From the IMG/VR virus record IMGVR_UViG_3300028569_000093, positions 1-35,926 of that record: DNA of 35,926 nucleotides; one strand, given 5' to 3'. Shown in pieces: positions 1 to 35,926 of this stretch. Below the pieces are notes generated by a model. That model was not told where the DNA came from. It ran no database searches and saw only the letters and a list, made by a program, of their open reading frames with translations. The translations under genes and the position numbers were made by a program. The stretch comes from a virus. How positions within the stretch are numbered: the first letter of the stretch is position 1; each line of letters opens with the position of its first letter.

Positions 1-1027
1 CGCCGGGAGTGGTCACCAGGCCGTCTTGCCAGCGGGCCAGATCGGTCACCGTTCCTTCATCATCCACCAGGATGGCCCCGTCCTTGCCGTTGCCCTCGAT
101 GCGGATTTCCTTGGGCAAGGGATCGCCGGGATTGGGCGGCTCGCACTTCACGCGGATTTGCGGCTGGGTCACCCGCTCGGCGATGGAGCGGAACTCGGCA
201 GGTCCGTCGGGTGGGTCCTCCGCCGGTTCGCCATTCTGCTCGGGCACGACCCAGACCGGCTTTCCCGCTCCGACATTGGCCGCCCGGAAGTCGAGTTCCA
301 CCTCGTCGCTGGCCTCGTTCTCGCTGATGCCGTAGTCGCCGCGGACGGTTCGGAAGCGGTAGATGTTGGAGTCCTCCTTGTGGTCCTTGAACACGTTGGC
401 TCCTCCCCCGACGTTCTCGCCGGTCCAGAGCTGCGCCCAGTGCTCAATGTCGCTCTGCTGATAGACCTTCACGCGGGGCGTCCCGCCGTCGTCCTCCAGC
501 TTGAAGAGCTTCACGAAATACTCGCCGTCGCTCCCGGAGCCTTCCGGATCCTCGGGGTAGTAGTGGTTACCATCTTGGTCCTCGGCCGCGGCCAGGATTT
601 CTGGCTCCTCGCTGATCTCACCCATCTCGTCGGTGACGATCTTGCACCAGAGGATGTCGCCGATGGACATTGCGATCTGCGGGCGGGGGATGGTGTCGAG
701 CGCATCTTCACCCACCTTGGGGATGCGGAACTTCACCGCCGGGGTGTCGCCGGACTTGGGCTTGCGCTCGATCACCCAGCCTTCCTTGACCGTCACTTGG
801 TAGCTGTCGTCCTTCTTCTCAATGCCGATGACCGCGAAGGGTGGCAACGCGGGATTCGGCGCGAGGCCCGGAGAGGGGCGTGAGTAGGCGAAACCACCCG
901 AGGAGGCGATGAGCTCAAGCCCCGTCCCCGGTCGCGGCGTGCGCGAGGCGATCGCGTCGAGCAGAGCGTTCCAGTCCTCGGCAAGGATCGGATCCCCGCG
1001 CTTCTTTCTTGGTGGCAGCCGGTTCAT
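1..1027 (-). CDS. Partial virion-associated protein of unknown family, cut by the left edge
   Basis: The reading frame is open from the ATG at 1027 to the left edge (about 342 codons), and the stop lies outside the window. The start overlaps the preceding stop as ATGA, indicating translational coupling. The N-terminus is basic (MNRLPPRKKRGDP), and the rest is acidic and rich in Asp, Glu and Pro, without signal peptide or membrane segment. I do not recognise the family. Its place downstream of the tape measure, where lambda-like phages encode tail-tip and fibre proteins, suggests a tail-tip or baseplate component. That role rests on position only. Confidence 0.75.
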   Translation of the reverse strand, partial: MNRLPPRKKRGDPILAEDWNALLDAIASRTPRPGTGLELIASSGGFAYSRPSPGLAPNPALPPFAVIGIEKKDDSYQVTVKEGWVIERKPKSGDTPAVKFRIPKVGEDALDTIPRPQIAMSIGDILWCKIVTDEMGEISEEPEILAAAEDQDGNHYYPEDPEGSGSDGEYFVKLFKLEDDGGTPRVKVYQQSDIEHWAQLWTGENVGGGANVFKDHKEDSNIYRFRTVRGDYGISENEASDEVELDFRAANVGAGKPVWVVPEQNGEPAEDPPDGPAEFRSIAERVTQPQIRVKCEPPNPGDPLPKEIRIEGNGKDGAILVDDEGTVTDLARWQDGLVTTPG

Positions 1028-1761
1028 TCCTCCCCCTCCTTGTAAATGTCCTCGTCCCAACCGCCGCGGTCGCTGGCCAGCCACTCCATTTCGATCCGGA
1101 ACGACTTGCCCTCCTGCGACTGGGAGACGCCGTTGAGCAACCAGTTGCGGCCACCGGCCAGTTCCGGCACCGGGCCGGACGGCTCCGAGATGTTCCCGAT
1201 GTCGTTTAGATCCGACGACTTCGCCGGCTTGTCGCGCACCCAGCTTTCGCGCCATGTGACCCGCGGGCTGTAGTAGCTGGTCTGGCCGCGCTCGATCTTG
1301 GCGAGGACCTCCTTGCCCGGAGCGCTCTCGACCTTGTCGCGGAGCTTGTTGCCCTGGTCATCCTTGTCCTTGCCGGACTGGATCAGCTGGATCGCCTCGC
1401 GCTCCTTGTCTTCGAGGTCCTTGTAGCGCGGGTGGCTGAGCAGCGGCTCCTCCGAGAGCGACAGCCCCATCGTGTAGACCGCGTTGTTCTTCTCGTCGGC
1501 TTCTTCCTTTTCCTCCGCCCCGGCATACTGGCAGGTGATTTCCGCGAGGTCGCCCTCGGTGAAGCTGGCGGTGACCTGCGAGACCTGGATGAAGTTGATC
1601 TCGGGATGGACCGTGCCCGGCCGTGGCATCAGGGCGATGGCGGAACTGCGGTGGCAGAGGAAGATCTGGGTGGCGGTCCACTTGCCCTCCTTGTCGATCT
1701 GGACGGAGTAGCCCGGCTGCGGGTAGAGGCGTCCGGGCTGGATGGCAACGTGTCTCGGCAT
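1024..1761 (-). CDS. Tail-region protein of unknown function, 245 aa
   Basis: A complete gene with an ATG start and a GTTGAC box 17 bases upstream. The protein begins MPRHVAIQPG and has a beta-rich N-terminal half and a charged middle with a Glu/Lys-rich stretch (GAEEKEEADEKNN). There is no signal peptide or membrane segment. It follows the tape-measure gene in transcription order and is coupled to the next gene by ATGA. The position matches lambda M/L-type distal tail proteins, but I see no motif that proves this. Confidence 0.75.
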   Translation of the reverse strand: MPRHVAIQPGRLYPQPGYSVQIDKEGKWTATQIFLCHRSSAIALMPRPGTVHPEINFIQVSQVTASFTEGDLAEITCQYAGAEEKEEADEKNNAVYTMGLSLSEEPLLSHPRYKDLEDKEREAIQLIQSGKDKDDQGNKLRDKVESAPGKEVLAKIERGQTSYYSPRVTWRESWVRDKPAKSSDLNDIGNISEPSGPVPELAGGRNWLLNGVSQSQEGKSFRIEMEWLASDRGGWDEDIYKEGEE

Positions 1762-1778
1762 CTTGGCCGGGACGCGGC

Positions 1779-1784
1779 GTCAAC
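1779..1784 (-). promoter_or_regulatory. GTTGAC start-associated box
   Basis: Exact GTTGAC on the minus strand, 17 bases before the start codon at 1761. One of 14 such boxes in the window. Confidence 0.6.
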
Positions 1785-1828
1785 CGATGAGGGCTTGAAC
1801 GGTGAGGTGGAGCTGTAATTCTAGAAAC

Positions 1829-2329
1829 ATGGCGTCAGGGAGAAGCACCAAAGTAGTCGGCGCAACGGGTGAATACTTGGTTGCAGCTGAGCTTTCGCGG
1901 CGAGGACTGATCGCAACCACTTTCACTGGTAACGTGCCTGATTATGACATTGTGGCCACTGATTCGGAGTTTCGCTCCGTGTTGGTCCAGGTGAAGGCCA
2001 TCACCGGCTCGTCGTGGCAATTTGACATCAGACGATTCGCCGATGTGATCCTCGATGGCCAAAATCAGATCGTCGGTAGTCCTCGGAAACTGACCCGAGA
2101 CATTGTCTGTGTGCTCGTTGGACTGGGGGATTACGGTTCTGACCGATTCTACGTTCTGAGATGGAGTGACTTGCAAGAGATGCTCATCGCGCACCACACG
2201 GCTTATTTGGAAAAGCATGGCGGGATTCGGCCCAAGAGATTCGATTCGTTCCACATTGCTCTGAAGGAGGATAGATTTGCAGCATTTCGCGACAAATGGG
2301 TCGTCGTGGAAGAGGCGCTAACCGAATGA
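1829..2329 (+). CDS. PD-(D/E)XK nuclease-like accessory protein (moron)
   Basis: This plus-strand gene lies between two minus-strand tail genes and overlaps the 3' end of the tape-measure gene by 12 bases. The chosen ATG gives MASGRSTKVVGATGEYLVAA, 166 aa. An early Glu (GEYLVAAELSRRG), then an Asp (NVPDYDIVA) and a hydrophobic strand ending VLVQVKAI fit the E...D...QxK core of PD-(D/E)XK-fold nucleases. The opposite orientation and a lower GC content than its neighbours suggest an acquired cargo gene, possibly for defence or superinfection exclusion. The family assignment comes from motif reading only, and the role is inference. Confidence 0.6.
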   Translation: MASGRSTKVVGATGEYLVAAELSRRGLIATTFTGNVPDYDIVATDSEFRSVLVQVKAITGSSWQFDIRRFADVILDGQNQIVGSPRKLTRDIVCVLVGLGDYGSDRFYVLRWSDLQEMLIAHHTAYLEKHGGIRPKRFDSFHIALKEDRFAAFRDKWVVVEEALTE

Positions 2330-4075
2330 GGCCTGACCCCCGCCTCCGAGCTTGTCGACCCGCCGGTTGAGGTCGTTGAGCAGCCGGTTGGTTTCGCCGG
2401 TCAGCCGGTTGTTCTCGCGCTGCGCGTCCAGCGCCCCGGACGAGTAGCCGCCGCCACCGACCTTGCCGAGCGAGGTCACGATGGGGGCGAGGGTGGAGTT
2501 GCTGGGTTTTGCGGCTGACGGCGCGCTGCCGCTGACCTTGCCCGCAGCGGCCACCGTCTTGGCTGCATCCTCGGGCTTGGGCATGGTGTCGCGGATCAAG
2601 GTGACCAACTTGCCGAAGCTGTCCCGCAGGCCGCGGGTGTCGATGAGGTCGCTGCCGGTGGATTCGCCCGCCTTGCGTGCCGCCTGCGCCACCCGTTCGC
2701 CGAGCTTCGGTGCCCCCTGGCCGATGAGTCCCTGCGCGCCTTCAGCGATCTCCTTGAAGTTCAAGCCGAACAGGTCCGCGCCGGATTCCTTGCGGTCCTT
2801 GAGGATGCTGGCGAAGTTGGTTTCCACGTCGCCCGCCTCGAAGCCGAGCAGCTCGTTCATCCCCGGGATCTTGAGCAGCCCTTTGAGGAGGTGGGCGATC
2901 ACCCATTCCATCCCGGATTGCAGATAGACGATGGGCGTCTGGAACGCGTTGAGAAGGGCGGCACCGAAGCCGGCCACCAGTCCGAGCAAGGTGGTCCCGA
3001 GGCTCTTCCACATCGCGCCGTCGGTGATGAGGTTCCAGAAGAACTCGATGGCGGCGCGGAACCCGTTGACCAGCGCGTTCACGCCCACCGCGAAGCCGAG
3101 TTTGAGGGACGATGCCACGAGGTCGAGAAGCTGCCCGCTCTTGAAGGCGGCGATCACGAGCTGGATCGCGTCCTTGATCTGCTTGCCCGCCTCGGTGGCG
3201 AGCGGCGTGAGTTGCTGGACGAGCCCGATGGCCTGCTCGACCAGGGGACGGATGGCGTCGTTGATCGGCTGGCCGAGGGTGAGGAACACCTCGTTGATGC
3301 TGTCCTTGAGCGTGGAGAAGAGGCCGCCTGTCGTCTTGCCCTGCGCCTCCATCATCCCGGCGAACTTGCCGCCCTGCGAGGTCATCGAAACGAAGGCCCG
3401 CTCGATGGCCGGGAAGCCGACTTGGCCTGACTCGACCAGCTTCTTCACCTCGGAGTCCGAAACGCCGAACTGCTTGGCGAGTTCCTGGATGATCGGGATG
3501 CCGCGGCCGGTGAGCTGGTTGATGTCCTCGGCGAAAAGCCGCCCCTGGACCCGCGCTTTGCCGTAGAGCTCGGCGATCTCGTTGACCGGTGCCTGCACGC
3601 CCGCGGACACGTCGCCGATCCGTCGGAGGGTTTCAGGCACCGAGTCGGCGGATTCACCGAAGGCGATGAGCTTGCGGCCGGCATCCGCCAGTTCCGGGAA
3701 CTCGAAGGGCGTCTTGGCTCCGAGTTCGCGGAGCTTGCCGAGGGTTTCCTCCGCCTTCGCCGCGTCGCCGATCAGGGTCGTGAAGGCGACCTTGGTCTGC
3801 TCGAAATCAGCAGCAGCGGTCACTGCCTTCATTCCGACACCCACCGCGGCAGCCCCACCAGCCATGGCCGCGCCGATAGATGCCTTGAACGCGGTCCCGG
3901 CGACACTGAAACCCTTCTGCAAGGCGGCCGCACCGCCCTTGCCAAGCCCGGCCAGTCCCGCGCCCGTGAGTCCCCCCATCCGCCGAGCGGACGCACCGAC
4001 CAGCTCGGTGGCACCGGCCATCGCCCGCTTCAAGGCGGTGATGTCGGCTCCGAGGGTGACGGTCAGGGCGCTCAT
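2318..4075 (-). CDS. Tail tape measure protein
   Basis: 585 aa. The N-terminal half shows the typical tape-measure pattern: ATELVGASARRMG, then a Gly/Ala-rich hydrophobic stretch, then FEQTKVAFTTLIGDAAKAEE and an ELADAGRKLIAFG region. A second hydrophobic block lies near the centre (LGTTLLGLVAGFGAALL). The C-terminus is Gly/Ser-rich. In siphophages tape-measure length sets tail length, and 585 residues would imply a short tail, roughly 90 nm by the usual rule. The start has a GTTGAC box 14 bases upstream. An FGE-domain gene separates it from the G/GT chaperones that normally come just before. Confidence 0.9.
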   Translation of the reverse strand: MSALTVTLGADITALKRAMAGATELVGASARRMGGLTGAGLAGLGKGGAAALQKGFSVAGTAFKASIGAAMAGGAAAVGVGMKAVTAAADFEQTKVAFTTLIGDAAKAEETLGKLRELGAKTPFEFPELADAGRKLIAFGESADSVPETLRRIGDVSAGVQAPVNEIAELYGKARVQGRLFAEDINQLTGRGIPIIQELAKQFGVSDSEVKKLVESGQVGFPAIERAFVSMTSQGGKFAGMMEAQGKTTGGLFSTLKDSINEVFLTLGQPINDAIRPLVEQAIGLVQQLTPLATEAGKQIKDAIQLVIAAFKSGQLLDLVASSLKLGFAVGVNALVNGFRAAIEFFWNLITDGAMWKSLGTTLLGLVAGFGAALLNAFQTPIVYLQSGMEWVIAHLLKGLLKIPGMNELLGFEAGDVETNFASILKDRKESGADLFGLNFKEIAEGAQGLIGQGAPKLGERVAQAARKAGESTGSDLIDTRGLRDSFGKLVTLIRDTMPKPEDAAKTVAAAGKVSGSAPSAAKPSNSTLAPIVTSLGKVGGGGYSSGALDAQRENNRLTGETNRLLNDLNRRVDKLGGGGQASFG

Positions 4076-4089
4076 GCGCCGGGGGCGGA

Positions 4090-4095
4090 GTCAAC
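4090..4095 (-). promoter_or_regulatory. GTTGAC start-associated box
   Basis: Exact GTTGAC, 14 bases before the start codon of the tape-measure gene and downstream of the FGE-domain cargo gene. Confidence 0.6.
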
Positions 4096-4172
4096 CAAAG
4101 ATCATGAAACTAATTATTAGATTTCAGGCCTCGGTATCCAGGTAGTGATCCCAAGTAATTTATTTAGCCCAA

Positions 4173-5174
4173 CTAATGATCGAAATCACGATCTATCCAC
4201 GGGCTCTGTGTTAACATCAACCTGAATCCTAGGTTGAAGTGAAATCCGGAAGGGTTTCTAATGTTAATGGAATTCCAATTGCAGTTGCTAATGCTGCAGT
4301 TCCAGGCTCCTCCCATTGCAGATTTCCCCGAAAGTGTCGATATTATGGGGTCAAAATTTATTCCGGGCTGGTAGTCGCCATCGCCGTCTTCGCACCATTC
4401 CCAAACGTTTCCAATCATGTCTTGGAGACCCCAAGAATTTGGCTCCTTGTAGCCAACAGGCTGCGTTTTATTGCGACTGTTCCCGGAGTGCCAACACTTG
4501 CTAGAGTCAATCGTTTTCGTTTCCTTGTCGTTCGAATTGATTGTTGTCGATGCTCGGGCAGCCAATTGCCATTGGGCTCTTGTGGGAAGAGCAAATAAGC
4601 CATTGTTTGAATTTAATTCATTAGCGCGTGAGAGGAAGCCGCCTGGTTTGGATATGTCCATCCAACTCACATTCTCGACCGGCAGGTCGCTCCCTATGAA
4701 ATGGCTCGGATTTCCTCCCGTTAATGATTCCCATTGCTCTTGGGTAATTGGTGTTTTTCCCAGCCAAAAACCTCGTGTGATTACAATTTTGCTTTTGATG
4801 TATTCTTCAACTAAAGGAGAATCGTGGTCCCTAGGAACTTCGATAGACCAAAAATCCTCCAAGAATGAACCTGGCGGGCACCAGCACATCTTGATATTTG
4901 AATTATCTCCTAGTTGAAAAGTTTTTTCCTCGCCTTGATGCGATCCTTCCTTTAATTGCTCTCCCCCGGTTCCCTTATTTAAAATTTTACTTATTAAACT
5001 CAATGCGTAATCATATCGATTTGGCGACATTGATTCATGTTTTATGTCTGAAATCTCGTCGCTTCCCTCGTCTTGGATAGTTTTCGCTACAAAGTCGACA
5101 AGGACTTTATCCTCCGAGTGAAGTGCTGATTTTAGGACTAATAGACGGCGTGCGGTGGCTCTATCCAGCTTCAT
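4173..5174 (-). CDS. FGE/SUMF1-domain (formylglycine-generating-enzyme-like) accessory protein
   Basis: 333 aa from the ATG that follows a GAGGTC ribosome-site-like sequence. Residues about 90-330 carry the FGE-sulfatase fold signature: ITRGFWLGKTPITQEQW, LPVENVSWMD, LPTRAQWQLAARA, WGLQDMIGNVWEWCEDG, a GGAWN turn and the terminal LGFRL. The N-terminal 90 residues are charged and unrecognised. The gene is clearly AT-richer than the flanking tail genes, which points to recent acquisition. Its 5' end overlaps the frameshifted tail-chaperone frame. FGE-fold proteins can modify sulfatase cysteines or act as C-type-lectin-like binding domains, and the sequence does not decide between these. Confidence 0.8.
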   Translation of the reverse strand: MKLDRATARRLLVLKSALHSEDKVLVDFVAKTIQDEGSDEISDIKHESMSPNRYDYALSLISKILNKGTGGEQLKEGSHQGEEKTFQLGDNSNIKMCWCPPGSFLEDFWSIEVPRDHDSPLVEEYIKSKIVITRGFWLGKTPITQEQWESLTGGNPSHFIGSDLPVENVSWMDISKPGGFLSRANELNSNNGLFALPTRAQWQLAARASTTINSNDKETKTIDSSKCWHSGNSRNKTQPVGYKEPNSWGLQDMIGNVWEWCEDGDGDYQPGINFDPIISTLSGKSAMGGAWNCSISNCNWNSINIRNPSGFHFNLGFRLMLTQSPWIDRDFDH

Positions 5175-5852
5175 GACCTCGATCTTGAACCGTATTCTGA
5201 GACTTCTGGTCAAGAGTCAAATTCATTGCAGGACTGATGTGTAACCAGTCTCGCCGGATTTGGTTCAGCCTGATTCTGCACTCTGAGTTCTCTTCGTTCT
5301 TGCTCCAAGTCGTCCGCACCCCATTCCGCCGCAGCAGGCAGTGCTGGTATTGCGCCAATCGCGCCAGCGGCATGAACAGGATCCGATCCTCGGGCCAGCC
5401 GGTTTCGGCGGCGACGGCGAAGACCTGGGCGGCTACAAAGCCGGGTTCGTCGCAGGCAGGGGCTTTTTTCCGGCCAGTCCCGGCACGGGATCGACCTGCG
5501 CCGCCTCCAGCTCGCGGCTCTGTGCTTCGAGGCGCTGGAAGGCGATCTGGAAATCCTCCGGGGTCAGCCCGCCGCAGAAGATCAGGGCGGCTTCCCGGAA
5601 TCCCTGGTCGTTGAACGACGCCCGGACCACCTCGGGCCACGGGGCGCAGTGGGCATAGACGAAGCCCATGATCGACGACGTGAACTCCGGAGTGCCGTCC
5701 TTGGGCATTTCGCCCTTCACCAGCGGGTTGCCGGTGCGGAGGAGCACGTCGTAGCTGGCAAGCGAAAGCGGTCGCATCGCATGGCCGGCTACGATGGTTT
5801 CCACGTCGTGGAAGGCGGCGGAAAGGAGCTTCTGGCGGTCGGTGTCGTCCAT
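5161..5852 (-). CDS. Tail assembly chaperone GT, -1 frameshift product
   Basis: The gpGT equivalent: the G frame is read from 5852 to the slippery heptamer at 5463-5469, then the ribosome moves back one base and continues to the stop at 5161. The extension reads KKAPACDEPGFVAAQVFAVA and contains WPEDRILFMPLARLAQY, a plausible T domain of about 100 residues. In lambda, gpG and gpGT chaperone the tape measure and recruit tube subunits. The 3' end overlaps the FGE-domain gene by 14 bases, so that insertion may have replaced the original end of the T domain. Confidence 0.75.
5433..5852 (-). CDS. Tail assembly chaperone G
   Basis: 139 aa (MDDTDRQKLLSAAFHDVET...), ending GKKPLPATNPAL in the unshifted frame. 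Acidic N-terminus, helical, no membrane segment. Identified as the gpG equivalent by its position between the tube-like gene and the tape measure and by the slippery site close to its stop, an arrangement conserved across long-tailed phages. The start follows the previous stop by only a few bases, so it is probably coupled. Confidence 0.8.
   Translation of the reverse strand: MDDTDRQKLLSAAFHDVETIVAGHAMRPLSLASYDVLLRTGNPLVKGEMPKDGTPEFTSSIMGFVYAHCAPWPEVVRASFNDQGFREAALIFCGGLTPEDFQIAFQRLEAQSRELEAAQVDPVPGLAGKKPLPATNPAL
5463..5469 (-). other. Programmed -1 frameshift site A AAA AAG
   Basis: In the G frame the codons are GGA AAA AAG CCC, giving the classic slippery heptamer A AAA AAG known from dnaX and many tail chaperones. 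A -1 slip enters the open T frame for about 100 codons. The unshifted frame stops 30 bases downstream. Confidence 0.85.
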
Positions 5853-5859
5853 GGGATCT

Positions 5860-6261
5860 TCAGAGGTGGCGGAGGAACAGGTCTTCGGTGGCGGGCGAGG
5901 CATCCAGCGGGATGAAGGCGATCTTGCCCCGGCGCTTCACGCAGGCCAGCGGCACGTCGCGCTTCACCTTGTCGACCAGCCGCTCGCGGTTGAGCAGGGC
6001 GCACTTGATGTAGGCGAAGGGGTGCTCCGGATTGGCGAGGTGCCAGGCGTCGTCATGCCAGGCGGCGATGAGCTCCTTGGTCTGGAACTTGCCGCACGGG
6101 CTCTGCGGATCGAAGAACCAGACGGTGCGCTCGCCACGGATGCCGTCGCCGACAACGCGGACGAACGGCTTTTCGGAGAGATGGATACCCACGGCCGTCA
6201 GGGCGGCGGCGAGGCTGGTATTGCTCGTGGCGGTGGAGGACAGGTGGGATACGGCGTTCAT
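5860..6261 (-). CDS. Tail-region protein of unknown function, 133 aa
   Basis: Begins MNAVSHLSSTATSNTSLAAAL and contains TVWFFDPQSPCGKFQTKELI. Soluble, mixed alpha/beta composition, no signal peptide. It sits between the tube-like protein and chaperone G in the same direction with short gaps, so it is part of the tail operon. A role in tail assembly is inferred only from position. Confidence 0.75.
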   Translation of the reverse strand: MNAVSHLSSTATSNTSLAAALTAVGIHLSEKPFVRVVGDGIRGERTVWFFDPQSPCGKFQTKELIAAWHDDAWHLANPEHPFAYIKCALLNRERLVDKVKRDVPLACVKRRGKIAFIPLDASPATEDLFLRHL

Positions 6262-6288
6262 CTCGGGGACTGGATGTTAGGGAGTGGT

Positions 6289-6669
6289 TCAGGCACCGCC
6301 GCCGCTGCTGACGAAGGGGTAGTGGGTGGCGGTCAGGTCGATCTTTTCGAAGTCCTCGTTGTTGAGGCTGCGGCTGACCTGCATCAGGATCGTGGTGCCG
6401 CCGGCCTGCTGGAGGTGGCCCGGGATCGCGTTGGCCAGCGCGATGGCCGCGCCGATCTTGCCGCTGAAGGACGAGGTCTTGGCCACGAGCCCCGAGAGCT
6501 TGATCTCGACCTTCTCCTGGTAGAGCGACAGGCCGATGATCTCGCCGGCCTTGTCGAGGACGGTCTTCTCCTGGTTGGAGAAGTCGAAGGACAGGTCGGT
6601 GATGAGGATTCCCGGCTGATCGTTCGGGATGCCCCAGTTGCCAGTGGTGCCAAGGAAAGTCGCGGCCAT
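6289..6669 (-). CDS. Probable major tail tube protein
   Basis: 126 aa beginning MAATFLGTTGNWGIP. Beta-rich with a Gly/Ser-rich C-terminus (FVSSGGGA), and short enough for a single tube domain. It lies just before the chaperone genes, as lambda gpV does before G/T. It has a GTTGAC box 17 bases before its start, and the secreted-protein cargo gene lies just upstream. The assignment rests on order, size and composition rather than a diagnostic motif. Confidence 0.55.
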   Translation of the reverse strand: MAATFLGTTGNWGIPNDQPGILITDLSFDFSNQEKTVLDKAGEIIGLSLYQEKVEIKLSGLVAKTSSFSGKIGAAIALANAIPGHLQQAGGTTILMQVSRSLNNEDFEKIDLTATHYPFVSSGGGA

Positions 6670-6686
6670 TTGACCGCGTGCGGCGT

Positions 6687-6692
6687 GTCAAC
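6687..6692 (-). promoter_or_regulatory. GTTGAC start-associated box
   Basis: Exact GTTGAC, 17 bases before the start codon at 6669. The rest of the gap up to 6885 holds only an imperfect hairpin near 6811-6835. Confidence 0.6.
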
Positions 6693-6885
6693 CGGTCATG
6701 GCACCGACGAGGTGGAGAAGAACGGTCCGTGCGTAGGTTTGGCCGTGAACGCAGATTCCGGTCCGGTGAGCGGCTCTGATACCGGCTGAATTGCAACAGC
6801 GCCAAACAGTCGAGGCTCGGGGTCCTCGCCCCGTAAGATATAGCTTTGCCGTTGTGTGACTTGAGCTAGCACATTTCCCAATGGA

Positions 6886-7503
6886 TTACTCCGCTGGCGG
6901 TAGAGTAAATGGGACAAATCCGCGCGCGATGAGTGCATTTTTTAGTCGGGTAACCACCTCATCGTGAGACTCGGAAAGGTTGCTCGACCAGCTCTCTTTG
7001 ATGTCCAAAGTGGCGCTCCCTGTGCTCTCGCTGCCGACAGTAACCCCGGTCTGGGTGTTTTGTGAGATGGCTCGCCCTGAAAAGGTGAACGTCCGAGGTA
7101 AAGATCGAGCTCCTAGAAAATCTATTGTCACCATGCTATTCATTCCTCTGTAATATGCGGAGTCCAGAACAGTACCAGCAAATTGTGTTCCCGGGCTCTC
7201 TGCTTTTGCGAGAACTGTGTAAGAGGATCCGTTTGGCCCTATGAGCTGTTCAACCCTGTAATTCTGAAATGGGAGAACAGAAACAAGCTTTTGGTTGTTC
7301 AATAATAGGCCGGAAACGGCTGTGATTCGATTGGTATCTGGATCGAATACCATAAATCCTTGTCCTGTGAATTTTGTGACCGCTCCATTTCCGTAGACCG
7401 TTCCTTTGGCGGCAATCTTATAAATTGCGTGCCCTGCGTGTGCAGAAGACGTGAAAGAGCACAAAGCAAAAATAATGGCAATTATTAAAGTTGGGATTTT
7501 CAT
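6886..7503 (-). CDS. Secreted accessory protein of unknown function
   Basis: 205 aa with a clear Sec signal peptide: MKIP, then a hydrophobic stretch ending SSAHAG, with likely cleavage after AHA. The mature protein is beta-rich with a repeated FSG/GTV pattern and no recognised catalytic motif. It is much AT-richer than the surrounding tail genes and has its own sigma70-like promoter, the hallmarks of a moron gene that a prophage can express on its own. It could alter the host surface, but that is inference. Confidence 0.75.
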   Translation of the reverse strand: MKIPTLIIAIIFALCSFTSSAHAGHAIYKIAAKGTVYGNGAVTKFTGQGFMVFDPDTNRITAVSGLLLNNQKLVSVLPFQNYRVEQLIGPNGSSYTVLAKAESPGTQFAGTVLDSAYYRGMNSMVTIDFLGARSLPRTFTFSGRAISQNTQTGVTVGSESTGSATLDIKESWSSNLSESHDEVVTRLKNALIARGFVPFTLPPAE

Positions 7504-7552
7504 ACTATTTTATTATTTAGATGGCGATGTGTCCATGAGTGAAAACTTAAAT

Positions 7553-7580
7553 AAGTTATAATTAAATGGGAATGTGTCAA
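7553..7580 (-). promoter_or_regulatory. Sigma70-like promoter of the secreted accessory gene
   Basis: On the minus strand, TTGACA at 7580-7575 and TAACTT at 7558-7553 are separated by 16 bases in AT-rich DNA. The ATG at 7503 lies about 50 bases downstream. This is a true -35/-10 arrangement, unlike the GTTGAC boxes close to phage start codons. Confidence 0.55.
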
Positions 7581-7670
7581 TCCATTTTTTCGGACATCGA
7601 CTGCCCCGTACTCGCAGGGGGTATGGTGTTAAGTTAAAAAGCGATTCTTATTACCCCATCCCGTCCGGCA

Positions 7671-8096
7671 TTACACCCCCGAAACCACCGCCTCGTAGCT
7701 CAACACGCTTTCCCGGCCTCGTGACTCGTCCGGCGTGGTGCTGCCGTCTCGCTCGATGAGGTCGTGAAGGACGAAGGTTTCCGAATCTAGGTCGGCTTGG
7801 ATCGCCGCCTTGTCGCGGAGGAGAGTCACGAGTTTGCCCGCCCACCCGGCGTGGATGTCCGCAGAGGTGTCATCCACCTGGGAAAAGAGATGCACGTCGA
7901 GCTTCACGCGGGCGGTGTGCGGCATCGCCGGGACTGGTTTGGACTCTGAGGTGTCGAGGACCACGCACGGACGGGTGCGGATTTCATCGCGACGGGCGAC
8001 ATGGACCGGGATGGTCCCGGGGAATTCGTCGGTGCGGTGGCTGTCGATCCATTCGGCCAGCAGCGCCGACAAGCGGTCTTCGATCAGGTTGGGCAT
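7671..8096 (-). CDS. Probable tail terminator / tail completion protein
   Basis: 141 aa beginning MPNLIEDRLSALLAEWIDSH, with a beta-rich middle (ARVKLDVHLFSQ) and a conserved-looking C-terminus (ESVLSYEAVVSGV). Size and position, after an HK97 gp10-like gene and before the tube protein, match lambda gpU-type terminators. A GTTGAC box lies 17 bases before the ATG. No decisive motif is visible. Confidence 0.6.
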   Translation of the reverse strand: MPNLIEDRLSALLAEWIDSHRTDEFPGTIPVHVARRDEIRTRPCVVLDTSESKPVPAMPHTARVKLDVHLFSQVDDTSADIHAGWAGKLVTLLRDKAAIQADLDSETFVLHDLIERDGSTTPDESRGRESVLSYEAVVSGV

Positions 8097-8113
8097 CTTG
8101 CGGATGCAATCGC

Positions 8114-8119
8114 GTCAAC
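8114..8119 (-). promoter_or_regulatory. GTTGAC start-associated box
   Basis: Exact GTTGAC, 17 bases before the start codon at 8096. Its TGA doubles as the stop codon of the upstream gene. Confidence 0.55.
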
Positions 8120-8906
8120 CGGACCGCCGTCGCAGCGTTCGGTTTGCGCCGTCGTTAATCTTGCGCAGCGAGGTCGCGAGTGCTTTGCGAAGTCTGCCCG
8201 CGGCCACCTGGAGCGCAAGCTGGATGCCCTTGCGAGTGCTGACGTCCTCGATGTAGTCGAGCTTGTTGACCAGCGTGACGGCCGGGCTGTCGCCGGTCCG
8301 GATCGTGGCCGATCCTGGCGACTGCTTGTGGCGGGTGATCCACTGCACCGCACCGCGGACCCGTCCGCCGATTGTCTTGCCGGCGTTGATCCACGAGCCC
8401 TTCGCGAAACCGACACGCTTCTGGATGCGAGCGATGTAGGTCTCGCGGGCCTTCGGGCTGGTGACGATCTGCTTCGGCTTGGATCCACCGAGCTGCCCCC
8501 AGCGGTGGAGTTTCGGATCCAGGCGGCCGACCGTGAGGTCCTTCCAGCCGGAACTCGTCTGGCGCAGGTTGTTCTCCGCCCGCGCGAAGCGCCGGTTCTG
8601 GATGTTGGCCCAGAATCGATCCGCAGCCGCGGGGTCGGTCTTGCGGATCTCCTCAAAGGCGTCGGATGGCAAGGCGAACACGCCGCCGATGTCCTTTGCC
8701 ACCGCCTTCTCTCCCGTCTTGCGGGCCTTTTCCGAAAACCCGAACGGCCGGGTGTTGCGGGCCAGTTCCACGGATAGCCCTCGGGCTTCCTGCTTCACCA
8801 GGGACAACAGCGTCCGGCCCACCTTGTCCGGGTAGCGGCGCAGCAGGCGCGCCACGGTGAAGGCTCCTTTCAGTTTCGCGGTGAAGCGGATCGCGCCGTC
8901 ATTCAT
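8115..8906 (-). CDS. Minor tail / head-tail connector protein (HK97 gp10 or lambda Z-like)
   Basis: 263 aa, strongly basic and helical, beginning MNDGAIRFTAKLKGAFTVA. The C-terminus is basic (ANRTLRRRSG), and an internal TWQ-type segment reads GAVQWITRHKQSPGSA. Its position between a short joining protein and the tail-terminator-like protein matches lambda gpZ or HK97 gp10. The start overlaps the previous stop (ATGA), so it is translationally coupled. Confidence 0.6.
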   Translation of the reverse strand: MNDGAIRFTAKLKGAFTVARLLRRYPDKVGRTLLSLVKQEARGLSVELARNTRPFGFSEKARKTGEKAVAKDIGGVFALPSDAFEEIRKTDPAAADRFWANIQNRRFARAENNLRQTSSGWKDLTVGRLDPKLHRWGQLGGSKPKQIVTSPKARETYIARIQKRVGFAKGSWINAGKTIGGRVRGAVQWITRHKQSPGSATIRTGDSPAVTLVNKLDYIEDVSTRKGIQLALQVAAGRLRKALATSLRKINDGANRTLRRRSG

Positions 8907-9210
8907 CGGTCGAGGAAAGGCTGAGGGTGAGAAGCGGCGAGCGAGGATGGTTTGAGACCCGGCTGATCCGGTATTCGGTGCCGTCCACTTCGATGCGCTC
9001 GCCGAACTTCGGCAGGGCCGCGGGGAACGCCAGCTTCGGGACGCGCAGGCTGAAGTCGGGCGACGCGACGAAGCCGCCTATGTCGATCTGTTGTTCGTTG
9101 CGCACGCGGCTGATCAGCACGAGCAAGTCGATGGATTGCCACCTCGCCCGGACGCCATGCTCCGATAGAAGGTGATGGAGGTCCGCGAGGATTTCCGATT
9201 CGAGGCTCAT
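8899..9210 (-). CDS. Head-tail joining protein (lambda FII-like by position)
   Basis: 103 aa from the second ATG (MSLESEILADLHHLLSEHGV). I prefer this start to the ATG two codons upstream because it is 14 bases from a TTTGAC box, the spacing seen elsewhere. The C-terminal half is beta-rich and contains a KFGERIEVDGTEYRISRV turn, typical of small joining proteins that measure nucleotide-gap sequences. First gene after the terminator that closes the head-gene block. Confidence 0.65.
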   Translation of the reverse strand: MSLESEILADLHHLLSEHGVRARWQSIDLLVLISRVRNEQQIDIGGFVASPDFSLRVPKLAFPAALPKFGERIEVDGTEYRISRVSNHPRSPLLTLSLSSTDE

Positions 9211-9224
9211 GCCCATGCCTCGCT

Positions 9225-9230
9225 GTCAAA
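9225..9230 (-). promoter_or_regulatory. TTTGAC variant of the start-associated box
   Basis: TTTGAC, 14 bases before the ATG at 9210 and directly after the terminator hairpin. Confidence 0.45.
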
Positions 9231-9266
9231 ATGAAAAACCCCCTCTCGGTTTACCGAGAGAGGGTG
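9231..9266 (-). terminator. Rho-independent terminator after the capsid genes
   Basis: On the minus strand CCCTCTCTCGG, loop TAAA, then CCGAGAGGGGG is followed by TTTTT. It lies 30 bases beyond the stop of the 171-aa head protein and before the joining-protein gene, so it separates head from tail transcription or sets their ratio. Confidence 0.85.
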
Positions 9267-9298
9267 TCCACGAACCCCGTCCGACGACGCTGGAAAGC

Positions 9299-9814
9299 TC
9301 AGGAATACTCGCCGGCCACCAGGTTGATGCGGCAAGCGGAAGTGCCGTCCAGCTCGATGAGGGCGGGCCCCTCGTTCACGGCAAAGACCGTGGGGGCGTT
9401 GACCTCCTTGGTGGTGGCACCGACCGGCACCTGGCCGCGGGAGGCCATGAGCGAAACCGTGTCGCCCGGCGCCAGCGCGAGGCCGAGGTTGGCGTTCAGG
9501 GTGATGGTTCCAGCCCCTGCATCGACCGATGCGACAACGCCGCGCACGCCGGTCCCGGTGGCGTTGGAGAACAGGACCACCACGTCGCTCGCGGCGGCAC
9601 CGAGGTAGGGCGGCGCGTTGATGACGGTCTGGTTGGCCGCATTGGTGGCCGTCACGGTGGTAGCCCGCGACTGTGAGCGGAAGGTCAGTAGCGAGGCGGC
9701 CTTGTCGGAGGTCGCGCTGGCATACTGGATCCGGATGCGGTCGCGCCCGCTGGCGGGGACGACCACATGGCTGAGGGTGGTGCCGGCGTTGCCGGTGAAG
9801 CTGAAGGGAGTCAT
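9299..9814 (-). CDS. Capsid-associated protein, possible decoration or head protein
   Basis: 171 aa beginning MTPFSFTGNAGTTLSHVVVP. Rich in Ala, Thr, Val and Gly, with repeated beta-strand patterns and no charge clusters, as in capsid decoration proteins or head fibres. It follows the major coat gene with a 27-base gap and ends just before the terminator, so coat and this protein can share high-level expression. No family motif is recognised. Confidence 0.6.
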   Translation of the reverse strand: MTPFSFTGNAGTTLSHVVVPASGRDRIRIQYASATSDKAASLLTFRSQSRATTVTATNAANQTVINAPPYLGAAASDVVVLFSNATGTGVRGVVASVDAGAGTITLNANLGLALAPGDTVSLMASRGQVPVGATTKEVNAPTVFAVNEGPALIELDGTSACRINLVAGEYS

Positions 9815-9841
9815 GGCGGTGTGCTGTCAGGCGTGGATGGC

Positions 9842-10735
9842 TCAAGGTTTGACGAGGCGCTTGAGGGCGTCGTTCTTGCCCACCGTAAAGCCGTAGAGGC
9901 ACTCGATGGTGACGAACACCTTGTTGGCGCGGGTGTCGGTGAAGCGCAGGTAGCCGAAGGTCATGCCCGTCTGCGGGTCGGTGACGGCACCGGCCTGCTG
10001 GTATTCGGCGACCGGCTGGAGGTAGCGCATGGCCACCGCGATGGCACTCGGATGGACGGCGAAGCCGACGAGCTTTTCGGCGTGGTCGGCCGGGATCACC
10101 ACCGTTTCATGGAGGTCGAATCCGGCGAGCCGCTTGATGAGACCTTCGGTGACGCCTGGGGCGCTGAGGTTTAGGTTGAAGCTCTTGGCGACCACGTCGT
10201 CGGCGAGCAGGTTCGTGTAGTGGCCCGCATCGAGCACCAGTGACCGGGGTGAGGCGGGCATCTTCGCCTCACCGCACTTTTCCCGGGCTTCCAGGACCTT
10301 CTTGTAATTGAAGTTGGTGGCGGCAACGGCCGGGATCGGAGCGCCGAAGTTCGCCAGCGTGATGACCGACATGATGTCGAGCAGGACATCCTGCGCGAGT
10401 TGCTGGGCGGCGGTTTCCACCAGGGTGTCGAGCACGTCCATGGCCGTCTCCGACGCCTCGCGGGCGGTGACGTGGACGGTCTTGAACTTGTGGCGGTTGA
10501 GCGTCACCGGGATGGTCGTGACCGTGGAGTCGGCGTTGGCGGTGTAGTCACCGGCGAAGTCGCTGGATCCGGTCGGAGCGCCGACCAGCGGCACGCGGAC
10601 GGTGTCGCCCTTGTCCGCCTGCTGGGGGCCGAAGTTGGTGGAGAACGAGGACACGGGCATCAAGTTCGCCATGAAGGGCATGAGCGCCCGCTGGGCGACC
10701 TTGATGTCTTTGAGGTTGGTGAGGGTGTTGGGCAT
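9842..10735 (-). CDS. Major capsid (coat) protein
   Basis: 297 aa beginning MPNTLTNLKDIKVAQRALMP. The N-terminus, the VRVPLVGAPTGSSDFAGDY region, the helix SETAMDVLDTLVETAAQQLA and the C-terminal strand NKVFVTIECLYGFTVGK resemble P22-type/HK97-fold coat proteins with a long spine helix. It follows the protease/scaffold gene directly, as in lambda. The size is near the usual range for this class. Other features of the head operon agree. Confidence 0.85.
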   Translation of the reverse strand: MPNTLTNLKDIKVAQRALMPFMANLMPVSSFSTNFGPQQADKGDTVRVPLVGAPTGSSDFAGDYTANADSTVTTIPVTLNRHKFKTVHVTAREASETAMDVLDTLVETAAQQLAQDVLLDIMSVITLANFGAPIPAVAATNFNYKKVLEAREKCGEAKMPASPRSLVLDAGHYTNLLADDVVAKSFNLNLSAPGVTEGLIKRLAGFDLHETVVIPADHAEKLVGFAVHPSAIAVAMRYLQPVAEYQQAGAVTDPQTGMTFGYLRFTDTRANKVFVTIECLYGFTVGKNDALKRLVKP

Positions 10736-10744
10736 GGCGAGCTA

Positions 10745-11197
10745 TCAGGCTTTGTGATTGACGATGAGGGATTGCTGATCGGGGGTGAGCTTCCGCCAGA
10801 AGGCGGTCTGGGCGGCCGGGTCGGTGATCGCAGTGAATTGCGCGTGGAGTTCGGCCGCTTGGGTGGCATCGCCGGCCGGGGTGACGCGGGCCGGGACCGT
10901 GGTGCCGGTGGAGGCGACGACGCGGGCGACCTCCGTCTGGACGCGGGTGTCGAAATCGGTTTGGGACGCCTGAAGCGCGGTGGCGCGGGTCCGCAGCGCG
11001 GAGGCTTCGGTGGTCGCCGTATCGCGCTCGGCTTTGAGCGTGTCGATCTCGGCGGTGAGCAGCTCGACTTCCCCGCGCAATGAGTCCGCGGCGGTCGAAG
11101 CTTCATTGAGAAGTTCGGTCTGGGCTTGATGGTCCCGCTGGAGGTTCGCGAGTTCGGTGCGGGCCTGGGCGAGTTCGTCTTCGATGGTCGTGTCCAT
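10745..11197 (-). CDS. Putative nested scaffold protein (Nu3-like) from an internal start
   Basis: An in-frame ATG at 11197 would give a 150-aa protein beginning MDTTIEDELAQARTELANLQ, which is the coiled-coil C-terminal part of the protease gene. A GTTGAC box sits 15 bases before this ATG, inside coding sequence, at the spacing used by independent genes. In lambda the scaffold Nu3 is made in the same way from inside gene C. The nested product is inferred, not shown. Confidence 0.55.
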   Translation of the reverse strand: MDTTIEDELAQARTELANLQRDHQAQTELLNEASTAADSLRGEVELLTAEIDTLKAERDTATTEASALRTRATALQASQTDFDTRVQTEVARVVASTGTTVPARVTPAGDATQAAELHAQFTAITDPAAQTAFWRKLTPDQQSLIVNHKA

Positions 11198-12019
11198 TGC
11201 CCGTGATCCGGTGTCAACCGGCGCGGCGTGATAGACCCGCAGGCGGCGCATCGCTTCGGCGCGGTCGGGAACCATGCCCGCGAGGTTGTGACGCTGGGCC
11301 TGCTTGCCGCTGAAGGTCTGGCCTTCCATCGCGTCGGCGGGGATCGCCCGCCCCTTGGCGACAACCGCCGCATGAAACTCCCCGGCGATCTCCGCGAGGT
11401 TCGAGGAAATGAGTTCGCGCTGGTCGTCGGTGAGCGGCGTCCCGGGTGCCCCCATCGCCTTGTATTTGCCGACCGAAAAGACCTCCACCTTGATGCCCGC
11501 CTTGTCGAGGGCGGCGGAGTTATCGACGACCGCCTGGACCACGCCGATCGAACCGACCTGGGCGGATGGCGTGGCGTAGATCGCCCGCGCCTGGCTGGCC
11601 ACCCAGTAGGCGGCGGAGCACATCAGGCCGGACGAGAAGGCATAGACCGGTTTCTTCTTGTCGAGGGCCGCGACGGCGTCGGCAAGCTCCGGCGTGCCGG
11701 CCACGGTGCCGCCTGGAGAGTCGATGTGAAGGAACACCGCCTTGATGTCGTCCCGTCCCGCGGCCTCGCGAAGCGCCGCGCCGATGTCTTCGGAACCCGT
11801 GGCACCAAAGAAAATCCGGGCGAACAGGTCCGGCTTGCGCAGGATCGGACCTTCGATGGCCACCACGCCGATGCCGTCCTCGACGGAGAGCAGCGGGTTC
11901 TCGGATGCCTGCTTGGGAAGAAACCCGCCGCGATCCACCATTCCCCGCGCTGAGGCGGCCATGGCTTGTAGGGCTTCTGGCTGGATCAGCCACTCGCGGT
12001 TCTGGATTACCGGACTCAC
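10745..12019 (-). CDS. S49-family head maturation protease with C-terminal scaffold region
   Basis: 424 aa from a GTG start (box GTTGAC 14 bases upstream). Residues about 50-260 are a ClpP/SppA-type peptidase: FLHIDSPGGTVAG around 100, the catalytic serine in GLMCSAAYW at 135, and a candidate lysine in SVGKYKAMG at 187. Residues from about 275 form a coiled-coil, Glu/Gln-rich scaffold-like tail. This is the lambda C/Nu3 arrangement, in which the protease cleaves scaffold and itself in the prohead. Confidence 0.9.
   Translation of the reverse strand: MSPVIQNREWLIQPEALQAMAASARGMVDRGGFLPKQASENPLLSVEDGIGVVAIEGPILRKPDLFARIFFGATGSEDIGAALREAAGRDDIKAVFLHIDSPGGTVAGTPELADAVAALDKKKPVYAFSSGLMCSAAYWVASQARAIYATPSAQVGSIGVVQAVVDNSAALDKAGIKVEVFSVGKYKAMGAPGTPLTDDQRELISSNLAEIAGEFHAAVVAKGRAIPADAMEGQTFSGKQAQRHNLAGMVPDRAEAMRRLRVYHAAPVDTGSRAMDTTIEDELAQARTELANLQRDHQAQTELLNEASTAADSLRGEVELLTAEIDTLKAERDTATTEASALRTRATALQASQTDFDTRVQTEVARVVASTGTTVPARVTPAGDATQAAELHAQFTAITDPAAQTAFWRKLTPDQQSLIVNHKA
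11213..11218 (-). promoter_or_regulatory. GTTGAC box inside the protease gene
   Basis: Exact GTTGAC, here also codons for Val-Asp, 15 bases before the internal ATG at 11197 that would start the scaffold protein. Confidence 0.55.
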
Positions 12020-12033
12020 GCCCGGTCGCCGGT

Positions 12034-12039
12034 GTCAAC
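12034..12039 (-). promoter_or_regulatory. GTTGAC start-associated box
   Basis: Exact GTTGAC, 14 bases before the GTG start at 12019. The match supports GTG as the true start of the protease. Confidence 0.6.
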
Positions 12040-12051
12040 GAGGCGCTCCCG

Positions 12052-12399
12052 CTACGGGTATTCGTAGGCTGTCTTGCTTCTGACGATTTGGCCGGTTCCG
12101 TCCAACTCCATTGAAATCACGCAACCTGTCCAACGCTGACCATGGTCGCTGAAGATCGAGTGCAACTTGCTGGTGCTGTCGAAGAGCTCGCGGGTGAAAT
12201 CGTCGACTTCATCTCCGTTCTCCGGGTTGGTCAGCCGGTGATGAATCGCGAGAGGTCCGAAACCGGGGAGTCCCGTGACCTTGAGCTCCAGGGTGGCGGC
12301 CATCCAGCCGGCCGGGATGCATGCGAGGGCGTTGTCGAAAACCTGCTGCTTGGCGGCTTGCGACTGCTCGTGGAACTCGAACTGATTGCCAGGGCCCAT
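12052..12399 (-). CDS. YezG/DUF600-like orphan immunity protein (moron)
   Basis: 115 aa from the first ATG outside the portal gene (MGPGNQFEFHEQSQAAK). The pattern IPAGW, then a beta segment, then TRELFDSTSKLHSIFSDHGQ, WTGCVISMELDGTGQ and a final YEY resembles the YezG/DUF600 family, which neutralise nuclease toxins in Bacillus-type polymorphic toxin systems. No toxin gene is near. It sits between portal and protease, where lambda-like phages have no extra gene, so it is probably cargo. The family call is by eye. Confidence 0.6.
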   Translation of the reverse strand: MGPGNQFEFHEQSQAAKQQVFDNALACIPAGWMAATLELKVTGLPGFGPLAIHHRLTNPENGDEVDDFTRELFDSTSKLHSIFSDHGQRWTGCVISMELDGTGQIVRSKTAYEYP

Positions 12400-12440
12400 C
12401 GTCGGGGCACCTATACCGGTTGCCGGCTCACCGGACAAGC

Positions 12441-13883
12441 TCACTTCTCCGCGGAGCGCAACCCACCCGGCAGCAGCGGAACCGCCGAGCCAGTGGACGG
12501 CTTCCACAGCATTTCAACCGGCACACCGTGTTTGGCCGCGGTCTCCAGGATCAGCTTGGCGTCTGCTGCCCGCCGTTCGATCTCCTCGCCGAAGTCGGCA
12601 CCGAGTTCCTGAAAGTGGTCCGACAGGGTCTTGAGTCCCATTTCCACGTCAGCGCGGTTCTGCTGGGCTTCCCGTCCGGCGTCCACGGTCACCCGCTTGG
12701 GTGGGACGGAGCTGATCTTCCACCAGCCGGCAGCGGGCGGCAGGATTCCCCGGCTGATCGCGTCGCCGATGACGTAGGCCCACACCGGCCGGATGAGTCG
12801 GCGTTCGAGGATCATCTGTCGGAACGAGAAGCGACGGTCGGCCTTGGCGACGATCAGCCTAACACCCGCGCCGCCGATCTTGCTGGAATCCGCCGCGAAC
12901 TCGAACGGGATCATCCCGAGCGCGGAATCCCGCCGAAGGTGTTCGAGGAAGCCGGTGAACGTGGGCGACGGGCGGTTGGACTGGAAGCTGTCGAGAGACT
13001 CGTCGGGCTTCAGCGCGATCAGCTTGCCGCCGACAATGCGCTGGAGCGTGACCGGATCGCTGCCCTCCCCCGCTCCGGCATGGCCGCCGACCACGAAGTC
13101 ACCGTTGTCGTCGATCTCGCCGCGCGCCGTTTTGAGGATGCGGGACACGTCGGCGTTGTCCTTCACTGCGTGCTTCTCCAGCGCCAGCAGTTCCATTTCG
13201 TCGAGGACGTGGTTGATGGAATGCTGGATCGTCGGATGCGATCGCACGCCGCCCGCCCATTCCGGCTCGTGGATGTGCAGGATCGCCGGGGCCGGGAGGT
13301 CGCGTCCTTTGCCATGGTCCTCCAGCACCCGGTAGAAGACCGGCGCGCCCCAGGCATCGAGGCCGACACCGTCGATGCTGTCCTTCGATCCGAACTCATC
13401 CCCGACGCGGTGGGACTCGATCAGCTGGATCTTTGGTTCGCCGTCGGCATCGCGGGTCTTGTGGATGAAATACTCGCCGTCGATGTCCATGCCCCGGCAG
13501 ACGAGCGCCTGGCATTCCTCGAACGAGAAGCGGCGGGTCACCTCGCAGCGGGCCGACCACAGCGCGAAGTGGGCCTCGGCGGCGCGGTTCCATTCCGGAT
13601 CGGGCGACTGCGCCTGGACGCGGATGCCGTCGCCGGTCGAGTAGATCGCCATGTTGGCGACGAGCTCGCGCATGAAGCCGCTGTTCTTGTGAAGGTAGCG
13701 AGACTTGCGGACCAGCTCGGTGCGGACCCCCGGCGTGAGTTCGTTGCGGGCGTCGGTCGGCGAGGACCCTGGCACGTAGCCCCGGCGGGGCGACCAGTTG
13801 GCGGCCTCGAACGGCGACCCCCATGCCTTCGGAACCAGGACGGGCGGCAGCCAGCGCATGGCGATTTGCTTGAGGCTGGTCAT
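12441..13883 (-). CDS. Portal protein (lambda gpB-like)
   Basis: 480 aa beginning MTSLKQIAMRWLPPVLVPKA. Typical lambda-family portal features: the early SPRRGYVPGSSPTDARNELT segment, REL.ANMAIYSTGDGIRVQ, DIDGEYFIHKTRD, and the helical stem with a loop near FLEHLRRDSALGMIPFEFA. Forms the dodecameric DNA channel at the head vertex. The start overlaps the gpW-like gene stop as ATGA. The long plus-strand open frame opposite it is a codon-bias shadow. Confidence 0.93.
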   Translation of the reverse strand: MTSLKQIAMRWLPPVLVPKAWGSPFEAANWSPRRGYVPGSSPTDARNELTPGVRTELVRKSRYLHKNSGFMRELVANMAIYSTGDGIRVQAQSPDPEWNRAAEAHFALWSARCEVTRRFSFEECQALVCRGMDIDGEYFIHKTRDADGEPKIQLIESHRVGDEFGSKDSIDGVGLDAWGAPVFYRVLEDHGKGRDLPAPAILHIHEPEWAGGVRSHPTIQHSINHVLDEMELLALEKHAVKDNADVSRILKTARGEIDDNGDFVVGGHAGAGEGSDPVTLQRIVGGKLIALKPDESLDSFQSNRPSPTFTGFLEHLRRDSALGMIPFEFAADSSKIGGAGVRLIVAKADRRFSFRQMILERRLIRPVWAYVIGDAISRGILPPAAGWWKISSVPPKRVTVDAGREAQQNRADVEMGLKTLSDHFQELGADFGEEIERRAADAKLILETAAKHGVPVEMLWKPSTGSAVPLLPGGLRSAEK

Positions 13884-14140
13884 TTCGGGAGGTAGCCGGA
13901 GATGAACGAGGCAACGGCGATGCGGGGTTTGCCGTAGGTGGCCGGATCCAGCACCCGGAGCGCGTGACCGCATTCCTCAAGCACTTGATCGACGGCCATG
14001 GTGAACTGCTTGGAGACGGACGTTTCCGCGTCGTTCCAGTTCATGATGGTCTTGCCCTCCAGCAGCAGTTCCTTCGCCCGCTGCTGGATGGCGAGAACTT
14101 CCGAGATCGTGAAGCCGGTGATGAAGAGTCCGCGGGCCAT
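13880..14140 (-). CDS. gpW-like head completion protein
   Basis: 86 aa with the gpW pattern: FTISEVLAIQQRAKELLLEG, then WNDAETSVSKQFTMAVDQV and LRVLDPATYGKPR. In lambda gpW binds the portal after packaging and prepares the head for tail attachment. Its place directly before the portal gene is the same as in lambda, except that lysis genes lie between it and the terminase. Confidence 0.8.
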   Translation of the reverse strand: MARGLFITGFTISEVLAIQQRAKELLLEGKTIMNWNDAETSVSKQFTMAVDQVLEECGHALRVLDPATYGKPRIAVASFISGYLPK

Positions 14141-14143
14141 GGG

Positions 14144-14578
14144 TCACTTCCCTTTCCAAGTGGCGTTCCGCCCCCGGGTGTCGATGTGGACGAATCCCGA
14201 CGACGGATAGAGTCCGAGCCCGCCGGTGAACTTCCCTGCCTTCCGCCATTCGAGGAGCCGGTCATACACACGCTGCGGGCTCACGCCGTCGAAGGCGATG
14301 TCCAGCGCCGTGAACTCCAGGTGCTGGCTGAGCGAGGCTCCGCCGACCGCCCGGTTGTAATCGGGCGAGCGGTAGGAGCTGAGGATGCGGCAAGGCTTGC
14401 CGAAGAATGCGCGGAGTTCATCGACCACTCGCAGCGTCGGCACGATGTTCTTCCACAGCCGCTTCGGCGGCGGGCTGTTTCGCGCCCCGTGTCGCCGCGC
14501 GGCGAAGTAGGATTCAAACTCGCCAGCGCAAAAGTGCCGGAATCCTTGGGCCGTGAACCATTCGTTGAACGCGCTCAT
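14144..14578 (-). CDS. Endolysin, M15-family peptidoglycan peptidase
   Basis: 144 aa. The zinc-peptidase pattern is visible: SSYRSPDYNRAVGGASLSQH followed by LEFTALDIAF, giving the first His and Asp ligands, and GFVHIDTRGR, giving the last His. Related to D,D-carboxypeptidase/VanY-type and T5-type endopeptidase lysins. There is no signal peptide, so release would need the neighbouring holin. It follows the holin-like gene after 3 bases. Confidence 0.85.
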   Translation of the reverse strand: MSAFNEWFTAQGFRHFCAGEFESYFAARRHGARNSPPPKRLWKNIVPTLRVVDELRAFFGKPCRILSSYRSPDYNRAVGGASLSQHLEFTALDIAFDGVSPQRVYDRLLEWRKAGKFTGGLGLYPSSGFVHIDTRGRNATWKGK

Positions 14579-14581
14579 GGA

Positions 14582-14959
14582 TCACTTGTCGGTGAGAGGT
14601 TCGACGACGAGTTCCAGGCGCCCGTCGGGGCGAACGGTGAGCCGCCCGTCTCTGGTGATGAATTCTCCGGAGATGGCGGGCAGCGTGGAGCACGAGCTGA
14701 GCAGCGGGAACGTCATCAGCGCCATGGCGAAGCAGAACAGGCCGATCTTGAACGACTTGTTCGGCTTGCCGTCGTCGAACAAATCACCGAGCACGACGAC
14801 GAGTTCCTTGAGCGCGAGCGCAGCCGGCCCGGCGAGGAGCAAGTATTCCGCCTTGCCAGCATCAAGCAGGTTGGCGATGCCGGTGAGATCGAGCGCGGCC
14901 AGCGTGGTGAGCCCGGAACCGATGAAGGTGAGGAAGCGGAGGAAGGTGACGGTCTTCAT
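14582..14959 (-). CDS. Holin-like membrane protein with a C-terminal lipoprotein-like tail
   Basis: 125 aa with three hydrophobic stretches: residues about 5-25, 35-60 (AEYLLLAGPAALALKELVVV) and 71-88 (IGLFCFAMALMTFPLL). The third runs directly into LLSSCS, a lipobox-like sequence, followed by a 37-residue polar tail (GEFITRDGRLTVRPDGRLEL...). The position before the endolysin gene supports a holin. The tail could be an outer-membrane spanin fused or overprinted onto the holin. The start overlaps the terminase stop, and a GTTGAC box lies 17 bases upstream inside the terminase gene. Confidence 0.65.
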   Translation of the reverse strand: MKTVTFLRFLTFIGSGLTTLAALDLTGIANLLDAGKAEYLLLAGPAALALKELVVVLGDLFDDGKPNKSFKIGLFCFAMALMTFPLLSSCSTLPAISGEFITRDGRLTVRPDGRLELVVEPLTDK

Positions 14960-16776
14960 GACTCCCCGTCCGGAGTGTCAACCGCCGCAGCCATGACGGA
15001 CTCCCGTCCGACGATCTTGAGCATGGTGGCGGCCGTGGCCTGCATCGACTCCGCGTCGAAGTAGTGGTTCGGCCGCGAACCGATCTGCTTCCACATCCAC
15101 TGGCCCTTCTCCTTGATCCGCTGCTCGCTCTCCAACTGCGCGAGGTAGTCGTCGTCGATGTCGTCGGGGACTTCCCAGGTCGGGCCTCTCGTCGGATCCT
15201 GGTTGCGGCGGAGCCGGGCCAGCGTGTCCTTGATGTTGAGGTTGCTCCAGTAGTGGACGTGGCACTGCTGGCGGTGCGAGAGGACCACTTTGCGCCGGGG
15301 CGAGTAGAACCGCTGGACGGTTTTACCGTCGCGGCCCTTGTGAGCATAGACCGGGCGCCGGTCGCCGATGAGCGCCACCCAGCCGCGCTTGGCGCACTCG
15401 CGATAGACGTCGTAGGTCGCATAGCCGGCGTCGAGGAACACGAGGCTCGGATGCACGCCGAAGCGCTCCTGCAGGACGTCGATGTCGGTGAAGGTCAGGA
15501 TCCGTTCGTTCCAGACCAGGCGGCTCGATCCCTCCGCCGACCAGGAACGGACCACTGCGAAGAGGTGGTCCATCTGGCAGTCCACCGTGATAAAGCGCAG
15601 CGCGATCAGCCCGGTGCGCTCGGGGAGCGGCGCGGCGAGGATCTTGCCGGTCTTGGGATCGATCGCGCCCTCCTCTTCCCAGGTCTCGCCGCGCTTGTAG
15701 CCAGATTTGACGATCTCCAGCTTGTAATCCTCGACGTATTCGCGCCACGGCAGGCCGAGCCGCTTTTGGTAGAACTGCTGGAGCAGCGACACATCACCCT
15801 TCCGCGCCGCCGCCTTGGCCCGCAGGTAGAGCTCGGCGAGCTGGCCCCAGCTCATCGCGCACAGGGCGTTCCAGTGGAAGCCGACATTCTCCTTCGAGGC
15901 TTTCGGGTTCTTCGCGAGGAAGGCTCCGCTGGCGTTGAGTTCGCGCCGGGTGCGTTCGCCGTCGTTGAAGTAGTGGTTGCACGACTCGCAGCGCATCGCG
16001 GTGGTGCGCCGGACCTCGTCGAAGTCCCACTCGCCGAATTCATCCTTGGCCGACTTGCTCCACTCGACGCATTCCCACCTGAAGGGCTGGCGGTGGCCGC
16101 ATTCCGGGCAGGCAAAGGTCCACTCGCGCTGGTCGGTCGCCTCGAACTTCCGGTGGGTGTCGTCCTCCTCCTCGCCGCCCTGGCTCATGAAGATGCACTT
16201 CCCCAGCCAGCCGAACGCGGTGACGCGGGCTTCGGCCTCGGCCATGTGTCCCTGGGGCCAGCGCCAGGTTTCGTCCCCGATCAGCCAGCGGATCGACCGC
16301 CGCTGGAGGTTGGTCTTGTTGTGCGCCCCGAGGATCCAGAGCGTCATGCCGTTGGTGAACTGGATCGCGTTGTTCTTTCGCTTGTGGCGGTGGATACCGG
16401 TGGGCATCAGCCGGGCGACCGGCTGGCACTGGTCGAAGAGCTTCTGCAGGCGCGACTCGGAATAGTCGCGCGCGTCCTCGTCGGTCTGGTCGAGCCACAG
16501 GGCAGGGCCGGGCAGGTTGGAAATGATGTAGCAGAGCGTGAGCTCTGGCGCGGTGGTCTTGGACGACTGGACGGAGGCGATGATCGAAACGAGTCGGACG
16601 CGTGGATCGACCAGCGCTTCCATCACCTCGCGGATCCACGGCGAGTTTTCCGAACGGAAGCGTCCGGGGTTCGGTGAATACGGGATGCCCTCGATGTGAT
16701 CCTCGCACCACTCCCATGCCGGCCGCCGGTCGGGCGGCTGCCAGGCCTCGCGCCAAATCTCCTTCAGGGCCTTCAT
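14956..16776 (-). CDS. Terminase large subunit (lambda GpA family)
   Basis: 606 aa from the second ATG (MKALKEIWREAW), chosen because a GTTGAC box lies 15 bases upstream; an ATG two codons earlier is also possible. ATPase: ASVQSSKTTAPE as P-loop variant and RWLIGDETWRWP as Walker B. Zinc ribbon: CPECGHRQPF and CESCNHYF. Nuclease: ITVDCQMDH and VFLDAGYATYDV acidic residues. It cuts and pumps phage DNA into the prohead. Its 3' end carries the box for the holin gene. Confidence 0.95.
   Translation of the reverse strand: MKALKEIWREAWQPPDRRPAWEWCEDHIEGIPYSPNPGRFRSENSPWIREVMEALVDPRVRLVSIIASVQSSKTTAPELTLCYIISNLPGPALWLDQTDEDARDYSESRLQKLFDQCQPVARLMPTGIHRHKRKNNAIQFTNGMTLWILGAHNKTNLQRRSIRWLIGDETWRWPQGHMAEAEARVTAFGWLGKCIFMSQGGEEEDDTHRKFEATDQREWTFACPECGHRQPFRWECVEWSKSAKDEFGEWDFDEVRRTTAMRCESCNHYFNDGERTRRELNASGAFLAKNPKASKENVGFHWNALCAMSWGQLAELYLRAKAAARKGDVSLLQQFYQKRLGLPWREYVEDYKLEIVKSGYKRGETWEEEGAIDPKTGKILAAPLPERTGLIALRFITVDCQMDHLFAVVRSWSAEGSSRLVWNERILTFTDIDVLQERFGVHPSLVFLDAGYATYDVYRECAKRGWVALIGDRRPVYAHKGRDGKTVQRFYSPRRKVVLSHRQQCHVHYWSNLNIKDTLARLRRNQDPTRGPTWEVPDDIDDDYLAQLESEQRIKEKGQWMWKQIGSRPNHYFDAESMQATAATMLKIVGRESVMAAAVDTPDGES
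14977..14982 (-). promoter_or_regulatory. GTTGAC box inside the terminase gene end
   Basis: Exact GTTGAC, 17 bases before the holin-like start at 14959, within the last codons of the large terminase (Val-Asp-Thr). Confidence 0.55.
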
Positions 16777-16791
16777 GCCCATGCCGACAAC

Positions 16792-16797
16792 GTCAAC
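16792..16797 (-). promoter_or_regulatory. GTTGAC start-associated box
   Basis: Exact GTTGAC in the short gap between small and large terminase genes, 15 bases before the ATG at 16776. Confidence 0.55.
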
Positions 16798-16803
16798 GCC
16801 CCA

Positions 16804-17400
16804 TCAGCCCTCGTGGAGGCAAAGCAGGACCTCGTCGATGGCGCGGCGGCATTCCCGCTGGATGCCGGTGGCGTCGAGACCGGACAGCACCGGCGGCAAT
16901 TCCGACTCGAACTTCGCCCGCAGGATGGAGGTCGCCTGGGCGACCAGGCCGATCCATTCCTCACGGACCTTGGTGAGCGGAACGTATTCGCCCTTCTTCA
17001 CCGCGATCCTCAGCTCCCGCTCCTCGACTTCCGCCAACAGTTTGCGGGCCTTCAGCGCCTCCTCGTTGCCGGCCGGAACCTTGCCCGCTTTCAAGCCGCG
17101 GAGCCGGACGAACTCGCGCCAGTCGGCCACCGGCCAGAGCCCGTTGGACAGCGGCTTGGGAGAGCCCTCCAACTTCTGCCAGGTGGTGAGCGTCCGGCGC
17201 GTCACGCCGAGGACCGCCGCGAGTTCCACCAGCGTCTTGGCGTAGGCCAGCGTCTCCGCGCTGCCGGCCGCCCGTGATTCAATGCGCGCCCGCTCGGCCA
17301 CGGTGAGCGGTTTTCCCGCCGCCACTTTGCGAACTACATTTTGAAAATCCGCGTCGAGGATCTTGCCCGCGACATCTGGCGATAGCTCTTTCGGTTCCAC
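16804..17400 (-). CDS. Terminase small subunit (Nu1-like)
   Basis: 198 aa from a GTG start with a TTTGAC box 14 bases upstream. A winged-helix/MerR-type DNA-binding segment is visible (LAAVLGVTRRTLTTWQKLEG followed by GLWPVADWREFVRLRG), then a helical region with YVPLTKVREEW that matches the Nu1 family. It recognises the packaging site and recruits the large subunit encoded next. It faces hipBA across a 150-base regulatory gap. Confidence 0.85.
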   Translation of the reverse strand: MEPKELSPDVAGKILDADFQNVVRKVAAGKPLTVAERARIESRAAGSAETLAYAKTLVELAAVLGVTRRTLTTWQKLEGSPKPLSNGLWPVADWREFVRLRGLKAGKVPAGNEEALKARKLLAEVEERELRIAVKKGEYVPLTKVREEWIGLVAQATSILRAKFESELPPVLSGLDATGIQRECRRAIDEVLLCLHEG

Positions 17401-17414
17401 GTAGGCGGCGAGGT

Positions 17415-17420
17415 GTCAAA
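17415..17420 (-). promoter_or_regulatory. TTTGAC variant of the start-associated box
   Basis: TTTGAC, 14 bases before the GTG start of the small terminase. Confidence 0.45.
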
Positions 17421-17492
17421 ACGGGCCGAAGACAGGGAGCTCAAACGGGTTGCCGCGTCTTCCCTGACCAGGCGGCAAAAGAGGCGATGGTG

Positions 17493-17552
17493 CATAATGT
17501 TTGACAGACCGCACAAAATTGCCCATTCGTGTCCATTATATCAGACATTATG
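17493..17552. promoter_or_regulatory. Putative HipB operator pair (inverted repeat)
   Basis: CATAATGTTTGA at 17493-17504 and TCAGACATTATG at 17541-17552 are inverted copies with one mismatch in 12 bases, 36 bases apart. The right arm ends on the hipB ATG. HipB proteins bind spaced palindromes in front of their own operon, which fits. The right arm also overlaps a minus-strand promoter. Confidence 0.6.
17535..17543 (-). promoter_or_regulatory. Extended -10 promoter element facing the terminase genes
   Basis: On the minus strand the sequence is TGATATAAT, a perfect TGnTATAAT extended -10. I see no good -35, which extended -10 promoters do not need. It would start transcription about 130 bases before the small terminase gene and lies against the right HipB-operator arm. 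Confidence 0.55.
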
Positions 17553-17876
17553 GGACGAGAAATCAGCACCCTGTTACCCAAGCACGAGCGTCTTCTCGCC
17601 GATTTGGGCGAGAATCTCAGACTGGCGCGGTTGCGGCGAAAGCTGAGTGCCGAACAGGTCGCGGAGCGGGCGGGTGTCAGTCGTTCGACGCTCCATCTGA
17701 TGGAAAACGGATCAGCCGGCACTTCGTTGGGCAAGCTCGTGCAGGTGTTGGCTGTTCTGGGGCTGGAGCAAGATCTCTCCGCGGTCGGTATCGACGATGT
17801 TCTGGGCCGCAAGCTGGAAGACGCTCGTCTCACTGAGACCCGGCGACGGGCACCGAAAAGGAAACTCAAGGAATGA
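17550..17876 (+). CDS. hipB: HipB-like antitoxin, XRE-type repressor
   Basis: 108 aa from the ATG in MGREISTLLPKHERLLADLG. The helix-turn-helix reads LSAEQVAERAGVSRSTLHLMENG, typical of the Cro/CI-type DNA-binding domain of HipB, followed by a basic tail (RRRAPKRKLKE). It overlaps hipA by 4 bases (ATGA), the standard module layout. It is expected to neutralise HipA and repress its own operon. The open frame continues upstream without a better start. Confidence 0.85.
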   Translation: MGREISTLLPKHERLLADLGENLRLARLRRKLSAEQVAERAGVSRSTLHLMENGSAGTSLGKLVQVLAVLGLEQDLSAVGIDDVLGRKLEDARLTETRRRAPKRKLKE

Positions 17877-19141
17877 GCAGGGAAATTGAAGTATGGGCCG
17901 ACTGGCAGGAACTCGGTGCGCCGATCCTGATGGGTCACCTGCATTCCTCTCTGACCCGGGGGAAGGAGGTGTTTTCTTTCTCCTACGAGGGCGAATGGCT
18001 GGCAAGTGGTGCCGCGCGGCAGCTCGATCCCGATTTGCGACTTTTCGGTGGACCCCAATATCTGAACTCCGGGGAACGGCCGAACTTCGGGTTGTTTCTG
18101 GACTCGTCCCCGGATCGATGGGGACGGCTCCTCATGCAACGGCGGGAGGCGGCTCTCGCGCGCGAAGCCAATCGTCCCGCCCGTCGCCTGCAGGAAACCG
18201 ATTACCTTCTCGGGGTGCATGATGAGCAGCGCTCCGGTGCGTTGAGATTCAAGGAGCGCGAAACGGGCGATTCCTGGCTCAACAACGAATCCTCGATGCG
18301 GACACCGCCGTGGACATCCTTGCGGGAACTTGAACATGCCAGCTGGAAGATCCAGGACGCTTCCGCAAACGATGACCCTCATTATCTCGAATGGCTCAAC
18401 CTCTTGATCGCGCCGGGTTCGTCGATCGGTGGCGCACGTCCGAAAGCCGGGGTCAGGGATCCTGATGGCGATCTTTGGATCGCGAAGTTTCCCGGACGCA
18501 ACGATGCGCGCGACATGGCCGCGTGGGAGATGCTTACCCACCAACTCGCAATCAAGGCGGGCCTTCGTGTCGCGGAAGCCGAACTGCAACAATTCGGAAG
18601 CGGCCATCGGACATTCATGACCCGCCGCTTCGACCGGGTGCGAGGGAGCAACGGGACGCAACGAGTCCATTTCGCCTCGGCGATGACCCTGCTCGGGCAC
18701 AACGATGGAGACGATCATCATGCCGGGGCAAGCTACTTGGAGATCGTCGAGTTTCTCTCGCGCCAGGGAGCCGCCCCCGTCAGCGATTTTGAGGAACTGT
18801 GGAGACGGATCGTTTTCTCCATCGCGGTTCGCAACACCGATGATCATCTTCGCAATCACGGTTTCCTGCTCACGGATGGCGGATGGCTTCTTTCTCCCGC
18901 CTATGATCTGAATCCCGATCCCACCGGCACCGGACTGAGCCTCAATATCTCGGAAACCGACAATGCGTTGAGCTTTGATCTGGCCATGGAGGTGGCTGCC
19001 TACTTCCGGCTCAAGCAACCGGCGGCGGAAGCAATTCTGCGAGAGGTCAAGGTTGCCGTGGGGACCTGGAAAAAACATGCAGGTGATCTTGGAATCGCGC
19101 GCACCGAGCAGGAAATCATGGCGACAGCCTTCGAAGCCTGA
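17873..19141 (+). CDS. hipA: HipA-like Ser/Thr kinase toxin
   Basis: 422 aa. The ATP-binding loop is SSIGGARPKAGV, the catalytic segment RNTDDHLRNHGFLL carries the HxDxHxxN-type motif in the form NTDDHLRNH, and SPAYDLNPDP provides the metal-binding Asp. Length fits full HipA toxins. In E. coli HipA phosphorylates glutamyl-tRNA synthetase and causes persistence. Here it is on the strand opposite to the phage genes, between the terminase and the CmoA-like cluster, so it is cargo that may serve plasmid-like maintenance or defence. Confidence 0.9.
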   Translation: MSREIEVWADWQELGAPILMGHLHSSLTRGKEVFSFSYEGEWLASGAARQLDPDLRLFGGPQYLNSGERPNFGLFLDSSPDRWGRLLMQRREAALAREANRPARRLQETDYLLGVHDEQRSGALRFKERETGDSWLNNESSMRTPPWTSLRELEHASWKIQDASANDDPHYLEWLNLLIAPGSSIGGARPKAGVRDPDGDLWIAKFPGRNDARDMAAWEMLTHQLAIKAGLRVAEAELQQFGSGHRTFMTRRFDRVRGSNGTQRVHFASAMTLLGHNDGDDHHAGASYLEIVEFLSRQGAAPVSDFEELWRRIVFSIAVRNTDDHLRNHGFLLTDGGWLLSPAYDLNPDPTGTGLSLNISETDNALSFDLAMEVAAYFRLKQPAAEAILREVKVAVGTWKKHAGDLGIARTEQEIMATAFEA

Positions 19142-19176
19142 CCCGAATTCTCGGTTCATCATGATCGGATAGAGAT

Positions 19177-19899
19177 TCATGGCTTCACCGCAACCCACCC
19201 GGCGAAGTTCAGATGCCGCCAGAAGCAATCGACCGACGCGAAGCCTTCCTGATGGAGAAGTTCCTCGTTCCAGCGGGAGGTGACGGGCACCAGCACGCCT
19301 TCGAGCGACATCCGCTTGCGGTCGATCTGACTCTCCGAATAGCCGTTCTCCCGCTTGATGTTGAGGAAGAGTTCCACGAACGCCTCGTCGAGCCGGGAGG
19401 TGGCTCCGAGAATCTTCTCCACCAGGATGAAGGCGCCGCCCGGCGCCAGCGACTCGAACACCCGGCGGATGATCTGCTGGCGGTACTCGATGGGGGTGAA
19501 CTGGAGCGTGAGGACCGAGAGCACGAGGCTGGAGGTCACACCGGGGAACTCGTGGCGCAGGTCGGCAGACTGGATGCTGACGCGCTTGCCGTGCGGGTGG
19601 TAGCTGAAGTTCTGACGGGCCGCCTCGATCATCGGCTCGCTGATCTCCAGGCCGATGTATTCGTTGGCCGCGCCGAAGGTGGAGACGAACGGCAGCAGCG
19701 CCTGGCCGCGGGAGCATCCCATGTCGACGATGGCGGTGCCGGGTTGCACGAAGCGTCGTCCGACTTCGAAGGTCACCATCCGCATCGCGTTGTATTGCGG
19801 GATGCTGCGCTGGAGCATGTCGTCGAAGACCGCGGTCACTTCTTGGTCGAACTGCCAGGCACCGCGTGGAACCACCTCGTCGCGTTGGGCTTCACTCAT
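19177..19899 (-). CDS. CmoA-family carboxy-S-adenosylmethionine synthase homologue
   Basis: 240 aa. The whole sequence aligns by eye with E. coli CmoA: FDQEVTAVFDDMLQRSIPQY, RFVQPGTAIVDMGCSRG (SAM motif I), TLQFTPIEYRQQII, LAPGGAFILVEKI, RENGYSESQIDRKR and the end FWRHLNFAGWVAVK. The arginine at 196 matches E. coli Arg199, which as I recall contacts the carboxylate of carboxy-SAM. CmoA makes carboxy-SAM from SAM and prephenate for tRNA U34 modification by CmoB. No CmoB is visible here. It has a GTTGAC box and lies downstream of a HAD-like protein and a ParB-methyltransferase, which suggests carboxy-SAM may feed a phage modification step. Confidence 0.85.
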   Translation of the reverse strand: MSEAQRDEVVPRGAWQFDQEVTAVFDDMLQRSIPQYNAMRMVTFEVGRRFVQPGTAIVDMGCSRGQALLPFVSTFGAANEYIGLEISEPMIEAARQNFSYHPHGKRVSIQSADLRHEFPGVTSSLVLSVLTLQFTPIEYRQQIIRRVFESLAPGGAFILVEKILGATSRLDEAFVELFLNIKRENGYSESQIDRKRMSLEGVLVPVTSRWNEELLHQEGFASVDCFWRHLNFAGWVAVKP

Positions 19900-19914
19900 G
19901 CCCGCGTGAAGGAT

Positions 19915-19920
19915 GTCAAC
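19915..19920 (-). promoter_or_regulatory. GTTGAC start-associated box
   Basis: Exact GTTGAC, 15 bases before the CmoA-like start at 19899. The TGA within it is the stop of the upstream HAD-like gene. Confidence 0.55.
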
Positions 19921-20368
19921 GCGGGAGCCGTTTGACGATCCGCGTGCCCTCGGTCAGGCAGGTGCCTTCCTCCGTCACCCAGAAGCACGGGATCGAGAAC
20001 CGGGCATACATGTCGCGGGTCCGCGGGTTACTTTCGATCGCGAGATAGCGGGAGTCCTCGCCGTGGATCGGAAACACCTCTTTCCGGAGCAGGTGCTCTT
20101 TGATCGCGGGCGGATTCCACCAGCCTTTCGGTGCGAAGCACGCGTCCTGGGGACGCCAGCCGGTTTGCTCCTCGATGCGGTCGAGCGTTTTGATCGTCCA
20201 TGTCTCCGGGCGGGCGGTGATCAGGACGACGGTGTGCGGCCGCACGAGCTCGACCAGCCACTGGCGGTATTGCTCGCCCGCGAGGCGCTTTTCCATCCGG
20301 ACGGGCGTGGTGCCACGGGCCGCGTTGTTCGCCACCAGCGTGTAGTTGAGGTCCAGCAGGATGATCAT
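19916..20368 (-). CDS. HAD-superfamily-like protein with altered motif I
   Basis: 150 aa beginning MIILLDLNYTLVANNAARG. Motif I is D6-L-N8-Y-T10, where HAD phosphatases normally have DxDxT. Motif II-like LITARPE and a C-terminal LAIESNPRTRD replace the usual Thr and Asp-Asp motifs. The nucleophile Asp is kept but the general acid Asp is Asn, so phosphatase activity may be weak or changed. The start overlaps the previous stop as ATGA. The place between a ParB-methyltransferase and a CmoA homologue suggests a role in nucleotide or nucleic-acid end processing. Confidence 0.65.
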   Translation of the reverse strand: MIILLDLNYTLVANNAARGTTPVRMEKRLAGEQYRQWLVELVRPHTVVLITARPETWTIKTLDRIEEQTGWRPQDACFAPKGWWNPPAIKEHLLRKEVFPIHGEDSRYLAIESNPRTRDMYARFSIPCFWVTEEGTCLTEGTRIVKRLPR

Positions 20369-21879
20369 AGGGTAGTCTGAAGACGTTGCGAGAAGGCGTC
20401 CATGGCGCATTGCACGAGATCCATGCGGGTGCCGTCCGGATAGGGCAGGTCGAACTCGAACTCGATGGCCGCGCGGAGACGGGCGGGATCGACCGGACGG
20501 GCCGCGGAGGAGGCGGCGTTGATGTTGTTGGAAAAGTCATCGACCTTCACCGAGCGGAAGAAGGTGCCGAAGAGGTCCCTGAACTCCGACACGGTGTGAT
20601 ACTTCTGGACCTTGGGCTTGTCCTGAAAGTCGCCGATGCGGATGCCCGGTTCGTAGTCGAGGCGGAACGCGATGTTGCCCGCGTTGCTCTCGTTCATGAA
20701 GGCCTTGCCATTGACCTGCCGCCAGCCGGACTCCCCTGCCGAGGACGCGCAGGCATAGACCTTGGTGAACGGCTTGCACAGGGCGGCGCACAGGCAGGCG
20801 ATGTGCTCGCGGTCCTCGCGGAACGGCACGGAATTCAGCACGCTGGCGATGAAGATGCTGGTCCACTCCTTGCCCGCCGCCACTTCGGCCAGGAACGCGC
20901 GGGCCAGCTCGACGCTCTCGGCCCTGTTGATGCCGCCGGGTCCCAGCCGGTAGGGCTCGAACGGCGTGCAGTCGATCCCGGCCTGGCGCAGGAGGAAGGT
21001 TTCGGTCAGGTGGCCGGCCCCGAAGTCGAGGATGGTCGTCCCGTGTTCCTTGACCCAGCGGGCGCGGTCGGCCGCCTTGCCGATGTCGAAGTCCTTGCAG
21101 GGCTTCGCGCCGTGGGTGGCGAAGATGAAGCCGTTGCCCAGCTCGCGCCTCACGCGGCGTGCCCGGCGGAACGAATTGAAGCGCAGCATGTCGGCATAGC
21201 GCGTGTGGATGTCGAAATCCATCGACAGCAGGTTCATCATGGCCCGGGCGAACTCCGCTTCCTCGTCGGTGACGAACACGACCGGCGCGAACGCGGCGCC
21301 CTTCTCGGCGAGCATCTCCAGCCGGCCGATGCCGTTGATGACCGTGAGGTCCTCGCGGCAGACGATGGGCATGAGGATGCCGTGGCGATGCAGCGTGCGG
21401 GCGAGATTGCGGGCATACTGGATCCAGCGCCCCGCGTTCACCCGGCAGAGATCCTTGACGGAAACCTCCGCGGGCTTGAGGCAGCGCAGGAAGCCATCGC
21501 CGCCGACCTCCTTGTCGGGGATAGCCGCGGCGAGCGCCTGGATGTCGAGGGCTTGCAGCTCGCTGGTGACCTTGCCGGGAGTGTGATGGAAGTCGAAGTC
21601 GTTGGTCGCCCGGTTGAAGACGATGTTGAGCGCCTTGCGCTGGTCGAGATCGAGCGCCTTGGTCCGGAACACCGGGACGTGCGTGGCACCCATCCGCGAG
21701 GCGACGAGGTGGCGCTGGTGGCCGGAAAGAATCTCGCCGTCCGAGTCGGCAAAGATCGGGGCGATGAAGCCGAGCTTTCGGAGCGACAGTTCGATCAGGT
21801 CGAGCCGCTCGGCAACCGCCGACCGCGGGTTGTAGGTCGAGGGCCGGACGGCGTCGATGGCTTCGAGAGTGATGTTCAT
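20365..21879 (-). CDS. ParB-like domain fused to a class I SAM-type methyltransferase domain
   Basis: 504 aa. Residues 10-75 form a ParB/sulfiredoxin-like domain (VRPSTYNPRSAVAERLDLIE, ILSGHQRHLVASRMG). Residues about 165-205 look like a second ParB-type segment (ILMPIVCREDLTVINGIGRL). From about 283, ILDFGAGHLTETFLLRQAG is a SAM-binding motif I, followed by an acidic strand end (CTPFEPY) and a SVLNSVPF strand typical of class I methyltransferases. The substrate is unknown. It is coupled by ATGA at both ends, so it belongs to one operon with the frameshifted ParB gene and the HAD gene. Confidence 0.75.
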   Translation of the reverse strand: MNITLEAIDAVRPSTYNPRSAVAERLDLIELSLRKLGFIAPIFADSDGEILSGHQRHLVASRMGATHVPVFRTKALDLDQRKALNIVFNRATNDFDFHHTPGKVTSELQALDIQALAAAIPDKEVGGDGFLRCLKPAEVSVKDLCRVNAGRWIQYARNLARTLHRHGILMPIVCREDLTVINGIGRLEMLAEKGAAFAPVVFVTDEEAEFARAMMNLLSMDFDIHTRYADMLRFNSFRRARRVRRELGNGFIFATHGAKPCKDFDIGKAADRARWVKEHGTTILDFGAGHLTETFLLRQAGIDCTPFEPYRLGPGGINRAESVELARAFLAEVAAGKEWTSIFIASVLNSVPFREDREHIACLCAALCKPFTKVYACASSAGESGWRQVNGKAFMNESNAGNIAFRLDYEPGIRIGDFQDKPKVQKYHTVSEFRDLFGTFFRSVKVDDFSNNINAASSAARPVDPARLRAAIEFEFDLPYPDGTRMDLVQCAMDAFSQRLQTTL

Positions 21880-22543
21880 AGTCCGAGACGGCTGCGGATT
21901 TCCTGAATGACCGAGTCCTTGTCGAAACCGGCGTCCTGCTTTACGCGGTCGCTCCACGCGATGAACTCGTCCTGGCTGATGCGGAACCGGTAGAGGCCGA
22001 CGGCGACCGTGACGTCGCTCTTGTCGAGGTCCTTGTCGTGGCGGTCGTCGTCATCCTCGTCGTCATCCTCGTCGTCGTCACCGCCGCCGGGATTGAGCAA
22101 GCCTTCGAGATCGGCGGGCTCGAAGCCGGCGAGGATCGTGTCGAAGTCGGCCGACTTCCACTCGCTGGCGATCTTTTCGAGTTCGTTGAGATCGACCGAG
22201 GATAGTTCCGCCAGGCGGTTGTCGGCGACCAGCACGGCGAGTTCGTCGTTCTCGCTGGCGAAGTCCTGGTAGTCGACCGGCACGACCTCGACGCCGAGGT
22301 GCTCGCCGCCATCAGCCGGCCGTGGCCGGAAACGATCAGGCCGGTGAGATTGGACACGGTGATCGTCTGTCGCCATCCGAAGTAGCGGATGTTTTTCGCG
22401 AGCAGTTCGACCTGCCGCTGCGGGTGGGTGTTCGGGTTCCGCGGGTTGGGCTTCAACTCGCCCACCGGCACGAGCTTGTCGAAGCTGCACCAGACCTCGA
22501 TGCCATTGGCGAGCGTGCGGGCTTTGGGGGAATCATCGGTCAT
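21876..22543 (-). pseudogene. ParB-like nuclease-domain protein, interrupted by a -1 frameshift
   Basis: The N-terminal frame reads MTDDSPKARTLANGIEVW, VGELKPNPRNPNTHP and VSGHGRLMAA, a clear ParB-like domain. The continuation EHLGVEVVPVDYQDFASEND is in another frame. Restoring one G in the GCGGCG before AGCACC near 22305 joins them into one protein of about 222 aa. Downstream follow LAVLVADNRLAELSSVDLNE, an Asp/Glu run and a helical C-terminus. Either the gene is broken, or the base is missing through a sequencing error, or the frame change is programmed. It precedes the ParB-methyltransferase with ATGA coupling. Confidence 0.75.
22044..22079. repeat. Short tandem repeat encoding an acidic run
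   Basis: A 12-base unit GTCGTCATCCTC is repeated with small changes and encodes, on the minus strand, the acidic linker GGGDDDEDDDEDDDD of the ParB-like protein. Such a tract can change length by slippage. Confidence 0.7.
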
Positions 22544-22559
22544 CGCCGTGGACGCCGCT

Positions 22560-22565
22560 GTCAAC
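22560..22565 (-). promoter_or_regulatory. GTTGAC start-associated box
   Basis: Exact GTTGAC, 16 bases before the ParB-like start at 22543. The TGA within it is the stop of the AAA+ gene. Confidence 0.55.
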
Positions 22566-23226
22566 AGCCGCCGGCATCAAGCCAGGATTCCAGATCGGCC
22601 AGCGCGGCCCGGACGCATCCGCCGGATCCCACCGCGATCCGGAGCGAGGTTGCTTCATCGACCGGCCAGCGGTGGCGGAGCATCGCGGCCAGTTCCTCGG
22701 TGGTCGGAGCCGCGAGTTTGATCGACTGGAAGCGCGTCTGGAACCGCTCGGTGAGCAGTTCGAGCTGCAGGTTGCTGGTGCCGATCACGGCGCGACCCGG
22801 TGGGAGGCGGTCGAGGTAGCTGAGGAGCAGGTCCTGCGCGTCCCGCGTGCAGCGATCCATCTCGTTGATGATCTTCACCGAATAGACTCCGAACAGCGAG
22901 CAGGTGGCGAGGTTACCCATCCACTGCTTCACGGCTTCGACGGTGACCAGCTTGCCGTTGAACTCCTCGACGGCGAAGCGCGTGCCGGCCAGCGTGTCGG
23001 CCACCATGTCGGCGATGCTGGTCTTGCCGACACCGGGCGGGCCGTAGAGCAGGATCTTCACCGGAACCGCGGGATCGTCGTGGAGCCTCCTCGCCTTGGC
23101 GACGAGCCGGTGGGCGACGGTTGCGGCGGGGCCGCATAGGTCATCGGGTCCGGTAGGACGCCACGCCAGCGGCGGGCTTGCGGGGCGTAGCGGCGGGGTT
23201 GGGAGAATCTTCAAGGAACGTGACAT
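22561..23226 (-). CDS. Clamp-loader-like AAA+ ATPase
   Basis: 221 aa. Walker A is LLYGPPGVGKTS (residues 60-70), Walker B is VKIINEMDRC (117-126) and sensor 1 is IGTSN (148-152). The spacing and the helical C-terminal lid resemble RFC/DnaX-type clamp loader modules. The Walker B acidic pair is Asn-Glu instead of Asp-Glu, so hydrolysis may be altered. Its 5' end overlaps the preceding small gene by 86 bases in another frame. It stands between small hypothetical genes and the ParB/CmoA cluster. Confidence 0.75.
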   Translation of the reverse strand: MSRSLKILPTPPLRPASPPLAWRPTGPDDLCGPAATVAHRLVAKARRLHDDPAVPVKILLYGPPGVGKTSIADMVADTLAGTRFAVEEFNGKLVTVEAVKQWMGNLATCSLFGVYSVKIINEMDRCTRDAQDLLLSYLDRLPPGRAVIGTSNLQLELLTERFQTRFQSIKLAAPTTEELAAMLRHRWPVDEATSLRIAVGSGGCVRAALADLESWLDAGGC

Positions 23227-23380
23227 GGGGATCTGGATTGGAGTGGTTGAGTGCCCTGGCGACGGCCAGCGCGCCCTTGCGGTAGAGGGTGACGGCGAGC
23301 AGTTCGCCGTTCACCACGACCGACCAGTAGCGCGTGGCGTAGCCATCGGGTTTGCGGTGACGGATGACTTCGACCTTCAT
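23141..23380 (-). CDS. Small basic hypothetical protein, 79 aa
   Basis: Begins MKVEVIRHRKPDGYATRYWS, followed by VVVNGELLAVTLYRKGALAV. Beta-rich N-terminal half with a basic C-terminus (TPRKPAAGVASYRTR), no membrane segment. The ATG overlaps the previous stop (TGATG), so it is coupled. Its last 86 bases overlap the AAA+ start region. Function unknown. Confidence 0.65.
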   Translation of the reverse strand: MKVEVIRHRKPDGYATRYWSVVVNGELLAVTLYRKGALAVARALNHSNPDPHVTFLEDSPNPAATPRKPAAGVASYRTR

Positions 23381-23715
23381 CAGAAGTTGTAGTCGTGGAA
23401 CTGGTGGCGGCCGGGGACGACCGGCTCGCCGTTGGTGGTCCGGTAGCGGCCGTCCTTGCGGAGGCTTGCGCGGTGGAGCGGAGCCCCGGGATCCGGCTGG
23501 TAGGTGTAGCGCTGCTCGTGGTTGTTCACGCAGTGTCCGGCGAAGCCGCCCGGGAGGATCTCGGGCTTCCATCCATCCAGCGTGGCGATGTCGGGCTGGA
23601 GGTAGAGGGTCTTGCCGCTCGGGCTGACGCGGACCACGGTGCAGGCGGTCCGGTCGCTGTAGTGGCAAATCGTCGCGCCGTCGCCGACGATGGGATTCCA
23701 TGGAGGAGTGCTCAT
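23380..23715 (-). CDS. Small hypothetical protein, 111 aa
   Basis: Begins MSTPPWNPIVGDGATICHYS and contains a beta-rich TVVRVSPSGKTLYLQPD segment and HCVNNHEQRYTYQPDPG, a form seen in small phage proteins of unknown function. The start lies a few bases beyond the previous stop. No catalytic motif is clear, though two His and two Cys could bind metal. Confidence 0.65.
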   Translation of the reverse strand: MSTPPWNPIVGDGATICHYSDRTACTVVRVSPSGKTLYLQPDIATLDGWKPEILPGGFAGHCVNNHEQRYTYQPDPGAPLHRASLRKDGRYRTTNGEPVVPGRHQFHDYNF

Positions 23716-23720
23716 GGCCG

Positions 23721-24257
23721 TCACTTGTTCCAGCCCTCCCTGCGGCTGCGGGTTTTGATCGAGTTCGGCGAGATCCCGAAGTGCTCGGCGGTCTGCTTCA
23801 CGCTGCGGCATTCGAGCCAGTAGGCCCGGACCTGCGACCAGTGGTCGTCGCCGTGGCCCGGGTTGCCGACCTTCTTGGAAGGTTGGGGCGGCTCGGCCTC
23901 GGGCGCGGGGGCCTCCGGGGGAGAAGTGACCTCCGCGGTCCTTGGTTCGGCCTCAGCCGCCTCGGCGAACGCGTCGTAGCGTCCCGGGCTGGCCTCGGGC
24001 TCGGGACGGTTGATCGGCACGATGTTGGCAGCCTGCGTGATAGTGCCGCCGTCGCCCCCGGCGAGGATCTCCGCGACGATCTCGCGGATCAGCGGCACCG
24101 GGATCTCGGTGATGGTGAAGACCAGTCCGTTGAGCGTCTTGCGCCCGAGGGACTGCTTGAGGAACTTCAAGGCTTCGCCGCGGGTGCGTCCCTGGTAGCG
24201 GCCTTCGAAGACGTTGGTTTCCTTGTCGTCGCAGACGATCCAATAGAGTTTGTTCAT
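23721..24257 (-). CDS. Hypothetical protein with a C-terminal helix-turn-helix
   Basis: 178 aa. The N-terminal 70 residues form a small alpha/beta domain (MNKLYWIVCDDKETNVFEGR). A Pro/Glu/Ala-rich linker covers about 85-130, and the C-terminus (VRAYWLECRSVKQTAEHFGI, then SPNSIKTRSRREGW) looks like a helix-turn-helix of the small-terminase or transposase type. It may bind phage DNA or regulate the cluster. The role is not identified. Confidence 0.65.
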   Translation of the reverse strand: MNKLYWIVCDDKETNVFEGRYQGRTRGEALKFLKQSLGRKTLNGLVFTITEIPVPLIREIVAEILAGGDGGTITQAANIVPINRPEPEASPGRYDAFAEAAEAEPRTAEVTSPPEAPAPEAEPPQPSKKVGNPGHGDDHWSQVRAYWLECRSVKQTAEHFGISPNSIKTRSRREGWNK

Positions 24258-24269
24258 GATGGTGTTTGG

Positions 24270-24494
24270 TTACGGGGTGGTGACGTTGCCGTCGGTGTCG
24301 ATCCGGACGCTGAAGACCAGCAGTCCGGCTCGGGTTGGTCTGGCGAAGTCGGCGCGGAACTCTCGGGCATGGACGCCGGCCATCGGGTTGACCGGCAGGA
24401 TGCGCCGGACTCGGAAGCCGTTCGTCTCGAGCCCGAGGATGCGGTTCCGCATCGCCTTCGTCAGGTAGCTGTTAGGGATGGATGCTGTTGTCAT
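24270..24494 (-). CDS. Small hypothetical protein, 74 aa
   Basis: Begins MTTASIPNSYLTKAMRNRIL and ends FSVRIDTDGNVTTP. Small alpha/beta protein, positively charged. An ATG three codons upstream is an alternative start. Unknown function, in the same direction as its neighbours with short gaps. Confidence 0.55.
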   Translation of the reverse strand: MTTASIPNSYLTKAMRNRILGLETNGFRVRRILPVNPMAGVHAREFRADFARPTRAGLLVFSVRIDTDGNVTTP

Positions 24495-24562
24495 GGCATC
24501 CCTCATCTGCCTGTCTGATCGGGTGCGTCCATGGTGTTTTTCCTCTTTCTGTCGGCTCATTT

Positions 24563-25264
24563 TCATGACGGAAGCGGACGGTTGATCTGGATGGTCCGGC
24601 CTTTGGTTTCGCCGGCGGCATAGCTGCCGGAGTGCAGGTTTCGGCGGCGTTGGTTCCGGTTGCGGAGCTTGCCGTAGTGGTCGGCGACGTAGCGGGTGAT
24701 CGCGGCTTCCTGATCCACGACCACCAGTCCGTAGGCCTGGCGCTGGTCGGCGGCGCAGGACTGCTCGGTGCGCTCCTTGGCCGCCTTGAGCTCGGCGTTC
24801 AGTCCGTCGCGCAGGCCCCGGTAGTAGGACGCCTTGTCCGGGTTGGCATGGGTCCGCTTGAACTCGTTCCAACAGCGGAAGAAGGTCTGCCGCAGGTAGT
24901 TGAAGGCGAAGATCGCGAAGTCGATGTCGGCGGGTGCCCCGATGATGTCCACCGCCGTGCCCCGGCCGCCGGACATCAGGATCGTCTTCACGTTGAAGTG
25001 AACCTGCAAGAGCGAGAGGATCATCAGGTCGGCCGGGTTGAGGGTCTTCGGCAGATCGAGGTTCCCCTTGTCCACCTTGAACGACCCGCCGCCGGATTCG
25101 CCGCGCTCCATCCGGAGCAGCGCCGAGTCGATGTTGTGGCGGGTCATCAATTCCTGCGCCTTGGTCAAAGCGACCTTGGCTTCGTTCTCGGTGGCTCCGC
25201 GCGAGCGGTCGGCCAGGCGGAGCAGCTTGCGGATCTTTTCGAGGATCTCGGATTCGGATTTCAT
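24563..25264 (-). CDS. DUF2786-domain protein
   Basis: 233 aa. The N-terminus (SEILEKIRKLLRLADRSRGA, then TENEAKVALTKAQELMTRHNID) is the DUF2786 signature, a helical hairpin common in phage and plasmid proteins. A middle domain follows (FNVKTILMSGGRGTAVDIIG), then a long charged helix and a basic C-terminal tail. The biochemical role of this family is unknown. A link to DNA processing is suggested only by its usual company. Confidence 0.8.
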   Translation of the reverse strand: MKSESEILEKIRKLLRLADRSRGATENEAKVALTKAQELMTRHNIDSALLRMERGESGGGSFKVDKGNLDLPKTLNPADLMILSLLQVHFNVKTILMSGGRGTAVDIIGAPADIDFAIFAFNYLRQTFFRCWNEFKRTHANPDKASYYRGLRDGLNAELKAAKERTEQSCAADQRQAYGLVVVDQEAAITRYVADHYGKLRNRNQRRRNLHSGSYAAGETKGRTIQINRPLPS

Positions 25265-25283
25265 GGGATCTCAGGTTCAGGTG

Positions 25284-25574
25284 TTAGATGTCCTCTTCTG
25301 GCAGTCCCGCGGTGATGACATCCACCGGGATGTGGGTGGATCCACCCATCTCACAGAGGTCGGCATAGCAGACCTTCGCGGCCTTGAGTTCGGCCCGGGC
25401 GCTGCCGAGGTCGTCCCAGCTTTCAAGGAAGACCCGGCGCGGGCGGCCGGCGAGCACCGAGCCGCGGCCATAAGTGGAGTGGCCGTAGAGAGTCGGCTTG
25501 TTGGAGCGGTAGGTTTCGCCACGTCCGAATTCAAGGGTCAGGCGGCGGTGTTGTTTGATGTAATCGATGTCCAT
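25284..25574 (-). CDS. Small hypothetical protein, 96 aa
   Basis: Begins MDIDYIKQHRRLTLEFGRGE and contains RPRRVFLESWDDLGSARAEL and a HIPVDVITAGLPEEDI end. Mixed alpha/beta, no membrane segment. It is the first clear gene after the divergent control region and leads the minus-strand set that runs towards the AAA+ gene. Function unknown. Confidence 0.65.
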   Translation of the reverse strand: MDIDYIKQHRRLTLEFGRGETYRSNKPTLYGHSTYGRGSVLAGRPRRVFLESWDDLGSARAELKAAKVCYADLCEMGGSTHIPVDVITAGLPEEDI

Positions 25575-25848
25575 GGTTGTGTGGGATTGTGAATCAACCG
25601 ACGGCCGGCTCCTCGGGGCGGATCGTGTGGAATCCGTGAACCTCGATGGATCGGGCAGTCGCTTTCATCGTCCCCGATCTGCCAGCCGGACACCACGAGT
25701 CCATGTCGTTTTTGTCTTTCTTGCATATCGCAAGATAACAGGGTTTTGGCATGGAGTATGAGTTGTAGGATTGGCGAAAAGATTTGTATTTTTCTGTCCA
25801 AATCCACTTAGCCATGGACGCGAGGTGGCACCATGGCAGATATTACCC
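25575..25848. promoter_or_regulatory. Divergent intergenic region with an operator-like palindrome
   Basis: A 274-base gap between a minus-strand gene set and the plus-strand amidoligase island, AT-richer than its surroundings between about 25700 and 25810. CTTGC-ATATC-GCAAG at 25720-25734 is a perfect inverted repeat suited to a dimeric repressor. A 73-codon minus-strand frame (25594-25815, MAKWIWTEKYKSF) crosses it but has no support. Both divergent promoters probably lie here. I cannot place -10/-35 pairs with confidence. Confidence 0.5.
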
Positions 25849-26655
25849 ATGACAACGCCAACGATGTCCCGCCGCTTCGGAGTCGAGATTGAATTCCTCT
25901 CCACCATCACCACCGACCAGGCACTCGCCAGTCTGAGATCCGCCGGTATTCAGGTCGAGTTCGAGGGATACTCCCATGCCACCACGCCGCATTGGAAGAT
26001 CGTCGCCGACGGCTCCTGCGGTTACGAACTCGTCTCCCCTGTTCTCGAAGGCGAGGCCGGTCTTGAGGAAGTCAGGATCGCCTCCGCCGCCCTCGAAGCC
26101 GCCGGAGCCCAGGTCGACCGGCGCTGCGGACTCCATGTCCATTTCGACGCCCGCACGATGTCGCTCAAGGCGGTGAAGAACCTCTTCAAACTCTGGCTGA
26201 AATTCGAGGATGTCCTCGACACCTTCCAGCCGCAGTCGCGCCGGGGCAACGCCAATACCTACTGCCGCACCAACCTCGAAGACAGCATCGCGGGAAGCGA
26301 GGATCACAAGAACCAGTGTTCCCGGAGGTTCCGCAGCATCGACGCCTGCCGCAGCATCGAGCAGATGAAGCAGCTCTACCCCTGCCGCTACCGCAAGCTG
26401 AACATCCACTCCTACTTCCGCCACCAGACGCTGGAAGTCCGCCACCACTCCGGGACCACCGATCCCGAGAAGATCACCAACTGGGTACGACTGATGGCCC
26501 GCCTGTTCGACACCGCCGAGTCCGCCGCCACCGTCCGCAACCGTCCGGAGGACAACGGGGTCGGGATGCCACGCATGAAGTGGTTCTTCCAAGCCATCGA
26601 CGCCAAGGGCCTCGTCAAATTCTACACCGAGCGGGCCAAGAAGCTCGCCGCCTGA
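25849..26655 (+). CDS. Amidoligase-family protein (Amidoligase_2, COOH-NH2 ligase fold)
   Basis: 268 aa from the ATG giving MTTPTMSRRFGVEIEFLST. The fold's motifs are visible: GVEIEF (metal-binding Glu), CGLHVHFDARTM, RKLNIHSYFRHQTLEVRHHS and TDPEKITNWVRL. These proteins are glutamine-synthetase-like ligases predicted to join amines to carboxylates of peptides or small molecules. It heads a plus-strand set of three genes in a minus-strand phage genome, so it is probably a mobile cassette. The target is unknown. Confidence 0.85.
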   Translation: MTTPTMSRRFGVEIEFLSTITTDQALASLRSAGIQVEFEGYSHATTPHWKIVADGSCGYELVSPVLEGEAGLEEVRIASAALEAAGAQVDRRCGLHVHFDARTMSLKAVKNLFKLWLKFEDVLDTFQPQSRRGNANTYCRTNLEDSIAGSEDHKNQCSRRFRSIDACRSIEQMKQLYPCRYRKLNIHSYFRHQTLEVRHHSGTTDPEKITNWVRLMARLFDTAESAATVRNRPEDNGVGMPRMKWFFQAIDAKGLVKFYTERAKKLAA

Positions 26656-26663
26656 TTTCCACC

Positions 26664-26942
26664 ATGCAAAACGAAACCATGAACACCGACTACCACACCA
26701 TCGACGGCGCGACGTTCTCCGCCGCCGATGCCACCGAGCTGATGACCAAGCTCCGGCACGACAGCTTCAACCCGGAAGCCGACCTGCCATCCTACTGCCG
26801 CGCCACCGCCCGCGCGTCCAAGATGCAGACCGGCGAACAGCACCGCGCATGGCCGCCCAAGGCGCTGGTCGAAGACATGCTCGCCTCCGGCCTGATCGCC
26901 ACCGGCGAGCGCCACCCGGCATGGGGAAACTCCAACGACTGA
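26664..26942 (+). CDS. Small accessory protein of the amidoligase island, 92 aa
   Basis: Begins MQNETMNTDYHTIDGATFSA and contains TELMTKLRHDSFNPEADLPS and a hydrophilic helical C-terminus (LVEDMLASGLIATGERHPAW). From memory, similar small proteins occur near amidoligase genes on plasmids, integrative elements and phages, but their function is not known to me. It follows the amidoligase stop by 8 bases, so the two are probably one transcript. Confidence 0.65.
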   Translation: MQNETMNTDYHTIDGATFSAADATELMTKLRHDSFNPEADLPSYCRATARASKMQTGEQHRAWPPKALVEDMLASGLIATGERHPAWGNSND

Positions 26943-26948
26943 ACGACC

Positions 26949-27227
26949 ATGGCCTACCGACTCATGGGACCGCGGTTCCCGCTGGGGACCACCGTCGCCA
27001 CGCCGGCCGCGATGGCGCTGGGCATCGACCTGGCATCCTACCTGCGCCGCCACCACTGCGGTGACTGGGGTGACCTTTGCGACGAGGACAAGCAGGCGAA
27101 CGAGGATGCGCTGATCCACGGCGACCGCATCCTCAGCCACTACAAGCTCGGGGGCGATCGCCGGATCTACATCATCACCGAGGCGGATCGCAGTTCGACC
27201 TGCATCCTGCTCCCGGAGGAGTATTGA
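26949..27227 (+). CDS. Small mobile-element protein, 92 aa
   Basis: Begins MAYRLMGPRFPLGTTVATPA and contains RRHHCGDWGDLCDEDKQANE, DRILSHYKLGGDRRIYIITE and the terminal ADRSSTCILLPEEY. I recall this pattern in a widespread family of small proteins on plasmids and integrative elements, of unknown function. It abuts the convergent minus-strand gene, with the two stop codons adjacent. Confidence 0.75.
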   Translation: MAYRLMGPRFPLGTTVATPAAMALGIDLASYLRRHHCGDWGDLCDEDKQANEDALIHGDRILSHYKLGGDRRIYIITEADRSSTCILLPEEY

Positions 27228-27536
27228 TCAGTCGTTTTCACATTCCTTTTCGAGAACATCGAAGCCGTCGTCTTCGATCTCGACCCGGATGTCCGAACCG
27301 TCGAGGAATCCGCTCACAAAGACTCCCGAGAAGACGGGATCTGATTTCGCGTAGTCCGGGCCCATGTCGGTCCACTGTGCCTTGCCCTCGACGATGGTCT
27401 GAACGCCGCGACCTGCTTCGTGGTGACAGACCGCGCTGCCGCACATTTCGGCAATGTCCTCCTTGGTGATGGTGGCGCAAAGGTGGTCCGGGATGTCGAG
27501 TTGGACATCGATCTCAAAGGTCGCGGTGACTTTCAT
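27228..27536 (-). CDS. Small acidic hypothetical protein, 102 aa
   Basis: ATG start gives MKVTATFEIDVQLDIPDHLC. Very acidic C-terminus (IRVEIEDDGFDVLEKECEND). Three Cys and two adjacent His (CGSAVCHHEAGRG) could bind metal. Strong negative charge could indicate a DNA-mimic type protein, but this is speculation. Function unknown. Confidence 0.55.
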   Translation of the reverse strand: MKVTATFEIDVQLDIPDHLCATITKEDIAEMCGSAVCHHEAGRGVQTIVEGKAQWTDMGPDYAKSDPVFSGVFVSGFLDGSDIRVEIEDDGFDVLEKECEND

Positions 27537-27624
27537 GGTGGTGATGGTAACGAAATGCTGTCGGTGGGTGCGTGGCGCTGATTCCCTGGCCGACGCCGGA
27601 GAATTGCCTCGGTTTTTGGTCCGC

Positions 27625-27963
27625 TCAATCTGAATGATTCGGTTGGGCAAGAACCATGGCCGCGATCCGCTCGATGAAGTCGATTTCGAGCTGACGCTCG
27701 GTCAGGCGGATGACCGTCCAGCCTGCCAGCACGGCTTCGAGATACTTCTCGGCGTCCTTGGCGTAGCCCGCCCCGCGGCTGTGCCGGCCACCGCCGGGGA
27801 GGAAGATTCCGCCCTCGATCTCGATCAGGGTCCGGCTTGCCAAGTGAGCGAAGTCGGCGCGCCAGCGGCGGGAAGCATGGAACTTCACTTCCCGCTCCAG
27901 CGGTGGGCCTCCGGCGACGCGCCAGAGCAGCAGAAACCTCGATTCCAAGCGGGATGCAGCCAT
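27625..27963 (-). CDS. PD-(D/E)XK-type endonuclease (DUF559/Vsr-like)
   Basis: 112 aa from the ATG giving MAASRLESRFLLLWRVAGG, with a GTTGAC box 16 bases upstream. The catalytic core is visible: EREVKFHASRRWRADFAH with the Asp, then TLIEIEGGIF with the E-x-E, then GWTVIRLTERQL. In phages such small nucleases resolve branched DNA or replace RusA. It lies just downstream of the tRNA-like genes in the early gene set. Confidence 0.75.
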   Translation of the reverse strand: MAASRLESRFLLLWRVAGGPPLEREVKFHASRRWRADFAHLASRTLIEIEGGIFLPGGGRHSRGAGYAKDAEKYLEAVLAGWTVIRLTERQLEIDFIERIAAMVLAQPNHSD

Positions 27964-27979
27964 TTCCCAGGTGCCCGGA

Positions 27980-27985
27980 GTCAAC
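27980..27985 (-). promoter_or_regulatory. GTTGAC start-associated box
   Basis: Exact GTTGAC, 16 bases before the nuclease start at 27963. It argues for that ATG over an upstream TTG. Confidence 0.55.
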
Positions 27986-28102
27986 GTCTGGGTCGCCCGT
28001 TATGTGGGAAGTCGCAATGGCGCATTTCACGGGAAATGGACACGGGTGGGAACGTCCCTGCCTTAGTCGTTGGTTTTCAATAGATTTCTTCCAAGATTCA
28101 AT

Positions 28103-28139
28103 TCCTCCGTGGCGGTTTGAACCCCGCCGGGTCGTCGAG
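28103..28139 (-). pseudogene. Possible 3' half of a second tRNA
   Basis: On the minus strand CTCGACGACCC is followed by GGCGG-GGTTCAAA-CCGCC, which looks like the end of an anticodon stem, a variable loop and an imperfect T arm. No 5' half or CCA is present. It lies directly 3' of the tRNA-Met-like gene and resembles its 3' half, so it may be a duplication relic. Confidence 0.35.
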
Positions 28140-28142
28140 AAA

Positions 28143-28214
28143 TGGTTGCAGGGGCGGGAATTGAACCCGCGGAGGTCGAGGATATGAATCTCGCCTGGGA
28201 CCGCCCTCCCTGCG
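28143..28214 (-). tRNA. tRNA-Met-like, anticodon CAU, initiator-type acceptor, reduced D arm
   Basis: 72 bases with encoded CCA. The acceptor CGCAGGG/CCCTGCA has a C1:A72 mismatch, the hallmark of bacterial initiator tRNAs. The T arm is perfect (GCGGG-TTCAATT-CCCGC), and the anticodon arm is CGAGA-TTCATAT-CCTCG with one A:C mismatch. Only 14 bases lie between acceptor and anticodon stems, allowing a 3-bp D stem at most. The three G:C pairs of initiator anticodon stems are absent. It sits 6 bases after the preceding stop, so it is part of the early transcript. Confidence 0.7.
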
Positions 28215-28220
28215 CTTTTG

Positions 28221-28835
28221 TTAGAGCGCGTCGTAGATGTCGACGACGAACTTGAAGTCCCTCTTGAGTCCTTGGCGTCGGTCCTCATCCCATTCCTCGA
28301 CGGGGGCCTTCTCGGTTTCGCGCGCCCACCACCGACGGATGCGGTTCAGCAGCGCGAGGTAGGTGACGTAGCCGCGGTCGGCGGGATCGCCCTGGACTTC
28401 CTTCTCGGTGGCAAGACGACCGAAGTTGATCGACTTCTGGAGCCGGCGTTTCCCGAGCTTGTGCTTCACCGCCATCTTCAGCCAGTGCTTCTGCTCCTCA
28501 GGATCCTTGAGTTTGGCGACCACCCGGTGATGGATGAAATCCAGATTGTTGATCCGGGTCAACAAATCGACCCGACGGGCCACATGGGCATACATCCGCA
28601 GCGTCTGGTAGGCCATCCCGGTGCGCTTGATCGCTTCCTCGTATTTGTCGCCCCAGCGCTTTTCGCCGTAGTTGATCCAGTCGCCGACGATGAAGCCGAT
28701 GGACCTGCCGACGGGCGCGAGTTGCTGGCCGAGCGCCTCCCACTCGTCGAAGTTGAGCTCTTCTTTGAACTCGATGCCGGTGGGCGTGATCGAGAACTTG
28801 GGATCGCTGATGGCAAGGGTGGTGAGCGTGCTCAT
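28221..28835 (-). CDS. Phage/plasmid DNA-binding-type protein of unknown function, 204 aa
   Basis: Begins MSTLTTLAISDPKFSITPTG. The central region (LNFDEWEALGQQLAPVGRSI, GDWINYGEKRWGDKYEEAIK, TLRMYAHVARRVD, LDFIHHRVVAKLKDPEEQKH) matches a pattern I recall from helical plasmid and phage proteins related to ParB/KorB helix-turn-helix regions. The C-terminus is basic. Coupled to the previous gene by ATGA. Probably binds phage DNA for replication or partition-like control; this is inference. Confidence 0.65.
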   Translation of the reverse strand: MSTLTTLAISDPKFSITPTGIEFKEELNFDEWEALGQQLAPVGRSIGFIVGDWINYGEKRWGDKYEEAIKRTGMAYQTLRMYAHVARRVDLLTRINNLDFIHHRVVAKLKDPEEQKHWLKMAVKHKLGKRRLQKSINFGRLATEKEVQGDPADRGYVTYLALLNRIRRWWARETEKAPVEEWDEDRRQGLKRDFKFVVDIYDAL

Positions 28836-29377
28836 GGATTGTTGTGCAGGTGTTGGTCGAGCTGGGATCGTTGGTAGATGTGGCGTGCCTTCTCGCTGCG
28901 CATGGCGCGGGACGGCGGGAGGTTCAGTTGCTGCGTGATGTCAACGCAGCGCTTCGAGACGGCGGCGCGGGACACCCCGTGGCGCTTGGCAATGGTGGTC
29001 ATGCTCTCGCCGTTGTAGGCGCTGAGCCCGAGAGCCACGGCCAGGCACTCGACGGTGAGCCGGGTGTTCCCTTCGGAAATCAGGTCGGCGACGAAATGCC
29101 GGAGCACTTCGATGGCGTCCCGGGTGACGGCGCCGGCCGGATCGCCGTCGTGATCGACCATCGCCGCGATGTCCGGCGTGTGGCTGGCCGCAGGGGTATC
29201 GGCCATGTCGTGCTCGGCCGCGCCGTTGCCATGGCGTTGCAGGCAAGGCTTGAGCAGGCCGAGCTTCTCCGCCTCCCGACGTTCATCGAGGGACATCGAC
29301 TTCACCCAGGCCTCGTATTCGCGCTCGTACTCGCCATCCCGCCGGCTCTGCTTCTTCGCGTAGTCGTCGGAGCTCAT
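28832..29377 (-). CDS. Helix-turn-helix protein, possible regulator, 181 aa
   Basis: Begins MSSDDYAKKQSRRDGEYERE. The C-terminal region carries ESMTTIAKRHGVSRAAVSKR, a sigma-region-4-type helix-turn-helix. The N-terminal half is charged and linker-like. Coupled to both neighbours by ATGA. It may regulate the early operon from the nearby repeat region. Target unknown. Confidence 0.65.
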   Translation of the reverse strand: MSSDDYAKKQSRRDGEYEREYEAWVKSMSLDERREAEKLGLLKPCLQRHGNGAAEHDMADTPAASHTPDIAAMVDHDGDPAGAVTRDAIEVLRHFVADLISEGNTRLTVECLAVALGLSAYNGESMTTIAKRHGVSRAAVSKRCVDITQQLNLPPSRAMRSEKARHIYQRSQLDQHLHNNP

Positions 29378-29658
29378 GGCTGTCCCCCTTTCCGCCCATA
29401 CCACAGCCCTGTGTCGCGGTTGAACCGGATCGACCCGCGCTTCCTCGCGGAACCGAACACCTTTTCGGCTTCGTCCAGGGTCATGCCGAATCCCTCGACG
29501 AGGAACCGGAGGACCTCGCTGGTTTCGGGGCGATAAGGTCCAGGTCGATCCGGCCAATGATCGAGATGCGGCATGAGCTCCAACTCGGGCCAAAGGTGGA
29601 TGTGCTTCGAGGCACGAGGGGTCCGGACTTTTTTCCCGGATCTTTTTGGAGGGTTCAT
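29374..29658 (-). CDS. Small protein sharing a domain with the primase-helicase C-terminus
   Basis: 94 aa from the ATG behind a strong AAAGGAGGTG ribosome site and a GTTGAC box 18 bases upstream. The C-terminal half (SEVLRFLVEGFGMTLDEAEK, then VFGSARKRG and TGLWYGRKGG) lines up with the end of the primase-helicase (SEVLTFISARIAE, TLKEAQRVF, TRLWRGRRHG). This suggests a duplicated small DNA-binding domain. First gene after the origin-like region. Confidence 0.6.
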   Translation of the reverse strand: MNPPKRSGKKVRTPRASKHIHLWPELELMPHLDHWPDRPGPYRPETSEVLRFLVEGFGMTLDEAEKVFGSARKRGSIRFNRDTGLWYGRKGGQP

Positions 29659-29676
29659 TTGCACCTCCTTTCCGGC

Positions 29677-29682
29677 GTCAAC
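29677..29682 (-). promoter_or_regulatory. GTTGAC start-associated box
   Basis: Exact GTTGAC, 18 bases before the ATG at 29658. The only box here that is accompanied by a strong Shine-Dalgarno sequence. Confidence 0.5.
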
Positions 29683-29696
29683 GGCAGCCTGATGAT

Positions 29697-29771
29697 CGCT
29701 GTCGCTTTTCTAAGCGTCACAGCGCGCGCGAATCCTGGTTCACCAGTTCGCGCTGTTATACTACGTATAAC
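29697..29771. promoter_or_regulatory. Three consecutive inverted repeats (control region)
   Basis: 29697-29724: CGCTGT/ACAGCG enclosing CGCTT/AAGCG, a strong hairpin. 29726-29753: GCGCGAA/TTCGCGC enclosing CTGG/CCAG. 29755-29771: GTTATAC-TAC-GTATAAC, a perfect operator-like palindrome with TATA-type content. The region lies upstream of the small-gene set on the minus strand and probably holds its promoter and operators. Confidence 0.65.
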
Positions 29772-29828
29772 GGTCAGGTTCCCAGTAAGGCTCCTTACAT
29801 AGGGAATCTGGTTTCTGTTAGAATCCGA

Positions 29829-29894
29829 GGGTTCAAAAGGGTTCAAACCCATTTGAACCCGGGATTCAAACCCGGCTGAAATGACGGGTTCAAA
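29829..29894. repeat. Iteron-like array of TTTGAACCC repeats, candidate origin
   Basis: Read on the minus strand, TTTGAACCC occurs at 29829-29837, 29839-29847 and 29886-29894. A one-mismatch copy (TTTGAATCC) is at 29862-29870 and an inverted copy at 29852-29860. The array borders the primase-helicase gene, whose 3' end overlaps the last copy. Clustered iterons next to a replication gene are typical of phage and plasmid origins. Confidence 0.65.
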
Positions 29895-31920
29895 CTCCAT
29901 GGCGACGCCCCCTCCACAGGCGGGTTGCCTTGTCGAAGACCAGCGGTCCCGACTTCATGTTGGCGAGGCAGTAGAAGACGCGCTGGGCCTCCTTGAGCGT
30001 GCAGTCGCCGTCGATCTCGGCGATCCGGGCAGAGATGAACGTGAGCACCTCGGACTCCCGGGGGACGCGCCCGTTGGCGAGAGGAGGCATCGTCTCGACG
30101 GCGGTGGCGTAGCGGTCGGCCGCGCTGCCCAGCTTGTAGGTCGCCTTCGCCTTGTCGCTCTTGGGATTGCCCTGGGGAGCCTTGAGCTGGGCAGGATCGG
30201 CGTTGCGGTCGGTGATGAAGATCGACTCGCACCAGCGGACCACGAACGGCTTCACGGGCGGCAGGGCGCGCAGGGTAAGGTCGATGACGTGGGCATCGTC
30301 CTCCTCGTGCGGGGTCATCGTCAGGATCACGTCGGGATCCCGGGCAAAGACGCCCGATCCGCCGATGCGGTCGATGGACTCCTTGCCCGCCTGGTTCCCC
30401 TTGGAGAAGTGGGCTCCGAACACAGCCGCGGCCCCGGACTTGGCCGCCAGTTGCTCAACCTCGTTGAGCAGGCTCGCGATGTCGCCGGCGTCGTTCTCGT
30501 TCCGCGCGCCGAGGCCCTTGTAGATCGGATCGATCAGGATCAGCGAATACCCGGTGTCGCGGATGCGACCGAGGATCTTCGGGATGAGTGCCGAGAAGTC
30601 GGTCGCGTGGCCTCGCAGGTTCCAGATGTCGAAGCCGGTGAAGTCGCTGATCTGCTTTGCCGTCGCGATCCGGTGAATCCGGTATTGGAGCGCGAATGGC
30701 GGCAGCTCGAAGTTCAGATAGAGGGCGCGGCCACGGCGCGTCGGGAATCCCCACCACGGCGTGCCGGTAGCCACCGAGAGCATCAGGTCGATCAGCGACC
30801 AGCTCTTGCGCGCCTTCGACGGGCCGCCGAGGACCATCTTCGCTCCCTGGTGCAGGATGCCATCGACGAGCTGCGGCGGCTCCGGCTCCGGCTGGCCCAT
30901 GAATGCCTGGCCGGGCAGGATCGGCGGCAGATCGGAGTTTGAGTGCGCCGCCTCCCACGCCGTCCACGATTCCGCGCCGAGCTCCAGCGCGAGCAAACAC
31001 TGGCGGCGAGCCTCGCCATCGACCGTGCGCCAGCCGTCCGGGCAGCGTGACAGGCGCGACGGGTTCCGGTTCTGCTTGTCCAGGTTGATGCCGGAAAACC
31101 AGCCCCAGATGACCTCGACCCGCCGCTTGTATTCCGCCTCGTCCGGAGCATCGACGCGGATCCACGCGTGCAGGCTCTTGTTGCCGGAATCGAGCAAGGC
31201 CGCGACCGGCATGCCGCTGGCGACCACCGCATGATACTGCTCTTCCTTTGGGATCGGCTTGCCGGCTTCATCGCGGTCGAACTCGACCAGGACATGGCGG
31301 AACGCGGTGACATCCTCGTTCTTCGCGCCGCCCTTCGCCATCGGGTTGATCCGCAGGAACAGCCCGAGCTTGGTGCCGAACACGCGGTCGATCCCGCCCT
31401 TGGCCGCCACCTTCGATTTCCACTCGGAGGCGGTAAGTGTGACGCCTCGGCGAGGCGCGATTTCGCCCTCCTCGTTCTCGGCCGCCGGGGAAATGGCGAC
31501 GAATTCATCCGGCTGGAAACACGCGTCGAGGAGGCGGACAAAACCGTCGTCCAGAGTGACCGGCAGCGCCATCGTCGAGCGCTCGCGGTGGACCGGTGTT
31601 GGTGCCGGTGCCAACCGTCGAGCCGGTGGCGACGGGACTTTCGGCACCGGCGCCACGCCGGCGCCGAGCGGTTCCCTGGACGTCCGGGCATAGACCGAGC
31701 GGATGGTCGTCCTCGCTTCGGCCTCGGTCAGCCCGTCGGCCAGCGCGCGGGCGAGCAGTTGGGCTTCCGTTTCCTCCAGCGGGTGGCCGGCGTCGCGGAA
31801 CTGGCAGGTCGCGTCGAAGAGTTCGGCGTTGCGCATGCCCTCGCCCGCGCCGCGCTGGAGGTATTCCAGCGTGCGGCGCGGCAAGGCCATGGCGAGCCCG
31901 GTTGAGCGGTATTTTGCCAT
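29890..31920 (-). CDS. Replicative primase-helicase (prim-pol-like plus RepA/AAA_25 helicase)
   Basis: 676 aa. The N-terminal part carries an archaeo-eukaryotic-primase-like set: VLVEFDRDEAG (210-220), DSGNKSLHAWIRV (244-256) and NPSRLSRCPDGWR (286-298). The helicase domain has Walker A GGPSKARKSW (365-374) and Walker B LILIDPIYKGLG around 470. Typical of the replicative enzyme of phages without a DnaB/DnaG pair. It lies next to the iteron array. The start follows the previous stop by 4 bases. Confidence 0.88.
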   Translation of the reverse strand: MAKYRSTGLAMALPRRTLEYLQRGAGEGMRNAELFDATCQFRDAGHPLEETEAQLLARALADGLTEAEARTTIRSVYARTSREPLGAGVAPVPKVPSPPARRLAPAPTPVHRERSTMALPVTLDDGFVRLLDACFQPDEFVAISPAAENEEGEIAPRRGVTLTASEWKSKVAAKGGIDRVFGTKLGLFLRINPMAKGGAKNEDVTAFRHVLVEFDRDEAGKPIPKEEQYHAVVASGMPVAALLDSGNKSLHAWIRVDAPDEAEYKRRVEVIWGWFSGINLDKQNRNPSRLSRCPDGWRTVDGEARRQCLLALELGAESWTAWEAAHSNSDLPPILPGQAFMGQPEPEPPQLVDGILHQGAKMVLGGPSKARKSWSLIDLMLSVATGTPWWGFPTRRGRALYLNFELPPFALQYRIHRIATAKQISDFTGFDIWNLRGHATDFSALIPKILGRIRDTGYSLILIDPIYKGLGARNENDAGDIASLLNEVEQLAAKSGAAAVFGAHFSKGNQAGKESIDRIGGSGVFARDPDVILTMTPHEEDDAHVIDLTLRALPPVKPFVVRWCESIFITDRNADPAQLKAPQGNPKSDKAKATYKLGSAADRYATAVETMPPLANGRVPRESEVLTFISARIAEIDGDCTLKEAQRVFYCLANMKSGPLVFDKATRLWRGRRHGV

Positions 31921-31924
31921 GGGA

Positions 31925-33427
31925 TCAGCGGTGGGCGAATTGGGCGTCGAGGAATGCCTTGGCCTCCTCGAAGGTGGCGGTTTCCGGACGCTGGTGGCCG
32001 AAGCGGCGCATCACGCGGGCCTGCTTCGGCGTCGCCAGCCCGAGCTTTCGTCGGGTGATCAGGCGGTCGAGGATCAGCGAGGCATGGCCCTTGGTCAGGA
32101 CTCCCATGGGATCCAGGCCGAAGTTGGCCAGCACATCGAGCTGTTTGCCGGTGGGCGCTTCCGCCTGCCATTTCATGGTCGGGACGTAGTCGGCCAGGGC
32201 GGCTTCGTTGAGGGACACGGCAAGCTCCAGCGGATCGAGCACGCTGCCGCGACGCGTCCGGTTGGCGCGCAGCCGCTCGGTGAGCGACTTGGTCCGGTCC
32301 GCGTTCACTTCCTCGCGGGCTTCTTCGAGGTCGCCCTCGGCCCCCAGCTTCTCGGTGAGCGCCTTCGCGTCGGCTTCGTCCTCGGCGATCAGGTTCGCCG
32401 GCCGCATCAGGCTGTGCTCTTCCGCCTGCCAGAGGAAATCGAGCACCAGCAGGTGGTCCTTGCCCGGCCAGATCCGCGTGCCACGGCCGATGATCTGCGA
32501 GTAGAGCGCCCGCACCTTGGTCGGCCGCAGGCAGACGACGCAATCGATCGACGGCTCGTCGTAACCTTCGGTGAGCAGCATCGCGTTGCAGAGGATGCGC
32601 GTCTCGTCCCGCTTGAACCGCGCCAAGGTCGCCTGCCGTTCGGTCGTCTGGCCGTCGACATGCTCGGCCAACAAGCCGCGGTCGCGGCAGATCTGGGCGA
32701 AGCGCTTCGACACCGCGATCAGCGGCAGGAACACCAGCGTCTTGCGGTGCCGGTGTTCCACCAGCACGTCGGCGATCTGTTCGAGATACGGTTCCAGCGC
32801 ATGGCCGAGGTCATCGGCGCTGAAATCGCCATGGCTCGTCCGCACGCCCCGTAGGTCCATCCCCAGCGGAACCGTCTTCACCTGGATCGGCGAGAGCCAT
32901 CCCTGGTTGATGAGATCGAGCAAGGTCACCTCGCAGGCGATGTTCTCGAAATACCGCCCGAGGTTCTTCTTGTCGCCGCGGTCCGGCGTCGCGCTGACCC
33001 CCAGAACCTTCGCGTGATCGTGGAAATGCCCGAGCGTGTTGAGGTAGCTGTCGGCCAGCGCGTGATGCGCTTCATCGACGACGACCAGCCCGAAGTGATC
33101 CCGCGGCCAGCGCTCGCGGCGTTTTTCCCGCATCAGCGTCTGGACGGATGCCACCACTACCGGCGCATCGAGAGCCGCCCGATCTTCGCCCATCTCCACC
33201 TGGGCCTCGATCCCGGTGGAAACGCGGAGCTTGTCGACGGCCTGGGTGATGAGTTCCTCGCGATGGGCGAGGATCAAGGTGCGCCGTGGCTGGTAGTCCT
33301 GCGCCAGGCGGCTGAACAGGATGGTCTTGCCGGCCCCGGTCGGCAGCACGCCGAGCTGGCGGTCGAAGTCCTCGAAGCCCTTGTGGATGTCCTGCCGGGC
33401 TTTCATCTGGTAGGCGCGGAGGCCCAT
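31925..33427 (-). CDS. DEAH-box DNA helicase (SF2, SSL2-like)
   Basis: 500 aa from the ATG giving MGLRAYQMKARQDIHKGFED. Motifs: Q-like LRAYQ, Walker A LPTGAGKT, DEAH in VVVDEAHHALADSY, motif III VSATPDR, and motif VI QIIGRGTRIWPGKDH. The C-terminal 130 residues form a helical extension. In phages these helicases remodel replication or recombination intermediates. It begins 4 bases after the preceding stop. Confidence 0.92.
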   Translation of the reverse strand: MGLRAYQMKARQDIHKGFEDFDRQLGVLPTGAGKTILFSRLAQDYQPRRTLILAHREELITQAVDKLRVSTGIEAQVEMGEDRAALDAPVVVASVQTLMREKRRERWPRDHFGLVVVDEAHHALADSYLNTLGHFHDHAKVLGVSATPDRGDKKNLGRYFENIACEVTLLDLINQGWLSPIQVKTVPLGMDLRGVRTSHGDFSADDLGHALEPYLEQIADVLVEHRHRKTLVFLPLIAVSKRFAQICRDRGLLAEHVDGQTTERQATLARFKRDETRILCNAMLLTEGYDEPSIDCVVCLRPTKVRALYSQIIGRGTRIWPGKDHLLVLDFLWQAEEHSLMRPANLIAEDEADAKALTEKLGAEGDLEEAREEVNADRTKSLTERLRANRTRRGSVLDPLELAVSLNEAALADYVPTMKWQAEAPTGKQLDVLANFGLDPMGVLTKGHASLILDRLITRRKLGLATPKQARVMRRFGHQRPETATFEEAKAFLDAQFAHR

Positions 33428-33431
33428 CGTC

Positions 33432-33842
33432 TCAGAACGGCTCGTTGTCATTGCGGCGCGCGGGTTGGGGTTGGGCGGGCTTCGCGGTGCCGACGATCCA
33501 GGCGGCGACCTTGTTGCGCTTCTTGCCGTTGTATTCCTCGACGGTGAGTCGGGCGGTGCCGGTCCGGCCGATGACGTGGTCGGGAGTGATCTCGACGTCC
33601 ACCTCGGGCTCGACCACCTCGCCGGTGGCGGCACGGAAGGCGTCGATCTTCCAGAACGCGGTCGGGATGAAGACGAGGAAGTCGTAGAGGTAGCTGCCGG
33701 CGGATGTCTTGAGCTTGAGCTCGATCATCTCGTGGCCGCCCTTGCTGATCGTTTCGATCGCGTCGACGACTTCGACCTCGTGGTCGCCCGGTTCGACGAA
33801 TTCAGGGCGTTCGCTGGGGATGGCTGCAGTGTAGGATGGCAT
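33432..33842 (-). CDS. DUF669-like single-stranded DNA-binding protein
   Basis: 136 aa beginning MPSYTAAIPSERPEFVEPGD. The region YLYDFLVFIPTAFWKIDAFRAATG and the following beta strands fit the DUF669 family that accompanies phage recombinases and helicases and is thought to bind ssDNA. The tail ends in acidic and aromatic residues (RRNDNEPF), as in SSB C-terminal tips. Position between nuclease and helicase genes supports the role. Confidence 0.7.
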   Translation of the reverse strand: MPSYTAAIPSERPEFVEPGDHEVEVVDAIETISKGGHEMIELKLKTSAGSYLYDFLVFIPTAFWKIDAFRAATGEVVEPEVDVEITPDHVIGRTGTARLTVEEYNGKKRNKVAAWIVGTAKPAQPQPARRNDNEPF

Positions 33843-33848
33843 GGTGAG

Positions 33849-34847
33849 TTATGGTTTGGCTTTGGATTGTTTGAGATAGGTGGTGGGCGCGGCGTGCTTC
33901 ACCGACTCCTCCGGGAATGCTTGCTCGCTCGGCATCCGCTGGCTCCACAGGTCGCGGAACTTGTCGGCCGGGAGATTCCCGTAGGCCGCAAGGACCGGGC
34001 CGAAGCCGATCTGCTGGATGTGGTGGCCGACGGTTTCGCAATCGACGAACTCGCCGCCCTTGCGGGTCACGAGCTTCCAACCGGGGACGGTGCCGCCGGT
34101 CTTGAGCCGCTCAGTGGCGATCTTCTTGGCCCGGTCGTGGAAGTCCTCGACGACCGCGCAGGCGCTCAGGAAGGCCCCGAGCTTTTCGGGGTCCGCGAGG
34201 ACGGCATCGAAATCGAAGCCCGGATCGGCGACGGCGAGCGATTCACCGACCGTGGCGAGTCGTGCGGGACAGGTGTCCGCCTTCGCGCACCACGCGCAGT
34301 ATTCGCAAGGGCTTGGCTTCTTGCCCGGGTCGTTGAACGATTTGACGACCTGATCGACGATGGCGTGCGCCTCTTCGTAGGTGAACTTGATCGTCTCGAT
34401 TTCCCGCTGGTCGCAGAACAGCAGGTGGGCGGTCCACTCGCCGGCAAAGTGCGCGCCCATCAATCCGAGCGCGTAGGCTGCCATCTGCTCGCGGTAGTTC
34501 CGTCGCGCCCCGGTCTTCAGGTCGAAGTGGGTCAGCCGGGTCGGGACGATGGCATCCGCCGTGCCGGTCAGATTGAGGATCCGCACCCGGCAGTCGTCCT
34601 CGCGGGCCAGCACCCGTTCACGGCCCGAGATCGCCCGGACCATCGAGACCGACCAGGAAACCGCGGCGATCTCGTCAGCCGTCAACTTGTTGGCGATCAC
34701 GAAGCGTTCTTCGAGGCCGAGCAGTTCCGCCCGGAAGGCGGTGTCGAGCAGCGTGCCGCGCTCGGCGGCCGGGCCGGCCACGGGATTGCTCTCGTAGCAC
34801 GGGCACACCGCCAGCTTCGGCAGGTTGGAGGGACGCAGCGCGCTCAT
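33849..34847 (-). CDS. RecB/Cas4-type nuclease (DUF2800-like)
   Basis: 332 aa beginning MSALRPSNLPKLAVCPCYES. The PD-(D/E)XK core is TGTADAIVPTRLTHFDLKTG, with Asp and D-x-K, then YREQMAAYALGL. A cysteine cluster, SPCEYCAWCAKADTCPARL, fits an iron-sulfur cluster as in Cas4 and AddB. It probably acts as the exonuclease partner of the Sak4-like ATPase encoded directly before it (ATGA overlap). Confidence 0.85.
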   Translation of the reverse strand: MSALRPSNLPKLAVCPCYESNPVAGPAAERGTLLDTAFRAELLGLEERFVIANKLTADEIAAVSWSVSMVRAISGRERVLAREDDCRVRILNLTGTADAIVPTRLTHFDLKTGARRNYREQMAAYALGLMGAHFAGEWTAHLLFCDQREIETIKFTYEEAHAIVDQVVKSFNDPGKKPSPCEYCAWCAKADTCPARLATVGESLAVADPGFDFDAVLADPEKLGAFLSACAVVEDFHDRAKKIATERLKTGGTVPGWKLVTRKGGEFVDCETVGHHIQQIGFGPVLAAYGNLPADKFRDLWSQRMPSEQAFPEESVKHAAPTTYLKQSKAKP

Positions 34848-35840
34848 GACGCCACCTCCTTCTGATTGGCGGCGGCCCACTCGTTGACGGCGGCGATGAA
34901 GCGGTCAGGCTCCGACAACATCCGGGCTGCGTAGGCTGGCTCCAGGTTGTCGATGGATTCGAGCGGTCCTTCCTGAGTGTAGCCAAGCTGGCCGCGGGCA
35001 ACGAGGAAATCGACGACGTTGGCCATGTCCGCCTTGTGCTGGAACGCGGCGAAAATCCGGTCGGTGAGGGATTCGGCTGGGGCCTTTGCCGCCGGGGCGG
35101 CGACCTCCGGCATTGTGGCAACGGAGCCCTTGAACTCCGCTGCCGCGCCGAACACCGGGGCCAGCGCCTCGACAGCGAACGGGAGTTTCTCCGGAAGGCC
35201 GTGGCGGTTCTTGGCGTCGTAGGCCGCCGAGTGGGTGGCGAACAGAACCCGCTCCTTGCCGCCCACGCCACGTAGCTTGCCGTTGTCCTTCTCGGCGATC
35301 TTGGTGACGTAGTTGCCGAAGAGCACGACGTCGGCCCATTCCTTGAGCAGGGGCGCGACCTGCTTGCTGAGCTTCAGCTCGAAGCGGTCGTAGCTGCCCG
35401 CCTGGTCCGGCGCCTCGAACTTGCGCACCGTGGCGTGGGCGAGGAACACGACGTGCATCCCGCGGTCGAGCAGGGCGTCGAGCGAATGGAGGAAGCGGGC
35501 GAACTCCTCGGCCAGAATGACCCAGCCCTTGCCATACCCGAAGTCCTCGATGCTGTCCTTGTTCGACTTCCGGCACAGGTGCTCGACCAGCCGCTTTTCC
35601 AGCCAGTCGGCGGTGTCGATGACCAGCGTCTTGAACGGATGGTCCGACTTCGCGAGCTGGGTGACCGCGGAGCTGATCTCGTCCCAGGTCGAAGCGGCAT
35701 CGAGCCGGACGACGTCGAGGTGGTGGGTGCCGCCTTCCGTATCGAGGAAGACAGGCTCCGGCAGACGGCCCGCCAGCGTCGACTTGCCGACGCCTTCGGG
35801 TCCGTAGGGCGATTGGCTTGAGGCTGTGGATCCATTGCAA
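34844..35840 (-). CDS. Sak4-like RecA-fold ATPase (AAA_24), 5' end frameshifted
   Basis: The conserved frame reads YGPEGVGKST (Walker A), FLDTEGGTHHLD, TLVIDTADW (Walker B) and LKLSKQVAPLLKEWADVVLF, the AAA_24/Sak4 pattern of phage single-strand annealing ATPases. Upstream of YGPEG this frame has no start codon before a stop at about 35862. A plausible N-terminus, SLKPIAL preceded by a TTG at 35840, is in another frame, so about two bases are missing (or one is extra) near 35806-35812. The C-terminal domain (from about 200) is Ala-rich. First gene of the recombination-replication operon. Confidence 0.8.
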
Positions 35841-35926
35841 TGGCTTGAAGAGAACCAGTGCTAGACAAAAGGGCCCGAAAATGCTGGGTTAGCGTTGTAA
35901 TGAAAGGCAATCCGACCGCGACCCCT

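Follow-up and report, generated by a model that had tools for sequence, protein, structure and literature searches.

The window analysed here, which is the entire 35.9 kb IMG/VR record (35,926 nucleotides), carries on its minus strand a gene for a 676-aa InversePrim-type initiator/primase-helicase (29890..31920). The predicted protein combines PriCT-1, a putative AEP-type primase region, a RepA-like hexameric helicase and a C-terminal winged-helix-like domain (about residues 600-676). Pfam models matched at residues 21-81 (PF08708, PriCT-1) and 343-510 (PF13481, AAA_25), the protein matched PHROG 2597 (DNA primase) with an E-value of 1e-99, and the helicase domain matched RSF1010 RepA (1g8y) with an E-value of 2e-5. 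PriCT-1 lies ahead of the primase domain and a RepA-family helicase is part of the same protein, the arrangement by which InversePrim is defined (PMC5862659). For the AEP catalytic motifs, in which motif II has a His, inspection of the translation by eye gave the candidates VEFDRD and SGNKSLH, and the Pfam search gave no match to a primase model.

The product of the next gene, also on the minus strand (29374..29658), is winged-helix-like and paralogous to the C-terminal domain of the helicase; it has 94 aa, or 96 aa with the GTG at 29664 as start. The two sequences align with each other (BLASTP E-value of 2e-7; hhalign E-value of 8.6e-14). AF2 models of the last 110 aa of the primase-helicase and of the 94-aa protein (pLDDT 84) both have the order HHH-EE, with a beta hairpin after three helices, and fold searches with both models gave weak matches only, with E-values of about 0.2 or worse. 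The stretch between the two genes is bridged by an open reading frame of 81 codons (29900-29655, minus strand) whose ATG overlaps the helicase stop codon and whose TGA overlaps the next ATG. A Shine-Dalgarno-like sequence for this frame, GGAGGGGG, is inside the helicase gene (29908..29915, minus strand). The preliminary description had stated that no gene explains the repeats in this stretch, a statement that does not hold: the translated-looking bridging frame covers the whole region.

Two other features of the window are recorded here. On the minus strand at 28213-28143 is a conserved tRNA-like element with an intact acceptor and T-arm, an encoded CCA, a very short D-arm and an anticodon-like arm whose 9-base loop contains CAT. 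Neither ARAGORN nor Rfam called it. Dozens of related loci carry it at about 82-99% identity, roughly 1.4-1.7 kb downstream of the putative origin described below. A HipB-like HTH and HipA-like kinase pair is encoded on the plus strand (17529-19141), opposite the structural genes.

Five repeats of a 9-base word begin at the end of the helicase gene. Iteron 1, TTTGAACCC, is at 29886..29894 on the minus strand, and its TGA is the helicase stop codon. Iteron 2, TTTGAATCC, has one mismatch (29862..29870, minus strand); iteron 3, TTTGAACCC, is inverted (29852..29860, plus strand); and iterons 4 and 5, both TTTGAACCC, are at 29839..29847 and 29829..29837 on the minus strand. A scan of the window found the exact word on the minus strand at 29829, 29839 and 29886, and the coordinates match the three exact direct repeats, one direct repeat with a mismatch and one inverted repeat described previously. 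In the whole window, TTTGAACCC was the only 9-mer with four exact copies in 70 bp, a density reached in none of 30 simulated windows. A tRNA or att site was considered as the source of the GGTTCAAA word and set aside; no tRNA was called.

Adjacent to the iterons are several inverted repeats. Palindrome P (29755..29771) was previously called a perfect 17-base palindrome; its two 7-base arms are indeed perfect, but they are separated by a 3-base centre, TAC. The arms are AT-rich against a genome of about 64% GC, in an element of only 17 bp, and P is a candidate unwinding or cruciform element. The two strong hairpins noted before are both present: hairpin A (29726..29753) is GC-rich with a 2-base bulge, and hairpin B (29697..29724) has compensatory changes among relatives. 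A further hairpin, GTAAGG-CT-CCTTAC (29785..29798), is within a variable segment that carries CTNAC-type short repeats. The folding z-score of -4.8 at 29701-29850 was the most extreme among 478 sliding windows. We conclude that the repeats and palindromes do exist, that no other stretch of the window is as strongly structured, and that the feature is better drawn with its boundary at 29900. Searches for sigma-70 promoters and terminators found none.

Conservation of the region extends to more than 40 related loci, phage and prophage, in Verrucomicrobia, drawn from other IMG/VR contigs and from loci in Verrucomicrobiaceae and Akkermansiaceae MAGs; the helicase was found in 25 of the 387 genomes searched in the order of these MAGs. 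Helicase synteny and the region are both conserved in 33 non-redundant loci that we refer to as lineage A. The repeats, whose conservation the preliminary description had named as a check, are clearly kept: lineage-A loci retain iterons as TTTGAACC across two reading frames and in inverted orientation, and two iterons are enough in L005, L031 and L033. The other proposed check, cumulative GC skew, was uninformative, with no extremum at 29.7 kb and a course that mostly follows gene direction in a record that is a metagenomic contig and possibly incomplete.

The palindromes were preserved as structures. Pairing was scored for each locus individually, since the palindromes, when aligned by themselves with MAFFT, fell out of register; RNAalifold on the full MAFFT alignment recovered only 12 pairs because the hairpin classes differ in length. 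Palindrome P occurs in 10 sequence variants and its pairing is perfect in all 33 lineage-A loci.

The word used for the iterons changed together with the C-terminus of the helicase. Lineage-B helicases are mostly 56-75% identical to those of lineage A over the N-terminal ~390 aa and have a different HTH at the C-terminus. The lineage-A winged helix is found with TTTGAACCC, a RTAW helix with TGCTGCAA-type iterons (10/10 loci) and a RTIW helix with TGCTGACA (3/3 loci); for RTAW and RTIW versus iteron word, Fisher's test gave p = 0.0035, computed without correction for relatedness. Other helicase C-termini accompany CGTGTTCC, CGAGTTCC, CGTGTCCC or CGTGCGCA, and an iteron-flanked palindrome is present in most lineage-B and other-C-terminus regions. 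No such repeats were found in one distant relative (L237). This switching is as expected if the C-terminal domain binds the repeats, and the pairings of lineage-A winged helix, RTAW and RTIW with their respective words would constitute a natural initiator-iteron code. The same type of helicase is also encoded by eleven phages that have Firmicutes or gut hosts (from Streptococcus, Enterococcus, Bacillus, Paenibacillus, Faecalibacterium, Flavonifractor and a lemur gut), and in every one of them phage-specific repeats and hairpins lie directly 3' of the gene, where folding z-scores are -4 to -10. Other TTTGAACC arrays found in a scan of the collection for paired iterons were judged from context to be unrelated or due to chance. 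Separately, seven unrelated phages (L076, L078, L112, L121, L128, L151 and L162) have GGTTCAAA...GAAC repeat arrays, possibly inside replication genes.

Clustered repeats that adjoin the gene of a putative initiator are the arrangement of an iteron-type origin. Based on the synteny with the helicase in two phyla, the iteron word that follows the C-terminus and the compensated palindromes, the region is most likely an origin of replication. The preliminary description had proposed an origin plus operators; the comparative evidence supports the first part well, and the operators are not specifically supported, because the palindromes vary in sequence yet stay paired, unlike a fixed operator.

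The region might instead act in RNA, as an attenuator or structured 5' element that regulates the downstream genes, a reading that we consider unlikely. The region is within an operon, on the transcribed strand, and its conserved hairpins with compensatory changes would suit such a leader. However, G-U pairs are nearly absent, with none in 229 pairs of palindrome P and 25 in 974 pairs across the three hairpins together, and this scarcity points to constraint on the DNA, not the RNA, although template switching during replication can also perfect palindromes. Neither G-U asymmetry nor sense and antisense folding revealed a clear strand preference. A leader would also not account for DNA repeats that are in both orientations and whose word follows the helicase C-terminus, its hairpins would be disrupted by translation, and no Rfam family scored above threshold in the region.

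The bridging frame is maintained in relatives. In all 33 non-redundant lineage-A loci it is open, with no in-frame stops compared to 2-11 in the other sense frames, and, measured from its ATG to the stop codon that overlaps the next start, it is 234 to 303 bases long, in multiples of three throughout. The Arg codon that GGAGGGGG requires is AGG in 33/33 loci, compared to 2.9% of the Arg codons in the remainder of the helicase. A scan for the combination of Shine-Dalgarno sequence, ATG and iterons found 41 stretches, apparently all on contigs already among the relatives. Nearly all lineage-B loci share the design, as does phage Castelnaud. It is missing from L239, L240, L241, EFC-1 and most Firmicutes phages, and so is a feature of certain lineages and not a requirement of the origin.

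These properties, together with the overlaps at the start and stop, are those of a gene, and in seven loci (L025-L027, L030, L046, L047 and L048) the frame is fused in-frame to the downstream winged-helix gene, in L025-L027, L030 and L048 through a shift near the end of the frame. Nonetheless, we think it quite improbable that this is an ordinary small protein gene with incidental repeats. Substitutions at codon positions 1, 2 and 3 were distributed 28:33:39 in the bridging frame, in marked contrast to 16:10:74 in the helicase for the same pairs at similar divergence, so that the third-position excess expected of ordinary purifying selection is absent. The mean GC3 was 0.43, compared to 0.84-0.89 in most phage genes, the peptide had no PHROG match, the same 9-mer is maintained in two reading frames and both orientations, and non-coding counterparts exist in other phages. 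These patterns indicate that selection keeps the frame and not the peptide, which appears nearly free to vary, a rare case of a reading frame kept without its peptide being kept. In Castelnaud (L182:4366-4623) the counterpart is an annotated CDS, WAK79715.1 ("hypothetical protein"), that is probably the origin region annotated as a protein, a warning that such origins can enter databases as hypothetical proteins.

The 94-aa paralog is encoded next door and has a putative DNA-binding domain in common with the helicase, and the repeats could be chiefly its binding site, that is, an autoregulatory operator, a copy-control site or a partition site. We regard this as very unlikely as the main role, since many relatives (e.g., L010-L015, L018, L020-L023, L028, L029, L032 and L041) keep the iterons without the paralog gene, which is thus not needed for the origin; a role as a site for the paralog and origin function may both hold. 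The paralog itself is a candidate replication regulator. Phage P4 has a small partner protein, Cnr, that regulates alpha, and it is our guess that the paralog is Cnr-like. Finally, in-frame palindromic elements are known (e.g., Rickettsia palindromic elements) and the palindromes here are inside an open frame, but the constant site after the helicase, the occurrence of the iteron cluster only once in the window and the structure upheld by compensatory change make insertion of a mobile element of that type extremely improbable.

Based on the sequence comparisons, we think it quite probable that the region from 29655 to 29900 is the replication origin of the phage, that it is contained within a translated bridging frame, and that selection acts on this frame. 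The computation shows that the region is conserved, that the iterons co-vary with the helicase C-terminus, that the palindromes are compensated, that the frame and its Shine-Dalgarno sequence are kept and that the downstream gene encodes a paralog; from these patterns we infer binding to DNA, firing of the origin, passage of ribosomes and a regulatory role, as follows. The winged-helix-like C-terminal domain of the primase-helicase would bind the TTTGAACCC iterons, which start at its own stop codon, and the protein would assemble there as a hexamer. The adjacent AT-rich palindrome would be unwound or extruded, and the GC-rich hairpins may serve as structures for single-strand priming or loading, as in RSF1010 oriV or pRN1. 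Selection on the bridging frame would most simply be for passage of ribosomes through the structured stretch, so that expression and translational coupling of the operon genes downstream would be maintained. The 94-aa paralog probably acts on the sites of the helicase C-terminal domain too, as a competitor or a modulator.

More tentatively, there might be a class of "translated origins" in which the frame, its start signal and its overlaps are selected, the peptide is not, and ribosome transit itself belongs to the origin as a functional or regulatory element. If so, transit would protect the operon from premature termination or couple origin firing to translation. The InversePrim phage family, in any case, gains a concrete candidate origin that can be tested.

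Several known systems resemble this arrangement in part. The oriV of RSF1010 and other IncQ plasmids uses the RepA helicase, the RepB' primase, RepC, iterons and ssi hairpins. The helicase domains are homologous, and both systems have iterons and inverted repeats, which in RSF1010 are single-strand initiation sites; RSF1010 uses three separate proteins, whereas here there is one fusion in which the C-terminal winged-helix-like domain would replace RepC. An origin within translated sequence has precedents in the lambda ori, located inside gene O, and in RA3, with oriV at the 3' end of repB (PMC9455977). In those two cases it is the initiator that the sequence encodes, whereas the frame here is a distinct one whose peptide is little constrained.

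The passages on InversePrim (PrimPol-PV1) in PMC5862659 give the domain order PriCT-1, primase, RepA helicase, as in the phage protein, and report its occurrence in prophages; they place the members mostly in Firmicutes and describe neither an origin nor a C-terminal winged helix. In the open-access literature searched, that defining paper was the only one found on InversePrim, and no origin described for the family was found. In phage P4, priming, unwinding and the binding of origin repeats by a winged helix are all carried out by the alpha polypeptide (as cited in PMC4234260). P4 ori/crr, like RSF1010 oriV, is similar in logic; it has a single multifunction initiator and a small partner, although the alpha primase is of the bacterial (Toprim) type, unlike the one here.

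The nearest experimental precedent is the archaeal plasmid pRN1, in which the origin is a stem-loop directly 3' of the orf904 primase-helicase-wHTH gene and its structure is conserved without its sequence (PMC4234260). In both cases, the origin or putative origin comes directly after a primase-helicase gene whose product ends in a winged-helix or winged-helix-like domain, and structure is kept where sequence is not. The pRN1 helicase is of the SF3 type, iterons are lacking there, and its region is not described as translated; the phage has a RepA-like AAA_25 helicase, iterons and a bridging frame. Because it differs from pRN1 in helicase and iterons, we believe that the phage region works like the pRN1 type without being a member of it.
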